Shown here: positions 1 through 64,000 of the stretch, in pieces
Layout of the letters: the number at the start of each line of letters is the position of its first letter
How positions within the stretch are numbered: position 1 is the stretch's first letter
Assembly: GCA_028386065.3 (NCBI GenBank)
Contig: JAKUCV010003074.1
Span: forward strand, 1 to 64,000
Length of the DNA: 64,000 nt
From: Turnera subulata
Taxonomy: Eukaryota; Streptophyta; Magnoliopsida; Malpighiales; Passifloraceae
Direction: 5' to 3'
Notes under the pieces: generated by a model
The model's database searches: none
The model's input: only the letters and a program-made list of their open reading frames with translations
Told to the model about the DNA's origin: nothing
Position numbers and translations under genes: made by a program

Positions 1-420
1 GTCAAAATCCTCCAGAAGCCATGCAATCACTGCTTGACCATCCGATTCTAGAACTAGAGGGTGGTTACCCCAATCTGCAGCTAAGCGCAATCCTTGTAGG
101 ATTGCCACAAAGCCTGATCTCCATTCCCCTTCATGATCCCTGCATACACCCCCAAACCAAGTTTCAGTATTATCATTACTCAAAATGCTAGCAACATTCA
201 GCTTCCAATTCCCTCTGTCTGGTGGAATCCACTTCCAACCTTTGTCTGACCCCCTTAGACATTCAGCACGTAAATAGTTAGCAGCAAACTTTAACGATTT
301 TATTGGGTACGCAACAGGTTCAAAATCGTTGTCAAAAACAAGTTGACTGCACCAGTTCCAAGCCTTCCAGCAAGTTAATACTCTGCGATTAGCTTTTGAA
401 TCTATCTCAATAAAGATTTT
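1..420 (-). pseudogene. LINE RNase H domain relic
   Basis: Read on the minus strand this stretch gives a plant LINE-type RNase H (RVT_3) domain. A lead-in with KGWKWIPPDRGNWKLNV is followed by GGVCRDHEGEWRSGF, LRLAADWGNHPLVLESDG and AVIAWLLEDFD. The LESDG aspartate and the preceding LRLA helix are the usual landmarks of this domain. The expected catalytic aspartate after the KLNV strand (normally KLNVDGA) reads KLNVASI, so the enzyme is probably dead. The domain runs off the left edge of the window and has no start of its own. It is a 3' piece of a non-LTR retrotransposon or of a captured RNase H-like gene. Confidence 0.75.
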
Positions 421-1458
421 GGAAAAGAAAAACAAAAAGAATCTGTATGGCATTAATTAGCATTAATTAGCTAGGAGGACTGATTCACGAACGGCCAAGG
501 CTTCCGCTACAATGGCTAAGGTGCACTTAGATGGGTAATTTTTTTTTTTTTTAGAAACACTTAGATGGGTAGTTGGAAATGAGCGAATTGCTAAATTTAA
601 TCTGATGAGTAGGATGTTACTAGATTCCTAAAGAGTTCTACTGACTTGGTAGAAGATTACAAGCTATAACACCATTTGCCTTATATATTATGTGTAGATG
701 TAGATCCCTTTTGTCATTCTATTATAAAAAGAAAAACAAAAAGAATCTGTATGGCAAAATGTTAGGTAAATTCCTTGACGCTGTCAATAGATCATGTACC
801 AAACTCAAATAAAAAATGGAGGATTTAATAACTGACCACTAGGGAAACATATTCACTGCTTAGTTTCATAGATGCAGCCTATCAAGAAATAAAATATAAA
901 TATTTCGTTTATAATTTATCCTCTACCTGCAACTATATGGTATATGGTATTAACTTCTCAATGGTTATGTTGGTCTGATGTCATATGGAAACAAATTAAT
1001 AATATAATCTAAATCAGAAAAGCCTAATTGTTGGAGGATATGTAGGGTGGAAGGTAATGAACAGCTTTGGCCAAAAATAAAAAGTACTGAACAGTAAGAC
1101 CAGAAGTATGTTAGATACTGTCCAGAGAGAAAAAAAAAAATGCTTAAGCTTTGCCCTGAGTTGTGTCTAAAACAATAAGCTGAAGAGCTTAGGCTTGGGA
1201 AAAAAATATTAGCTTAAGCCATGAAAGAGAAAGCATTCATTATTGCTATACCTACAATTAAATCAGCATTGCCATTTGTGCTATAAATTAATTGTAAACA
1301 AACAATCGACACAGAAAATCAAAGATAAGAAAAAGTTACTCTTTCCTTGCAATTTTTCTCCAAAACAGGGCAGTTTATATTTCTTTGGATTCTATACAAT
1401 TACAAAACCAAAACGATATTTATTTTGTTGATATCTTATACTAGCTCCACAGATCAGA
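421..1458. other. AT-rich intergenic DNA and P450-1 promoter
   Basis: I see no gene here. The last 230 bases are the proximal promoter and leader of the first P450 copy. They share a block (ATCGACACAGAAAATCAAAG, then the AAAAGTTACTCT segment) with the region upstream of P450 copy 4 at about 30660. The motif AATTTAATCTGATGAGTAGG near 598 recurs twice near 7565 and 7640, so older repeat debris is shared with the downstream flank of this pseudogene. Confidence 0.5.
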
Positions 1459-1858
1459 ATGAATTTACTCATATTGTTATTAGCCCTCCCTCTATTCTTG
1501 TTTTTTCTTTTCAAGAAACACACAACCACTGAAGAAGTCCATCTTCCTCCGGGTCCAAAAGGCCTTCCTTTAGTTGGTAACTTGCACCAGCTTTACTCTT
1601 CCAACCGTCAAAGCACCTATGGGAACTTTCCAAGAAGTATGGCCCCCTCATATTCTTGAGACTCGGTTTTAAGCCAACCTTAGTGGCCTCTTCAGCCAAG
1701 ATGGCTAAAGAGGTTTTGAAAACATATGATCTTGAATTCTGTAACAGGCCTCCCTTGACTGCACCGGCAAAGCTTTCCTATAATCGCTTAGACTTGGGTT
1801 TTGCACCATATGACACTTATTGGAGGGAGATGAGAAAAATATCTGCTGTCCATCTCTT

Positions 1859-2125
1859 CAGGGGCGGATCTAGGAATTTTTATTAAGGGGGCCAAATTGA
1901 TAAGAAAAAATCTTGGGAGGGCCAAATTTATACAAATCAGGGAAATATCAAAAATATTTTGAAAAATTGAACTCCAAGGCTCGAACTCAGGCTGAATACT
2001 TAGAATAAGGAGCAACTTCCCACCAAACCAACTTGGATGCTTTGTAATAATATTACTATAATTGGATATATTTTAGATTTAGAGGGGGTCTGGGCCCCAG
2101 CTTGCCCCCTCTGGATCCGCCAGTG
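1859..2125. mobile_element. hAT-type MITE
   Basis: This 267-bp insert lies inside P450 copy 1. It begins CAGGGGCGGATCTAGG and ends CTGGATCCGCCAGTG, imperfect terminal inverted repeats of the CAGKG...CMCTG type typical of hAT elements. The 8-bp target duplication CATCTCTT is perfect (1851-1858 and 2126-2133). Removing the insert restores the reading seen in P450 copies 2 and 3. It has no coding capacity. Confidence 0.9.
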
Positions 2126-2965
2126 CATCTCTTCAACTCAAATCGAGTTCAAAGTTTCAGTCCTATAAGAGAAGAAGTTTCAGTCCTTTCGACTTGACTG
2201 AAGCAATGATTTATCGCACTAGTAACATTATTTGCAAGATTGCCTTTGGCAAGAAGCTGTACGAGGATGGGGAACGTGAAAGAGCAAGATTTCAGGAGGT
2301 GCTCAATGAAACCGAGGCCACGTTAACAAGTTTTTCTTTCTCGGATTATTTTCCTTACATGGGCTGGGCTGATAAGATTACTGGACTGATTCCTCGTCTT
2401 GAAAAGAATTTCGAAGAATTTGATGTTTTCTACCAAGGAATCATTGATCAACATCTTGATCCAAAAAGGCCAAAGCCAGCCCAGGAGGACATACTTGATG
2501 TATTGCTTCAAATGCTCAAGGATCGGTCATTTAAGGTTCAGCTAACCTTCGATCATATCAAAGCAATTCTCTTGGTAAAATATGTTTCTCATTTGTAAAT
2601 TTTAATTCCTCTTTTTATACTTTTTTAAGTATAATTGAAAATTTCAATTCCGGCACTCAGTAGTAGAATCATGTCTTATTTCTCCCTTCTTTTGTTTGAT
2701 TGACTTCTATATTTGGCTATGTATAGTGTTTTTAGTTTTTACTAATTAGCTTAACTTGATTCCAGGATATATTTGTTGCTGGAATAGACACAAGTGCTGC
2801 CACGGTGATATGGGCTATGTGCTTCTTGATGAAAAATCCTGTAGTGATGGAAAAAGCACAAAAAGAAGCTAGAAACTTAGTTTTTTCTATTTAGATTCCA
2901 GCCTGAAAAGCAGTTTTTCCAGTTGGGAACAATGGCTTTGTAGATGAAGATGATATTCAGCAACT

Positions 2966-3542
2966 TATTAGATATGTGGGCTGAATTTTTCTTTGATAAA
3001 AAAAAAAACACACCCAAAGCTGCAAAAAAAGACCAAGAAGATTAGCACCCAAATTTAGAAATTAAGCACCCATTTGTTGAAGTTTTGATGATTCATTCCC
3101 TATATATAGAGAATGAAATCCATCTGCAAAAACACAACTCACAGAAAAGAAGGTGAGTGTGAGGTAAAGGAGAATAGGCAGAGAAGAGAAGAAAGTGAGA
3201 GGGAAAGAGAGAGGGAGAGAGAAAGAAAATTTAGTCTCTCTATTTTTAGGAAGAAGAAGTTTAGTCCTTCTATTTTTAGGAAGAAGAAGTTTAGTCCTTC
3301 TAAATTTCGGAAGTGACAAAACAGTCCCTCTTATTTGGTGAGTGACAAAATAGTGAGAAAATACTTTTGGGGTATTTTAGGGAAATACTATTTGTGGGAT
3401 ACTATCTGTCTTTGTAAGACTAATATTTTTATATTAGTGGAACCTTTGAAGATCGTGGACGTAGGCAAGATTAAGGCCGAACCACGTTAAATTCTTTGTG
3501 TCTCTTTTTATTTTTCGCGAATCTTTTGCAGTTTACCCAACA
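2966..3542 (+). repeat. 5' LTR of the gag-only copia element
   Basis: This 577-bp repeat is nearly identical to 5015-5588. It contains a TATATATA-like promoter near 3101, a GA-rich tract (GAGAGGGAAAGAGAGAGGGAG) and three short tandem copies of a TTTAGTCCTTCTATTTTTAGG unit near 3230-3300. It ends CCCAACA directly before the primer-binding-like site. Confidence 0.9.
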
Positions 3543-3578
3543 ACTGGTAGCGGAGCACGGGTTCGTTAAAGATTCGCG

Positions 3579-4715
3579 ATGGCGGTTTCGGGCACAAAGT
3601 TTAAGAAGGAGCAGTTTGATGGCAAGAAGGATTTTAGTCTCTGGCAAAGCAACATTAAAGATTTGTTGGTGCAGCAGGGGCTGATGAAGACGCTCTTTGG
3701 CAAGGAGAGAAAGCCAAAGGACATGAAGGATGAAGATTGGGAGGAGCTCGAGCAGCGAGCTATCAGTACCATCAGATTGACTCTTGCGCCCGATGTGAAG
3801 TACAGTGTCATGGACGAGACAAGTCCGGTGGAGCTTATGAAAAAATTGGAAGATATCTACATGTCGAAGTCACATACAAACCGGTTGTTCATGAAGAAGG
3901 AGTTGTACCAGTTGAAGATGCACGAAGGTACGCATGTTGTTGATCACATCAATAGATTTAATAAGTTGATTAAGGAGTTGTGTAGTATTGATGTGAAGTA
4001 TGAAGAAGAGGAAAAGGCCTTGATGTTGTTGATGTCGCTTCTGTATTCGTATAATAATTTGAGGAATTCACTATGCATTGGGAAGCAGACTCTTTCAGTT
4101 GCAGATGTGACAACAGTGCTGATGGAGAATTTCAAGTTGAACCAGTCTAGTAGCGATACAGGTGAAGATATCGCTGTAGCAGAAGTTAACCGTGGCAGGG
4201 GCCCGTCACGCTCTAATAGATTTGGAAAAAATTCTAGATCTGGTTCGAGAAGAAGAACAGATTATAGTGATAAGGAGTGCTACTACTGTCACAAGAAGGG
4301 GCATATCCAATTTTATTGTGAGCAGATGAAGAAGGATATGAAAGAACTGAAGAAAAATCGCAAAAAGCCTGGCGAAACTGCGATTGTTGAAGATGACTCT
4401 AATGGTGATTTTTTCTTGGTACAAGAAAGTAAAGGTGATCAGACTGATGATTCATGGATTTTAGATTCTGCCTATTCATTTCATATTTGTGCAAATAAGG
4501 AGTGGTTTAGTAGTTACAAGCCTTGCAGTGATGGAGAGTCAGTAGTATTGGCGAATAATCATGAATTAAAAATTCATGGTATTGGTAGTGTGAAGATTAA
4601 ATTGCATGATGGTTTTGTGAAGACATTTGGTGATGTGAGGCACGTGCCGGAGCTTGGAAGGAATTTAATCCCCCTGGGTAGACTTGATTCGAGAGGATGT
4701 GGCTTTTCTTCTTGA
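3579..4715 (+). CDS. copia Gag with zinc knuckle and start of protease
   Basis: This is an open frame of 378 codons. The first 200 residues match the copia Gag family: GTKFKKEQFDGKKDFSLWQ near the start, then the region around the MKKLEDIYM helix. A CCHC knuckle (CYYCHKKGHIQFYC, spacing CX2CX4HX4C) follows near residue 232. The protease lead-in WILDSAYSFHIC follows, but the catalytic motif, normally DSGAS or DTGAS, reads DSAYS, so protease is probably inactive. The frame stops at 4713-4715. A further piece continues in the +1 frame to 4979 (GALVIMKGELMEKNL, like the GAG-pre-integrase region) before the polypurine tract. An intact Gag without polymerase fits a parasitic, trans-mobilised element. 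Confidence 0.85.
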   Translation: MAVSGTKFKKEQFDGKKDFSLWQSNIKDLLVQQGLMKTLFGKERKPKDMKDEDWEELEQRAISTIRLTLAPDVKYSVMDETSPVELMKKLEDIYMSKSHTNRLFMKKELYQLKMHEGTHVVDHINRFNKLIKELCSIDVKYEEEEKALMLLMSLLYSYNNLRNSLCIGKQTLSVADVTTVLMENFKLNQSSSDTGEDIAVAEVNRGRGPSRSNRFGKNSRSGSRRRTDYSDKECYYCHKKGHIQFYCEQMKKDMKELKKNRKKPGETAIVEDDSNGDFFLVQESKGDQTDDSWILDSAYSFHICANKEWFSSYKPCSDGESVVLANNHELKIHGIGSVKIKLHDGFVKTFGDVRHVPELGRNLIPLGRLDSRGCGFSS

Positions 4716-5014
4716 GGTGGAATTTTGAAGGTTACAAAAGGCGCCTTGGTAATTATGAAGGGGGAATTGATGGAGAAGAACCTTCACAAGTTAATTGGAA
4801 GTGCAGTGAAGAGCAGTATGAAGGTTGAGGCTTGTGCAGAGTCAGGCAGAAAGCAGAACATTATTGCATCCAACAAAAAGAAGGTTGGTTTTGCAATGGT
4901 GACGTGTAGTAGTGAAGATAGTTGTGCACTAGTATGTAGAAGACTAAAGCAGACATGGGTTAAGAAGACAAAAGTATGAAGAATATCAAGTAAAATTCAG
5001 CCCAAGGTGGAGAT

Positions 5015-5588
5015 TGTTAGATATGTGGGCTGAATGTTTCTTTGGTAAAAAAAAAACACACCCAAAGCTGCAAAAGAAGACAAAAAAGATTAGCACCCAA
5101 ATTTAGAAATTAAGCACCCATTTGTTGAAGTTTTGATGATTCATTCCCTATATATAAAGAATGAAATCCATCTGCAAAAACACAACTCACAGAAAAGAAA
5201 GTGAGTGTGAGGTAAAGGAGAATAGGCAGAGAAGAAAAGAAAGTGAGAGGGAAAGAGAGAGGGAGAGAGAAAGAAAATTTAGTCCTTCTATTTTTATGAA
5301 GAAGAAGTTTAGTCCTTCTATTTTTAGGAAGAAGAAGTTTAGTCCTTTTAAATTTCAAAAGTGACAAAATAGTCTCTCTTATTTAGTGAGTGACAAAATA
5401 GTGAGAAAATACTTTTGGGGTATTTTAGAGAAACACTATTTGTGAGATACTATCTCTCTTTGTAAGACTAATATTTTTATATTAGTGGAACCTTTGAAGA
5501 TCGTGGACGTAGGCAAGATTAAGGCCGAACCACGTTAAATTCTTTGTCTATTTTTATTTTTCGCGAATCTTTTACAGTTTATCCAACA
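5015..5588 (+). repeat. 3' LTR of the gag-only copia element
   Basis: Direct repeat of 2966-3542, beginning TGTTAGATATGTGGGC and ending ATCCAACA. A few substitutions and short indels separate the two LTRs, so the insertion is not brand new but clearly postdates the P450 duplication. Confidence 0.9.
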
Positions 5589-6189
5589 CAACTTTCTTAC
5601 CTAAAAGGTGTAATTATAGAGGCATTGAGATTGCAAGCACCAGGTCCATTGTTGCTCCCGAGAGAAACAACCCATCAGTGCAACATAGGAGTGTATAAAA
5701 TACCACCCAAAACTGCATGGGCAATCGGGAGGGATCCCGAGTCTTGGGAGAATCCATTACAGTTCAATCCGGACAGATTCTTGGGCAGTTCTGTTGACTT
5801 TAAAGGACGAGATTTTGAGTTTATACCATTCGGTGCTGGTCGAAGAATCTGTCCTGGTATGCTTTTGGGAATTTCCGGCGTGGAGCTTCCACTTGCAAAT
5901 CTTCTCTACAAATTTGATTGGGAAACGCCAGATGGGATGACGAGGGAAGATATAGATATTGATAAATGTCTTAACAGGCATTGTAATTCGCAAAAAGGAT
6001 GCTCTAGTCCTTGTCCCAAAGGCCTACATATGACGATGCCATAAAAAAAGGGTCATTTTGAAATAAATATCTTATCCGAACACTATCAATTTTTTTATGC
6101 TAATTGAGAAATTTATTCATACTGTAAATATATGTACAAGTAAGAAGTTGACAAGCACATGTACAAGTATGCATAAAACGCCGCCATAA

Positions 6190-6770
6190 CAGTGCAGTAG
6201 GTCTACGAAATCATACTGAATGATGAATCGTTACTTTGCTGCTGTTACGGCAAAGCTTAAAAGTCTCTGCAGAAACACGAACTGCACCGGCACTATATGG
6301 GAATAAAGGATGAATCGACTTAAACCACCAAAGAGCTCTGGAAATCACAAGATCAAGTAATAACTCTGGTTGCAAGGGTTGCTGTGAGAAGATAAGGGCA
6401 TCGCGAGCTAACCACGTGGTCTCTGTGCACAGCCATTGTTCAAACCACATGTCCGGTGGCACCCAACATATTCCCCACCACTGACGAAGACAATGCCAAA
6501 GGGAGGCTGAAACATGACAGGAGAGAAATAAGTGATCAACATCTTCCAGCACTCCCCCACAAAGAGCACACTGGGCCCCTGCAAAGGGCAATATACCCCT
6601 CCAAAACAGGTTCCCCCTAGTTGGCAGCGCAGGCCCTCATTCAAAACTAACCTTTAAAAACCTTCTATCTTCTGGGGGCCAACGATAACCAAGGCGCGCA
6701 AAGGGTGGGGAAGGGTAACTGTCCCCCCGCCATGCATGATGATGCCATGCATCAACAAAAGATGATATAT
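6190..6770 (-). pseudogene. LINE ORF2 C-terminal relic (zf-RVT region)
   Basis: On the minus strand a frame gives AQCALCGGVLEDVDHLFLSC followed by HVSASLWHCLRQWWG. This is the zinc-binding zf-RVT module found after the reverse transcriptase in plant LINEs (CxxC...HLF..C...LW). Weaker matches upstream on the minus strand (HHAWRGDSYPSPPFARLGYR) fit the DAxxWxxS lead-in of the same module. No reverse transcriptase core and no poly-A end were found. Confidence 0.7.
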
Positions 6771-7909
6771 GTTGAAACGAATATCTTATCCTGTGTACTA
6801 TTGTAAGAAGGTTCATAACTAAAATATACGTGTGTTATATATGTTTATGTATGTAATTGTTTTGATCATATCATTAATAGAATTCAACTGTTCCGTAAAA
6901 AAATTTAAAATAAGCAAGCGGATCAACCAATGCTTGTGAAGTTGTGACTTTGTAGGAGAGTGGAGCAGCAGCCTAGAAGATTCAAGAAGAATGTGGCTGG
7001 TGGTGAAGGCAGAGATTCACATGTACAGGGTGGTTCATGAGGGTTGTGTTGACCGGGATGAGAAAGAAAGATGATGAAGATGTTGGAATTTTTCATTTTT
7101 TGCCGGTGTTGAGGGGTGTCATGTGGTGCTACTAAGTGATATAAAAGGTAGCTGGAGCCTGGAGCTAATTTATACCCACTTGTTGGCGTTAATAAATCAT
7201 ACTATATAAAGGTAGCTGAAGCTAATTTCTTTCTTTTTTGGTTGAATTCAGAATTTTACCCCGACTCATTTTGAACTACATATAAGTTATGTACCGGGAT
7301 ATGTATGGTGAGTGAGTGAGTATCTTGCATACAAACTCAATACTTACGTGAATAGAACCGAGTGGCTTACAACTCACAATGGAATTCATTTTCAGATAAA
7401 AACAAATAAATAAATAAATAAGAATCTACTCCCGCGTGCACGCATGGGATTGCATCCGTCAGTTCCGTCGTCTGTCCCACAGGAGAATGCGAAATAATAC
7501 CAGGAAGCCTTTGATGGGTAATTGGAAATATAGGACGCTGAAGATTGGGGGGGATAGAAAGGCTAAATTTAATCTGATGAGTAGGATGTTACTATAAAAA
7601 AAAATGTCTTTACATGGAAAGTTTAACTACAAATAAATTTAATCTGATGAGTAGGATGTTACAATTAAAAAAAAAATGTCATTACATGGGAAGTTTAACT
7701 ACAAATGTTTCTATCAAAAAAAAAAAAAAACTACAAATGTATTTCGGTTGCCAACACTTGCGGTGGCATCTCCAAATAAAAGAAGCATGACCGTCATTTA
7801 CTGGTTATGAGTTTATGGGTATTTTCCAACGTGGAGCTATCACTTGTTAATTAATCTTCCCTACAAATTTATTTGGGAAGTGCGTTGCCAAATAAGGAAA
7901 GAAATAGAT
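6771..7909. other. P450-1 downstream flank with a tandem repeat
   Basis: There is no gene. The stretch 6900-7020 matches the downstream flanks of other P450 copies (the GCGGATCAA...CAAGAAGA block is seen again at 27540-27610). At 7562-7735 a unit of about 75 bp, beginning AATTTAATCTGATGAGTAGG and ending TTTAACTACAAAT, is present twice in tandem. Confidence 0.5.
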
Positions 7910-7914
7910 AAAAG

Positions 7915-8133
7915 TGTTATAAATATTGAGTAATCATATGAAGAAAATTGTTGATGAAGAAGGAAAGAAGATGAAGAGGAGAAGAAGAAAGGCAAAATGC
8001 AGCCTTGCTCGGTTGTATATTTCACACACAATTACTCTGTGTATATTACATAATATATGGAAGAAAACAAAGAGGGGAAGATGGGCCAAGTTAGGTAGGT
8101 AGACATCCACAATAAAACACATGTTTTATAACA
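7915..8133 (-). repeat. 3' LTR of copia element A
   Basis: 219 bp. It is a direct repeat of 12995-13213, with one visible difference in the portion I compared (ATATATGG against ATATATAG near 8058). The near-identity means the insertion is young, although the interior is heavily degenerate. That suggests a defective copy moved in trans. Confidence 0.92.
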
Positions 8134-8159
8134 CTCTCCCTTGGATGTCATTGTGTATT

Positions 8160-8650
8160 GGATAGAATATGCTCAGGGAGAACTGCCTCATTAAGTACAA
8201 ATACATAGTGCATATATGCAATTATACTACATATACTCAAATTTGGTTTAAACCATATCAAGATCAGTTTTAGCTTAATTTTGTATATTCCTGGGAATTA
8301 GTTGCTTCAAGCAACTTGAATCCTTCAGGGATTCTCATGAATATGTCATGACTTATGGATCCATATAAATATAGTCTGTAATGGCATCCATCTGATGCAT
8401 TTCCAATTCTTTTCATATAATGTCAGACTTTATCAAAAATAATTGCATCCACCACAGGGGAGTATACCTCCTCACAATTAATACTAAATCGTTTGGGTAA
8501 AACCTTGTGCAATAAGCCGTGCTTTGTATTTCTCTATTTTAATTCTCTTTTCGCACAAATACCCATTTTATGACCGATAATTTTACACCATCTGGTGTAC
8601 GGACTACAGGTCCGAAAATTCCTCGCTTTACAAGCGAGTCTAACACAGCC
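8160..8650 (-). pseudogene. Reverse transcriptase remnant of copia element A
   Basis: On the minus strand the pieces KARLIAQGF..., EEVYSPVVDAI and LYLYGSISHDIFMRIPEGFK line up with the conserved copia reverse transcriptase entry ([25 protein letters not shown]). Frame changes and stops lie between the pieces, and the catalytic YVDD block was not found. The product cannot be functional. Confidence 0.75.
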
Positions 8651-9309
8651 TACATTCAACTTGCGCCTACATTCATCAACAGGTGTAGGTTCATGATCCT
8701 CATTTTCTTTCATAATATTTAGCGCTATATAAAGTAAATATTCCGTCGACGGTTATTTTACGTCGGTTCCATCTTATTTCTGACACTGTAATTGAGATCT
8801 CATCATACTCATTTATTTCAGGTACCTGAGTTACTTCTGGAACTTTATCAATTGTCTCAGAAAACCTCTTCTGGAGGACATTTAATATGAACCTCTATTG
8901 GAGGCCTTATTTTCTCACTGGGGCCATCTTATCTCTTTTGCTCCTTTCTCTCTTATCTAGAATTTTGTTTTCTTTTGGAACCGAGTATATTCTACGCTTC
9001 TGGCGTACTTTGGATTCATTTGCATACTATACTTGTTCTTCTGGAACATTAATTTTTGAACAGGAGCATTTGCAGCTGGTATATAAGATTTGGTCACTTT
9101 ATATGTCTGGCAATTGCATATCAATTTCCTGGAAATGAATCATCTTTTGAACTTCAGGTTCACACTTATTTGTTTGAGGATCAACAGCTATATATTGATA
9201 ATGCATTTCAATAATCTCTTGATCCAGCTGCTTATTTTCTCCCCCTGATGTTGGGTAAACTCTTTCATCAAATTAACAATAAACAAATCTCCAATCATTA
9301 GTCAACGAT

Positions 9310-9640
9310 TTCAATTACTTTGTAATTGATGGAGATTTTTATACCCAACCGGTCATGCCAAACAATGGACCATCTAGTCGATGCATCATGAAAATTACCT
9401 AGATGGTCAACACGACGAATTTATTAATCCGGCATTCATGTCCCTGTATTATTCCCAAACTTGCTGGTGATTCTAGGCCAATCTCATCTTAAGAAGGCCG
9501 CACAATTAATTTCGCAGCAAACAAACACATGGAAATTCATTGATTGTAAAACTTCTGGTTTTTCAATGAATGATCCAATAAATTTCGTGCATCATTATTG
9601 ACCCGAGATGGCCCAACCGGTCATGCCAAACAATAATTCC
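9310..9640 (-). pseudogene. GAG-pre-integrase/integrase remnant of copia element A
   Basis: On the minus strand WHDRLGHLGSIMMHEI is the hallmark of the GAG-pre-integrase zinc domain (LWHxRLGHxG). NEFPCV and KMRLA follow at the spacing of the HHCC integrase zinc finger and its linker. A second partial copy of the segment that reads TTGTTTGGCATGACCGGTTG on the minus strand lies near 9340. Stops interrupt both. Confidence 0.75.
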
Positions 9641-10069
9641 ATGTACCAACTTCAAGTTGGTGCCAGCTTCAGGCTGCTATTTATGTGCCAACTTCAGATT
9701 GGTGCACAGTAGCTATAAATTACGTATCTATCAGCCAACTTCTAGTTGCTCTCAGCTTCAGGCTGTATAAACTTATGTATTTAAACACTTAAAATTTCTA
9801 GCTTCAGGCTAGAGCATTTCAGCTTCTGGCTGGATATGTTAAGTTTCAATTACTCAATTGCTAGCTTCAGGCTAGCTATATATGTGCCAGTTTTAGGCTT
9901 ATTTCTGCCACTCATGTCGAAAAATATCAGAATTATTGGACAATAATTAAAGTAGTGGCAAACTTTTCCAAAAGCAAAAACCTCGAAGATTGAAAAGCTT
10001 TGGAGTTTACTAACAAATAATGCAAAGTTTTAATTACCGAAAAATCTTCTGGATCTTTTCAGAGACAGA

Positions 10070-10870
10070 AAAAGGGTCCACATTTGAAAAACTGACACCT
10101 AGCTGTCTAATCTCAGACTATAAGAAGGGGAGGCAGTTGAGACAGGAAGATGCAAAAAACTCAGAAAAACTCAACAAGACAAGAAAAATGCCTTCCCCAG
10201 CTACTGTTTTCTTTGTTGAGGGTGCCTCTTTAGGAAGAAGGAATAGGTTAGCTTATAGCATGGTGAATGTGTAGCAAGAGGAATTACCGAATGATCTGGC
10301 GAGAATTCCTCGTTTAGTGTTTGTTGATGAACTTTATTCATCTAGGTTCTTTGTAACTCCTATGGAAGAAACATTCTTCCTAGAGGACCAAAGCAATCTA
10401 AGGGCTTCCTTTTATGGCTCGGCTAACTCTATTATGTTTTTCATATCTAATAGACTGCAGGAATTTCAGCTAGAGCCTTCATGTCAAATTTTAAATCAAA
10501 GCAGTTATTATTAGGTTTCCATGATGGCTTGGAGCGTCCCAAGGGTGACTGGGTTACCACCTACATGGCCTAAGGTACGACTTTTACTGTGGAATTGCAG
10601 GGGTGTAGCAAGAAGGTCCCAAGACTTTATGCGTACCTTAAGGGATCTGAAGATTCAGTACAAGCCTAACATGGTACTGATTACTGAGACTTTGTGGCAA
10701 GCAGGAGAGAATCATGGTGTGATTCTACTTCGTTTTCCTCCAACAAATCGGTTTGAGATACCTGGAGAAAACAACATGGGTGGTATGTGGTTCTCCTGGA
10801 ACGACAGTGTTAGGGTCAACATTAATGGTGAGGCTCAGAGTTTCAGGGTTAATGTTGAACCCAACAGATA
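10070..10870 (+). pseudogene. LINE ORF2 endonuclease fragment nested in copia A
   Basis: The frame 10521-10871 gives KVRLLLWNCRGVARRSQDF followed by KPNMVLITETLW. This is the N-terminal apurinic-like endonuclease start of plant L1 ORF2 proteins (LLxWNCRG, then the LxETx strand carrying a catalytic glutamate). It ends after about 116 codons, before the rest of the endonuclease and the reverse transcriptase. The bases 10070-10515 upstream look like LINE spacer or the end of ORF1 but show no domain I can name. Its + orientation is opposite to the host copia. Confidence 0.7.
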
Positions 10871-11719
10871 GATTACTTGTTTAAACATATGTATGAGAGC
10901 CATTCTTCCTTGAATGTTCTCCAGTTATGGATCCGTTTATGCAATAATAATATGCATGTTCGCGTTGAGCCTTTTCCATTTATTATCTCATTTACGCCCA
11001 CAGGCACAAATAATTATACTATCTTATTCGCTTCAGGGAATAGATCAGAGTCAATTCATCGGGATCCATAATAATTCATTTTATTACTAGGGGTGTTTTA
11101 TACTCTTCAAGAATATATGCTCTTCCAGAGCGTAAATATACGATCTTCTAGATCATATTTAAAACATGCGTTCTTCAGGAACATATTCGAATTTATGCTC
11201 TTCTGGAGCGTGTTAATCTTTTTCTCATTTCGAGATATCATAATATGTTATATTGACATCCACACATATAATTCTCCCCCTGTGGATGTCAATTTTGCAT
11301 TGTCTTAGAGACTAATGCTTGAGGCATTATTCTAGAAACAATTATAAAGTACTGAAAAGTAATTGAAATAAAATGCAATGCGTAATAATTTAAACTGAAT
11401 ATAAAATAAATTGAATATAAAATGAATTGTTAAGCAAGTATAATATCCACCTTCTGGTGGTCATATAATTTCCATCTTCTGGTGGTAATAGTTTTTATTT
11501 TCGATTTTCCTTTGAAGGATCTTCAGGATCTTTTGAACGGTAAGACTTCCAGTCTTCGTTGTATTTTTTTTTATTGAGTCTGCTGGACTCTTATATTTAG
11601 TCTTCCAGACTATATGTAAATTCCTGTCCGCATTTAATACCCACAATAAATTTCTTCTGGAAATTATAAGGGTCTCGAATAACATAATTTAAATAAAATT
11701 AAAAACTTAAATGAAAGAA

Positions 11720-11975
11720 ATAAACATGGGCCTTTCGTTAATTAGCCCAATGAAGAATTAAATAACCGAAAAATTAAAAGCAATGGGCCTTACATAAATT
11801 AGCCCAATTAAAAATTAAATTATCGCAAAGTAAATGCGATGGGCCTTATACGAGCCCAATAAAATCGTAAGGAAATTAAAACGAGAAATTAAATACAATG
11901 GGCCTTATATGAGCCCAATTGAAATGTGAAGAACAGAATATTAAAATGTAATGGGCCTAATATGAGCCCAAGCTT
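11720..11975. repeat. Five spaced TGGGC...GCCCA inverted units
   Basis: Five units at about 11727, 11784, 11839, 11899 and 11952 each have TGGGCC, then 7-15 AT-rich bases, then GCCCA. They are spaced 53-60 bp apart in A-rich DNA. Examples are TGGGCCTTATATGAGCCCA and TGGGCCTAATATGAGCCCA. They lie in the leader side of copia element A. TGGGCC is also the core of plant site II promoter elements bound by TCP factors, so a transcriptional role for the element is possible. Confidence 0.7.
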
Positions 11976-12239
11976 AATATAAATGAAAAACAATAAAAAT
12001 GAATACAATAGCCTTCCGGGCTTGCAAGGAAAAATCCCGAGACACTGAATTTCGGCCAAACACTTCCGGGCTTGCCGGAAAAAAAAACCAAGGTATCGGA
12101 TTCCGACCAAACACTTCTGGCTTGCCGGGAAAAACCCGAGATGCGAAATTTCGGCAATATAAATTCTTCTTTTTTTTCTTTTTCTTTTCCTTTTCTTTTC
12201 TCTTTTCTCTCTTCCCTATTTTTTTTTTTTTGGCTGGGA

Positions 12240-12994
12240 TGAACAGTGCCTGGACTAGGCATGAACAGTGCAGCCCAGCAGCACAGTGCCAGGCCCAGCT
12301 GCACAACCCATGCCCTGCACCCAAACCCAAGGAAATCGGCCCATCAGCCCACGACCCAGTTGTCGGGTCAAACCCGTTAAAAAAAAAACTGGTCGTCTTC
12401 AACCCCACGAGTCACTTCGGCAAATGCAAGGCGGCTGCGTGTGACGAGGCGGAGACAGGTGGTGGAATATGGCGCTGATGGCGGCGTCTCGAGAGCGGCA
12501 GGAGGCGAGGGAGAAGGTCGCTGTGGGCGGATCGACAGGGGCAGGACTGCGAGACGGTTGTATCGTCGTTGGCGGGCTGCAGCGAGGCGGTGGCGGCATC
12601 GCGTCTCCTACTGGTGGCGGAGGGAAGGGCGGCAAATTGCAGCAGAACGGCGGCAACCTGTGGTTGCGACTGCTGCGCTTTCTTTCGGCGACGAGGAGGA
12701 GGGCAGACCCGACGGGTCTTGCCGGGTTGCGGGCGTGGCCGTCGGGTTTCCTCACCCCGGCGGCGCGTCAGGCGGTGGAAAGGGACGGAGAAGACGTCGG
12801 GCGGTAGGCGACGGCGCGGGGAGGAGAGTGTTGCCGGCGGTGAGACGAGCAGGGGCCCGAAACATCACACGGTGAACAGTAACCGTGAGGGGGTGCAATG
12901 CATCTTCTTCGTTTTGGTTTGATTTTTCTGTCTTCTTTCTTTCTTCTCTTTGCCGGTTTTCTTCTTCGGGTAGGAGCACATCGCGCTGATAACG
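12240..12994 (-). other. GC-rich leader of copia element A with primer-binding-like site
   Basis: This stretch is much richer in GC than the rest of the window. Long overlapping frames occur on both strands (for example 12399-12755 minus and 12441-12875 plus), but none matches a protein I know, and their arginine- and proline-rich composition is what GC-rich non-coding DNA gives. It ends at the LTR with ATCGCGCTGATAACG, which on the minus strand is the primer-binding-like site. A related leader (with CTGTGAGACGGGAGACGGC) lies at 32827-33046, joined to a related LTR, so the arrangement belongs to the family. Confidence 0.6.
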
Positions 12995-13213
12995 TGTTAT
13001 AAATATTGAGTAATCATATGAAGAAAATTGTTGATGAAGAAGGAAAGAAGATGAAGAGGAGAAGAAGAAAGGCAAAATGCAGCCTTGCTCGGTTGTATAT
13101 TTCACACACAATTACTCTGTGTATATTACATAATATATAGAAGAAAACAAAGAGGGGAAGATGGGCCAAGTTAGGTAGGTAGACATCCACAATAAAACAC
13201 ATGTTTTATAACA
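12995..13213 (-). repeat. 5' LTR of copia element A
   Basis: 219 bp, starting TGTTATAAATATTGAG and ending ATGTTTTATAACA on the + strand. It is the upstream LTR in the element's own minus-strand orientation, because the primer-binding-like site abuts it at 12980-12994. Confidence 0.92.
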
Positions 13214-13397
13214 AAAAGGAATTAAAAAACTTTTTGATAGAATTAGACAACAGATCTATGAACCCATATAAAAGCTAGTTGGGCCTAACTTCTATCTATC
13301 CACGCGTCCACATTCATGAATGCACCGTCAGCTCCACTGATTGTTTCTGGTGTTGTAATGACACATTGAAACGAACGATAGCGAAGAAGAAAAATTA

Positions 13398-13658
13398 CTT
13401 CCTCAGTTCCATAATATAAGACGTTTTAATTATTTGTACACCTTTTAAGAAACTCATTAAATACACTTAATATTATTAATTATTATTATTCAAATTATCA
13501 ATTTAATCTTAAATTTGATAAATAAAGGGTAGATATAGAACAAATAAAGGATAGATATGGAATAAATAAATTTAATGCTTCTTGAAAATCTAACTACGTC
13601 TTATATTTTGAAACAAAATGAAAAGTGTAAAACGTCTTATATTATGAAACAGAGGGAC
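13398..13658. mobile_element. Stowaway-type MITE 1
   Basis: It starts CTTCCTCAGTTCCATAATAT and ends with the reverse complement of that sequence (ATATTATGAAACAGAGGGAC), flanked by TA on both sides (13396-13397 and 13659-13660). The length of about 260 bp, the AT-rich interior and the CTCCCTCNGT-like terminus are those of Tc1/mariner-derived Stowaway elements. No coding capacity. Confidence 0.85.
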
Positions 13659-13876
13659 TATATGATAAACTCAACAGGTTAGAAAAGTCCTTGACATTGT
13701 TATTGTCAACACATCATGTACCAAAGTCAAAGAAGAAATAAATGGAGAATCCAATAACTGAACGATAGGGGAAACATATTCACTGGCTGGTTAGCTCCAT
13801 AAATCCAGCCTATCAATATATAATTATAAACAAATATTTTGCTTATAACTACTCCTCTTACTGCCACTATATAGTA

Positions 13877-14128
13877 CTCCCTCTGTTTTGTTTTATAGGA
13901 TGTTTAAGATTTCTGCACAACCTCTAAGAAAATAATTAATCTTATTAATATATTTTTCTAATGACAAATTTATCCTTCTATATTTACTCAATCTTTCGTA
14001 TATCTAGGTGATAATTAAGGTTAAATATGGAAAAAATGAATTTAATACTCTTTGAGATTTGGTAAACGACTTATATTTTGAAACAAAACACATTACTCAA
14101 AACGTCCTATAAAACAAAACAGAGGGAG
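13877..14128. mobile_element. Stowaway-type MITE 2
   Basis: The termini are CTCCCTCTGTTTTGTTTTAT and ATAAAACAAAACAGAGGGAG, a long near-perfect inverted repeat with TA duplications at 13875-13876 and 14129-14130. About 252 bp, AT-rich, non-coding. It sits 219 bp from MITE 1, upstream of P450 copy 2. Confidence 0.88.
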
Positions 14129-15310
14129 TATATGGCAAGATTAACTTGTTTGTAGTTATGTTGATAATGAGAAACATAAATGATAATAAGTGGGCTCTCA
14201 GAGCAAATATCTTTTTGGCCTTCCTTTTGGATTCTCCAGTCAGATTTTATTAAAAGAAAAAATTTGTAAAAAACCCAGACTTTTTAAATTAATAAAGGGT
14301 CTGATTGGCGAACCAAAAGTATTGGACGTTGGGGTTCGTTATAGGTGGGAAGATCTAAGGTCCCCCGCGAAACAATGTTTAATCTCAAATAAAATGGGTA
14401 TAAAGCACATAGTCATATAAAGCACATAAACACATACCACATACATAATTAAAAGAGATACACAAGAAAACCAAGAAGAAGGGGAGGGGATTGGACTAGA
14501 ACCTCTCTTCATAGATTGCTTTATGTACTCCGACCACCAGGTTCAGTGCTCATATAGTTCTTCGTTGTTTAAGCCAATTTAGAGTGTTTGGAATTTTCAT
14601 TAACTAATTGGGTGGATTAAAATGCCAAATTAAACTCCAAAAATAAATATAATTTACCTAGGGCTCTAAAATACAAATAAAAACCTAACAAATTAATTAA
14701 CATGTCACATTTGAGTGTTTACAGAATATAATCTAAATCAGAAAAGCCTGATATTCCAATAGTTATCAAAACTGAACCGACTTGGCCAGTTCAACGAGTC
14801 AGACAGAGGCCCAAAGTCCGATTTGGGTTATTAGAGGAGTTGGACTGGACATGCAGTTGACCCGGAAAAATTTACTGACCTGGCCTATTTTTACTGACCC
14901 GGTGGAACCGATGAATTGGTTGGGTCACTTTTAAATCACGAAAGTGCCCAAGTTTTTATCTTTTCCCTAATTTTTAAGTCCAAAGTTGCATTATTTAATG
15001 AAAAAAATCCTATTTACAAGACTTTATATTTTTATTTTACAATTATTTTTTGATAATTATAAAATAAAAAATATAAAGCCTATAAATAGGAATTTTTCAT
15101 TTTATAATTATTGATAAATACTAATATACATAGATTTTTAATTAATAATTATTTAATAATCATTGTCCTGATTCAATTACATTAAACACTAATTTGAACT
15201 AGATTTATGAGCAGGCCAGTTTTAGTAACCATGCTTGATACTGTAGAGCCTACATTAAATAGCACGGTCAAACTTTTTGTACTACGTAACGTGATGAGAT
15301 GAGGTGTATC
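14129..15310. other. Upstream region of P450 copy 2
   Basis: I see no gene. The part at 14200-14440 corresponds to the module that is tandemly repeated upstream of P450 copy 3 (18853-19205), followed by the same GCGAAACAATGTTTAATCTC segment found near 19217. A long AT-rich palindrome lies at 15003-15097. Confidence 0.5.
15003..15097. repeat. Long AT-rich palindrome
   Basis: The arms of about 44 bases (15003-15046 and 15053-15097) are imperfect reverse complements around a very short centre. The outer ends read AAAAATCCTATTTA and TAAATAGGAATTTTT. It could extrude as a cruciform or be transcribed as a hairpin. I see no flanking duplication that would make it a MITE. Confidence 0.65.
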
Positions 15311-15705
15311 CACAAGAACCCCCTCTAGATTTTTTTTGGTCTTAGCCGGGATGTATATTACGAATATACTTGAGCAGGATACATGATTAGCAGTCAGTTG
15401 CTCACTCCGACTACTATCTTTGAAAAAGAAAGCTCGTACATACAAAAAGAGTCAAGCTTAAGCAACCTGGCTACTCTAACAAGCAAGGAAAAACAACCGA
15501 CAAACACTAAGCAAGACAAAGCTAAACAATTAAAACAGATGATCAACTAGTGGAAGGCGTATCAACTTGTCGTTCCATTCCCGACCCAGACCGGAGTGCA
15601 TTGGGTGAGATTATCATGCGATGGCAATCTTCTGAGAGCACCACTGCCGTGTGATTTTGGGATCTATGGGGACGCGGTTGGGTAGGGGGGCTAAAGTTGG
15701 TGGAG
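15311..15705 (-). mobile_element. 5'-truncated copy of the ORF1-only LINE family
   Basis: This segment is a diverged copy of the 3' portion of the LINE at 56436-58820. It has the same T-rich start followed by GGTCT (poly-A end on the minus strand), the same ATATACTTGAGC segment, and the same ORF1 end (GACCGGAGTGCATTGGGTGA, then CTTCTGAGAGCACCACTGCC). Both copies pass from the end of ORF1 straight into the 3' tail. The right edge meets P450 upstream sequence (TTTTTGTTTGTGGCATCTA), consistent with ordinary 5' truncation on insertion. Confidence 0.8.
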
Positions 15706-15785
15706 ATTTTTGTTTGTGGCATCTAGCTAATTGCTGATGCATGAGGTGCATGTGCCCTACGTACGGCACTTCTACGGGATACCGA

Positions 15786-17420
15786 TTCAAAGGAACTTTC
15801 CAAGAAGTATGGCCCCCTCATGTTCTTGAGACTCGGTTCTAAGCCAACCTTAGTGGTCTCTTCAGCCAAGACGGCTAAAGAGTAAAGAGGTCTTGAAAAC
15901 ATACGATCTTGAATTCTGTAACAGGCCTCTCTTGACTGGCCAGAGAAAGCTGTCCTACAATGGTATAGACTTGGCTTTTGCACCATATGATGCTTGTTGG
16001 AGGGAGATGAGAAAAATATCTGCTGTCCATCTCTTCAACTCAAATCGAGTTCAAAGTTTCCGTCCTATAAGAGAAGAAGAGGTTTCTTCACTGATTGGAA
16101 ATATATGCGAATCCGCCTCTGCTTCTAAGCCTTTCGACTTGACTGAAGCCATGATTTATCGCACTGGTAAAATTATATGCAGGATTGCCTTAGGGAAGAA
16201 TCTGTACGAGGATGGAGGAAGTGAACGAGCAAGATTTGAGGAGCTTCTCAATGAAACCGAATCCATACTTGTAAGTGTTTTTCCATCGGATTATTTTCCT
16301 TACATGGGCTGGGTTGATAAGATTACTGGACTGATTCCTCGTCTTGCATGAAAAGAATTTCAAAGAATTTGATATTTTCTACCAAGAAATCATTGATCAA
16401 CATCTTGATCCAAAAAGGCCGAAGCCAACCCAGGAGGACATACTTGATGTATTGCTCCAAATGCTCAAGGATCGGTCATTTAAGGTTCAGCTAACCTTCG
16501 ATCATATCAAAGCAATTCTCATGGTAAAAGATATATGATCTCCCATTTGTATCTTTAATCTCTCTCCATATATACTTCAAATACAAGTGAGATTTTTAAT
16601 TCAAGGGAATTAGTAAAATCATGATTTTTATATTTTAAGAATTTTTAAAAATCGTGGTGTATAGTTCGGCATCTAAAACATATTGTATTCCCACTTTTAA
16701 AGACCATCTGATTCATTTCATATTTTTTCCTCCTTTATCTGACATGACTTCCATATTTGGCTGTAGTGTTTTTACTAGTTAGCTTAACTTGATGGCAGAA
16801 TTAATCTATTTGTTGCTGGAACAAATACAAGTGCTGCCACGGGGATATGGGCTATGAGCTTATTAATGAAAAATCCTGGAGTGATGGAAAAAGCACAGAA
16901 AGAAGTTAGAAACTTAGTTGGGAACAGAGGCTTCGTAAATGAAGATGACATTCAGCAACTTCCTTACCTGAAAGCTCTAATAAAGAGACACTGAGATTGC
17001 AACCACCAGGTCCATTGTTGATTCCCAGAGAAACGATGAAACAATGCAACATAGGAGGGTATAAAGTACCACCTAAAAGTTTGGTTTATGTTAACGAATG
17101 GGCAATCGGGAGGGATCCAGAGTCTTGGGAGAATCCATTACAGTTCAATCCGGAGAGATTCTTGGGCAGTTCTGTTGACTTTAAAGGACAAGATTTTGAG
17201 TTGATACCCTTTGGCGCTGGTCGAAGAATCTGTCCTGGTATGCTTTTGGGAATTTCCAACTTGGAACTTCCACTTTCTAATCTTCTCTACAAATTTAACT
17301 GGGAATTGCCTGATGCAGTGAAAAGGGAAGATATAGATATTGATAATGTCTTGCCCGGCAATACCATGCGCAAAAGGGATGCTCTAGTCCTTTGTGCCCG
17401 AGGTCTACAAATGATGATAG
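15786..17420 (+). pseudogene. CYP83B1-like cytochrome P450 pseudogene (copy 2)
   Basis: The copy lacks the membrane anchor and the PPGP hinge and starts at the ELSKKYGPLMFLRLG region. A 6-base insertion at about 15882 creates a stop (AAAGAGTAAAGAGG). One or two extra bases near 16348 shift the frame (RLEKN becomes RLA-stop). The exon 2 acceptor is disturbed by extra bases (GCAGAATTAATCTATTTG against GCAGGATCTATTTG in copy 3). A one-base loss near 16980 shifts the KETLRLQ segment, and an extra T near 17390 shifts the C-terminus. The I-helix reads AGTNTSAAT, with Asn in the acid position. The haem loop PFGAGRRICPG is intact. The exon-intron layout matches copies 3 and 4, with exon 1 ending at 16523. 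Confidence 0.93.
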
Positions 17421-18162
17421 GTAGCAAATATAGTGGAGAACGTGATTATGTTATGTTTAATGGTTGTACTACAAATAATCCTAGTGGTTATGGAGCCATT
17501 TGCTAGTTTTCTCAAACATTTGATTGTCTGGCTGCGCCAGTGCCCCTGTGTTTCAAAAGTTTTTGTTTTTCACGTATTGCCTTCTCAACTGGCGTTTCCT
17601 TTAAAATAAATTTCATGTCTAACTAACCTAGCTAATGTATTCCTCATTTATATCACTCTGCCATTCTTAATATGTCATACTTTTTTTGAGAATGAGAAAC
17701 AACAAATGCTAAAGGCGTGGCTCTATTCTGCTAAAGGCGATCGTTACGACAAATGCTAATGGAGGCTGACGTCTCTCAGGCCCACCTTTTCCAGCAGATG
17801 TGCCTGAAGGCCTACCATGCACAAAAGAACATGTGTATGTTGTTATGTGCTAATTGAAGAAGAATCCGGCTGGTGGTCAAGGAAGAGAGCTATAGATTTT
17901 TTTTTTTTTATCAAAGAGAGCTATAGATGAAACATGAAAGATATTTTTTTTTTTTATCAAAGAGAGCTATAGATGAAACATGAAAGATATATAGAGGATG
18001 GTTCGCTAGGAGTGTGTTGCGGGAGAGGGGTGATCTCGTGAGTTCTGTCTCTTTTAATAACACGAATTATATGTGTCACTCACACAATTAGGCTACACAT
18101 CTACAAGCATTAGAGGGTTAATTATATTTTTCCCCTCTTCTCCTGAACTTTAGTCCCATAGT
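17421..18162. other. P450-2 downstream flank
   Basis: No gene. The bases 17500-17830 align with 26510-26800, the downstream flank of copy 3 beyond copia element B. They include a short piece (GCTAATGGAGGCTGACGTCT, then ACCTTTTCCAGCAGATG) that also resembles the last exon of the RCC2 gene near 34322-34362. At 17889-17990 a unit of about 50 bp (a T-run, then ATCAAAGAGAGCTATAGATG) is duplicated in tandem. Confidence 0.5.
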
Positions 18163-18172
18163 AAATTACCAT

Positions 18173-18358
18173 GTGTAATCAATGTAGGGTTGGTCCAAGT
18201 GGTAAGCGACTTGGTTCCGCTTAAGCGACGTCTTAGGTTCGAGTCCTCGTGTATGCAGAAAATTCCCATTGGGAGACTCACCCACCATACCCAAGTGCGC
18301 GACCCGAGTCGACCAGATTAGTCGGGCAAAGCTCTGGATACGGGATGGGAAACAAAAA
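18173..18358 (+). mobile_element. tRNA-derived SINE
   Basis: The head has a tRNA-like internal RNA polymerase III promoter: an A-box-like TGGTCCAAGTGGTAAGCG and a B box GGTTCGAGTCC. The body continues through the ACCCGAGTCGACCAGATT segment and ends in an A-rich tail. The 10-bp duplication AAATTACCAT flanks it (18163-18172 and 18359-18368). The length is about 186 bp. The frames seen across it are chance. Confidence 0.88.
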
Positions 18359-18368
18359 AAATTACCAT

Positions 18369-19875
18369 ATGATTTTATCTTATGTTTTTTTAATTTCCTT
18401 TTATATGGACATTTTTACGTTCATTGTTGTCAAAAAGAATATCATATCAAATATTAGGATCTTGCCATGTGTCCTTTATTTCACGTTTTTTAATCTTTCA
18501 GGTGTTACAAATCAATACTTGACGGCTACTAGTCACGAAAGTTTAATTTGCACTAACAAAATAATCTAAATATGAAATAACCATAAAGTTTCGATAAAAA
18601 AATGTAAAAAAGAAAATCTAATGTTGACTTAATTTGAGACTAAAGTTCAAGGAAATATAATATAATTGGCTTAACTGTTTTTAATTTTCCATCCGATATT
18701 TAGGGTTAGTTTAGTATTATTTTTTTGGCTTACAAAGAGAGACTAAGACTTGAGACTTTCAGCCTGCCGCAATACCTGTTGAACTATAACTCGATATGTG
18801 TTTATGCGCGTTGCCTAAGCAATAGATGAAGGGAATTAACGAGCCAGTGGCCAAAGGAAAAATTTAGAAAAAAGCTAGACTTCTTAAACCAATAAAGAGA
18901 CCAATTGGCAAACCAAAAATGTTAGACTAAGTATCTTTCAGGCCTCCTCATCTGATTTTGAGTGGCCACCCAAATTTTATTGAAAGGAAAAATTTAGAAA
19001 AAAAGCTACACTTCTTAAACCAGAGACTGATTCGCAAACCTAAAATGTTAGACTAATTATTTTTTGGCCTCCTCATCTGATTTTGAGTGGCCACCCAAAT
19101 TTTATTGGGAAGGAAAAAATATTTTTTTAAAAAAATAGACTTCTTAAACCAATCTGGCGAACCAAAAATGTTAGACTTTGAACTGGTCATAGGGGTAGTG
19201 AGGCACCCAAGCATGCGCGAAACAATGTTTAATCTCAAATAAAATGGGAACTTCTGTATTCTTGTTCTATTGAAACGCATATTCATATAATGTAAATAAA
19301 CACGTACCACATACATGATTAAAAGCCATAAACAAAACAAAAAAAAAAAATGGGAGAGGAGCTAGAAGAGGAGCTAGAACATGTACCCGACAATCAGGTT
19401 CAACTGCCCATATAATTCTTTTAGGGGAAGGGAATAGAAGAGGAGATCAACACACAAACACAAACACAAAATTACATAATCATCACGAATATTGCAGTGA
19501 AATTAAAAGGGAATTACTTGTTGGGGGATTGTTTTCTTCGTTCCTTTTTTTCGGCAGGTAGGCCACGTTTACAATCTTTCTATCCATCAGTTCCACCTTG
19601 AGTTGGAACCTGAGAGCAAAAACAACTGAAACACACCCACCCACCCACATGAGATATGAGGAAAGAAAGTAAAACTGGAACACACACACACACCTACTTT
19701 AAATAGCACAGGCAAATTTAACATAAGCACCAGTTACTTATTTTATCATCTCTTGCAATATTTTCTCTTCTCTTGAAAATCTTTCTTTAAAACATGGGGC
19801 AGCCCATCTTTGGCATCTGTACAATTGAAAACGATATTATATTTATTGATCAGATCTTGTACGTAGTAGATCACA
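18369..19875. other. Upstream region of P450 copy 3
   Basis: No gene apart from the repeats listed separately. A (CA)n run lies at 19681-19694. The last 150 bases contain the P450 leader block (ATCTTTGGCATCTGTACAAT) that recurs before copies 1 and 4, so transcription of copy 3 probably starts about 80-150 bases before the ATG at 19876. Confidence 0.45.
18853..19205. repeat. Three tandem units of about 125 bp upstream of P450 copy 3
   Basis: The segment AAGGAAAAATTTAGAAAAAAGC...CTTCTTAAACC...CAAACC..AAATGTTAGACTAA..CCTCCTCATCTGATTTT occurs at about 18855, 18984 and 19110, with growing divergence and a shortened third unit. The region upstream of P450 copy 2 (14200-14340) has one related unit, so the array expanded after the duplication that made copies 2 and 3. 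Confidence 0.75.
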
Positions 19876-21653
19876 ATGGCTTTACTCATATTGTTACTAG
19901 CCCTCCCTCTCTTCTTGTTTCTTTTCAAGAAATACAAAACCACTGAAGAAGTTCTTCTTCCTCCGGGTCCAAAAGGCCTTCCCTTAGTTGGTAACTTGCA
20001 CCAGCTTGACTCTTCCAACCGTCAAAAGCACCTATGGGAACTTTCCAAGAAGTATGGCCCCCTCATGTTCTTGAGACTCGGTTCTAAGCCAACCTTAGTG
20101 GTCTCTTCAGCCAAGATGGCTAAAGAGGTCTTGAAAACATACGATCTTCAATTCTGTAACAGGCCTAACTTGACTGGCCCGACAAAGATTTCCTATAATC
20201 GCTTAGACTTGGCGTTTGCACCGTATGACACTTATTGGAGGGAGATGAGAAAAATAACTGCTGTCCACCTCTTCAACTCAAATCGAGTTCAAAGTTTCCG
20301 AACTATAAGAGAAGAAGAAGTTTCTTCACTGATTGGAAATATTTGCGAATCCGCTTCTGCTTCTAAGCCTTCCGACTTGACTGAAGCAATGACTTCTTGC
20401 ACTAGTAACACTGTTTGCAGGATTGCTTTTGGCAAGAAGCTGTACGAGGATGGAGGAAGTGAAAGAGCAAGATTGGAGGAGCTGCTCGATGAAACCGAGT
20501 CCATATTTGTAAGTTTTTTTATCTCGGATTATTTTCCTTACATGGGCTGGGCTGATAAGATTACTGGACTGGCTGCTCGTCTCGAAAAGAATATCAAAGA
20601 GTTTGATGTTTTCTACCAACAAATCATTGACGAACATCTTGATCCAAAAAGATCAAAGCCGGCGCAGGAGGATATACTTGATGTCTTGCTTCAAATGCAC
20701 AAGGATCGGTCGTTTAAGGTTCAGCTAACCTTCGATCATATCAAAGCAATTCTCATGGTAAGATATATATGTTCTCCCATTTGTATCTTTAATCTCTCTC
20801 TATATATACTTTAAATACAAGTGAAATTTTTATTTCCCGCACTTGTTAGTAAAATCATTGGGTTTTATATTTTAAGAAATTTTAAATCGTGGTGTATAGT
20901 TCGGCTTCTAAAACATATTTTATTCCCACTTTTAATTAGACCATCTGATTCATTTCATATTTCTTCCTCCTTTATCTGACATGACCTCTATATTTGGCTA
21001 TAATGTTTTTACTAATTAGCTTAACTTGATGGCAGGATCTATTTGTTGCTGGAACAAATTCAAGTTCTGCCACGGTGATATGGGCTATGAGCTTATTGAT
21101 GAAGAATCCTGGAGTGATGGAAAAAGCACAGAAAGAAGTTAGAGACTTAGTTGGGAACAGAGGCTTCGTAAATGAAGATGACATTCAGCAACTTCCTTAC
21201 CTGAAAGCTGTAATTAAAGAGACACTGAGATTGCAACCACCAGGTCCACTGTTGGTTCCCAGAGAAACGATAAAACAATGCAACATAGGAGGGTATAAAA
21301 TACCACCCAAAACTTTGGTTTACGTGAACGCATGGGCAATTGGGAGGGATCCAGAGTCTTGGGAGAATCCATTACAGTTCAATCCGGACAGATTTTTGGG
21401 TAGTTCTGTTGACTTTAAAGGACAAGATTTTGAGTTGATACCCTTTGGCGCTGGTCGAAGAATCTGTCCTGGTATGCTTATGGGAATTTCCAATGTGGAA
21501 CTTCCACTTTCTAATCTTCTCTACAAATTTAATTGGGAATTGCTTGATGGAATGAAGAGGGTAGATATAGATATTGATAATGTCTTGCCCGGCAATACCA
21601 TGCGCAAAAGGGATGCTCTTGTCCTTGTGCCCGAGGTCTACGACATATGGTGA
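19876..21653 (+). CDS. CYP83B1-like cytochrome P450, intact (copy 3)
   Basis: This is a membrane-anchored endoplasmic reticulum monooxygenase of the plant CYP71 clan; the product and substrate are unknown. Exon 1 is 19876-20757 (294 codons) and exon 2 is 21036-21653 (205 codons plus stop), giving 499 residues, the normal length. The intron (20758-21035) is GT-AG in phase 0. Residues 2-17 are the anchor and PPGP is at 29-32. Helix C has WREMR. The I-helix is AGTNSSSAT at 299-307, the ExxR motif is ETLR at 356-359, FNPDRF is at 409-414, and the haem loop PFGAGRRICPG carries Cys438. The acid-threonine pair expected in the I-helix (AGTDT or AGTET) is replaced by Asn302-Ser303, which is unusual for an oxygen-activating P450. 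The sister copies show the same gene structure. Similarity to CYP83B1 is strongest around DFKGQDFELIPFG. Arabidopsis CYP83B1 handles aldoximes, but that job should not be assumed here. Confidence 0.93.
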
Positions 21654-21762
21654 TAGGTAGCAAATATAGTGGAGAACGTGATTACGTTATGTTTAATGGT
21701 TGTACTACAAATAATCCAAATGGTTATGGAGCCATTAGCTAGTTTTCTCAAACATTTGATTG

Positions 21763-21929
21763 TGTCTGAAAGGAATGAATACCCGGATACCTTAATGGCC
21801 ATCCTATCGTGTGTATATATTGCAGTAGGTTACAAGAGACCTAGTATTAAAAGAGTTTTAACATCAGGTATAGATTAGTATGCCAACTACTAGCTAACAC
21901 TATCAAACAACTATCAGCAAAACCTTACA
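21763..21929 (-). repeat. 3' LTR of copia element B
   Basis: 167-bp repeat, ending AGCAAAACCTTACA on the + strand. It follows the RNase H end of the polyprotein in the element's orientation. Confidence 0.85.
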
Positions 21930-24900
21930 ATCTATTACTCCCCCGCAATTGGAGGGTGGTTAAGCAAACCAAACTCAAATTGGAACGCAAAACCTGAAAA
22001 ACAGAAGTTCCAAGAGATTTAGTGAAGATATCTGCCAGCTGCTTTGAAGAATCCACATGCAAAACTTGGATATGACCTTGCTGCACTTGCTCCCGGATGA
22101 AATGCAAGTCTATTTCCAAATGTGTTGTGCGTTGGTGCTGCACGGGATTGTTGGCAAGAAACGTCGCAGACAGAGTATCACAATGTATGGCAATAGGCTG
22201 GTGCGGTGGATAACGATGTTCTTGAAGTAGATGCCGCAACCAGGTAACACCGGCAACTGCACTAGCAAGAGCACGGTACTTGGATTCAGCACTACTCCGA
22301 GAAACCGTAGACAGCATTTTTGCAGACCAAGAAACCAGATTCCCACCGAGGAATACACAATAGCCAGTTGTCGATCTCCTAGTGTCCAAGCAGCCGGCCC
22401 AATCCGCATCACTATAAGCAACAACAGAACGGAAAGTAGTTGGCCGAAAAATAAAACCATGACTCTTGGTGCCCACTAGATACCGTAGAATCTGCTTGAC
22501 TGCCAACCAATGCACTGTTGTCGGAGAATGCATAAATTGGCACACGGAATTGACTGCAAAAGAGATATCCAGTCGAGTGAAAGTGAGATACTGCAGCGCT
22601 CCGATAATACTGCGATAGAGCCGTTGTTCCTCACCTGACAGAAGCACGCCTTGATGGAGAGACAAGGCCTGCTTAGGCTGCATCGGAGTCGGTGATGGCT
22701 TCAAATCCGTCAAAGCAGTCCGAGAAAGAATTGTTTGTAGATATTGTTGCTGATGCAAGAATAAACCATCACGGACATGGGCAACTTGGATGCCCAAAAA
22801 ATAATGCAATGCTCCAAGATCAGTCATAGAGAATTCTTGTTTAAGCTGGGAAAGTAATTGACTAAGAAGAACCGAAGAGGAGGCAGTCAAGATAATGTCA
22901 TCAATGTATAAAAGGAGAAAAGTCGTACCTTGTCTGGTGTGCAAGACAAACAAAGAAGCATCCGAACGGCTGACAGAAAATCCATGAGCAACGAGAAAAG
23001 AAGCAAATCGATGATACCAAGTGCGAGGCGCCTGTTTCAAGCCATAAAGAGCCCGTTGAAGCCGACAAACATGATGAGGATGCTGAGAATCTTCGAAACC
23101 CGGTGGCTGCTTCATATAGACTTCCTCCTTCAAGAACCCATTAAGGAAAGCGTTCTTAACGTCTAGCTGATGTATTGCCCAGCCTTGAGAAATCGCTATA
23201 GAGAAGATAGTCCGAATTGTTGCCGGTTTGACTACCGGACTGTATGTCTCTTCGAAGTCCTCACCCGCCCGTTGAGTATACCCTTGTGCCACGAGACGGG
23301 CTTTGTACCGGGAAAGAGAGCCATCGGAATTATACTTCCGCGGGTATACCCAACGAGATCCCACAACATTGACATGAGAAGAAGGGGGTGGAACCAATAC
23401 CCAAGTTTGATTTTGAACAAGAGCCTAGTATTCTTCTGTCATAGCACGCTGCCAGTGTTCACTCTGAGAAGCCTGTTTATAGGTTCGGGGCTCAGGACTG
23501 GTGGAGGAGGTAATGATGAGAGCATATTTAGGATTTGGTTTCCTAATGCTGGCACGCAATCGAGTAGTGATTCGATGTTGGGGGGTGGTGGTGGTGGAGT
23601 TGGAGACGGTGTGGGGCTACGTTGTTGGTTAGGAGACTTGTCTGGCGAAAGAGAGGGATTTGTGTGTGGTGGCGATAAAGAAGACGAAGAAAGAGGAGAA
23701 GTAGAACTGGATATAGGGTTTGAGGGTGTCGGTTGTAAGCTTGGAATAGGCCTGGAGGACCTGGGCGTGCCGGGCTCAACTGGAAAACTAGAAAGGAGAG
23801 AGGCTGGTGTTGGAGGCTTGGGATCAAGACGATTAAGTAATGGACCAGAAGAGGGAACTAGTGTACCCGGTAACTGGAAAATGGTTGTTGGATCAAAAGA
23901 TGAGATTGGGGTGTTGGAAACGGTAACTGGAGAAGATAAAGTTGGAAAATGGGTTTCATAAAACACGACATTGCGGGAGATGACGACCTTGCGAGTAGAG
24001 ATGTGATAACACCGAAATCCTTTATGAACAGGAGAGAGACCCAGATAAATATGGAGTTCCATTTTGGGAGCTAACTTATGAATGGTAGGGGTTATATTCA
24101 ATGGATAACACGCACAGCCAAACACCCGGGATAAAGTATAGGAAGGAGGGCGACCATATAGTGTTTGAAAGGGACTCATCCACTGTAAGTTTACATGGGG
24201 AAGCGGTTCTGGACGAAAACAACATGATTAAGAGCCTCTACCCAAAAGGAAGGAGGAAGACGAGATTGAGACAACACTGCGCGAATGGAGTTCAGAATAG
24301 TGCGGTGCTTTCGTTCAGCCATCCCATTTTGAGGATGGTTTTACGGGCAAGAGAGACGACGAACTATTCCATGGGCACGAAGATATGCATCAAAAGCAGA
24401 GTTACAGAACTCACCACCATTATCACTTTGGAGATAACGGATTGGATGAGAAAAATGAGTGCGTATCTCAGCGTGCAACTCCTTAAATTTCTCAAAAATT
24501 TCATGCTTATTACGTAAAGGAAAAACCCAACTGTATTTCGAAAACTCATCCAAAAACAAGACATAGTACTTAAAACCAGTAAATGAAACAACTGGTGATG
24601 TCCACACATCACAATGAATAACATGGAATAAGCCTTCACAAGGCTCTAAAGACAAGGAATTAGGGAACTGTGTTTGCTTGCCTAATTGACAAGCATGACA
24701 AAAAGTATCTTTATTAAAGGAAGAACAAAGTTCAGGAAACTGAGAAACAAATTGACGCATCGCCGGGACACCAGGATGACATAGCCGACGGTGCCACAAG
24801 AGATCGGAGACCCGTGAAACCGCCAACGCCTGAGAAGACAAAGAGACACCGGAATCCGGAAAATGAAACGAGTAAAGAGAGCCGGAGTCATTGCACCGAA

Positions 24901-26308
24901 TCTGTCGATGGCGAAAATGACGACCCTTCACAGAAAAACCAAAACGATCAAAAACAACAAAACAGAAGTTATCAATTGCAAAACGTTTGACGGAAAGAAG
25001 ATTCTTTGTTAATAAAGGAACCACCAAAACATTCAAGAGACAAAAGGAAATCGAATCAATGAGAAAAAACATAACACCAATGTGTGTGATGGGTAAAGAC
25101 GTACCATCACCCACTTGGACGGAATCAGTGCCATGATATTCCTGAAAAGAATCGAGAGAGTCGGTGGAATTGGTCATGTGGCTAGTGGCTCCGGTGTCCG
25201 CATACCAAACCGGACCGGAGTGTTGTCGCTCATGCAAACCAGCATAGGAACGTTGTGGGCAATGCTTCGCAGTGTGATTAAATCCGTCACACAACTGACA
25301 CTGGACTGGAGAACCCAGAATAGAGGAAGAGCTAGACCGTGGAGGACGAGAATTGGAAGAGGAACCACTCGGGAAAAACTGAGAATTGGAAGAGGATGGA
25401 CGAGTGGACTGTGGAAAATTGCGATTAGAGGGAGGAGGAGATTGCCATGATGACGAGGGAGGGCATGAATGATTGTGTCCACGACCCCCACGATCGCCTT
25501 GGCCACGATGATGAACAAACAAGGCATGTGAAGTGTCAGAAGAAGCACTAGAAAGAGGAGCGGAAGAATGCTTATTTTTCCTAGACTCCTGTGCTAACAA
25601 CATCGACCTGAGCTCAAAATAACTAGGAAGAGGAGTTTTAGATGTCAACATAGTGACCAGATCACTGTACTCATCTAGTAGACCATCAATAATTTGCATG
25701 ACGACATCATCATCACTAAGAGGCCGTCCTACAGACTCTAAACTATCAGCAATGCTACGAACAGATTGAAGGAAATCACTCATCAACATAGACCCTTTTT
25801 TAGAATTAACGAAAGCAGAACGGTACTCCATATACCAGGCCTGAACATGATCATGAAAGAGTTTCTCAATATGCAACCACACCTCTCTCGTAGTAGGGAA
25901 ATTACCGGGCCGAACAATGTGATTCAGAATAACAGGGCTAACAGTGGCATAAATCCACGTGACAAGGGTGCTATCGATTTGATGCCACTGGGAACAAAGA
26001 GGGTTAGGTTCAGGAGGAGCATCGGGTGTGGTGGAGGGTATAACAGCATCGGGTGGTACACCAGTTCCATCTATATGGTCCATGACTTGATGGGATTGAA
26101 ACACTGTATAGAGAAGGCTCTGCCAAACCAGGAAATTGCTAAAATCTAGCTTGGCAGGAACATAGTTTCGGATATTACCAACACTAAGAACCGAATGAAC
26201 AATAGAGCTAGAAGCCATAAGGGCAGAGGAAAAGGAAGAAGAAGAAGAAGACATGGTCGAACCAGAGAGGGAAGAAGATGAAGAAGAGGCAAAAGGTGAA
26301 GAAGACAT
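21925..26308 (-). pseudogene. copia element B Gag-Pol polyprotein, interrupted
   Basis: The minus-strand coding region has all domains in copia order. Gag starts with a serine-rich MSSSPFASSSSS leader and contains the knuckle CQLCDGFNHTAKHC. Protease has YADTGATSHM. GAG-pre-integrase has LLWHRRLCHPG, and the integrase zinc finger ends CHACQLGKQ. The integrase core has HCDVW and SDNGGEF. Reverse transcriptase has [21 protein letters not shown] and YIDDIIL, and RNase H has DADWAGC and SAESKYRAL. The first block is open from 26308 to 24341 and the last from 23397 to 21925. In between there are in-frame stops near 24341 and 24235, a frame change near 24180 and another break near 23437. With so few breaks, the element died recently or is carried by readers in trans. 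The YIDD catalytic box differs from the common YVDD only conservatively. Confidence 0.93.
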
Positions 26309-26336
26309 ATCAGACAGACTTCAAAGAGTGAAAACC

Positions 26337-26505
26337 TGCTCTGAAAGGAATGAATACCCGGATGCCTTGATGGCCATCCTATCGTGTGTATATATTGCAG
26401 TAGGTTACAAGAGACCTAGTATTACAAGAGTTCTAACATCAGGTATAGATTAGTATGTCAACTACTAGCTAACACTATCAAACAACTATCAGCAAAACCT
26501 TATCA
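26337..26505 (-). repeat. 5' LTR of copia element B
   Basis: 169-bp repeat starting TGCTCTGAAAGGAATG and ending CCTTATCA on the + strand. It precedes the Gag start (26308) by 28 bases in the element's orientation, leaving only a very short leader. Confidence 0.85.
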
Positions 26506-26748
26506 TGTGTTAGTGTCTAGCTGCGCCAGTGCCCCTGTGTTTCAAAAGTTTTTGTTTCTCACGTATTGCCTTCTCAACTGGCGTTTCCTTCAAAATAAAT
26601 TTCATGTCTAACTAACCTAGCTAATGTATTCCTCATTTTACATCACTGTCATTCTTAATATGTCATTCTTATATTGAGAGGGATTAGAGACAGCAAATGC
26701 TAAGGCCTAAAGGCGTGGCTCTATTCTACTAAAGGCGATCGATACGAC

Positions 26749-27115
26749 AAATGCTAATGGAGGCTGACCCCTCACAGGGCCACCTTTTCCAGCAGATTCA
26801 GACTCACTCTTCTGTTCTGCCTACCGTTGACACGTTCCACGCTGTCGTCAGTTTCATCTCCACTGTTCTCTTTGATGAGTCTTTGGGCTTCCTCTACATG
26901 AAATTATCGGCAGTTTGTTTGGGACCTGGTTTAATTAGCAGCTTTGTCTTTGTGCCACCGATCAGTTCCTCACGCACTGCACATAGGTACCAGGGTCACA
27001 TTCCCAAAACAGCTCTATAGTGACAAAATATTATCTTATACTAAAGAGTCTAAGGTGCTTAATTAAAATTGCACAAAAGAAACAAAGCTTGGTCAGAATT
27101 GTTCAAATTAAGTAA
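26749..27115 (-). pseudogene. Stray copy of the RCC2 gene's last exon and intron
   Basis: This segment aligns with 34322-34735, the last exon and part of the last intron of the RCC2 homologue. Shared blocks include GGAGGC(T/C)GACC, CACCTTTTCCA, GTTCCTCACGCACTGCACATAGGT and the intron run GACAAAATATTATCTTATAC. On the minus strand it would encode the C-terminal tail, but frameshifts and a deletion of the lysine-rich middle leave nothing functional. It lies between the flank of P450 copy 3 and a stray P450 tail, far from and in the same direction as the parent gene. Confidence 0.82.
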
Positions 27116-27129
27116 GCCTAAATTAAAAT

Positions 27130-27400
27130 TAACTTGCCATCCTTCTTTACAAATTTAATCGAGAAATGCCAGATGGAATGAAGAGGGAAGGTATAGGTAT
27201 ATTGATCCATTAAAATGAAAGTTGCCAGCGGTAGGAAAACAAAGATAAAGATAAGTGGTGCAAGATGCAATAACGTGTAGATCATAGAGAAGCAACACAA
27301 AGAATTAATGCATGTCTTGCCTGGCCTTACCATGCACAAATTAAAAAGATGCTCTAGTCCTTCTGCCTAAGGCCTACAACATATATATTGATCACCACAA
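27130..27400 (+). pseudogene. Stray P450 3' end
   Basis: TTCTTTACAAATTTAATCGA...CCAGATGGAATGAAGAGGGA corresponds to the LLYKFNWELPDGMKRED segment of the P450 copies. After an insert of about 100 bp (27210-27310) the last codons continue (CATGTCTTGCCTGGC, GATGCTCTAGTCCTTCTGCC, AAGGCCTACAACA), giving the C-terminus DALVLLPKAYN. The haem loop and everything upstream are missing. The left edge is fused directly to RCC2 intron sequence near 27120. Confidence 0.85.
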
Positions 27401-27626
27401 ACATAGGATAAAATTGAAACAAATATCTTGTCTGTGTACTAATTATATGGTGTCATAACTGTATAGATACCAGCGTAGTCCCATAGCGTATGTATTTATT
27501 TGTGTGCTATGTATGTTTGTGCGTCTTAGAAAAACAGGAAGCGGATCAAGGCATGCTTGCGACTTTGTAACAAAATGAAGCAGCCTATTAAAAGACGATT
27601 CAAGAAGACTGCGTCTTTCAGGGGAG

Positions 27627-27930
27627 TGTTGGAGTTGATCCTATTGCAGGGTTAAAGTCCAGAACAGACTAGAAAGTTTTAGTTAGAAGAAAATTCTAGA
27701 ATCCTGTTTAGAACTCTGTTTATTATTTTGTGGATGTCAAATAATCAACGTGTACTCAGTATTGTACACAAATAGTCTCTATAAATACCATATGTATGTA
27801 ACCGAAATCATTGAGTTGGAATGGATTAATCTTTGAGTTTCCTTTCCTCCTCCACATCTTTAGGTTTCTTCCTGATCAGAGGAAACAATCTTTTAGCTTT
27901 TGATTCTGAGTTTCCTAATCAAAAGTGTTA
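27627..27930 (+). mobile_element. LTR-like fragment
   Basis: A sequence beginning TGTTGGAGTTGATCC is preceded by a purine run (AGGGGAG). It contains a TATA box context (CTCTATAAATACC) about 160 bases in, then a likely transcript start region. This is the layout of a copia LTR preceded by its polypurine tract. No matching second repeat and no target duplication were found in the window, so it may be a solo or truncated LTR. Confidence 0.45.
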
Positions 27931-28568
27931 GAATATGATCAAGCTGCATATTTCGGATTCCATTGGACAGCTTGGAAGAGGGGACAGTCTGCAAGCATTG
28001 GAAGAAGGAGAAAGTCTGCATGTTGTTGGTTTCCTTTTAGTTTGTTATGCTCTTGTGTTTTTTAGTGTTATTCTCTGTCTAGTGTCAGGTTAAGTAACAT
28101 ACTTGTGAGGTTAGAGTGAGCATGCTTACTTAGTGTTTTCAGAATTTTAAGTGGTCTACACTAGTTCCTATGTCAGTGGACTGCACCTTTGTGATGCTTA
28201 AATATGCTGCAGAAATGTAATGTTTAGTGTGGAGAAATTGTTTTGTTCTCTTCCATATTCAAGTGAGTTAAGTTCTGCAAGTGTTTCTGAGTGAGTTACA
28301 TTGTTTAGTGTATGTTGATTGTACCTTGAATTTGAGGTTAGAATTCTGGAAAATTGTTTGAATGTTCTTCATGTTCTTATAGTGTTCTTGAGTGTGATAA
28401 TTGAGAGACTTGTCAAACACCAATTCCTTTTCGTTTCTGAGTGTAATTTGAGAGTAAATAAAGTTGTTCAATCCAAATAGAACCACTGTTTTAGGTTTAG
28501 AATCATATCTCATCAAATTTTGCAATTTGGTGTTCTTGTTGTTCTGCAGAATTCTGGGAATTTTCCAG

Positions 28569-28679
28569 AAAACATCAATGTTTTGATTCAAACATTGATG
28601 TTCTAGGAGTTCTGCCAAATTGCTTGAATTGTTGAATCCTCAAAACATCGATGTTACAATTCTCAACATCGATGTTTTG
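28569..28679. repeat. Two related palindromes
   Basis: The second is a perfect hairpin: CAAAACATCGATGTT (28641-28655), a 9-base spacer, then AACATCGATGTTTTG (28665-28679). The first (28569-28603) is a looser version of the same theme, AAAACATCAATGTTTTG followed by AAACATTGATGTTCT. The arm is itself nearly palindromic, so each half could also fold alone. Confidence 0.8.
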
Positions 28680-28769
28680 AGCTGAAAAGCCAACAAAAAG
28701 AAAACTCCATCTTTGTGATCTGTTTTGGTTCGTTTCCTATCTAAAGAAAACTCTGCTTTTTTGTATCTT

Positions 28770-29300
28770 TCTTTTAACAGGGAGGCATTAGAGAGATGGT
28801 GATGCTTTCAGGATTTTTCGGTTTCTGCGGGTGTTGCGTTGTGTAGGAGGGAATCGGGTGTAGAAGGTTGTCTGGCGTCTTACCCGTCAACATGTGGCAT
28901 AATTTCAACAACTTGACCAATGGAGCGAACAGGTATGCGCGTGACAGGTTCCGCCTCACCATCACATACCAATTGGTTCCGCCATCGCCAAATTAATTTT
29001 CCAGCATGGAGATTCCAATCCAAACCTGCTTCTGTGCAACAAGTTTTCTAGTGACCAACCAATCCTTGATACCCAAGTTGAAGTACCGGGCATTGTGAGG
29101 TTGATTGTCCTAACCACATGTCTTTGATGGATGTACAATCTCCAATAGCATGAAGCGTAGTTTTGGCTTTCCACATCTAGGGCACAAGCTAGAAGTTGCA
29201 ATATGTCGAGAAAACCTATTCTGATTTGTCATTAACCTGTCATGCGCCAATAGCCACAGGAATGAACAAGTTTGCTTCCTTAGTTGGCCAAAAGTAACTA
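28770..29300 (-). pseudogene. LINE ORF2 C-terminal relic (zf-RVT region)
   Basis: On the minus strand FLWLLAHDRLMTNQNRFSRH, then SSLCPRCGKP, followed in a shifted frame by a segment encoding ECxHAIGDC-like sequence, match the zf-RVT module that ends plant LINE reverse transcriptases. Further on, WNLHAGKLIWRWRNQ and the RIPVRSIGQVVEIM segment resemble the linker to RNase H. Frameshifts are frequent. There is no clear poly-A end or duplication. Confidence 0.6.
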
Positions 29301-29649
29301 ATACTCACCTTAAGAAAAGAAAGAAAGGAAAAAATTGCTTATATAGGTTGTTACTTATTTCACTTGCAAAGCTATCGTGATTCACTGTGTCGGCATGGGA
29401 CACAGCTTTATCAAGGGTTAAAAAATGAACACGGTAGAATCAATTCCCTAGATTCTCTGTGTTGTTCCTGTATTTTGCTTTGTCTGGTTTTCACGTAGAA
29501 CTTATAAATTTGTAAAACTGTGAGTACAGGGCTCGAGAAAGAAGCTAGCACAAGATTCGCCAACTTATGGAAGAACCGTATCATATCTATCTATCACATG
29601 GAAAAACCAGCAACATCAAAAGCGACTGCACATGTGCACACCTCTATTA

Positions 29650-29928
29650 CTCCCTCCATTTCAAATTAATTGACGTTTAAGGTTGTGGCACAAAGATTAA
29701 GAAACTACTCATTAACTTTGATTCTAGTAAAACTTGTGATGAAGAAATCAAATTAACTCTTTCATTAATTATTTATTTAAGATAACTTTGCTAACCTATC
29801 AAAGACTATCCTATCTAGTAGGTCTTATCCCTAGGGAGTTTATAAAAAAAAAAAATCTGACATGCATTGGATATAGCAAAACGTCAATTAATTTGAAATA
29901 AATACTAATTGCTAGAACGACAAGGGAG
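29650..29928. mobile_element. Stowaway-type MITE 3
   Basis: It begins CTCCCTCCATTTCAAATTAA and contains the complementary AATTAATTTGAAATAAATA toward the right end, which closes with AAGGGAG. TA dinucleotides flank it (29648-29649 and 29929-29930). About 279 bp. The right terminus is separated from the inner inverted repeat by some 20 unmatched bases, so this copy is a little damaged. Confidence 0.75.
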
Positions 29929-30410
29929 TATATAATATACTCCTTCTAAAGCGAAACTACACACGAGCGCATCACAGGAAAGAGGGACCTGCTGGACCAC
30001 CAGGGCTCTTCATATATTCCTGTGATTGCATCAGAGCAGATGGAGGATACAAGGACAAAATACTAAACTTGATGCATTATAAATCAATGGAAGCAGTGAA
30101 ATCAGTCCTCGTGTACATGGTTGTTGCATTATAAGATTAAGAGATTATAGAGTCAGGCTCACAAGCCATTAGCCATATTACTATGCCTCACCTCACCGGA
30201 TGGGTAAATGCTCCTCCCCTACAGAATCGGCACATCTTTTGTATTGATGACTCTTGAAGTTAACTAATGGATATTCAGATATCAATGGAAACATAACTAA
30301 GAATATAGTCTAAATCAGAAAAGCCTAATACTTTGAAGCCTACCTTCAATAACACAAGCTAATTTTTTAGACCACATATTTTTAGATGAAGCGTATACAC
30401 AATATATATA

Positions 30411-31019
30411 CCCCCCAGATTTTTGTTTGTGGCATCTAATTGCTGATGCATGAGGTGCACAATTTCTATGGGACAACCGACAATAAAAGGTGGGCACTAT
30501 TATGATGTAACTTTGATTTCTTATGCTTTAATTGGTAACAAGAAAGCAACGTCACTAAGGTGTGAAATACAAGGTGAGGCTTAGCAAATGAAAGCGATCC
30601 TTGCATGTAATACCAACAATCAAATCAGTATTGCTTATAAGTTATCTGTAAACTACCAATCGACACAGAAAATCAAAGATAAGGAAAAGTTACTCTACAC
30701 TATTTGCAGCGGNATACACCCCCCAGATTTTTGTTTGTGGCATCTAATTGCTGATGCATGAGGTGCACAATTTCTATGGGACAACCGACAATAAAAGGTG
30801 GGCACTATTATGATGTAACTTTGATTTCTTATGCTTTAATTGGTAACAAGAAAGCAACGTCACTAAGGTGTGAAATACAAGGTGAGGCTTAGCAAATGAA
30901 AGCGATCCTTGCATGTAATACCAACAATCAAATCAGTATTGCTTATAAGTTATCTGTAAACTACCAATCGACACAGAAAATCAAAGATAAGGAAAAGTTA
31001 CTCTACACTATTTGCAGCG
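30411..31019 (+). repeat. 301-bp exact duplication across an N (likely assembly artefact)
   Basis: The block 30411-30711 is repeated at 30719-31019, and I found no difference over 301 bases. The only sequence between the copies is G, N and six bases. The block is the P450-4 upstream region. A perfect repeat meeting at an ambiguous base is what appears when two overlapping contigs are placed end to end without merging. Confidence 0.85.
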
Positions 31020-31108
31020 CAGCCTATATATCTTTGGGTTCTGTACAATTCAATACGATATTTATGTGTTGAGATCTCATAGTAGCTTCATAGTAGCTCC
31101 ATAACACA

Positions 31109-32825
31109 ATGGCTTTGCTCATATTGTTACTAGCCCTTCCTCTCTTCTTGTTTCTTTTCAAGAAATATAAAAGCAGTAAAGAAGTTCGTCTTCCTCCGGG
31201 TCCAAAAGGTCTTCCTTTAATAGGCAACTTGCACCAGCTTGACTCTTCCAACCCTCAGAAGTATCTATGGGAGCTTTCTAAGAAGTATGGCCCCCTCATG
31301 TTCTTGAGACTCGGTTTTAAGCCAACCTTAGTGGTTTCTTCAGCCAAGATGGCTAAAGAGGTTTTGAAAACATACGATCTTGAATTCTGTAACAGGCCTC
31401 TCATGACTGGCCCGACAAAGCTTTCCTATAATCGCTTAGACTTGGCTTTTGCACCATATGATGATGCTTATTGGAGGGAAATGAAAAAAATATGTACAGT
31501 TCATCTCTTCAGCTCAAAACGAGCTCAAAATTTTCGTCCTATAAGAGAAGAAGAAGTTTCTCTACTGATTGGAAATATATGCAAGTCAGCTTCAGCTTCT
31601 AAACCATTCGACTTGACTGAAGCAATGATTTCTCGCACTAGCAACACTATTTGCAGGATTGCCTTTGGCAAGAAGCTGTCCAAGGATGGAGGCAGTGAAG
31701 GAGCAAGATTTCAGGAGCTGCTCAAAGAAACCCAGGCCTTGTTTGTAAGCTTTTATCTGTCGGATTATTTTCCTTACATGGGTTGGGCTGATAAGATTAC
31801 TGGACTGGTTTCTCGTCTTGAAAAGAACTTCAAAGAATTTGATGCTTTCTACCAAGAAATCATTGATGAACATCTTGATCCAGAAAGACCAAAGCCAGTG
31901 CAGGAGGACATACTTGATGTGTTGCTTCAAATGCTCAAGGATCGATCATTCAAGGTTCAGCTAACCTTCGACCATATCAAAGCAATTCTCATGGTAAAAT
32001 ATGTTCTCCCATTAGTGATTCTTAGTTTCTCTCTACGTACTTTAAGGACAAGTGAAATTTTTTATTCTCGCACTCATTAGTAAGATCATGGTGTTTTTTT
32101 CAAAAAAAATTAAGAATTGTAAAATTGTGGTGTTTAGTTTGGCATGTAAAACATATTTATTCCCACTGTGTGACTGATTTCTTATTAAATGTTTATTTCT
32201 TCCTTCTTCGATTGACTTCTATATTTAGCTATATATAGTGTTTTTACTAATTAGCTTAAAATGGTTCCAGAATCTATTTGTAGCTGGAACAGAAACAAGC
32301 ACTGCCACGGTGACATGGGCTATGAGCTTTTTGATGAAGAATCCTGATGCCGTGGAAAAAGCTCAGAAAGAAGTTAGAAACTTAGTTGGGAACAAAGGCT
32401 TCGTAAATGAAGATGACATTGAGCAACTTCCGTACCTGAAAGCTATAGTTAAAGAGACACTGAGATTGCAACCACCAGTTCCCCTGTTGCTGCCCAGAGA
32501 AACAACCCATCAATGCAACATAGGAGGGTATCAAATACCACCCAAAACTTTCGTTTACGTCAACGCATTGGCAATCGGGAGGGACCCTGAGTCTTGGGAG
32601 AATCCATTACAGTTCAATCCGAACAGATTCTTGGATAGTTCTATTGACTTTAAAGGACAAGATTTTGAGCTTATACCATTCGGTGCTGGTCGAAGAATCT
32701 GTCCCGGTATGCCCATGGGAATTTCCAATGTGGAGCTTCCACTTGCTAATCTTCTCTACAAATTCAATTGGAAATTGCCCGATGGAATGAAGAGAGAAGA
32801 TATAGATATTGATCATGTGTTGCCC
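31109..32825 (+). CDS. CYP83B1-like cytochrome P450 (copy 4), 3' end missing at a gap
   Basis: Exon 1 is 31109-31993 (295 codons) and exon 2 starts at 32271 after a GT-AG intron, in the same phase as copy 3. It stays open to the N at 32826. 480 residues are visible; by comparison with copy 3, about 19 C-terminal residues are lost. Present are the anchor, PPGPKGLPLIGNLHQLD, helix C with YWREMKK, the standard I-helix AGTETSTAT (residues 300-308), the ETLR motif, FNPNRF and the haem loop PFGAGRRICPG. A one-residue insertion before helix C (YDDAYW against YDTYW) is the only oddity. Unlike copy 3 it keeps the acid-threonine pair, so it is the better candidate for an ordinary oxygenase. The sequence after the N is retrotransposon leader and does not belong to the gene. 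Confidence 0.88.
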
Positions 32826-32826
32826 N

Positions 32827-33238
32827 CCGGCGGCGCGTCCTGAGGCGGAAGGAGACGGGAAAGGCGCCGGTCAGTCGACGACGGCGAGGGAAGCACACCG
32901 GTGGTGGCTGTGAGACGGGAGACGGCATGAATCCGTTCACCATGAACAGTAACAATGAGCTCGGGTTGGCTGCTCAACTATTCATCATCTTCCTTTGTGC
33001 CGGTTTTATTTCTTGCTTCGGTAGAGACTTCTTCGTGCTGATAACGTGTTAAGAATTAAGTGTTTCAGTAGGAAAAACAAATGAAGAAAAGTAGAGGAAA
33101 AGGGAAGGGATGAAGTGCCAAGGAAGAGAAGCTCAGTTCACTCAACCCTTTTATTCATCACTGAGGTTATATTTATATACATTAACAGTGTAATGTTAGG
33201 TTATACAGTGACATTCACAATTTACACGTTTTATAACA
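32827..33238 (-). mobile_element. copia LTR and leader fragment, relative of element A
   Basis: The piece 32827-33046 is a GC-rich leader like 12750-12994, with the same TTCGTGCTGATAACG primer-binding-like end. It is followed by a 192-bp LTR (33047-33238) that begins TGTTAAGAATTAAG and ends CGTTTTATAACA. The LTR ends resemble those of element A but the interior differs, so it is a separate family member. The left part is cut off by the N at 32826, and no second LTR is in the window. Confidence 0.75.
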
Positions 33239-34254
33239 ATTCTGATTTTTAAAAAAAATTACATTTATCTAATTAGTAGGTATCTGCTAAGTAGAGTTAA
33301 CAAAAAAATTGAGAAGTTTGGACATATCCGACATTTTTTTTGCCGAGATGGACCCCTACAAATCAGACATAGAGTGGACATCCTCTTTTTTACTATGCAA
33401 CAAATTTAAATATATTTCATGTAAAGCAATTTAGATGTGTTCCTCAGTTTACATTCTTTTACTAGGAGGGAAGAGAAAACAAGGGTTGCTATTGGATATA
33501 GAGCATCTTGTAAAGATTAATTGCTCATGTTTTGCGTTTTAAGGTTCCATTCTTTTAAATAATTTGTCAAACAGTAATTCATACTTATGGATCCATTCCA
33601 CCAGTCTGCTCCTTTAAGCGTGGACTTCCAATGGAAATACTAAGTATAGTCAAAACTAAGTATTGCCCAGAACAGGAAGTCAGGAACTACGAAGAAGCAT
33701 GCTTCACATTACCCAGTATGCTTCATAATCAAAAACAATATTTACAGAGAACGAGCACGGCTGGAATGGATGATGCAGGGAGAAAGAGAACAGGTACCTA
33801 ATGCAAGTATGCAACAAGAGCCACGTGAAGCCTGGTTTCAAGAAGCATTCCAGTGTCGATGAATTTCCCTGTTGCCAGCAAATTTTGCAGAGGCAGTAAA
33901 AGACATCTTCACTTAATCGCCTACAGGGATGAGAAACAATATCCTATTGCTTTCGCATGGAAGAATGAAATAAGTAGAACTCAGATGAACAATGGAATCC
34001 GAAAACTTCATTCAATATAAAAATTTGGTACAAGCTGCCATCCGAATCATTTTCCAAGTTTTCTCCCCAAACTCCACGTCCCCCAAGTCCCCCCACCCCC
34101 AACTCATCCAGGAAGTGTGGAGGCCATTTGAAGATAGGAAATGTTAGAAAAAAAAAATAAAAAGAATTACACATTCAGCAGCCAATGTATGTTAATTGTA
34201 CACTTCTCCGTGATGAGAAAACAAAATTTTGGATTAGAACCAGGAATATGGAAG
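33239..34254. other. Intergenic DNA and RCC2 3' flank
   Basis: No gene. The last 300 bases should hold the 3' untranslated region of the RCC2 homologue on the minus strand. AATAAA-like signals occur on that strand near 34010 (TTTATATTGAATG region). The rest is AT-rich and featureless to me. Confidence 0.4.
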
Positions 34255-37200
34255 TCATAACTTACGAGGCCTTCCTCTTTTCCCTGGTATTTTTTGGGAT
34301 GAATCTGCACTCTTATTTGCAGATGGAGGCCGACCTCTCCCTCTCCCACCTTTTCCACCAGATGCAGACTTATTTGCACCTTTAGCTTGACCCCTACCAG
34401 AAGCCTTTCCACCCCGCTTACTCTTCTGTTCTGCCCTACCATTGACATGTTCCTCACTGTTGTCAGTTTCATCACCGCTGTTCACTTCGTCTTCAGATTC
34501 TGATGAATCTTTGGACTTCCTCTTCTTGGAATTATCAGCAGTTTGTTTGGCACCTGGTTTAGCAGCTTTTGTTTTGCCATCAGGTTCCTCACTCACTGCA
34601 CATAGGTGCCAGGTCAAATTCCCAAAACATTCACATATGGAGACAAAATATTATCTTATACTAAAGAATCTAAGATGCTTAAATTGCACAAAAGAAACAA
34701 AGCTCGGTCAAAATTGTTCAAAGTAAGCCTAAATGAAAATTTGCCCCAACAGAAGGCATGCATAAGAGCCAGAAGTTATCTAAGCAGACAGGTTGGAAAA
34801 TAAAGCAATTTGTTAAGAATTGCCATACCTTCACCAGTAGCTTTGCCGTCATAGACATCAAGCTGTTGAAAACAATACAAATCAGAAACATATACAAAAA
34901 TTCAAACAATAGCGGCTATTATATAGCACAATTAGATTAAAAAAAGGTGAATAGATGTATGTGGGCTTGGTTTTAAGGACCAACTTGGAATCTTGGATCA
35001 TCATTCAAGGCCAGTAGGAGAGGCTTCTTTCCTCTTTTCTTATGGAAAAACTGATTTTAAGATGATTCCTAGCAACTAGAATCCTATGAACAATTCGTAA
35101 GCACTCATGTTTTGTTAAGATATGTAGGAACCAAGTGTATAGTCAACTAAGAACACAACTTTTATGCAAACCCATAATGGTTCCAAAAGAATTGCCATCA
35201 GTCGGTGTTTCCTGAACAAATTTCCAACTTGAAGAAAAAGCTAAGTATTCAGAAAATTTAAGTGACATGAGGCAGCTAACAATTTTAAGACTTCAAAAAC
35301 TAACTAGATTTAGAAGAGCCACTGAGCTCTCCTATTCTCTAATTTCTAGCCTGAGGTTTGAGCAGGATTCAATCACAGATGGCAGTATTAAACACAAGTG
35401 ACTTTGCCATGCCAAGCCAAACACCAAAAGGGAAATCAACTATTGAAGATAGAGGATTCAAAGATAGATTTTTTTTAGTATATAGATAGATCAATAAAGG
35501 ATGAAGCAAAACTATTATTAATATTACACTTTTTAAATTCAGCAAAAAGATGGCATTTCAACTGTCAAAACAAAGATAAACCTTCTTCAGAGGATTACCT
35601 GATCAAGGCGATCTCCAATATTTGTTCTATCAACAATCACCATCGAATGTGCCATACCACATGCGACACTAGAGAAGGAAGTAACCAGGGGTAAAGATGC
35701 CATGCAAGCAATCATTTCTGCAGCATATCCAAATTGAAAAAATTACACTATGCTACTCACCCAAGAACGTGCATGCCCTCAAGAATATCCACTTTTTTGG
35801 GCACAGCAGAAGACCTGAAATGCAAAGAAAAAAGTAACAAGTTAATTGTGATAACAAGGCATAGAAGCTTGGCTTAAATAAAGCAGTGCAACATACATAC
35901 TTTTGTCCATTAGGACCATATCCCAACTCGCCATGTTGGGCATGGCCCCAACTTATGCAGGAATTATCAGCACCAACAAAGTGATGCATGCCTCCAGAAT
36001 CCATGCAACGAAGGTTCCAACCACTGTATGCCCAAAGCAAAGGAAAATAGCTTTAAGTGATGTGATTACGATAAAAATAGCAGTGAAACCGCATATGCGA
36101 CAGATTCAAGAAAATAAAAGAAATAATAAAATGCAAAGATTTCAACCACTTTATATACCTAAAAAAACTGAAATTATATTATCACAATAATGATTGGGGC
36201 CAGGAAAAAAGAAACGAGAAGTAACAAATAATTGCCAAACCCAGATAAGATCAGGAAAGGAGTTCAAACTGCATCCAAAAAGAGTCCTCAAGTTCATAAG
36301 ACATATTATGAAGTTTCCTTGGATAAGGAGACTATACCCAGCTAACACTAGAAAAGAGTGATCATGCAAAATATAACACCCACGGTTCAGTAACATCAAT
36401 GGGAGCAGATTTAACTAAATTACATTAATGAGAACACGACAGCCTCCTTGATTGAAGATAAAGACAACAGCAAAACTAGTACGTTAGAGGTCGTTAGCCA
36501 CAAGTTAGATGTACAAAACAACTTTAAAAGCTATGATCTAGTCTCTATTTAAAGCACAATTACCTGAACATAGCAGCAGTTGAATAAATAAAATCTAAAA
36601 GTAAAATCAGGGTACTTTTACGATGTAACTTTGATTTCTTATGCTTCACTTGCAATCTTTCTTAAAGCAGGGCAGCCTACATATCTTTGGGTTCTGTACA
36701 ATTCAATACGATATTTATGTGTTGAGATCTCATAGTAGCTCCATAACACAATGGCTTTGCTCATATTGTTACTAGCCCTTCCTCTCTTCTTGTTTCTTTT
36801 CAAGAAATACCAAACCACTGAAGAAGTCCATCTTCCTCCGGGTCCAGATTTAACAACTTTAAAAGCTATGATCTAGTCTCTATTTAGAGCACAGTCACGT
36901 GAACATAGCAGCAGTTGAATACATAAAATCTAAAACTAGAATCAGGGTATAAGCATAAATGTGCATTAATAATAGGGGAAAGGCAAATTTGCCCCCAAAC
37001 AGACTTGGTTATCAATTAGGTCCTTCAACAATAAACTTTCACAATCGACTCCCACAGCTCATTCAATCCCAGTTCCATCATGCATTGCTCAATTTCTAAA
37101 GCCTAGTACAAACCACCAAGTAAATCCATTTTTGCATAGAGGACGATTAAACGATAAAGTAAATATAAGTCCAGTCCATTATACAATTTCCAGAACCATC

Positions 37201-40200
37201 ACTAAGAACTGAGGTAGCTTAAACTACATAATTCACAACTCCAGCACTGCATCAGGTAACAAGAAAGAATTAAATCAAACAAATACTGCACTAGTAATTA
37301 CATATAAACACACCAATTAAAAGGTGGCACAAAACAAAAGCAACACAACTAAATAGGATTCAGCAGGCATACATAAGGCAATGGTAATATAATAGTGGCA
37401 TGAAGAATAACCTTAAATCCATGAGAGGCTTAGGATACATCCAGTCATCACCAGTATTCTTTATTTTGCCCCACATATACAGCTGTCCACCTCCTGGGAA
37501 GCGATTAGATATTCACAGTAAACTCTAATCAGTACATACAGCAGTAACACAAGATTTAGTTAGCCAATTCCAAACTCAACCAAAATCAGCAATTATTCAG
37601 ATCTTGTGGACAACAGCCAGTGCCAGGAGCTCATGCATCAGCATACACATGATAAGGACTATTTCATTTAACCAAAGAGCAAAAATTCATTAGGAGAGTG
37701 GGGAAGAAAGCAAGAAGGTTGGCGACCATATAACTGATTATAAGAAATGTGTGTCAAATAGAGCTAAATGCATGGCACTAATGACATAAATACTGCAATA
37801 AGGAAAAAACTGATGTTCCTATGCATATAAGCCAGTCCAAGTATGCATATTAATGTGTATTAGGTATTCACACAAAAGAAGGAAGGAACTGGAGATTTGC
37901 AAAAAAGAAGAGCATGGCACAAAAACAAAACAGAACTAATGAAATGATTCAATCAGCAGGAAAGCCAACTCACAACCAGAATAAGGAGAGATACACAAGA
38001 CAGAAGCACCGAAATTTTCCACAAAGTAGTTAAATTTTGTAGAAAACAAGTTGCAGAGAGACCATAAAACATGGATGTGTGTAGGTAATCTGCAGCCTAA
38101 ATGGAGAAGACTAACCAACTCCAAATATTAGCATGTGCTAGAGAGTTAACTGAAGAGGAACAAGGCCAACAGAAGAGAATAACAGCCATTCCATATTCAA
38201 CAGATACAACGAAATGTTCAAGCCCTGCACATTTAAATAAAACTCTAAATCCCTACCTCTTTTTCCTAAGTTTATTTTTGCAATTGGATCCACCAAGTTC
38301 AATCTCACACCCAGCATTAGCTGCTTTCCCACATAACCTGGCAACTTATTTCTTACTCTCCAGTTTCTAAAACAACCTTAACATCTTCTCTTCAACATTA
38401 ATTTCATTGATAGACTCTATACATCTTGAGAAACTTCAGAAACATAATGAATATACCATGGAAGTAACCAACAACACTTGCCCCGATGAACAAAGTAAAG
38501 AGATGATACCTGCAGTACAGGCAGAATTCACAGAACCAGCTGAAACAATTGCGTTTTCAGGTAGAACATTGTTCCTCTGAAAGATATCGATGCGACGAGG
38601 AGCCCACTCATCCTTCTGTTCTCTATGTCCAAGTCTATAGAACAACCATCATGAGAAGAAACAGAAGAAAGAAGCACCATGTAAGAAATTTGAAACTGTC
38701 AAAGATATATGCAGTTACAACTTCTTTTGTTGCATACAATAATGTGCATTAAAAACAACTAGGCCAAATAAAAGAAAAATACAAACCTTCCATAACCACC
38801 AAAGCCCCACCTGAACATCAAGAATCACAAAAAAAATTACACTTCCCGTAGAATTGTATATGATAAGAAAAAGAGAAGCAAATTTGTGCTGAATCGAATA
38901 CACAAAGGAAACGAGATAACACTCACGTGTAAACGAAGCCCTTTGAATCAACAGCCACTTGGTGCCCACAAGACAAGTGAGTAAGTTTAAGAGATAACAT
39001 CACGATGAATGACAAATTGAGGAAAGAGAGAGACCAGAGGAGGCAGAATAAAAGAGCTCATATAGGAAGTCACCTGTATGATTTGTTCCACAGGCAACTT
39101 TTACTATAGTTTCTCCAGAAAGAGAAGCTATTGCCCTTGGGCGTGGCTGGGCTTCATAAGCAAGTCTGACCGAGCTATCTTTGGTATTGTACTGAAGCAA
39201 AAAGTTATAACAAGATTCATGACTAAAATACACCTTATTCTGACAAGGTTTAATTGAAAACAAGCTAAGCATAAGGCCTTCCACAATACATACATCTGAA
39301 AACAGGATAGTGACAAGCTAATTTAAATTTGCACATTAAAAGCAACATCTTCTCTATGTATTGCATGCACCATGACAATTAAAGCTCAACAGTAAAGTTA
39401 TAAAGTGCATGAGATTAGATATGGTAGCATTCATAGTGGATAAAATATATTTCCTTGGACTGCTTGTAGTGATGAGTTGAAGGGACTCAAAGTATAAGCT
39501 CTGAAATATGGAAAGCCTGGACAAATAAAGGAGTGGCAAAATCAAAGGGAATCTTAGTGGCATTTTAAACAAGTATGGTTATTTGATTTTTATTTGCTGG
39601 ATAACTGTCATGCATCATGCCGACTCCCAGATAGGAAATAGTGCTGTCCTCCCACTTAACAGCACAGCAAGCCACATACCAAGACTGTGATGTGTGGTAA
39701 TTTTTTGTGGCTGGCACACAGTCATGTTTAGGTCATCACACAGATTCAAGGAAAAGTAAGAAGAAGGACCACAAATCACAAAGTGTAGATGAAACACTCG
39801 GGCAACACCGATAGGAAGTATTTTGCTTCATCATACCTCATTATCCGTCCCATGTCCAAGCTGACCATATTGTGGAAGGCCTGCAGTTCTAGAAATCAAC
39901 AAACAATTGACAATCAGCAAGCAATCTGAGTTAATCGATAAGTAGAAGATGTGTGAGAAAGAACTAAGAAATAAATTAGAACTCAAACAAAACCAAAGGC
40001 CATACAGTATGGAAGATCCTTCAACAGAAGATAGCCACACTGTGAAATCAGCTCCACAAGCAGTCGTTTTAACATCGGAAACAAGACAGCGAACAGGAGA
40101 TGACTCAACCTCTACAAAGAAATAATCCAAAATCTCAAGTCATAAGTTTAATATACAAAGGAGCATATATTCATATTGATATATTGGAACACAATTTCAT

Positions 40201-41299
40201 TAAAATCCATATGTCATAGTAAAGGAAGACTTAAGCATGCTGTTGCTTTACACAAAGCCGCTCAAGGAAAGAAACATCATGCAGCATGCCCTTTGATAAG
40301 CATGCATACATTCGATGCGACTTTCTCAAGTAGAACGAGCACAAGTGATATCAAATTTCTTCAACATTTCAAAGTCAACTTAAGGAAATGGGTTTACCGT
40401 TTCTGACAGAACCAGAACCCAATTGCCCGTGTTTATTCCATCCAAATGCTAGGGATTGACCGTCATCAGTGACCACAACTGTGTGGCTCCTCCCTGCTCC
40501 GGCTTTGACAATTTTATACCTTGAGAACAAAACCCAGTAAAATCAGCCACCAAAACATGGACTAACAGACAACTCTCTGTTCTACCTGTATTTGACATCA
40601 GCAATGCAATATAACCGAGGAATAGAATACATAGGTTAAAGAAATCCATGTAAGGAGAGAAAGCAAAAATCAAATGAGAAAAAAAAAAACTCTTGGTAAA
40701 ATGTTCCTTACAAACTCCACTTACTTCGAAAGATCAGAAACAATAGTTGGCCTGTCACGCTGAATCCGGTCTCCGTGGCCCAGCTGCCCTTTCTACACAA
40801 ACAACCGAAAGCAACTCCAAATTAACACTGACAGGCAGCAAACGGCCACCAACTAAAACAATGCAGTAAAAAAACTAAAAGCAACTCCACATTTCCATAA
40901 GCCGGAATTTCGAAACAAACCTCGTTCCTTCCCCAAGTATAGCAACGCCCATCAACGTCCAAAGCCACACAATGACATGACGCTGCAACAATAGCATCAC
41001 ACATAAACGCCAGTAACAACAGTAACTGCAACCCAAAACGGGTCTATAATTCCAAAAAAAAAAACACAAAACGCACCAAAAGGACGCGTTTAATAGGAAA
41101 TCCTACCGGCACCAGAGGCAACGAAGCGAATGTCGACTCCTACGAGGGGGCGAAGGCGGGTGGGGGCGACCAAGTTGCCTTCCTGGGCGCCTTTTTTGCG
41201 GCCAACGATGTCCCAACACGTGGCGCCGCAGAACAACAGCTCTCCTCCTCCTTTCCCTTCCTCTTCTGCATGCTTCTTCTCCGCTTCAACCGCCGACAT
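34255..41299 (-). CDS. RCC2 homologue (RCC1-repeat beta-propeller protein)
   Basis: I could assemble 16 exons that all join in frame at GT-AG sites: 41299-41107, 40982-40921, 40792-40725, 40519-40398, 40111-40006, 39888-39837, 39191-39074, 38957-38927, 38810-38787, 38634-38510, 37493-37412, 36023-35901, 35814-35761, 35668-35599, 34862-34829 and 34595-34255. They total 1605 nt, 534 residues. The start MSAVEAEKKHAEEEG is followed by GELLFCGATCWD. RCC1-type repeats follow (CYTWGRNEKGQLGHGD, FGWNKHGQLGSGS, YGQLGHGTDNE, TWGFGGYGRLGHRE, SWGHAQHGELGYGP), which build a seven-bladed propeller. The tail is acidic, then lysine- and glycine-rich, with AT-hook-like GRGRPP and KRGRPRK, pointing to the nucleus. 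The family includes animal RCC2/TD-60, and the plant member is poorly characterised. Exon 9 is only 24 bases. Intron 11 contains a P450 fragment. Confidence 0.93.
36518..36949. repeat. 97-bp intron duplication flanking a P450 insert
   Basis: The segment ACAACTTTAAAAGCTATGAT...ATCAGGGTA occurs at 36518-36614 and again at 36853-36949 with a handful of differences. Between the two copies lies the P450 5' end. Both copies are in RCC2 intron 11, in the same orientation. Confidence 0.88.
36615..36852 (+). pseudogene. P450 5' end captured in an RCC2 intron
   Basis: About 175 bases of the P450 promoter and leader (CTTTGATTTCTTATGCTT, then ATATCTTTGGGTTCTGTACA) are followed by an ATG at about 36751. 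The first 32 codons (anchor, KKYQTTEEVH, LPPGP) are open. They stop abruptly at the PPGP hinge, where the duplicated intron sequence resumes. It is closest to copy 4 in the leader. The fragment is antisense to the RCC2 transcript and would be removed by splicing. Confidence 0.9.
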
Positions 41300-44089
41300 T
41301 TCCGGCTCAGTGGTGTTGGTGGCCGGGGGGAGGTGGGGGCGGATCTAACGGCTAGTATTTGAAAAAAGCCGCGGAATGAGCGGGTGCGATGGGGCTGGGG
41401 TTGGCGGGAAACAGGGGGACTAACGGCTAGTAGCAGAGATCGTGGGGGGCGATTTCAGGGGTTTTAGTAGGGAGAAGGAAGAAGAGCAGAGAGCGAAACC
41501 CTAATCCAAACTGGAAGGAAAATAAAAAGGGACGCAAAGGAAAAAAATGAAAAAGAATGGACTTAAGTTTGTTTGTTTTGCTTTTTCTCTCAATGGAATA
41601 AGCGTTTATCCATTAAACCTATATATAAATTGGTTTGGAGAGAGTAAAGAAGGCATCGCAAAGTTCAAAATAATAAATTTTTATTAATTAAAATTTAATA
41701 ATAAAAAAAAAGAAACGAAAAGCGAAAGCAGGCATGGCTAGATATTATTGCTTTTCAACCAATTGCAGTACGGAAAACATCTTATTGCTCTGCCCAATAA
41801 AGACACCACCCCATGACTGAAGTAGCCCAGACATCGAACGGTGGGATTAATTAATATATAAACCAAATACTTTTATTGTTTTTCTGATTTTTGTTCGGCG
41901 GAGTTGGGTTATCCAATCTACAAATAGTTGGTGGGTTAGTCAACGAGAGAGTGTTTACAGGATGTGTTTGGAAGATTTAAGATATTTCCAATTCCCACCA
42001 AGAAAAAAAAAACTAAATTGGACTCATTCGGGTCGGGTCGCACACTCGATTATGATGGATGACTATTTCGATAGGGATTTTCTAGACTCAAATTCGAAAC
42101 ATTATTTAAACGGAACCAAGCCACTTATCATTTTAACCAAGCCAGTAGTGAAAAAGTTCATACTTCTAGCCTGGGTATTACGTACCTAAGTTACTAGTGT
42201 ATTTAAAAATTCCTCAGTTGCACCTTGCGCGCTTGCCTAGCAGGGGTTTATTCTTCTTTGTTCTTGAGACTCAGCTTCTTGTGTAAGCGTGTGGCAAAAA
42301 ACAATGGGGATTGTCGCTGGCAATGGTAGCAGCGGTGACGGCGAAGGATTGGGCGATGGAGACGATGCCGACAAAGATGACGACTTGAAAGACAAAATAA
42401 TGGTGGGTGGCAGTGGCAACGGCCTTGATGTCGGCGACGGCAACGCCAACAAACATAAGTGAAGTCTTTTTGTGTTGGAACATGTGATTAAGTAGCTGTG
42501 GGTTTTGGTGTATCCTTCTTGCCTTGTAGTGCTATATGACATAAAGGATGGAAATGAAGCCAAATCTCGAATCCTATATTATCTGGTAAGATATTTAAAA
42601 TCCGTAGCACTAGAGTGATTTATTGACCGCATTCATGTACTCCGCAGATAAGAATGGTTTTTTATGCTTGCTCCGACTTCCATCTCAACATGCTCGTATT
42701 GTTATGGAATATTCGATAATATACTTTTTCTTTATTTTACATTGTGTATGTTAATACTCGTTGCTATCCTTTAAAATTAGAAAAAAATTTCATGTTGAAA
42801 TTCTTATATACATAATTTTAATTAAATAATAAAAAAGAATAATTACGTAAACATAATTCAAATTAACCATAATACATATATTTTGATATATATCGCAACA
42901 ACTATTCTTTAATGTGTTACTAATTGATTTGTAAATACCAACCATTTGAAAACAAAATTCCAACTAATTGTTGGATCAAATAGTGAGCTGAGGCGTTGTA
43001 GAAAAAATAGTGAACAGCCTCAGCCTCAGTGTGCACACATTTTATCATATTTTGCCTTAGTGTGATTATAATCTATATACTATATAAAATCACCAATTCT
43101 AAAAAAGCCAACATATTAACCCAACTATCCTCAGGCGATTTGAATAAGATCTCTAATATAGAGGGCGATTTGAAAATATCAAAAGATGTTGCCAAGCTGG
43201 TAAAGATATCTAAGCCTGAGCCTTCGTCTTGGTATCGGGCCATATTTTCCAATATCATTGACAGCCCGGTATGTTTTATTTCTTTACTTTTTATTTTTTT
43301 TTTGTTTTTCTTCCTATTTGGATTGATCCGGAAGAGATCAATAATAGCTTGTCATAAAAAAGAAACTTTGAAACCAAAGCAAGCCATTTTGTTCTTAAGC
43401 ACTTAAAATTTTACAAAATCCAAGGGAGAGTAAAAATTTGAGTGCTATTATCTTTCCTCTCACCAATCTAGTTGCTTTTGAACTTTAGTTACATTTTGTC
43501 ATCTATGATAATGCATGGAAGGTATATTAAAAAGATAATTTTGTAAAGACATAGAACTTGAGTATTTCCAAATTAAATAACAAAACAATGATGGAATTGA
43601 AGCTCTTTTTCTAGAAGAAATAGGGGAAAATTGGATGGTTTAAAACATGGGAGGATCAGAAAATACATTTACTCGACCCCATGTGAAGCCAGGGTTTGAG
43701 GACCAATGTAGGGCTCTTCTTTCTTTAAGCCAACATCCTTTTTGGCATTTATTATTCTCATGTTTTTTAAAAAAAAATCAGAAAAGCTCTTGGGAATTTT
43801 TGGTGATAATAAGAAGACACATTAAAACTAGTAATGCAGGGTCTTGGTCCACTGGGCTGAAAAAGCTTTCACCGACTATCATTTATGGCTCACTGGGCCT
43901 CTCATTTAGGCCATTTTAGGTCAAAAGATAATTACCCCTACCCATAAGCGGCCCAAACAAAAAAAGGCCACAAATCTAAAATCCTAACCGTCCGATTAAT
44001 CCCTATCCCACCTCAACTATTATTGGAAACCACAAAATGCGATTATAAAACTGGCACACCCCCAAGCTGGTTCCTTTACCTAAAACCCT
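41300..44089. other. RCC2 promoter and intergenic region
   Basis: The bases 41300-41560 are the GC-rich 5' leader and promoter of the RCC2 homologue on the minus strand. The rest is mostly AT-rich without recognisable genes. Frames at 41962-42189 and 43029-43406 show no similarity I know and have AT-rich composition. A small aspartate-rich frame at 42304-42462 is listed separately. Confidence 0.45.
42304..42462 (+). CDS. Small Gly/Asp-rich frame of doubtful coding status
   Basis: A frame of 52 codons opens MGIVAGNGSSGDGEGLGDGD and continues DADKDDDLKDK, MVGGSGNGLDVGDGNANKHK to a TGA. The composition comes from GGC and GAT/GAC triplet-like DNA. It has no signal peptide, no domain and no partner gene. 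It could be a degraded piece of a longer gene or simple-sequence DNA. Confidence 0.2.
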   Translation: MGIVAGNGSSGDGEGLGDGDDADKDDDLKDKIMVGGSGNGLDVGDGNANKHK

Positions 44090-44614
44090 ACTTGCTGCTT
44101 ATTAGCTTCATAGTATCTGTAATTTGCCGCCGCCAAACGTATGGCGCATTAGGGTTTTTATGTTCGTTTTCTGTTATATCGTGTTTGTTGTGGTTTGATT
44201 GCAGCGAGAGGGGGCAAATGACGAATCTTTTCGTAGTGGTGAATACAGGTTTTTTTGCTTAGAATTCCTGTATTGTGATTTCCATTATTGAATAGGAAGA
44301 TCTGATGCCTCTTGTCGATTTTTCAGTCTTCAACAAGTTTTCTTCAAATTTTGGTGTGTTGTTATGTTACTTTTTACTTACTGAAGCCTGTGATGTAAGC
44401 TTTTGGTTGCAACCGAAATGCAAGTCGTTGGATTTGCAACTGTGTTGATATCTCTGAACTAGGACGGTCTGAGGCTTTGGTTCTTTACTTTAAGAATTTA
44501 GTAATCCTATATTTGGTTATGTTCTTTGCTTTAAGAATTTAGTAATCTTATCTTTGGTTATTTTCCTTCTTTTTGTTTAGACGAATTCTGATGTTTCTTA
44601 GCGCGTTTTTGTGC

Positions 44615-44695
44615 TTGTGGATGATGAGAAAAAATCAAAATCACAGTTATCCCTGGCTGATATTTCTGTGCTGATTTTTAGTGAATCTGACACAA
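44615..44695 (+). ncRNA. C/D-box snoRNA, copy 1 (snR38-like)
   Basis: The terminal stem is TTGTG...CACAA, the C box ATGATGA is at 44621-44627 and the D box CTGA is at 44687-44690. An internal D' box CTGA is at 44657-44660, preceded by the guide CAGTTATCCCTGG. The guide complements the universally conserved CAGGGAUAACUG of large-subunit rRNA. The rule of five before D' points at the middle G of AGGGA (equivalent to E. coli G2446), the target I recall for yeast snR38 and plant snoR38Y. A C'-like GTGCTGATT follows. Confidence 0.85.
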
Positions 44696-45004
44696 ACAAA
44701 GTCATGTGGAAACAAAGTTATATTTCACGAAATGCGCTCCCCAAATTGTCCTCATATTTGGGTTCAGTTTCTTAGTTTCTGGTTGTTGTTTAATGCACTT
44801 GAATGCTGCTCTGCCATTGCTATTCTTCCTGCTTTTGCTGGCGTGTTACTTAATCTGGTTGAGCAATTTTTTTCAGGATTGCGGGAATCTAACTGAATGT
44901 AAGTCATTGATCGGTCTGATGCATTCATGTTCGCTTATAAAATTGAGTCGTCTAGTTATTTTATTTCTTTGTTGTTTGGACGAATTGTGCCTATTTCTTT
45001 GTGT

Positions 45005-45083
45005 TTGTGGATGATGAAAAAATCTAAATCACAGTTATCCCTGGCTGATACATCTGTGCTGATTATTATTGAATCTGACACAA
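45005..45083 (+). ncRNA. C/D-box snoRNA, copy 2 (snR38-like)
   Basis: A paralogue of the snoRNA at 44615. It has the same stem TTGTG...CACAA, C box ATGATGA at 45011-45017, D' box at 45045-45048 and D box at 45075-45078. The guide and both boxes are identical to copy 1, while the linkers differ (AAAAATCTAAATC against GAAAAAATCAAAATC, and ACATC against ATTTC). That pattern of conservation supports function in both. Confidence 0.85.
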
Positions 45084-45380
45084 TCCAGTTTTCTTTTTAC
45101 CAAAGATTGTACTCTCTTGTTTTCGTTGCCAAGTATGGAATGTTAATTGAAAACTCTACTAAGCATTAAATATTTTTTCGCTGCATATTTTGTAATTCTG
45201 TCTTGCAGGTTGCTGGTATTGTTTGCTTTTAGCAGATGGAGATCTACTAAGTGCTTGTATCACTAATCATAGTAGTCAAATTTGCAAGCTAGCTCATTGT
45301 TATCCATGTTGTAATTTTTCTCCTTTATTTCTGCTGTAAACCATTATTGATATCAATAAAACCAGTTTAGCTTCTGATGT

Positions 45381-45988
45381 CAAGCATTTTTTGATGTCCC
45401 ACTAAGAACAATCAAGAGCCATGCTTACGATGGTGAAGCTATTTGTGCGAGCCTCGTGCTTCCTCGTAGATGGACGTGGTTGTTGTAATTAACGGATTCC
45501 ACATGGTTAACTCTTGATTCCATAACAAATGAAAACGAGCCGAAGTGGTACAAATTAGAACGAGACCATTTTTTTGCCCTATAATTAAAGTGATGTGCCA
45601 TTTAATCCCGACCTGAAATTGCCAAGACACAGTAACCATAAACATTATACATGAATATTTCAAGACGAAGTACTACAGTTCTAGACCCACGGAAACCCTC
45701 GTATCTAAGTTTATAGTAATAATAAACCCTCGTATCTAAGTTTCTAGTAATAATATTGCATTACCTTACACCAAACTAGTACAAGTACAACCTGCTTAAG
45801 TACACTTTCCATCTCTAAACCACGAAGGTGGCTTGACATGGTTCGATGTCACTTGCCCCATAACTTCCATTACAACTACCGTCAGATCATTATTGTTTTA
45901 CCCCACAGCTAAAGAGAAAAAATTGAGGGATACATATACATCTACAAGAGTACAGGACCGCATCCTCCGGTAGGAGGTAGTCTCCGAT
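45381..45988 (-). other. 3' flank and likely 3' UTR of the BPC gene
   Basis: No separate gene. The minus-strand BPC transcript probably ends here. A 31-base unit (AAACCCTCGTATCTAAGTTT plus TAGTAATAAT) is duplicated in tandem near 45689-45755. Confidence 0.4.
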
Positions 45989-47117
45989 CTATTTGATTGT
46001 TATGTAGCGATTAGTCCCGTGCTTGGCCCAGTGGTCCTTGAGGTCAACCGGGTTTGAAAGATCATTGCCTTCAGCTGCAAGACGGCTAAGCAGTTTGCTA
46101 AATGCACTTCCACTCATCTTTCTGCCACCTATACGTGCGTGCCTCTTGTTTGGTACTGCAGGGAGTGGATACATTGACAAGGTGGTTGTGCAGCAGGAAG
46201 ACTGCCACCCACCATTTCCCCATTTATAGCACTGCCTAAACACTCCAGTGCAAGAGCATACAGGTGCAGGCATGGTGGTTTCATCAAATGCGACCTGGTT
46301 CAACCCCAAGTCTTGACCTTTCCAGTCGGACTTAGTCACCAGCTGTTTATTAAGGTCATCAGCCCCAACACTCATATCCTGGCCATTCTTCCACTCGTGT
46401 GACTTTCCAAACATGATTTTATTCAGGTCTTCACTTTCTCGCTTAACCTTCCTTGGAGATTTTGAAGTCTTTTTATTAGACGGCATTGCCTTGGCATCTT
46501 TTGTGCGTTTACCACGGCGAGGCTTAGCAACCTCAGCTGCAACTGGTGATGTAGGGAGAGCATCACTTGTCTGCATTTCCTTTGTACCATAGGGAGCTTC
46601 GCTCATGTGAGGCAAATGATGTGCATGAGGCTGTTGGTGATGCATGTGTTTCATTCCACGTGAGTTCTGGAATGCTGGTGGACAAGAGGACATGTTACCA
46701 CTTGCTAAGGAGTTCTCTCGATATTGAAGGGTAGCAAGAGCATTGTCCCGCTCCAATATGGCATTGTTTCGTTCTGCAATAGCCGAGTCACGCTGCAGAA
46801 ATGCCATGTCTCGCTCTGCAATGGCTGCCTTCTTTTCTGAGAGGGCCATATTTCGCTCATGAATAGCAGCATCCCTCTCAGCCATGATGGCCATGATCTG
46901 TTTCATTGAAGGCTGAGGTTGCATCAACCACTGCAATAAACCACATAAAAAATCACAATAAGAAAAGACCAACAGCATGTATAAAATTAGTATACCATTG
47001 TAGAAATCATCAAATTCAAAAGCTTCTGAACTTTAGGTCCTTCAGAATGAGGATTCAACATACCTGACCCTGGCCTGGTTTGTGCCTGCCATTTTCACGG
47101 TGCCCACCATCATCCAT
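45989..47117 (-). CDS. BPC6: BASIC PENTACYSTEINE (BBR/BPC) class II GAGA-binding factor
   Basis: Two coding exons, 47117-47064 (18 codons, [18 protein letters not shown]) and 46930-45989, give 331 residues. The intron is GT-AG and in phase 0. Residues 31-85 form the alanine-zipper coiled coil ([19 protein letters not shown] and repeats of the AIAERD type) used for dimerisation. A basic nuclear localisation region ([12 protein letters not shown]) follows. The C-terminal DNA-binding domain starts near residue 243 with the five cysteines CSC...C...CC, then [16 protein letters not shown], the [19 protein letters not shown] helix, and the ending [14 protein letters not shown]. These proteins bind GA-rich repeats and recruit Polycomb functions in the nucleus. 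The start MDDGGHREN and the coiled coil place it with BPC4/BPC6; the BPC6 label is by resemblance. An upstream 5' UTR intron is likely (acceptor near 47152, donor near 48296). Confidence 0.93.
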
Positions 47118-49435
47118 TTCAGCTTTTGGTTGTCGAAATAACTGCAAAAACCTCGATGTAATTGCAATGCTCAATCAATTGAGCATTCGACAGGTTTCGA
47201 GGCTACAAACCCTGAATCAAGGATGACGAATACATATAACTATTAACATATTGTTTATAGTATCAGGTCATACAAGTCCCTGTTAACAAGAACTAGGAAA
47301 GGAAAGTTCCAAAAGGTTACCATATGGAGCACAATTAAACAATCACATTAAACGAACCCATTCTCTTGCAAACCCGACTGCATAAGAAATATATCTAAAT
47401 CAAAGGAAAATTCCAACATCCACAGCTACATAAATTGCAATAATATCAAATACCAACATGCAAGCCACGTCTATTAAGAATTGTCAGGGATCTTACAAAC
47501 TGTCACAACAAGTACAGAGCATAGAAACAAAAATGTGCAGATCACCAATAACCTTTTTCCGCATTTAGGGAGAAAAGCAATACCCAAGACTGTAGATTAG
47601 ACTACTGAGTGAAACAGCTTGTATTTTGTACATATGATTGCAAACAGAACAGTAGCCAGCTAGAAGCAATGATAAATGGCAATTTACTGACATTTCAACA
47701 TAGATTTTGCAAAACTATAGTTCTTTCTTTCCTTTTAAAACTTGTTTAAGCAGGAACAAAGGTATGCTAAGGAAAACCCAGAAAATTAGCAAGGAAATGC
47801 AAGGAACTGTACTTGATGGGAGCGATTAAGAAGAATACCAATTTTAGACTCACAATAATGGCGAAAAGTCTCACTAAAGCTCAGTATAGTCAAAGGCTAA
47901 AACAAATCTTAAAAAGTCCCAAAATGAAGCTAACAAGTCAAAACACCGATAATAACTAGCTGGAATCTACATCCACACCTTTACTGTACAAACTTCTCCT
48001 CAATTACTTCTGAGATGACCCCCAAAACCCTAGAAATCAGAACCCCACAAAGCTCATCAAAGCAAAGCTTCAAGCTTGAATACCATCAAAGTAAGAAATC
48101 AAACAAAATGAGCCCAAAAACAAGCAGAAATCGCAGCTAGAAATGCACCAGTAGTTCAGCTGAAGAAACGGGGTAAACCCAAATGTTGTTCAAGATTACA
48201 GTAGGAAGAAAAAAGAAATGACAACAGTGATCAAATAATAAACAAATTATTGACATATATTAGCAGAAAATTAGCATGAAATAGAAATCTAAGCTTACAG
48301 TGAAGGAGAAAAGAAGGAAGGGAAAGTTAAAAAAACCCGAACTGGGTGAAGGGAGAGATGGAAAATCAGTGGAAGGAAACAGTACGGGAGGAGAGGCAAA
48401 GAACTTCGCTTGCTTACTTTTTTCAATGGGTGGGGGTTGTTTTACCTGTCTGTCTTTGTCTTAATTAGTTTTTTTTGTTTTCTTTCTATTCTTTTCTACT
48501 GTTTTTGTGTTGGTTGTCGCCTTTTTGCACACAACGTGGTTTTAACTGGTTTTTGCCGAAAATTAAACGCAAGTTACTGAGGCGGGATTACCAATAGGCT
48601 TTCTCGATGAGGCCCATGGGCTTCTTGTCACTCTTTTTCCCCAATCGACCTTGAGGGCACAATAGACTCCAGATCACAGTCTGCTGTAGTAAAATATGTG
48701 TGGTCTTTTCCTCCTTTCCCTCTTTTTTTTTTATATATTTTTTTTTTATCTTGTTCTTCCACTTGTTTCTGCCTATGTCTAACAATTGATGCCTTTAATT
48801 TTGTCTGCTATCCAGTAATAGACGCATGGTAATCGAATTTTTAAATCTCGTGTGTATCATTTGAAGAGAATTTAAACTTTTTAAGGGAAGAAATTATATG
48901 CATGGAGGCATCTCCTTCACCTTTCCTTTGCGAGAATGTAGCAGTATAGATTTCACCTCTAAATTCCATCTCATCCTCTCCACATTGGCTTAAATGTAGT
49001 ACAGATTTCACCTCTAAATTCCATCTCATCCCATTAGGAGATCTATGTGTGCCAGCCAAACAGGTAGATTTCATTAAAGACGGGAAGCATAAGTGTAAGA
49101 TAATATACTAAATTCTTCTTAAAGTTGTAGCATTCTTCGGGCATCAAAGGCTTCTAACAATACGGGAAAGAGAAGGATCGTAGCAAAAGGAGTATAAAGT
49201 GCATTTATAAACGCATACCCGGAAAAAAGCAGCTTTATAGACAAAACAATTTGCCTCTTTGGATAAGCATATGCTTTCCAATTGGATTAGTTATGCCTTT
49301 CGTAACAAGGTTCAAATGCATATAGATGTCATTGGCTTTTTCTAATTTACCAAAATGGATTTGCAGTTCATCATAATTGACACACAAGATTACAGAACAG
49401 GGAGAGCAATGCTTGCAGATAACCTCATCAAGCTT
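47118..49435. other. BPC 5' UTR, intron and promoter; TMEM234 3' flank
   Basis: A splice acceptor TTTTTGCAG|TTATTT (minus strand) lies 35 bases before the BPC start codon, and a donor CACT|GTAAGC lies near 48296. A first untranslated exon of about 100 bases therefore sits near 48300-48410. That exon is purine-rich on the plus strand (AAGGAGAAAAGAAGG, GGGAGAGATGG); BPC proteins bind GA repeats, so self-regulation is conceivable. From 48430 to 49435 I see no gene. A 40-base direct repeat (GATTTCACCTCTAAATTCCA) occurs near 48951 and 49004. Confidence 0.5.
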
Positions 49436-50664
49436 CTAATCAATACTGGCCTTCCTTTCTATACTTGACTTGCTGAGTATCACAACGCCTATCACAATGA
49501 GGAATGCTCCTGCAAACCACTGCATTATAAATTGTAAGAGGTTAAAACGTTTTAAGTTGGGAAACTAGAAACAGAATGCTATCTTCAAACAGCTAGAATG
49601 CATTATCCATATTTGGCATGACTTGATATTCAAGTGAACTTTCACAAAGAAGGAAAAGAAAATGTGCAAGTCATTTGGCTTTACTAGACACCTAGTGGTG
49701 CCGCTTTAACCATTACTGGAAGAAGCTGGTGTTAGCCAAATCAGCTGCAGAAAGTTAAAAAGAAGAAAGACAACAAAAGTGTGGCCACATATTCAAAGCA
49801 CGAGCATCTCAAGCATTTCCTCTAAAGGAGGATTTAGTGAATTACCTGAATTGGCAATGCTTCCTCGAACAAAAAGAATCCCGCCAGACCAGAAGAGAGA
49901 AAATTTGCAGCAAAGTTTGTCACTGTAGCTTGTAGAGACGATAGAGCTTTAAGGCTGCTAACGTAGCATCCCCACATTGTGACGTTAAACAACACAACCA
50001 GACCATATTTAACAAACTGTCAAACAGCAAGAAAATACAATCACTCCCTCATCAATAACATGAAAACCAAAAGAACCCAGAAACTAAGAAGCACGATCTA
50101 ATTCACCACAAGTAGGAAAAACAAGGCAATAAAACATCCTGAGGACACTGGAAGCCAGAGATAACCCACAGGCACTAGAATAAATATAAACAAACAAAAG
50201 TTGCTTGAAAGCCACTGAAATGCAATTCATTGACTTGAACCAAAGAGCACAATTGAAAAATTTCTATGGATTGAGCTTTTCAGTGGCTAGAATGTTCGTA
50301 TAACAACAAGCATCCTAATGATCTGCAGATAAGTCAATGATTTAGAAGAACCGATTGGACTAATCAAGGCAATAGGAGAAGCAACAAACAGTAGTAGCTA
50401 CTTTAGCTGTCTTTAGTAACTTGAAATCCTAGGGTGGTGAAAGCATTCTATGTAACCGTAATCGGGAGGAATATGAAGAGCGCATTATACACTAATCAGT
50501 CGAGTTCGCTCGACGTAAAAGCCTAGCTAACCCAAATAGGAGATCGAAAAGAGAAACCAGTTAACCTGATATGTGAAATACTTTGCGGAAATGGCAGCAA
50601 AAGCTGCGTTGAGACCAGCTGATATTGCCCACACGTAGCCAAGCTTCTTCCTCGCGCCGTCCAT
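49436..50664 (-). CDS. TMEM234-like small membrane protein (EamA-type fold)
   Basis: Three exons join in frame: 50664-50566 (33 codons), 50016-49846 (57 codons) and 49519-49436 (27 codons and stop), giving 117 residues. The start is MDGARKKLGYVWAISAGLNA. The middle exon encodes VKYGLVVLFNVTMWGCYVS and ATVTNFAANFLSSGLAGFLF, then FEEALPIQ. The last exon gives WFAGAFLIVIGVVILSKSS. This is the four-helix half-unit typical of transmembrane protein 234 and of the EamA/drug-metabolite transporter fold, with the FLFFEEALPxQWxxG signature. The transported substrate, if any, is unknown. The longer frame upstream of 50664 is the 5' leader. The 3' end of this gene has been copied twice downstream (53585 and 59004). 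Confidence 0.88.
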
Positions 50665-52320
50665 GGCAACGCAAAAGCTCGGAAAATCGCAAGCCCGAAA
50701 AGGCTTCAAAACTTCACAGGCGCCGGAAACATGTCGTTCGAAATGAACAAAGGAAGGAATATTCGGCAAAATTAGAATACATTTAAGAAAAAGAACAGGC
50801 CCATTCAAATAAAGAGGCCCAGTTGGATTGTTCAAGCCGAACCAATTCACAGGCCCGATTCTAGAACCCTCTTTATATGACAGCTCACTAGACAAGGGAC
50901 CCGAGTGAACGAACATTTGACTAAATTGAAAAACAACAAAACGGGAAGTGTTGTTTCTGCTGAAGTTTGAACCAATATGTGACGACTCACAAGGATAGAG
51001 AAAGTAATTTACTGGTAAATTTTTAAACTTGTGAGTTGCAGAGTGCACTTTCGGTATAAAGCTCTGTGCATCAAACCAAGTTTTTTTTCCAAAACAAGAA
51101 ACCTGAAAAGGACTGCCCCATCTTGTTGGTCTCGAGGACGGAAGGCAAAGAAAGAAACCAGAGAATTTAACGAGGGAATCATCAAATAACCGGGTATAAG
51201 GAAGACACGATTCATGAATAAAAAAGGAGTAAAAGAAAATCTCTAAGAAGAAGAGAGATCAAAGAGAGAAAGAAAGGCCGTGTCTTGCTTTGAAAAGACT
51301 TTTGGCGTATTTTGTTAGCCTTCAAGGCTTCATCCTAGCTATGTATCCAAAAAAAGAAAGGCCGTGACTTTGTCTCTTCACTATCCTTCTACTCCGTCTC
51401 TGTATTATTTTCTTCAATCTTTGCAATTCACGTTACAACATATGTAAAAATCAAAGCTTGTCTCTTTCTTGGATTATACTAATGGATGCCGTTGGATGCT
51501 CTAGTCCTGTTATCTCTTCCACAAAGCCGTTAACCGTGCCTTATATCATGCTTCATGCCTGCCAGCTTTGGTTCAAACTGGGCTGCTAAAAGATAATTTC
51601 ACTGGCATAATCTGATTGCTTTCTTCAATAATCGAATCTCTTGAATCAAATTAAGGTCAGTGCATCTTTCAGTACAGAGTATCTAGTTGTTTTGTTCTTT
51701 CATTATGAAATTTCTCTGCCCAGCAGCGTATAAAATTTCTACCTTGAAACAAAATTTTTAACTCATCTCATTCCCGCCAAAACCAAATTTCCAAATTTTA
51801 GCTCTTACCTTACTTAGCTTTCGTTCATCTGCCCTACCAGAGAGCAGAAACAAACTTAAGTTACCCCCTAAAATTCGACGTCTCGATTAGCTACCTAGTT
51901 GCTAGACGAGAACCAAAAATTCCTAAAACGTCCTGAGCAAAACGACATTAGACTTTAGTTTACTGACCCTCTTAATCTTTCGTTTGCCGAGCTTTTAGTT
52001 GTCCACCGTTCCGAGGTTATTCCGTCGAGCCGTATAAGGTGTGTGTATTGTATCAATCTGCTTCCCCGAGTTTTAACAACTTCTCGCTAATCGTTAGTTA
52101 GTGAATGTAGTTTCTGATTAATTCTTTATTTATCTAGACTGTAACTGTGAGGAAATCTCCTTCCACCTCAGGAGTAGTGAAGAAGCTTCACCGTAACCCT
52201 CCCAGAGCTGTTCCTTTCCAGCAATTGTTCGTTTCCTTAATTAATACGTTCTATTTGTATGAAAAATAATACTTTTTGTAACTTTGTTGTTTATTTTACA
52301 CCCTAACGTCACTTCGCTTA
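50665..52320. other. Intergenic DNA between TMEM234-like gene and coiled-coil ORF
   Basis: The first 550 bases are the 5' leader and promoter side of the TMEM234-like gene. From 51260 on I find no gene. A stretch at 52140-52240 (GTGAGGAAATCTCC...AGAGCTGTTCCTTTCCAGCA) follows an acceptor-like CTAG and has coding-like character (VRKSPSTSGVVKKLHRNPPR). It may be an upstream exon of the next gene. Confidence 0.4.
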
Positions 52321-53235
52321 TTGAACGAGTCGAACAGTGATTACGACCCAGTCGAATTCCAGCGGTTTGTGAGGAATACTCTAAACGGAACAGCCTCATC
52401 TTCGGTGATCCCCGAAGAACTCCGGCTTATGTCCTGGGAAGTCTATCAGGAGCTAGACCGTTTTACGTTAGGCACTGAGTTTCTTCGGACCTCGATAATC
52501 GTGAGTTTATCTTTCTTTATCAGAGTTGGTTAATTATCTTCTTTGAATAACATAACGTGAGTGGTTGATTTCGTTTGTCACCTTTCTTACCAGTATGGGA
52601 GATGCAATATCCTGCTGCACGGCGATTCTGACAGCGTAAGTGATGATCTTGCTCGGCTTCTGGAAAAAGGGGAGAAGCGACTGAAGCAACGCCTTGAAGA
52701 AGAACAGAGGTTGGCTGGCGACAGCGAGAGGTGGGTTAGTGAGAGGAAGGCATTGCTTGTAGAAAAGCAGCAACTTACTGAGGAATTGCGGGCCAAAGTT
52801 GTGAAGATAACGAAGCTGGAGGAGAAATTAAAGGCGGAGACTCGTGATTGGGGCACTCGTTTGGTAACCGTAAAGGATAAGTTGCGCCAATCTATAAGAG
52901 ATAAAGAAAAGCTAAAGGCTAGTACTGGGTCTCGAATTGCCAAAGCAAAGGTGGATGCGGTTGCTGCTTTTCGGGACTCTAGTGAGTACAGGGCTGAAAT
53001 CAATACCAAGTGTTTGGAATATATGAAGGGATTAATGCCGATGATCCGTTGGTTTATGGAGGATGTGTGTCTTGATCCTGAAATTATGCAGTGTTGCTCT
53101 GATCCGAATGAATTGACTAGATTAAAGGCTGAAATGGTAAGGTCTCTAAGAGCTGTTAGAGGAGTCCCGGTGCCGGCTCTTCCTGGGAATGTCTCACCTT
53201 CTCCTGTAGTGAGTGGATCATTTCCCGGATGCTGA
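52321..53235 (+). CDS. Unrecognised coiled-coil protein, 5' end uncertain
   Basis: Two exons splice in phase 0: one ending at 52500 (ATAATC|GTGAGT) and one from 52594 (TTACCAG|TAT) to the stop at 53233-53235. The first gives NESNSDYDPVEFQRFVRN and PEELRLMSWEVYQELDRF, up to RTSII. The second gives YGRCNILLHGDSDSVSDDL, then a long charged coiled coil (residues with LLEKGEKRLKQRLEEEQRL and KVVKITKLEEKLKAETRDW), then EYRAEINTKCLEYMKGLMPM and a proline-rich end. The frame opens upstream of 52321, and the codon there is TTG, not ATG, so the true start lies in an earlier exon or the 5' end is lost. I do not recognise the family. It could be a host gene of unknown function or a gag-like piece of a retrotransposon. 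Confidence 0.55.
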
Positions 53236-53584
53236 TCCGTTGGCAACCTAGTCTGTCCAAGTCGCAACTGGATGAAGGGGACTATGGGGTTTTGAGATTT
53301 TTTGTTTTGGAAGGCTTATGTCAAGCAGTGTACCCAACAGGCACTAGAATGGTGAGGAGTTGGCTGACTTTGGCTTGAGTTTGGGTGAAAATGTCTAGTG
53401 TCGTACGAACTAGAGATATTCGGGAACTCTAAGGCCATGACACCTCTTTTGATAGATTTTCTTTTGTTTTATAGACAGCAGTACCAGAAACAGAATCATC
53501 CATAGTCTAAGAATGTTTCTTTTCCAAGGATGTTTTGTATGGTCTAGCTTCATGGTGATGTTTAGCAGACTACGTTCTTCTACG
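53236..53584. other. 3' flank of the coiled-coil ORF
   Basis: Probable 3' untranslated and intergenic DNA. I see no gene or repeat here. Confidence 0.35.
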
Positions 53585-54325
53585 GACCTAGTGCATTCCT
53601 TGGGGCATCAAAGGCGTCTAACAGAAGAGGGGAAAAGAAAGGATGATAGCAACGCAGAGTGCATTTATACACTCATACCGGGAAAAAAGCAGCATCATAT
53701 AGACAAAAAGATTTTGCATATTTGGATAACTATAAGCTTTCCAATCTGATTTGTTATGCTTTTGGGATATAAATGTAACTGCCTGCCTTTTCTAATTCAC
53801 CAAAATAGTTTTGCAGTTCATCCTAATTGACAAAAACAGAACCAGGCAAAAATCTCATGAACCAAATTGAATATGGATAAAATGCTTGCTAGACAATATC
53901 CACATTCTTCTATTCGATATGGCACTTTTATACTTACCCATATCACAACGCCAACCACAATGAGCAAGGCACCTGCAAACCACTACATTATTACAATTAA
54001 GAGGTCAAGAATACAAAAACGGTTAAGTTGGTAGACTAGAAAAAGAATGCTTTCATCACAAACTTAACCGTTTTCAACCATCTTTGAACGCTAACATAAA
54101 AAGGGAAAACAAATATGCAAGCTGTTTAGCTTTATTGGACCTACTGTGTGCTTAATGAAGTTCTTGTTAATCATTACTCACGAACCTGGTTTAACAAAAT
54201 CAGCTGCATGGATTTTTGTGGCTACAGACCACATGGGTCATGAGCCTCAAATATGTACCAAGCACATACATATTCACGGCACGAGCATATCAAGCATTTC
54301 CTCTAATAGGATTCATTGGTTGCCA
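53585..54325 (-). pseudogene. Duplicate of the TMEM234-like gene 3' end, copy 1
   Basis: The segment aligns with 49130-49850: GGCATCAAAGGC(G/T)TCTAACA at the left, the GGAAAAAAGCAGC block, then the exon 3 equivalent near 53935-53985 and part of intron 2 up to AGCATTTCCTCTAA near 54300. On the minus strand exon 3 still reads WFAGALLIVVGVVI, but the rest of the C-terminus is changed (a base lost from CTCAGCAAG). Exons 1 and 2 are absent. Confidence 0.85.
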
Positions 54326-55130
54326 GCCGACTTATTGTCACTATATATATATATATATCAAATGAAGTAAGAAACATACTTATCTTTACTATTGCAGGAA
54401 TTTGGTTAGTCCCATGAGATGGCCCATGAAGTGTAATAGGATCAGTGAATGTAGTAGTAGTTGAAAAGCTATCGGGAGAGCCCAGGCCCGAAGATTGAGT
54501 CAAAGCCCAACGAGCCCAAGCCCGAAGACCAAGTCAAAGCCTAACGAGTCCAACTCGACCGAGAAGTCCGTTTTCGAGACTCCCGGACTATAAATACCCC
54601 TTAAGCCCGTTTATTCCATATAATGTAACTTAGAAAATCTAGGCTTGGGCACTATTCATGCCCCTTTTCTATGTAATCAAACCCGAACATTAAATAAAAA
54701 TACATACCCCCTACTTTCGATTTACATCAAGATTATGAGTATTGGTTTGAAAAGAGGGATGTGAGAGGAAGTATTGGTACGGTATGGTTTGAAAATAGGG
54801 TATAGGGGTGTGACTCATGTGAGAGAAGTATTGACACCGTATGTACGTGTGTTATTGTTGGCCCTGATTCCGGTTCACCTCAATCGGTATGTTCAACCGA
54901 CAACGAACTGAGAAATAAACACATTAATTATTAGTTATAGTGACAATCTTCTCTGGAAATTAAGTAGTAGTGTACCGCAAATAGTAAAATGAAATTTTCT
55001 TCTCTTCAATATCATTTTTCTATCTTCCGTTGCCACCACGACACCTCACTTTTCGCCTTCCCCACTATTGCTGCGGGTTGAATTATCATATACCACCACT
55101 TCTCCACCGTTGATGTTTTTTTCTTTTTTA
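54326..55130. other. Intergenic DNA with an LTR-like promoter fragment
   Basis: No gene. A (TA)n run lies at 54342-54358. Between 54478 and 54550 a unit of about 35 bases (GCCCAGGCCCGAAG...GAGTCAAAGCCCAACGA) is present twice in tandem. It is followed by a TATA context (GACTATAAATACCCC at 54588) and CCCGTTTATTCC, as in the U3/R part of a plant LTR. No second LTR was found. Confidence 0.45.
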
Positions 55131-55837
55131 GATAACGAGCTTTCATAGATTAACCCCCAAGATGTCTGGAGGTTCTTCTAGCCAAAACATGTCTTGATTA
55201 TAGGAGTAAGCCTTACGGGCCATAAGATGGGTTGCCCCATTGGCATCCCGTTTTACAAAGTTAAAGGACAGGACAGAGAAAGCAGGAACTAAGGTCCTAA
55301 ATCTAATATCCTCCAAAATGAAGCCAAGCCAAACATGGAGAGATGCTGAACATGAGTATCGAGGGCATTAATAAGTACTTTGTAGTCGTATTGCACTTGT
55401 AGGTGGATAAAACCACAATCACGTGCAAAGGTAAGCCCTTCCTTGAGAGCAATAGCCTCAGCCAGTAAAGGGGAAAGATGGCCTGTGACTCGCAAACAAC
55501 AGCCAGCCATAAAAGTGTCCATTAATGTAATGGAGTGCCAAAACACCAACAGAGTGGTCTTGTGAGCTTGGGAACACTGCAGCATTAATGTTCACGCTAT
55601 AAATACCTGTAGGAGGTGGGACCAGAAGAGCATGCTTGAAGGCTGGGCCGCATGTTCTTGGTCTATGGTGAGAACATAGTCTGGAACTGGCAAGAAAGGC
55701 CGAATGGTATTCAGAACATTATCAGTGGAGGGAAGACCCAAACCGAACAAACTGATTGCGTTGATGCCAGGATGGTTCTGGCGCCGCGTGGTGCGGGTAT
55801 TGTGGCGGCTTGTGTTCCCAAGAATTTTTTTTCCCAT
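55130..55837 (-). pseudogene. LINE RNase H domain relic
   Basis: On the minus strand the frame 55585-55289 gives GCCLRVTGHLSPLLAEAIAL, then KEGLTFARDCGFIHLQVQYD and YKVLINALDTHV. It continues with FVKRDANGATHLMARKAYS and WLEEPPDIL. This is the RNase H (RVT_3) fold, with AEAxALxxGLxxA and the late FVxRxANxxAHxLA histidine motif. The catalytic aspartate after QVQYD (normally ESD) has a Tyr before it. Stops separate the pieces. It resembles the relic at 1-420 but is a different copy. Confidence 0.75.
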
Positions 55838-56420
55838 TAATTAATACATTAATTCTGAGTATGAATTGGTGCAATTGGGAGTTCGATTTTTAATTAGTTT
55901 TTCACAGCATTTAAAGCTGTATTGATGGATGAAAAATAAAAAATTCAAAAAGTTAGAATTTGGTTACCTATTACCACACGCACTTTCTAAAAAAAATGAT
56001 TTTTATTTTTTCATGTTTAAGAAAATATGGCTAATAAATAATATGTTTAGTCAAATTAATTTGTTTATTCAGAGTATTAAATTAATCACGGTACAATGAT
56101 TTGTTTGGTTATTAAAATATTTTTTTCTTTTTTCCCATTGGTTCTCATTGAACTTTTGTTATTTAAAATATTGAACAATTTTGGAACATAATACCGAGAT
56201 AACACATAGGCCAAAAAAGATACTTAACCATATAATTAAACCATGGCCATAAAAATCAATAATAGGCTAATAGCCGCACACGGTACGCTGACCATTAAAA
56301 CACCCAAAGCGAACCCTCTGGTAGCCAAAAACTTCCCGATAATTCGACCGTTGGCCACCAAATTCAAATCTCACCTTGGCCATCACTACTGAAACCCTCC
56401 TCTGTCCTAAAACCTGACTC
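55838..56420. other. AT-rich intergenic DNA
   Basis: I see no gene, repeat or regulatory site beyond simple A/T runs. Confidence 0.35.
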
Positions 56421-56435
56421 AAGCGAGGACCCTTT

Positions 56436-58820
56436 TTTTTGGTCTGAAACCGTTAGGTATATTAAAGAATATACTTGAGCTGACAACATGTTTAGGAGTC
56501 GGTAGCTCAAATCGACTCCTAATCATTACAAGCCATCAGACTGATACAAGACTTATGAAGCATAACAAGTATGAAAAACTCGAATACACCGGACATAGAA
56601 ATCCAGAAAAACAATAAGGTAAATAACTTATCTAGAAATAATATGAAGTCATCGACTCATGGCCGAGGGTGATCTTGGTTAGGAAGGAGTATCCACATGT
56701 CGTTCTGTTCCGGATCCAGACCGGAGTGCATTGGGTGAGGTTATCACTCAATGACAGTCTTCTGAGAGCACCACTGCCGTGTGGTTATGGGATCTATGGT
56801 GACGAGGTTGGGTGGGGGGGTTGAAATTGGTAGAGATGATAGGATAGCTGGTAGAGGGAGGGGGGCCAGAAGGGCCGGATCCTGGGGTATCAAATGTAGC
56901 GGGAATGGTTGGGACATTAGATACATCTTTAAGGGTTTGGCGTCGAGGGTTATCCCTAGCTGTAAGTTTTGGAATTTTTAAAGGCTGGGTTTTCTTGATG
57001 GGTTGCTTTTGGGGTCTCGTAGGCTGTTTGGTAGGTGGCTTCCTAACCGGTCCATCCCAAATAAAGTCTTGCAGAGTCGGTAGTGCAGGGGTTGTACCTG
57101 ATGGATTTTGGGCCTCAATTGTAGTTGTAGGTTGTGAGGGTGGACTGGTGGTGGACATGTTTATTGGTGGGGCCTCGGACATCGTCGTTGTAGTGTGGGG
57201 AGAGGCAACATGGGCAGATCGACGGGTCGGCATGAGGTCTTCCTGGGGAGAGTTGCTGAGGAAGTGGAACCGATTTTGTAGGCTGCTGGAAGTCGGGAGT
57301 GGCAAGGGCACTTCTGGGCGGGCCGGTTGCCGCTGGGGTGGGCGTCTGGAGCGTTTCGGAACATTCATCCAGGCGCCCCTCCCATTGTGTGACCTGGCGG
57401 CCGAAGTCTCAACATCCATAGGAGTTGTTGTAGACGTGCCTGTGGTAGGGATTGGGCTATGAGCAGCTTTCGGACAAGCTGAGATACTATGACCTGGTGT
57501 TCCACAGATAAAACAAATATCGGGCAAGCCCTCATAACCGACCTTTAGGGGTTCTCCATCCAGGTATACTTCTCCTTTCAGAGGTTTTGTCAAATCAAGG
57601 CACACAGCAACTCTAGCAAATTTGGCTCGACTAGGGTTAGAAGTATTACCGTCGAGCTTGACTGTTCTTCCCACCATGTTGCCAAGTTGACGCAGAATTC
57701 GAGAGTGGTATCGGTTTGTTGGGAAGTCTGGAAATTGGATCTACGCCACTATAGAGTCAATTGTGCCGGTAGATGCTCGGAAGTTAGGTTGCACACTAAG
57801 GACACTACCATAGATGCTCCAAGGTCCGTCAGTCAAGGCATGAACATAGTCCTCCGATGCCTAGAACCGCACCAAGTAAAAATTATTCTCAAGATCGATG
57901 ATCTTGAAAGGACCCGTTGGCTTCCAAATGAGTTGTAGTTGTGCATGCAGAGCTTTGAACCCGATGTATCGCCCGTATAGTTTGATCACCACCGCATTTT
58001 CCCATTGTTTGTTCAGCCGGGCTTTGAAAGGATCTGGTAAAATCAGGTTGTCGATTCCATCGGTCTGAACAACCGTCAGGTCACCTTCCTCATACTCGGC
58101 CTCTCCTTCTAGTTCCCATGGGTCGGACTGGTACAATGGGTTAGAACCGGCAAACAGAGTATCCCGATAACTGGGTCGGGCATCCTCCATGGTTTCGTCT
58201 GATCCTGTAGATGGTATTGACTCTGGGTTGGGTTGGTTTGGTTCGACCGGTTTGGTTGAACCTGAGACCAGCCCGGTTTGAACCAGGGTCGTTTCCTTCA
58301 AGGGAGCCTCCATGGACGAAGATATGGTGACGGGTTGGGCTGCTCGGGCGACTGGTGAGGGAGTTGTGTTGTCCCTGTGAGGTCAGGCAACCCGTCAGCA
58401 GTCGGTGGAGACGCTGCCGCCGACGGTGGGAGCGGCAGATCGCGCTGCTCATGAGGTCGGGTTTGGCTTCCACCAACTGCACATTCAAGGGGGAGAGCAA
58501 AAGGGGGGACAGGCCTCTTGCTGGTGGGGGCGAGTTCGATCGGAGTCGGCTAGAGGAGGGAGGAGCGCCGGTGACTCTTTCTCGTGAGCGGAAGCGAGTC
58601 CGCTGGATGGGGCTGCTTGCTGGGTCTCGCTGCCGGACCTTGCGGGTGGCTCTGTCCACGGCTGACTCCTCCTCGTCGGGGCACGTTGGCAAGGTCATGG
58701 CAGCAAGAAGAGTTTGCAGAGCCGCCGCACGCGCGCGATGAGAGGAGGCGCGTGGGTCGTGCTGGGTAGGTGACAAGGTGAGAGCGTCTGTGTTTTTTTT
58801 TTTTTTTTCGGGACTATTGT
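56436..58820 (-). mobile_element. ORF1-only LINE with intact target duplication
   Basis: A 2.385-kb insertion is flanked by a perfect 15-bp target duplication AAGCGAGGACCCTTT (56421-56435 and 58821-58835). The left edge is a T run (the poly-A tail on the minus strand). From right to left it contains a short A-rich and GC-rich leader, one ORF1-type coding region (58313 to about 56748) and a tail of about 310 bases. No endonuclease or reverse transcriptase is present. The complete duplication shows that the copy inserted in this form or lost ORF2 after insertion; the second copy at 15311-15705 with the same ORF1-to-tail junction favours the former. Confidence 0.88.
56748..58313 (-). pseudogene. 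LINE ORF1 protein (DUF4283 plus zinc knuckle), two stops
   Basis: The minus-strand frame from 58313 encodes a leader (MEAPLKETTLVQTGL), then NKQWENAVVIKLYGRYIGFK and a DUF4283-like RNA-binding region continuing through NNFYLVRF. A TAG lies at 57861-57863. The same frame then reads ASEDYVHALTDGPWSIYGSV, a second TAG near 57740, and MVGRTVKLDGNTSNPSRAKF. The knuckle CFICGTPGHSISAC (CX2CX4HX4C) follows, then a long proline/threonine-rich tail ending near 56748. Both stops sit where family members usually have Trp, so each is a single G-to-A change. Without them this is a complete ORF1. Its role in the family is nucleic acid binding and chaperoning of the LINE RNA. Confidence 0.85.
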
Positions 58821-59003
58821 AAGCGAGGACCCTTTGAATGGTAGCAAAGGCTGAATTCACCAAAAAGCAATGTTAAGACTGGTTATTCCTATGGTAGGCT
58901 ATAGTCCAACAAAATCTAATTTTAAATTAGTTGATTATGTAAATTGGTGAAGAGACCAAAGTGAAACCGAAAGAATAAATTTTTCAATTTTATATTTGGG
59001 AAA

Positions 59004-59597
59004 TGTTTAGCATTCCTTGGGGCGTCAAACGCGTCTAACAGAAAAGGGGAAAAGAAAGGATCATAGCAACGTAGAGTGCATTTACACACTCATACGGGGA
59101 AAAAAGCAGCATCATGGACAAAAAGATTTTCCCTATTTGGATAACTATAAGCTTTCCAATCTAATTTGTTATGCCTTTGGGATATAAATGTAATTGCCTG
59201 CCTTTTCTAATTCACCAAAATAGTTTTGCAGTTCATCCTAATTGACAAAAACAGAACCAGGCAAAAATCTCATGAACCAAATTGAATATGGACAAATGCT
59301 TGCTAGACAATATCTACATTCTTCTAATCGATATGGCACTTCTATACTTACCCAGTATCACAACGCCAACCACAATGAGCAAGGCACCTGCAAACCACTA
59401 CATTATTACAATTAAGAGGTCAAAAGTACAAAAACGGTTAAGTTGGTAGACTGGAAAAAGAATGCTTTCATCACAAACTTAACCGTTTTCAACCATCTTT
59501 GAACGCTAACATAAAAAGGGAAAACAAATATGCAAGCTATTTAGCTTTATTGGAGCTATTGTGTGCTTAATGAAGTTCTTCTTAATCATTGCGGGTC
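59004..59597 (-). pseudogene. Duplicate of the TMEM234-like gene 3' end, copy 2
   Basis: It is much closer to copy 1 (53585-54170) than to the parent at 49130. It has the same added AGAGTGCATTTA(T/C)ACACTCATAC and CAAAAAGATTTT blocks, and the same sequence after the exon 3 equivalent (AACCGTTTTCAACCATCTTT). It was therefore copied from copy 1, not from the gene. On the minus strand exon 3 reads WFAGALLIVVGVVILGKYR. It ends near 59597, shorter than copy 1. Confidence 0.85.
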
Positions 59598-60603
59598 AAT
59601 AATTCTCCCATCCTCGTCTCCACGGCAGAGAATCCCCGCAGATCCCCGCATCAATAGGGATTTTTGCTATCCCTAGTGATTCCGTGTTTAACTTTTTTTT
59701 GGATGACAGACGATAATATATTTTTAAAAGCTAACCTGCCACTTATGATTTTACTTTATTAAGGAAGTTTTATTAAAATAAAAAGAATAATTATCTTGAC
59801 ATGATTAGATGTCTGGTGAAATATACAAATATGGCATACTTTATTGATTTCAGGTCCCTTATTTAATTTTTTTGTTGGTATTTTCTCTTATTTAATTTCT
59901 GAAGAAGTGGAAACACGAGCCCCGTCGTTATACAGTATATAATCACTAGATTGCTAGGATCATTAAAAAAATGCAGTTATTTCTGTAATAAAAAAAAGAA
60001 TGCAGTAATATTATTCCCATGTCTATCCCATTCGTTGATAGTTTTTTTTTTCTTTTTTATCTTGTTGGATCTACAAAGTCATATAAGCCCACAAGAAATG
60101 GGCCAATCTTATCCCAAAGGGTTATTTTTTATCCTGCTGATTAACCCTAAAAAAAAGACAAAAAAGAAGATAGCATGAGTTTGGTTATAAAATAGGTTAA
60201 GTAGCAATGAATATGAAGTTTCTCAAGCTGGCTTGCTAACAATTTTCCTCAAAATTTTGTTCATCCTTCAGCTACTCAATCACTGGACTGAGCTCCGTCC
60301 ATAGCTGAGATTTATATTGTCGAAAAATTACTGTTTGCATTTTACATGGACATGTAAATTTAATACCAAGTAAACAGCAGGGATGACTTACCTAAAAGTT
60401 TAAGGAAGGTGAAGCCCCAACCTAATTTAAGCAGTCGGGCCTCACTGCAGAACCAAGAGATTCAAGTGACTAGTCACTTGGTTCAATGTAAGTCACTTGT
60501 TTCAATGTAACTTTTAAAGTTCCGGATCACATCTATATCAAAAGGAAAACAAATAAATTGAACAAGTTTGTGCTTCCCGAAATGCAAAACTTCAATTCAG
60601 TAA
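59598..60603. other. AT-rich intergenic DNA
   Basis: No gene recognised. A GC-richer patch at 59610-59670 (CCTCGTCTCCACGGCAGAGA, then CCCCGCAGATCCCCGCATCA) stands out. A frame at 59951-60178 is AT-rich and without similarity. Confidence 0.35.
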
Positions 60604-60925
60604 GAGCACGTTTGGTTGGGCGTAATTGGGACTGTAATGTAATCGCGATTACATTAAACATCTCATTCCCATGTTTGGTTGCAACCAATAATGAAAAAGT
60701 AATGTAATGCCCATTCTCCCATTACGTCCTTTCCCTGAATCACGAATACATCCTTAAATTAAAGAATTCCCATTCCATTACTTCTTCCTCCCTTCCCAAT
60801 TTTTTTTTTCCCGACACTCTCCTCCTTCCTCTCCTCCTCCACTTTCCCTCCCCTTCCCCTTTCTCCTCCTCCTTCTCCTCCTCCTCCTCCTCATCCCCAC
60901 ACCATCGACGCGGCACTTTCTCGGA

Positions 60926-61135
60926 GTGGCCCGGCTCTTCTCGGCGGCTCCGCCAGTCCCTCGTGCAGCGCCGCCCAGTCCCTCTCGCAGCTCCTCCCAG
61001 TCCCTCGGCTCCTTCCTCGGCGGCTCCTCCCCTCTTCTTCTTCTGCTTCTCACGTCCTCCTCCTCTCCTCTACCTTCTCCAACGAAGCTGTCCTTGCACT
61101 CCTCCACTGCAACGTACTGCTCCTACTGCTCGAGG
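60926..61135 (+). CDS. Possible first exon inside the Harbinger-type element
   Basis: An open frame begins MARLFSAAPPVPRAAPPSPS and runs through serine- and leucine-rich sequence to CSYCSR, ending at a good donor (CTCGAG|GTGAGTG). The preceding 150 bases are a CT-rich repeat (CTCCTCCTCC), as in many plant 5' leaders. The sequence is low in complexity and matches no domain I know. It may be the leader of the element's own gene or captured host DNA. Confidence 0.3.
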
Positions 61136-62814
61136 TGAGTGATTCTCCCCTTATTTGAATATATTGATTTGTTAGTTTATTAAATTTGCTTAAACTTGTT
61201 GTGTTGGGTTATAGGTTTCTTTATCTGCTCCTTGTTCCTAATTGCTCAATTTGTTAATCTCTTATGTTGATATGAACAATACATAAATTTTGATTTCAGT
61301 TGATTGTGGTTCTGGGTATTTCATTTCTGCAATTTTGGTAGTCAAGGATTGGAGGTGAAGCATTTAATTTGGTTTTCTGTGAACTTCTTTGGTCTGATTC
61401 TGCAACTGCGTATAGAATGTACCTGTTTTATGTATGCTTCTATCCTGCTTTGTACTACTCTAGTTCTACATCTAGTTTGTTATCTGGGTAGAGTTTACTA
61501 AGAGCTAATCCGAATCAAAACATTTTGCATATTCATCGTTTCGTTAAGCTACCGTTTTGCAAATAGAAGTCCTTTGTTGTTAAGCTGAATTATGCAGCAA
61601 AACGTCTGATCTCAATCGTTTTTATCCCTGCCCTGCTGCAAAATTCAATGAAATATCCAATAAACTTGGAGTCAACGGTAACAGTTCCCCCAATAACGGT
61701 TACAGCAGGTAACAGGCACGTATCAATAACAAAAGAAAAGTTGAGCAATAGCTTTCAAGAAGAAATTCTGTCAACTTTGTGGGGAAGCAAAGTCTCTATT
61801 TCGATGCTGAAATTATGAAGTAGTTGCATCTGCCTGTGTCTAGCTAGGTCGGAAGTCAGTGTCTCCTAAAATTTTAAATGTGTCATATATCCGATTAAGC
61901 CCGTATTTGAATTTTTCAATTGATTAACTGGGAGAAATCAGGCCTTGATATTTCAATTGTAGTTCAAGAAGCTTATAAATTATTCTAGGAACAAGCACAT
62001 GAAGACTTCTAAGATAGAGAAGAGGCACTACTGTACAATTGCATTGGCTTCACTCTGAACTAAGGTTTTATCATTGATGGTCTTTTGATGTTTCAATCAG
62101 CACCAAGTAGACACATAGGTCAAAGGACATGAAAAGAGTAAAGACTGGATTAGTGAGAAATGATGCAGTGCAATTAGACCTGGCATTGTTCTGCTGCAAT
62201 ATCATTAAAAATTGCAGACTGTAATGGGAAGGAATTAAAGATAAAGAATGTATAAGACGAACAAGCATTAGGAATAGGTCCTCTAGTCCATTACTATTAA
62301 AAGAAACACATAAGAAAAGGCCAAAGATATTTCAGCGTGTGAGGAGGAGAAAAGGTCTTTGATTTTGAGTTCTATCAAGAAGCTGCTCTCATCTCCAAAC
62401 TTCACATTCTGTTATATATATGGTCTTCCATTTGCATATCTTGTGAAAGTGTTTCCAGTTTTAGTAGCACCTGCCTTCATAGTTGCACGTATGGCTGCCT
62501 CATACTTCCAGTTTAGATCCTTGGTTTTGTTATCTATGCATACATGGTAAGTCTTAAAAGAAAGCGTGGAGAAGCTCTTCTATCTTCCACATGGTTTTTA
62601 CTCCTTGGGTGAAAAGAAGTAGAAAAAAGAGTATCTATCTTCTCAGTTTTCTTTTTGGTACTAGTTTAGTGATCTTTTATGTTTTTCAAAAAGTAATTTG
62701 GACCAAGACATAATGATTCTGCACTTTTTTTTTTCACACCCTGCAGTTTACCTACCGCTTAAACCACCCTTTAACTACTGACTTTAATCCTACAGGTTCT
62801 ACGATTTTTTTTGA

Positions 62815-63168
62815 AGGTGGGGAAGATTTGTCCAAGCTAATGTATTTGAAGGTGGGGAAGAGAGTTCAAAATTGAAAAAGATTAAGCTTGACACCGGTTC
62901 ACAATTAGCTAAAGCGATTAAAGAGTCGTCAATGCTTCTAGGTGCGGTGATTGGAAAGGCAACCGACCGTTTGAGTCGCGCATTGGAGGACATCGAGGCT
63001 ATTGAAAAGAGATTGAAGATTAATGATGCTTTGACATCATTATCGGGTCTCACTATGCTTGAGCGACATAAAGCGACAAGGAACCGTGAAACGCTTGATA
63101 TATTTTTCACTATCCCGGAAGAAGAAAAAGAAGTTTGGGTAAAGGCAATACTTAATGGAGATATTTGA
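62815..63168 (+). CDS. Harbinger ORF1-like C-terminal exon
   Basis: After an acceptor (TCCTACAG) near 62794, a frame runs to 63166-63168 and includes MKKIKLDTGSQLAKAIKESS, then LLGAVIGKATDRLSRALEDI and the end TLDIFFTIPEEEKEVWVKAI. The ending, with an ALxxLxGLTxxERxKAxxxx-like helix and IFFxIPEEEKxxWV, resembles the C-terminus of plant Myb/SANT-like proteins related to Harbinger ORF1. The Myb DNA-binding part, expected upstream, was not found. In autonomous elements ORF1 works with the transposase on the inverted repeats in the nucleus. Confidence 0.55.
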   Translation, partial: RWGRFVQANVFEGGEESSKLKKIKLDTGSQLAKAIKESSMLLGAVIGKATDRLSRALEDIEAIEKRLKINDALTSLSGLTMLERHKATRNRETLDIFFTIPEEEKEVWVKAILNGDI

Positions 63169-63725
63169 ATTGTCATAAAAAAATTTGAACAATTTTATTT
63201 AGGTGCATATTGGATATGTAGGATACTTTGTAGAAATGTAAGACTTGAATTCAGTGTTTACATTGAAAAAATCTATTATTATGCCTACTTTTTATAATTT
63301 ATTGCAAATATATTAGCTTATTTTTTGTAATACTAACTTTTTAATTAACTGTCAAGTTGCTAAATTTCTTAAGTTTATAGAGTGAAAAGAATTAATATTT
63401 TGAGCCTTTTATTAATTTAATATTTGTTTTTTACCAACCCATAAATGAGTTCTTATGATATTTTTTCACTTTATAAACCAAAAAAAAAATAATCGCAAAT
63501 AAAGATTGGAAAATGTCTATTTTTGTTAGAAACAACTAGATTACATTACTTTTTATATGGTTAACCAAACATTGTATTGTAATCAACATTGTAATCTCTC
63601 ATTCCATTACATTCCATACCCAAACACAGTAATGGAATCATCATTCCTTTCCATTCCACTCCCATTCCATTACTTTTTTGATTCCATTACATGGCTGATT
63701 ACATTACATCCAACCAAACATGCCC

Positions 63726-64000
63726 TAAGAGTAGGATATAGAAAAAGGAAAAACTCAAGAGAAAACTAAATTGTTTCACACAATTAGTTTGAAACACATG
63801 CAACCCGCCAGAAATTAATTATTATGACATAATAACCGTCATCATCATAATTATTCTTAACAAAATGGAGGTACCCAATTCGTTATGAAAACAATCATAT
63901 GTCTATCGGGGAAAAAAAAACCCGTAAAATTCTAATTAATAACAAGAAAAACATCATTGATTACCTGTTTACAAAACTAAGCCATTCAAAAGAGAAATTA
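63726..64000. other. AT-rich flank at the right edge
   Basis: It begins with the TAA duplication of the Harbinger-type element. I see nothing else in it. Confidence 0.35.

Follow-up and report, generated by a model that had tools for sequence, protein, structure and literature searches.

To our knowledge, it is poorly known in plants how the RNA of LTR retrotransposons, above all that of non-autonomous elements, is chosen for packaging. The interiors of LARDs are said to have conserved structure, and organelle genomes carry double-hairpin or palindromic elements, which are short mobile hairpins with common loops and variable stems that spread as units themselves. For satellite tobacco necrosis virus (STNV), about 30 short degenerate stem-loops with an AXXA motif in loops of 4–6 bases are described (PMC3593212). 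Several stem-loops of Hepatitis B virus (HBV) are reported to have an RGAG loop motif recognised by the core protein (PMC7612645), and multiple sites with affinity for the capsomer are reported on the genomic RNA of enterovirus E (EV-E) (PMC7793301). Plant transposon-derived stem-loop insertions have been described for enod40, one of which resembles Ty1/copia near the integrase–RT codon interval and is duplicated at 27 nucleotides (PMC10578108). No description of a fixed-loop hairpin array in an LTR element was found in the literature searched.

Such an array was found in element A, a copia-type LTR element on the minus strand (7911..13213) of a 64,000-nucleotide stretch of Turnera subulata DNA (contig JAKUCV010003074.1), hereafter the window. 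Its 5′ LTR (12991..13213) and 3′ LTR (7911..8133), both on the minus strand, share about 99% identity across 223 bp (99.1% in a second run). An AAAAG 5-bp target duplication flanking both ends, a PBS-like and a purine-tract-like sequence were read by eye. No recognisable gag or full pol frame was found in element A, and its sense strand holds pol-like pieces of about 40–72 aa. Nine pieces of the window that were searched gave no copia domain, so the copia domain assignment of element A rests on its alignment to the relative L188. The domain order of L188 is gag_pre-integrs (E 1.8e-5, 24.8 bits, under the cut-off of 28.4), SH3_retrovirus (E 2.7e-4, under cut-off) and RVT_2 (E 8.8e-9, over cut-off), i.e. 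integrase before RT, the copia-type order; a protein search with its integrase piece matched 18 fragments. With paired LTRs, a 5-bp target duplication and integrase followed by RT, element A is classed as a Ty1/copia LTR retrotransposon, and with no intact gag/pol frame and recent multiple copies as a non-autonomous LTR derivative of the LARD type. Rfam covariance models run against 7900–13250 returned only two miRNA models (E 0.61 and 0.82), far under their gathering scores.

An earlier note on this DNA had described about 26 short hairpins with a nearly constant loop in this element. All 19 hairpins that it listed were recovered in place (the one at 9798 belongs to a 6-bp stem from 9797), and its total is fair if one also counts units whose loop deviates (8600, 11576), whose closing pair is imperfect (9688) or whose loop has six bases (11447, 11472). 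Perfect CTTCNNG hairpins of at least 4 bp number 23 in 8173–12990, which compares with a mean of 0.11 and a maximum of 2 in 300 dinucleotide shuffles, so that shuffling fails to reproduce the count; the corresponding figures are 12 against 0.02 at 5 bp and 6 against 0.003 at 6 bp. Without a preset loop, 61 five-base-loop hairpins were found in the same interval, 23 of which have CTTC as closing base and first three loop bases, while the runner-up class has two. Paired CTTCNNG made up 23 of 33 sites inside element A and 5 of 109 in the remaining window (Fisher 3e-14; both strands outside the element, with a 300-bp margin excluded). When the slice of the window was taken a little wider, it contained 34 motifs. 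CTTCWGG occurs 21 times on the plus strand of element A and not at all on its minus strand.

On the sense strand the unit reads C-[NNGAA]-G. The loop had been given as CWGAA, and CTGAA and CAGAA are indeed the commonest forms in other copies, but further variants occur and the loop is really NNGAA: among 244 paired units at 481 motifs in 15 other copies there were 93 CTGAA, 56 CAGAA, 23 TTGAA, 19 TAGAA, 17 TGGAA and 14 CGGAA, with six others accounting for 22 jointly. Stems are mostly 4–7 bp, several of them lengthening if G.U pairs are permitted on either strand. At stem positions 2–4 of the element A units, Watson-Crick pairs were counted at 24, 24 and 26 of 28 sites (8.7, 9.1 and 7.1 expected; the 33 sites minus four beyond 11720 and one in a LINE-like piece), and all four pair types occur at these positions, i.e. 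the units covary among themselves. Over 18 copies, C..GAAG was paired at 291 of 575 sites against 0–9% for 11 of 12 control motifs; the twelfth, the one-base variant C..GTAG, was paired at 23 of 71 (L152, L153, L154, L156, L161, L162, L163, L164 and L166 left out of this comparison). The commonest spacings between units are 17–27 bases. We know of no tRNA-like arm or tetraloop that fits the unit.

All units lie on the minus strand. Two 6-bp hairpins fall over RT codons, one with sense loop TTGAA (8300..8316, in 12 aligned copies) and one with loop CTGAA over RIPEGF (8318..8334, from hairpin scan and family alignment), the fifth pair of which changes from A-T to G-C in L155, L158, L159 and L161. 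A 5-bp variant with loop CTGTA (8600..8614) was found by the scan. The loop CAGAA is shown by a 4-bp hairpin at 8865..8877 (divergence 0.051, flanks 0.105) and by 5-bp hairpins at 8993..9007 (scan and family alignment; missing in the alignment from L155, L158, L159 and L161), at 9034..9048 (10 of the 13 aligned copies have CTGAA instead) and, in former pre-integrase codons, at 9548..9562 (0.033, flanks 0.122). The 5-bp hairpin at 9148..9162, with loop CTGAA, shows no change of arms or GAA in any of the 13 aligned copies, and it also occurs in the open-frame relatives L192 and L193. A short hairpin at 10044..10054 is perfect over 3 bp in element A and over 7 bp in L156, and an outlying 4-bp hairpin with loop CGGAA lies at 12010..12022 (0.100, flanks 0.042). 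Of four isolated hairpins, three are thus better conserved than their flanks, whereas the 12010 unit is less conserved than its own.

The remaining units form three clusters. The CAGC/CAAC/TAGC cluster at 9645..9876 (arms 0.073, spacers 0.173 in other copies) holds units at 9645–9661, 9664–9676, 9688–9702 (imperfect), 9736–9748, 9753–9765, 9797–9813, 9820–9832 and 9860–9876. The cluster at 11119..11209 (arms 0.050, spacers 0.142) holds those at 11119–11131, 11142–11154, 11170–11182 and 11197–11209, while a unit at 11105 is broken in element A and paired in other copies. In the cluster at 11447..11665 (arms 0.077, spacers 0.187) the units are 11447–11460 and 11472–11485 (6-base loops), 11518–11530, 11542–11556, 11576–11590, 11598–11612 and 11649–11665; here (11440–11670) GAA, at 0.150, is scarcely more conserved than the spacer.

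Conservation among the other copies was measured in differences per site. The non-coding clusters gave 0.071 for arms and 0.175 for spacers, a difference equalled by none of 105 label shifts, and arm differences were lower than outside in every base and context class (cluster, compensation, deviation and context-class counts left out L152, L153, L162 and L163). In the ex-coding part the values were 0.074 for arms, 0.027 for GAA and 0.134 for the rest, with 4 of 464 shifts equalling the difference (L152, L153, L154, L156, L162 and L163 left out, L166 kept). In the RT region (8280–8450) the arms, at 0.132, were not more conserved than the rest, at 0.115, and the earlier note was fair in cautioning that the pair of hairpins near 8300 may be due to coding pressure. 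Compensation at orthologous sites was modest, with four paired double-change types against three unpaired; one of the four, at 9650 in L167, is alignment-dependent and absent from a MAFFT alignment of 30 sequences, in which the sole pair with two Watson-Crick states is the outermost one at 9802. The pattern that the earlier note would have taken as refutation, arms varying freely without preserved pairing, is not that of the family alignments, in which conservation is about 2.5 times stronger in arms than in spacers and compensatory pairs are few. Because shuffles lack the counts, arms are more conserved than spacers and some compensation occurs, selection of the hairpin signal at the nucleic-acid level is supported, the decay of spacers and dead codons having spared arms and GAA.

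The same hairpins occur in a large and very common element family of this one genome, from which all family data were taken. A triple-motif pattern had 2167 matches genome-wide against 67 for the reversed control. Seven or more paired motifs were present in 15 fetched stretches, 13 of which had zero on the opposite strand; the exceptions, L161 with one and L164 with six, both contain inverted family pieces (BLAST). LTR-like pairs of 92–99% were present in 9 of 16 sequences examined and 5-bp target repeats in L149, L158, L159 and L160, which shows that family copies moved recently as LTR elements. L160 and L167 share a left flank and may therefore be a single insertion that the assembly contains twice; they are not independent. 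L190 is unrelated. Relatives of the integrase end were scored in 150 cases, with 169 aa as the longest open frame. Pre-integrase patterns had no match in viral or genome contigs, the RT pattern none in genome contigs and the plasmid search for relatives none, while seven pattern matches to relatives in viral contigs were not confirmed. The triple motif was found in at least 120 stretches of viral contigs, in 120 of which hairpins were counted. Five of the best-scoring (L089, L076, L069, L045 and L050, up to 25 hairpins each) use the stems GTTC, GAAC, GTAC and GATC, some of them 1–2 bases longer, and L089, the one translated, is a Gly-Thr/Ser-Ser-Gly coding repeat. Because of this limited stem set and coding repeat the viral stretches were rejected as relatives and regarded as coding coincidence.

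It is probable that the hairpins serve the element as a recurring recognition signal. The explanation that we tentatively put first is that the array works in cis as a repeated structural signal in a Ty1/copia lineage, with a loop that would be read by a putative binder and packaging as the presumed role. The unit is a short Watson-Crick stem of almost free sequence that displays the constant C-[NNGAA]-G on the sense strand; the stem itself would be a mere scaffold. Single units stand within open-frame stretches of related coding elements. In the non-coding derivatives, which are abundant and include element A, they were multiplied into clusters, presumably by tandem duplication, and selection retains arms and GAA as spacers and dead codons decay. 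Since loop bases 3–5 and arms are kept while stem identity varies between units, we infer that a protein reads the loop, either one of the mobilising element (Gag as first candidate) or a host RNA-binding protein. An RNA with many dispersed units would be taken up preferentially when particles assemble and reverse transcription takes place, and a gag-less element would in this way compete better for another element's particles. The mechanism that we favour would be dispersed loop-read sites on the genomic RNA, most probably packaging signals as in STNV; the traits of such signals that were found are many stem-loops with a common loop motif and variable stems, and nucleic-acid-level conservation among variants. 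A bolder version, possible but doubtful, is that a plant-type copia lineage uses a C-NNGAA-G loop code as packaging signals and that the dense arrays of gag-less derivatives out-compete the coding element. If true, this competition would explain the thousands of copies of gag-less derivatives, and virus assembly mediated by packaging signals would have its counterpart in a retrotransposon, the arms race being visible within one genome.

A selected RNA signal could also serve another use, such as translation or frame control, nuclear export, stability, localisation or an altered view of the transcript by host small-RNA silencing. The constraint and orientation data suit any loop-reading RNA factor, but it can be argued that copies dispersed across most of the interior, former coding stretches among it, exceed what a single regulatory switch needs, and we consider such a use rather unlikely.

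The earlier note had seen in the fixed loop and different stems the mark of selection on RNA folding or of a copying process. Selection held up, on shuffles and arm conservation, and RNA folding as its target is likely but no firmer: on the sense strand, deviations of the G.U type (15 events, 28 cells) do not exceed those of the A.C type (22 events, 32 cells), so a signature of sense-RNA selection is lacking. The antisense strand folds slightly better than the sense in the three clusters (z −3.8, −4.3 and −4.3 against −2.1, −2.9 and −2.9). As for copying, strand switching in reverse transcription or replication might restore short palindromes at a fixed core and leave functionless hairpins. 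This would fit the near equality of G.U and A.C deviations, the almost pure Watson-Crick stems (G.T is absent from stem positions 2–4 in element A, and occurs below expectation over 18 copies) and tandem-like spacing, as in L149 with five CAGC units 23–25 bases apart. Tandem copying does seem to have expanded the arrays, but alone would not keep arm sequences conserved, as correction preserves pairing and not sequence. The conservation of three of the four isolated hairpins, the conserved and oriented loop, and the excess in the open-frame relative L193 against a fixed protein also speak against it, and as a full account it is improbable.

Recognition as double-stranded DNA or as single-stranded cDNA, for instance by integrase or a host factor, would accord with strand-neutral pair deviations and with the 11.1-kb cluster, whose two strands, as ssDNA, both fold better than shuffled sequences (z −2.2 and −2.3). 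Variable stems speak against ordinary sequence-specific duplex recognition, and a heat-shock element was set aside by inspection, the heat-shock-like TTCNNGAA being formed with only some of the observed stems; we regard binding at the DNA level as quite improbable.

Some units read PE in former frames (VPEE, PEA, IPEGF), as would be expected of remnants of a Pro-Glu repeat (CCN GAA Gxx) encoded in the polyprotein. In L193, open over 1.5 kb, four of five motifs are paired, the motifs occupy three codon phases (SGR, PEA, SLK, LEV) and none of 2000 synonymous-codon shuffles gave four hairpins, on which grounds the repeat was rejected as very improbable. Element A cluster units lie in mixed frames, and coding is unable to make arms complementary. 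Stops interrupt the INT-end frame in all 13 aligned copies, and changes are not in excess at third positions (L166, with 171 of 171 gaps in this frame, is excluded from the 13). Coding does not account for the hairpin set as a whole. Chance or composition was rejected as practically negligible, given the shuffles (23 against 0.11), pairing inside and outside the element (23/33 against 5/109), the genome-wide matches (2167 against 67) and low control motifs.

A loop signal that is very abundant, short and strictly defined, and on which constraint can be measured, is a direct and testable candidate for a packaging cis signal. If Gag reads the loop, packaging-signal-mediated assembly would reach from RNA viruses to retrotransposons, and parasitism of coding by non-coding elements would become measurable; if the array is a copying by-product, it would be a clear natural record of palindrome formation in reverse transcription. 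Like LARDs and other non-autonomous LTR elements, element A combines LTRs, PBS-like and purine-tract-like sequences, a non-coding interior and many copies. Unlike organelle double-hairpin elements, its hairpins are parts of one LTR element family. The enod40 structures are extended stem-loops in a host lncRNA, and a constant loop with variable stems was not found in the available part of that source (PMC10578108). Like the STNV packaging signals, the array has a common loop motif on variable stems spread over one genome. It differs in its fixed 5-base NNGAA loop, C-G closing pair and strong clustering, and in residing in a retrotransposon, where its binder is putative. In STNV binding of the viral coat protein was measured, and in HBV and EV-E, which have other motifs, the protein contacts were demonstrated by experiment.

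Element A, a copia-type element at 7911–13213 of the window, has LTRs of 223 bp each (7911–8133 and 12991–13213), 99% identical to each other, and is flanked at either end by AAAAG, as recognised by eye. Inspection of the minus strand by eye also showed a PBS-like sequence after one LTR and a purine tract ahead of the other. Since the former codons, again read by eye, run on the minus strand in the order pre-integrase (~9600), integrase end (~9270–9100) and RT (~8700–8300), minus is the sense strand. No gag or pol frame is intact, the sense pol-like pieces reaching only about 40–72 aa, and no Pfam copia domain was found in nine pieces tested from the window. The more complete relative L188 aligns to element A at 72–80% over several stretches and has domain matches in copia order (gag_pre-integrs, SH3_retrovirus, RVT_2), of which only RVT_2 passed the curated cut-off. 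The surrounding DNA (1457–37000) consists of P450-like genes, as copies and fragments, arrayed in tandem as direct repeats, and the P450 haem-binding motif was recognised by eye in an ORF at 5544–6044.

Other repeats were seen within element A. An exact 23-bp direct repeat (9344–9366 and 9612–9634, 268 bp apart) lies on codons for WHDRLG where pre-integrase was once encoded, and on the leader side, at 12013–12155, a 50-bp unit with CTTCCGG...CCGG is repeated in tandem about three times, with divergence. At 11726–11980, TGGGC and GCCCA form five spaced inverted pairs whose arms are constant while the sequence between them varies, the reverse of the hairpin design; TGGGCY is similar to site II elements of plant promoters. 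An antisense LINE-like piece (about 10060–10905; weak endonuclease match, E 0.14) appears to be a component of a subfamily and not a private insertion, because it is matched from end to end by BLAST in eight of the 20 family stretches fetched from the genome (L150, L155–L159, L165 and L168).

All 19 hairpins listed in the earlier note as sharing a five-base loop were real, and the proposed comparison with shuffled sequence bore the claim out: CTTCNNG hairpins of at least 4 bp numbered 23 in element A against 0.11 in shuffles. The same motif emerged from a blind search for five-base-loop hairpins, where CTTC began 23 of 61 and the next-ranked start two. Motif sites were paired at 23 of 33 in element A versus 5 of 109 in the rest of the window, and no CTTCWGG was found on the opposite strand of element A. 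On the sense strand the unit follows the rule C-[NNGAA]-G. Stem positions 2–4 were Watson-Crick at 24, 24 and 26 of 28 sites (8.7, 9.1 and 7.1 expected with arms dealt at random among the units of element A), which dropped to 2–11 of 28 when the partners were slid by 1–3 bases. Every one of the four pair types occurs at each position; G.T is absent. In 18 copies, C..GAAG-type sites were paired at 291 of 575, and 11 of 12 control motifs at 0–9%. A one-base loop variant, C..GTAG (loop NNGTA), was paired unusually often in these copies (23 of 71 sites), and element A has a unit of the same class at 8600–8614.

The LTR of element A was located at 28 places in the 518.7-Mb genome, the single source of all family data, and 20 stretches were fetched around most of them. 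Fifteen carried 7–22 paired motifs on a single strand (244 of 481 motifs paired, four-base stems of 25 different kinds) and the remaining five 0–4. Thirteen of the fifteen had none on the opposite strand; the exceptions, L161 (one) and L164 (six), contain inverted family pieces by BLAST. Nine of the 16 sequences checked have LTR-like pairs of 92–99%, and L149, L158, L159 and L160 have 5-bp target repeats, which makes these separate insertions of fairly recent date; the left flank is common to L160 and L167, which could be a single insertion found twice. The array is not bound to one LTR type, since the related element L189 (G000:C107:341500-348500), whose LTR-like repeats measure about 507 bp (93%), has 20 of 41 motifs paired. 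A 311-bp cluster piece gave 2048 first-look candidates, 40 of which were scored, and a three-motif pattern had 2167 genomic matches, its reversed control 67. A few among the matches listed fall in an unrelated repeat rich in GTGCGC; at G000:C68:138289, C132:55788 and C191:56091 the pattern picked up GC-rich DNA, likewise unrelated, that repeats CTTCTGGGTGCGCC units in tandem. Dense C-TTCNG-G hairpins with stems from a narrow set were seen in viral contigs L089, L076, L069, L045 and L050; those of L089 are a Gly-Thr/Ser-Ser-Gly coding repeat, and these contigs can act as a negative control for the motif.

Orthologous hairpins align from copy to copy. In the non-coding clusters, among copies other than that of the window, differences per site were 0.071 in arms, 0.094 in GAA, 0.199 in loop bases 1–2 and 0.175 in spacers, in BLAST alignments to element A that favour well-aligning copies. 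The arm–spacer difference was equalled in 0 of 105 circular label shifts, a kind of test that ignores the tree. GAA conservation was good in two clusters (0.066 and 0.057) but poor in the third (0.150; spacer there 0.187). With 16 close copies added, a 30-sequence alignment of 9600–9910 gave 0.054 for arms and 0.099 for spacers. Base composition or CpG decay does not account for the gap, which persists outside CpG-like contexts (arms 0.071 for A/T and 0.073 for G/C; spacers 0.168 and 0.202). The ex-coding part showed 0.074 in arms, 0.027 in GAA and 0.134 in the rest, a difference reached in 4 of 464 shifts, and three of four isolated hairpins (9552, 9152 and 8868) were more conserved than their flanks, one (12013) less.

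The compensatory changes sought by the earlier note exist at orthologous sites, but their extent is modest. Double changes at orthologous pairs numbered 19 cells against 2.9 expected, nine of the 19 being paired; by type, four were paired and three unpaired. At 11602, element A has an A-T pair where L149 and L151 have C-G; at 9802 the outer pair is A-T in those two copies, A.C in seven others and T-A in element A. A change of L167 at 9650 was not recovered by MAFFT alignment.

Coding pressure was a possible cause of the hairpin pair near 8300, and this caution is upheld because RT arms (0.132) are no better conserved than the rest (0.115). In none of the four ex-coding stretches did one codon phase clearly exceed the others in variability; in RT (8280–8420) one phase was lower (0.093 vs 0.146 and 0.144). 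The integrase-end frame has at least one stop in each of 13 aligned copies. Of 3100 candidate integrase-end relatives 150 were scored; many of these had no stop within the 57-aa piece, and none had an open frame above 169 aa.

With the L188 integrase piece as query, more distant relatives were reached; of 150 scored (6299 candidates), seven have an open frame longer than 1000 aa. Fetched stretches of L192 and L193, two of the seven, were examined; being 96% alike, they are not independent cases. L193 (1501 bases, one frame open throughout) has four of five motifs paired, and these occupy each of the three codon phases (SGR, PEA, SLK, LEV); shuffles with protein and codon usage fixed averaged 0.34 and reached four in 0 of 2000. 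In L192 three of four are paired, two of these upstream of the long open stretch. L192 and L193 carry a single GCTC unit and either one or two of CAGC, the stem types that build the 11.1-kb (11119–11209) and 9.7-kb (9645–9876) clusters, respectively, of non-coding copies, and the commonest unit spacings include 17, 23, 25, 18 and 27. We infer that the arrays arose by tandem expansion of single units from a coding ancestor.

The conservation of arm sequence and loop bases 3–5, the single orientation and the many dispersed units, found in open-frame and non-coding relatives alike, suggest a factor that recognises the hairpin loop in the nucleic acid of the element. The selected form may be DNA or antisense and not plain sense RNA, since there is no preference for G.U deviations and folding is more unusual on the antisense strand than on the sense strand. 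The amplification of the signal in derivatives would be accounted for if their gag-less RNA were taken into particles of another element. Among the titles and abstracts listed from a literature largely without subscription papers, none described an LTR element with an array of hairpins of constant loop and variable stem, though such a description may exist. The closest parallel to the array of element A is STNV, with about 30 short stem-loops that have in common an AXXA loop favoured by the coat protein (PMC3593212).
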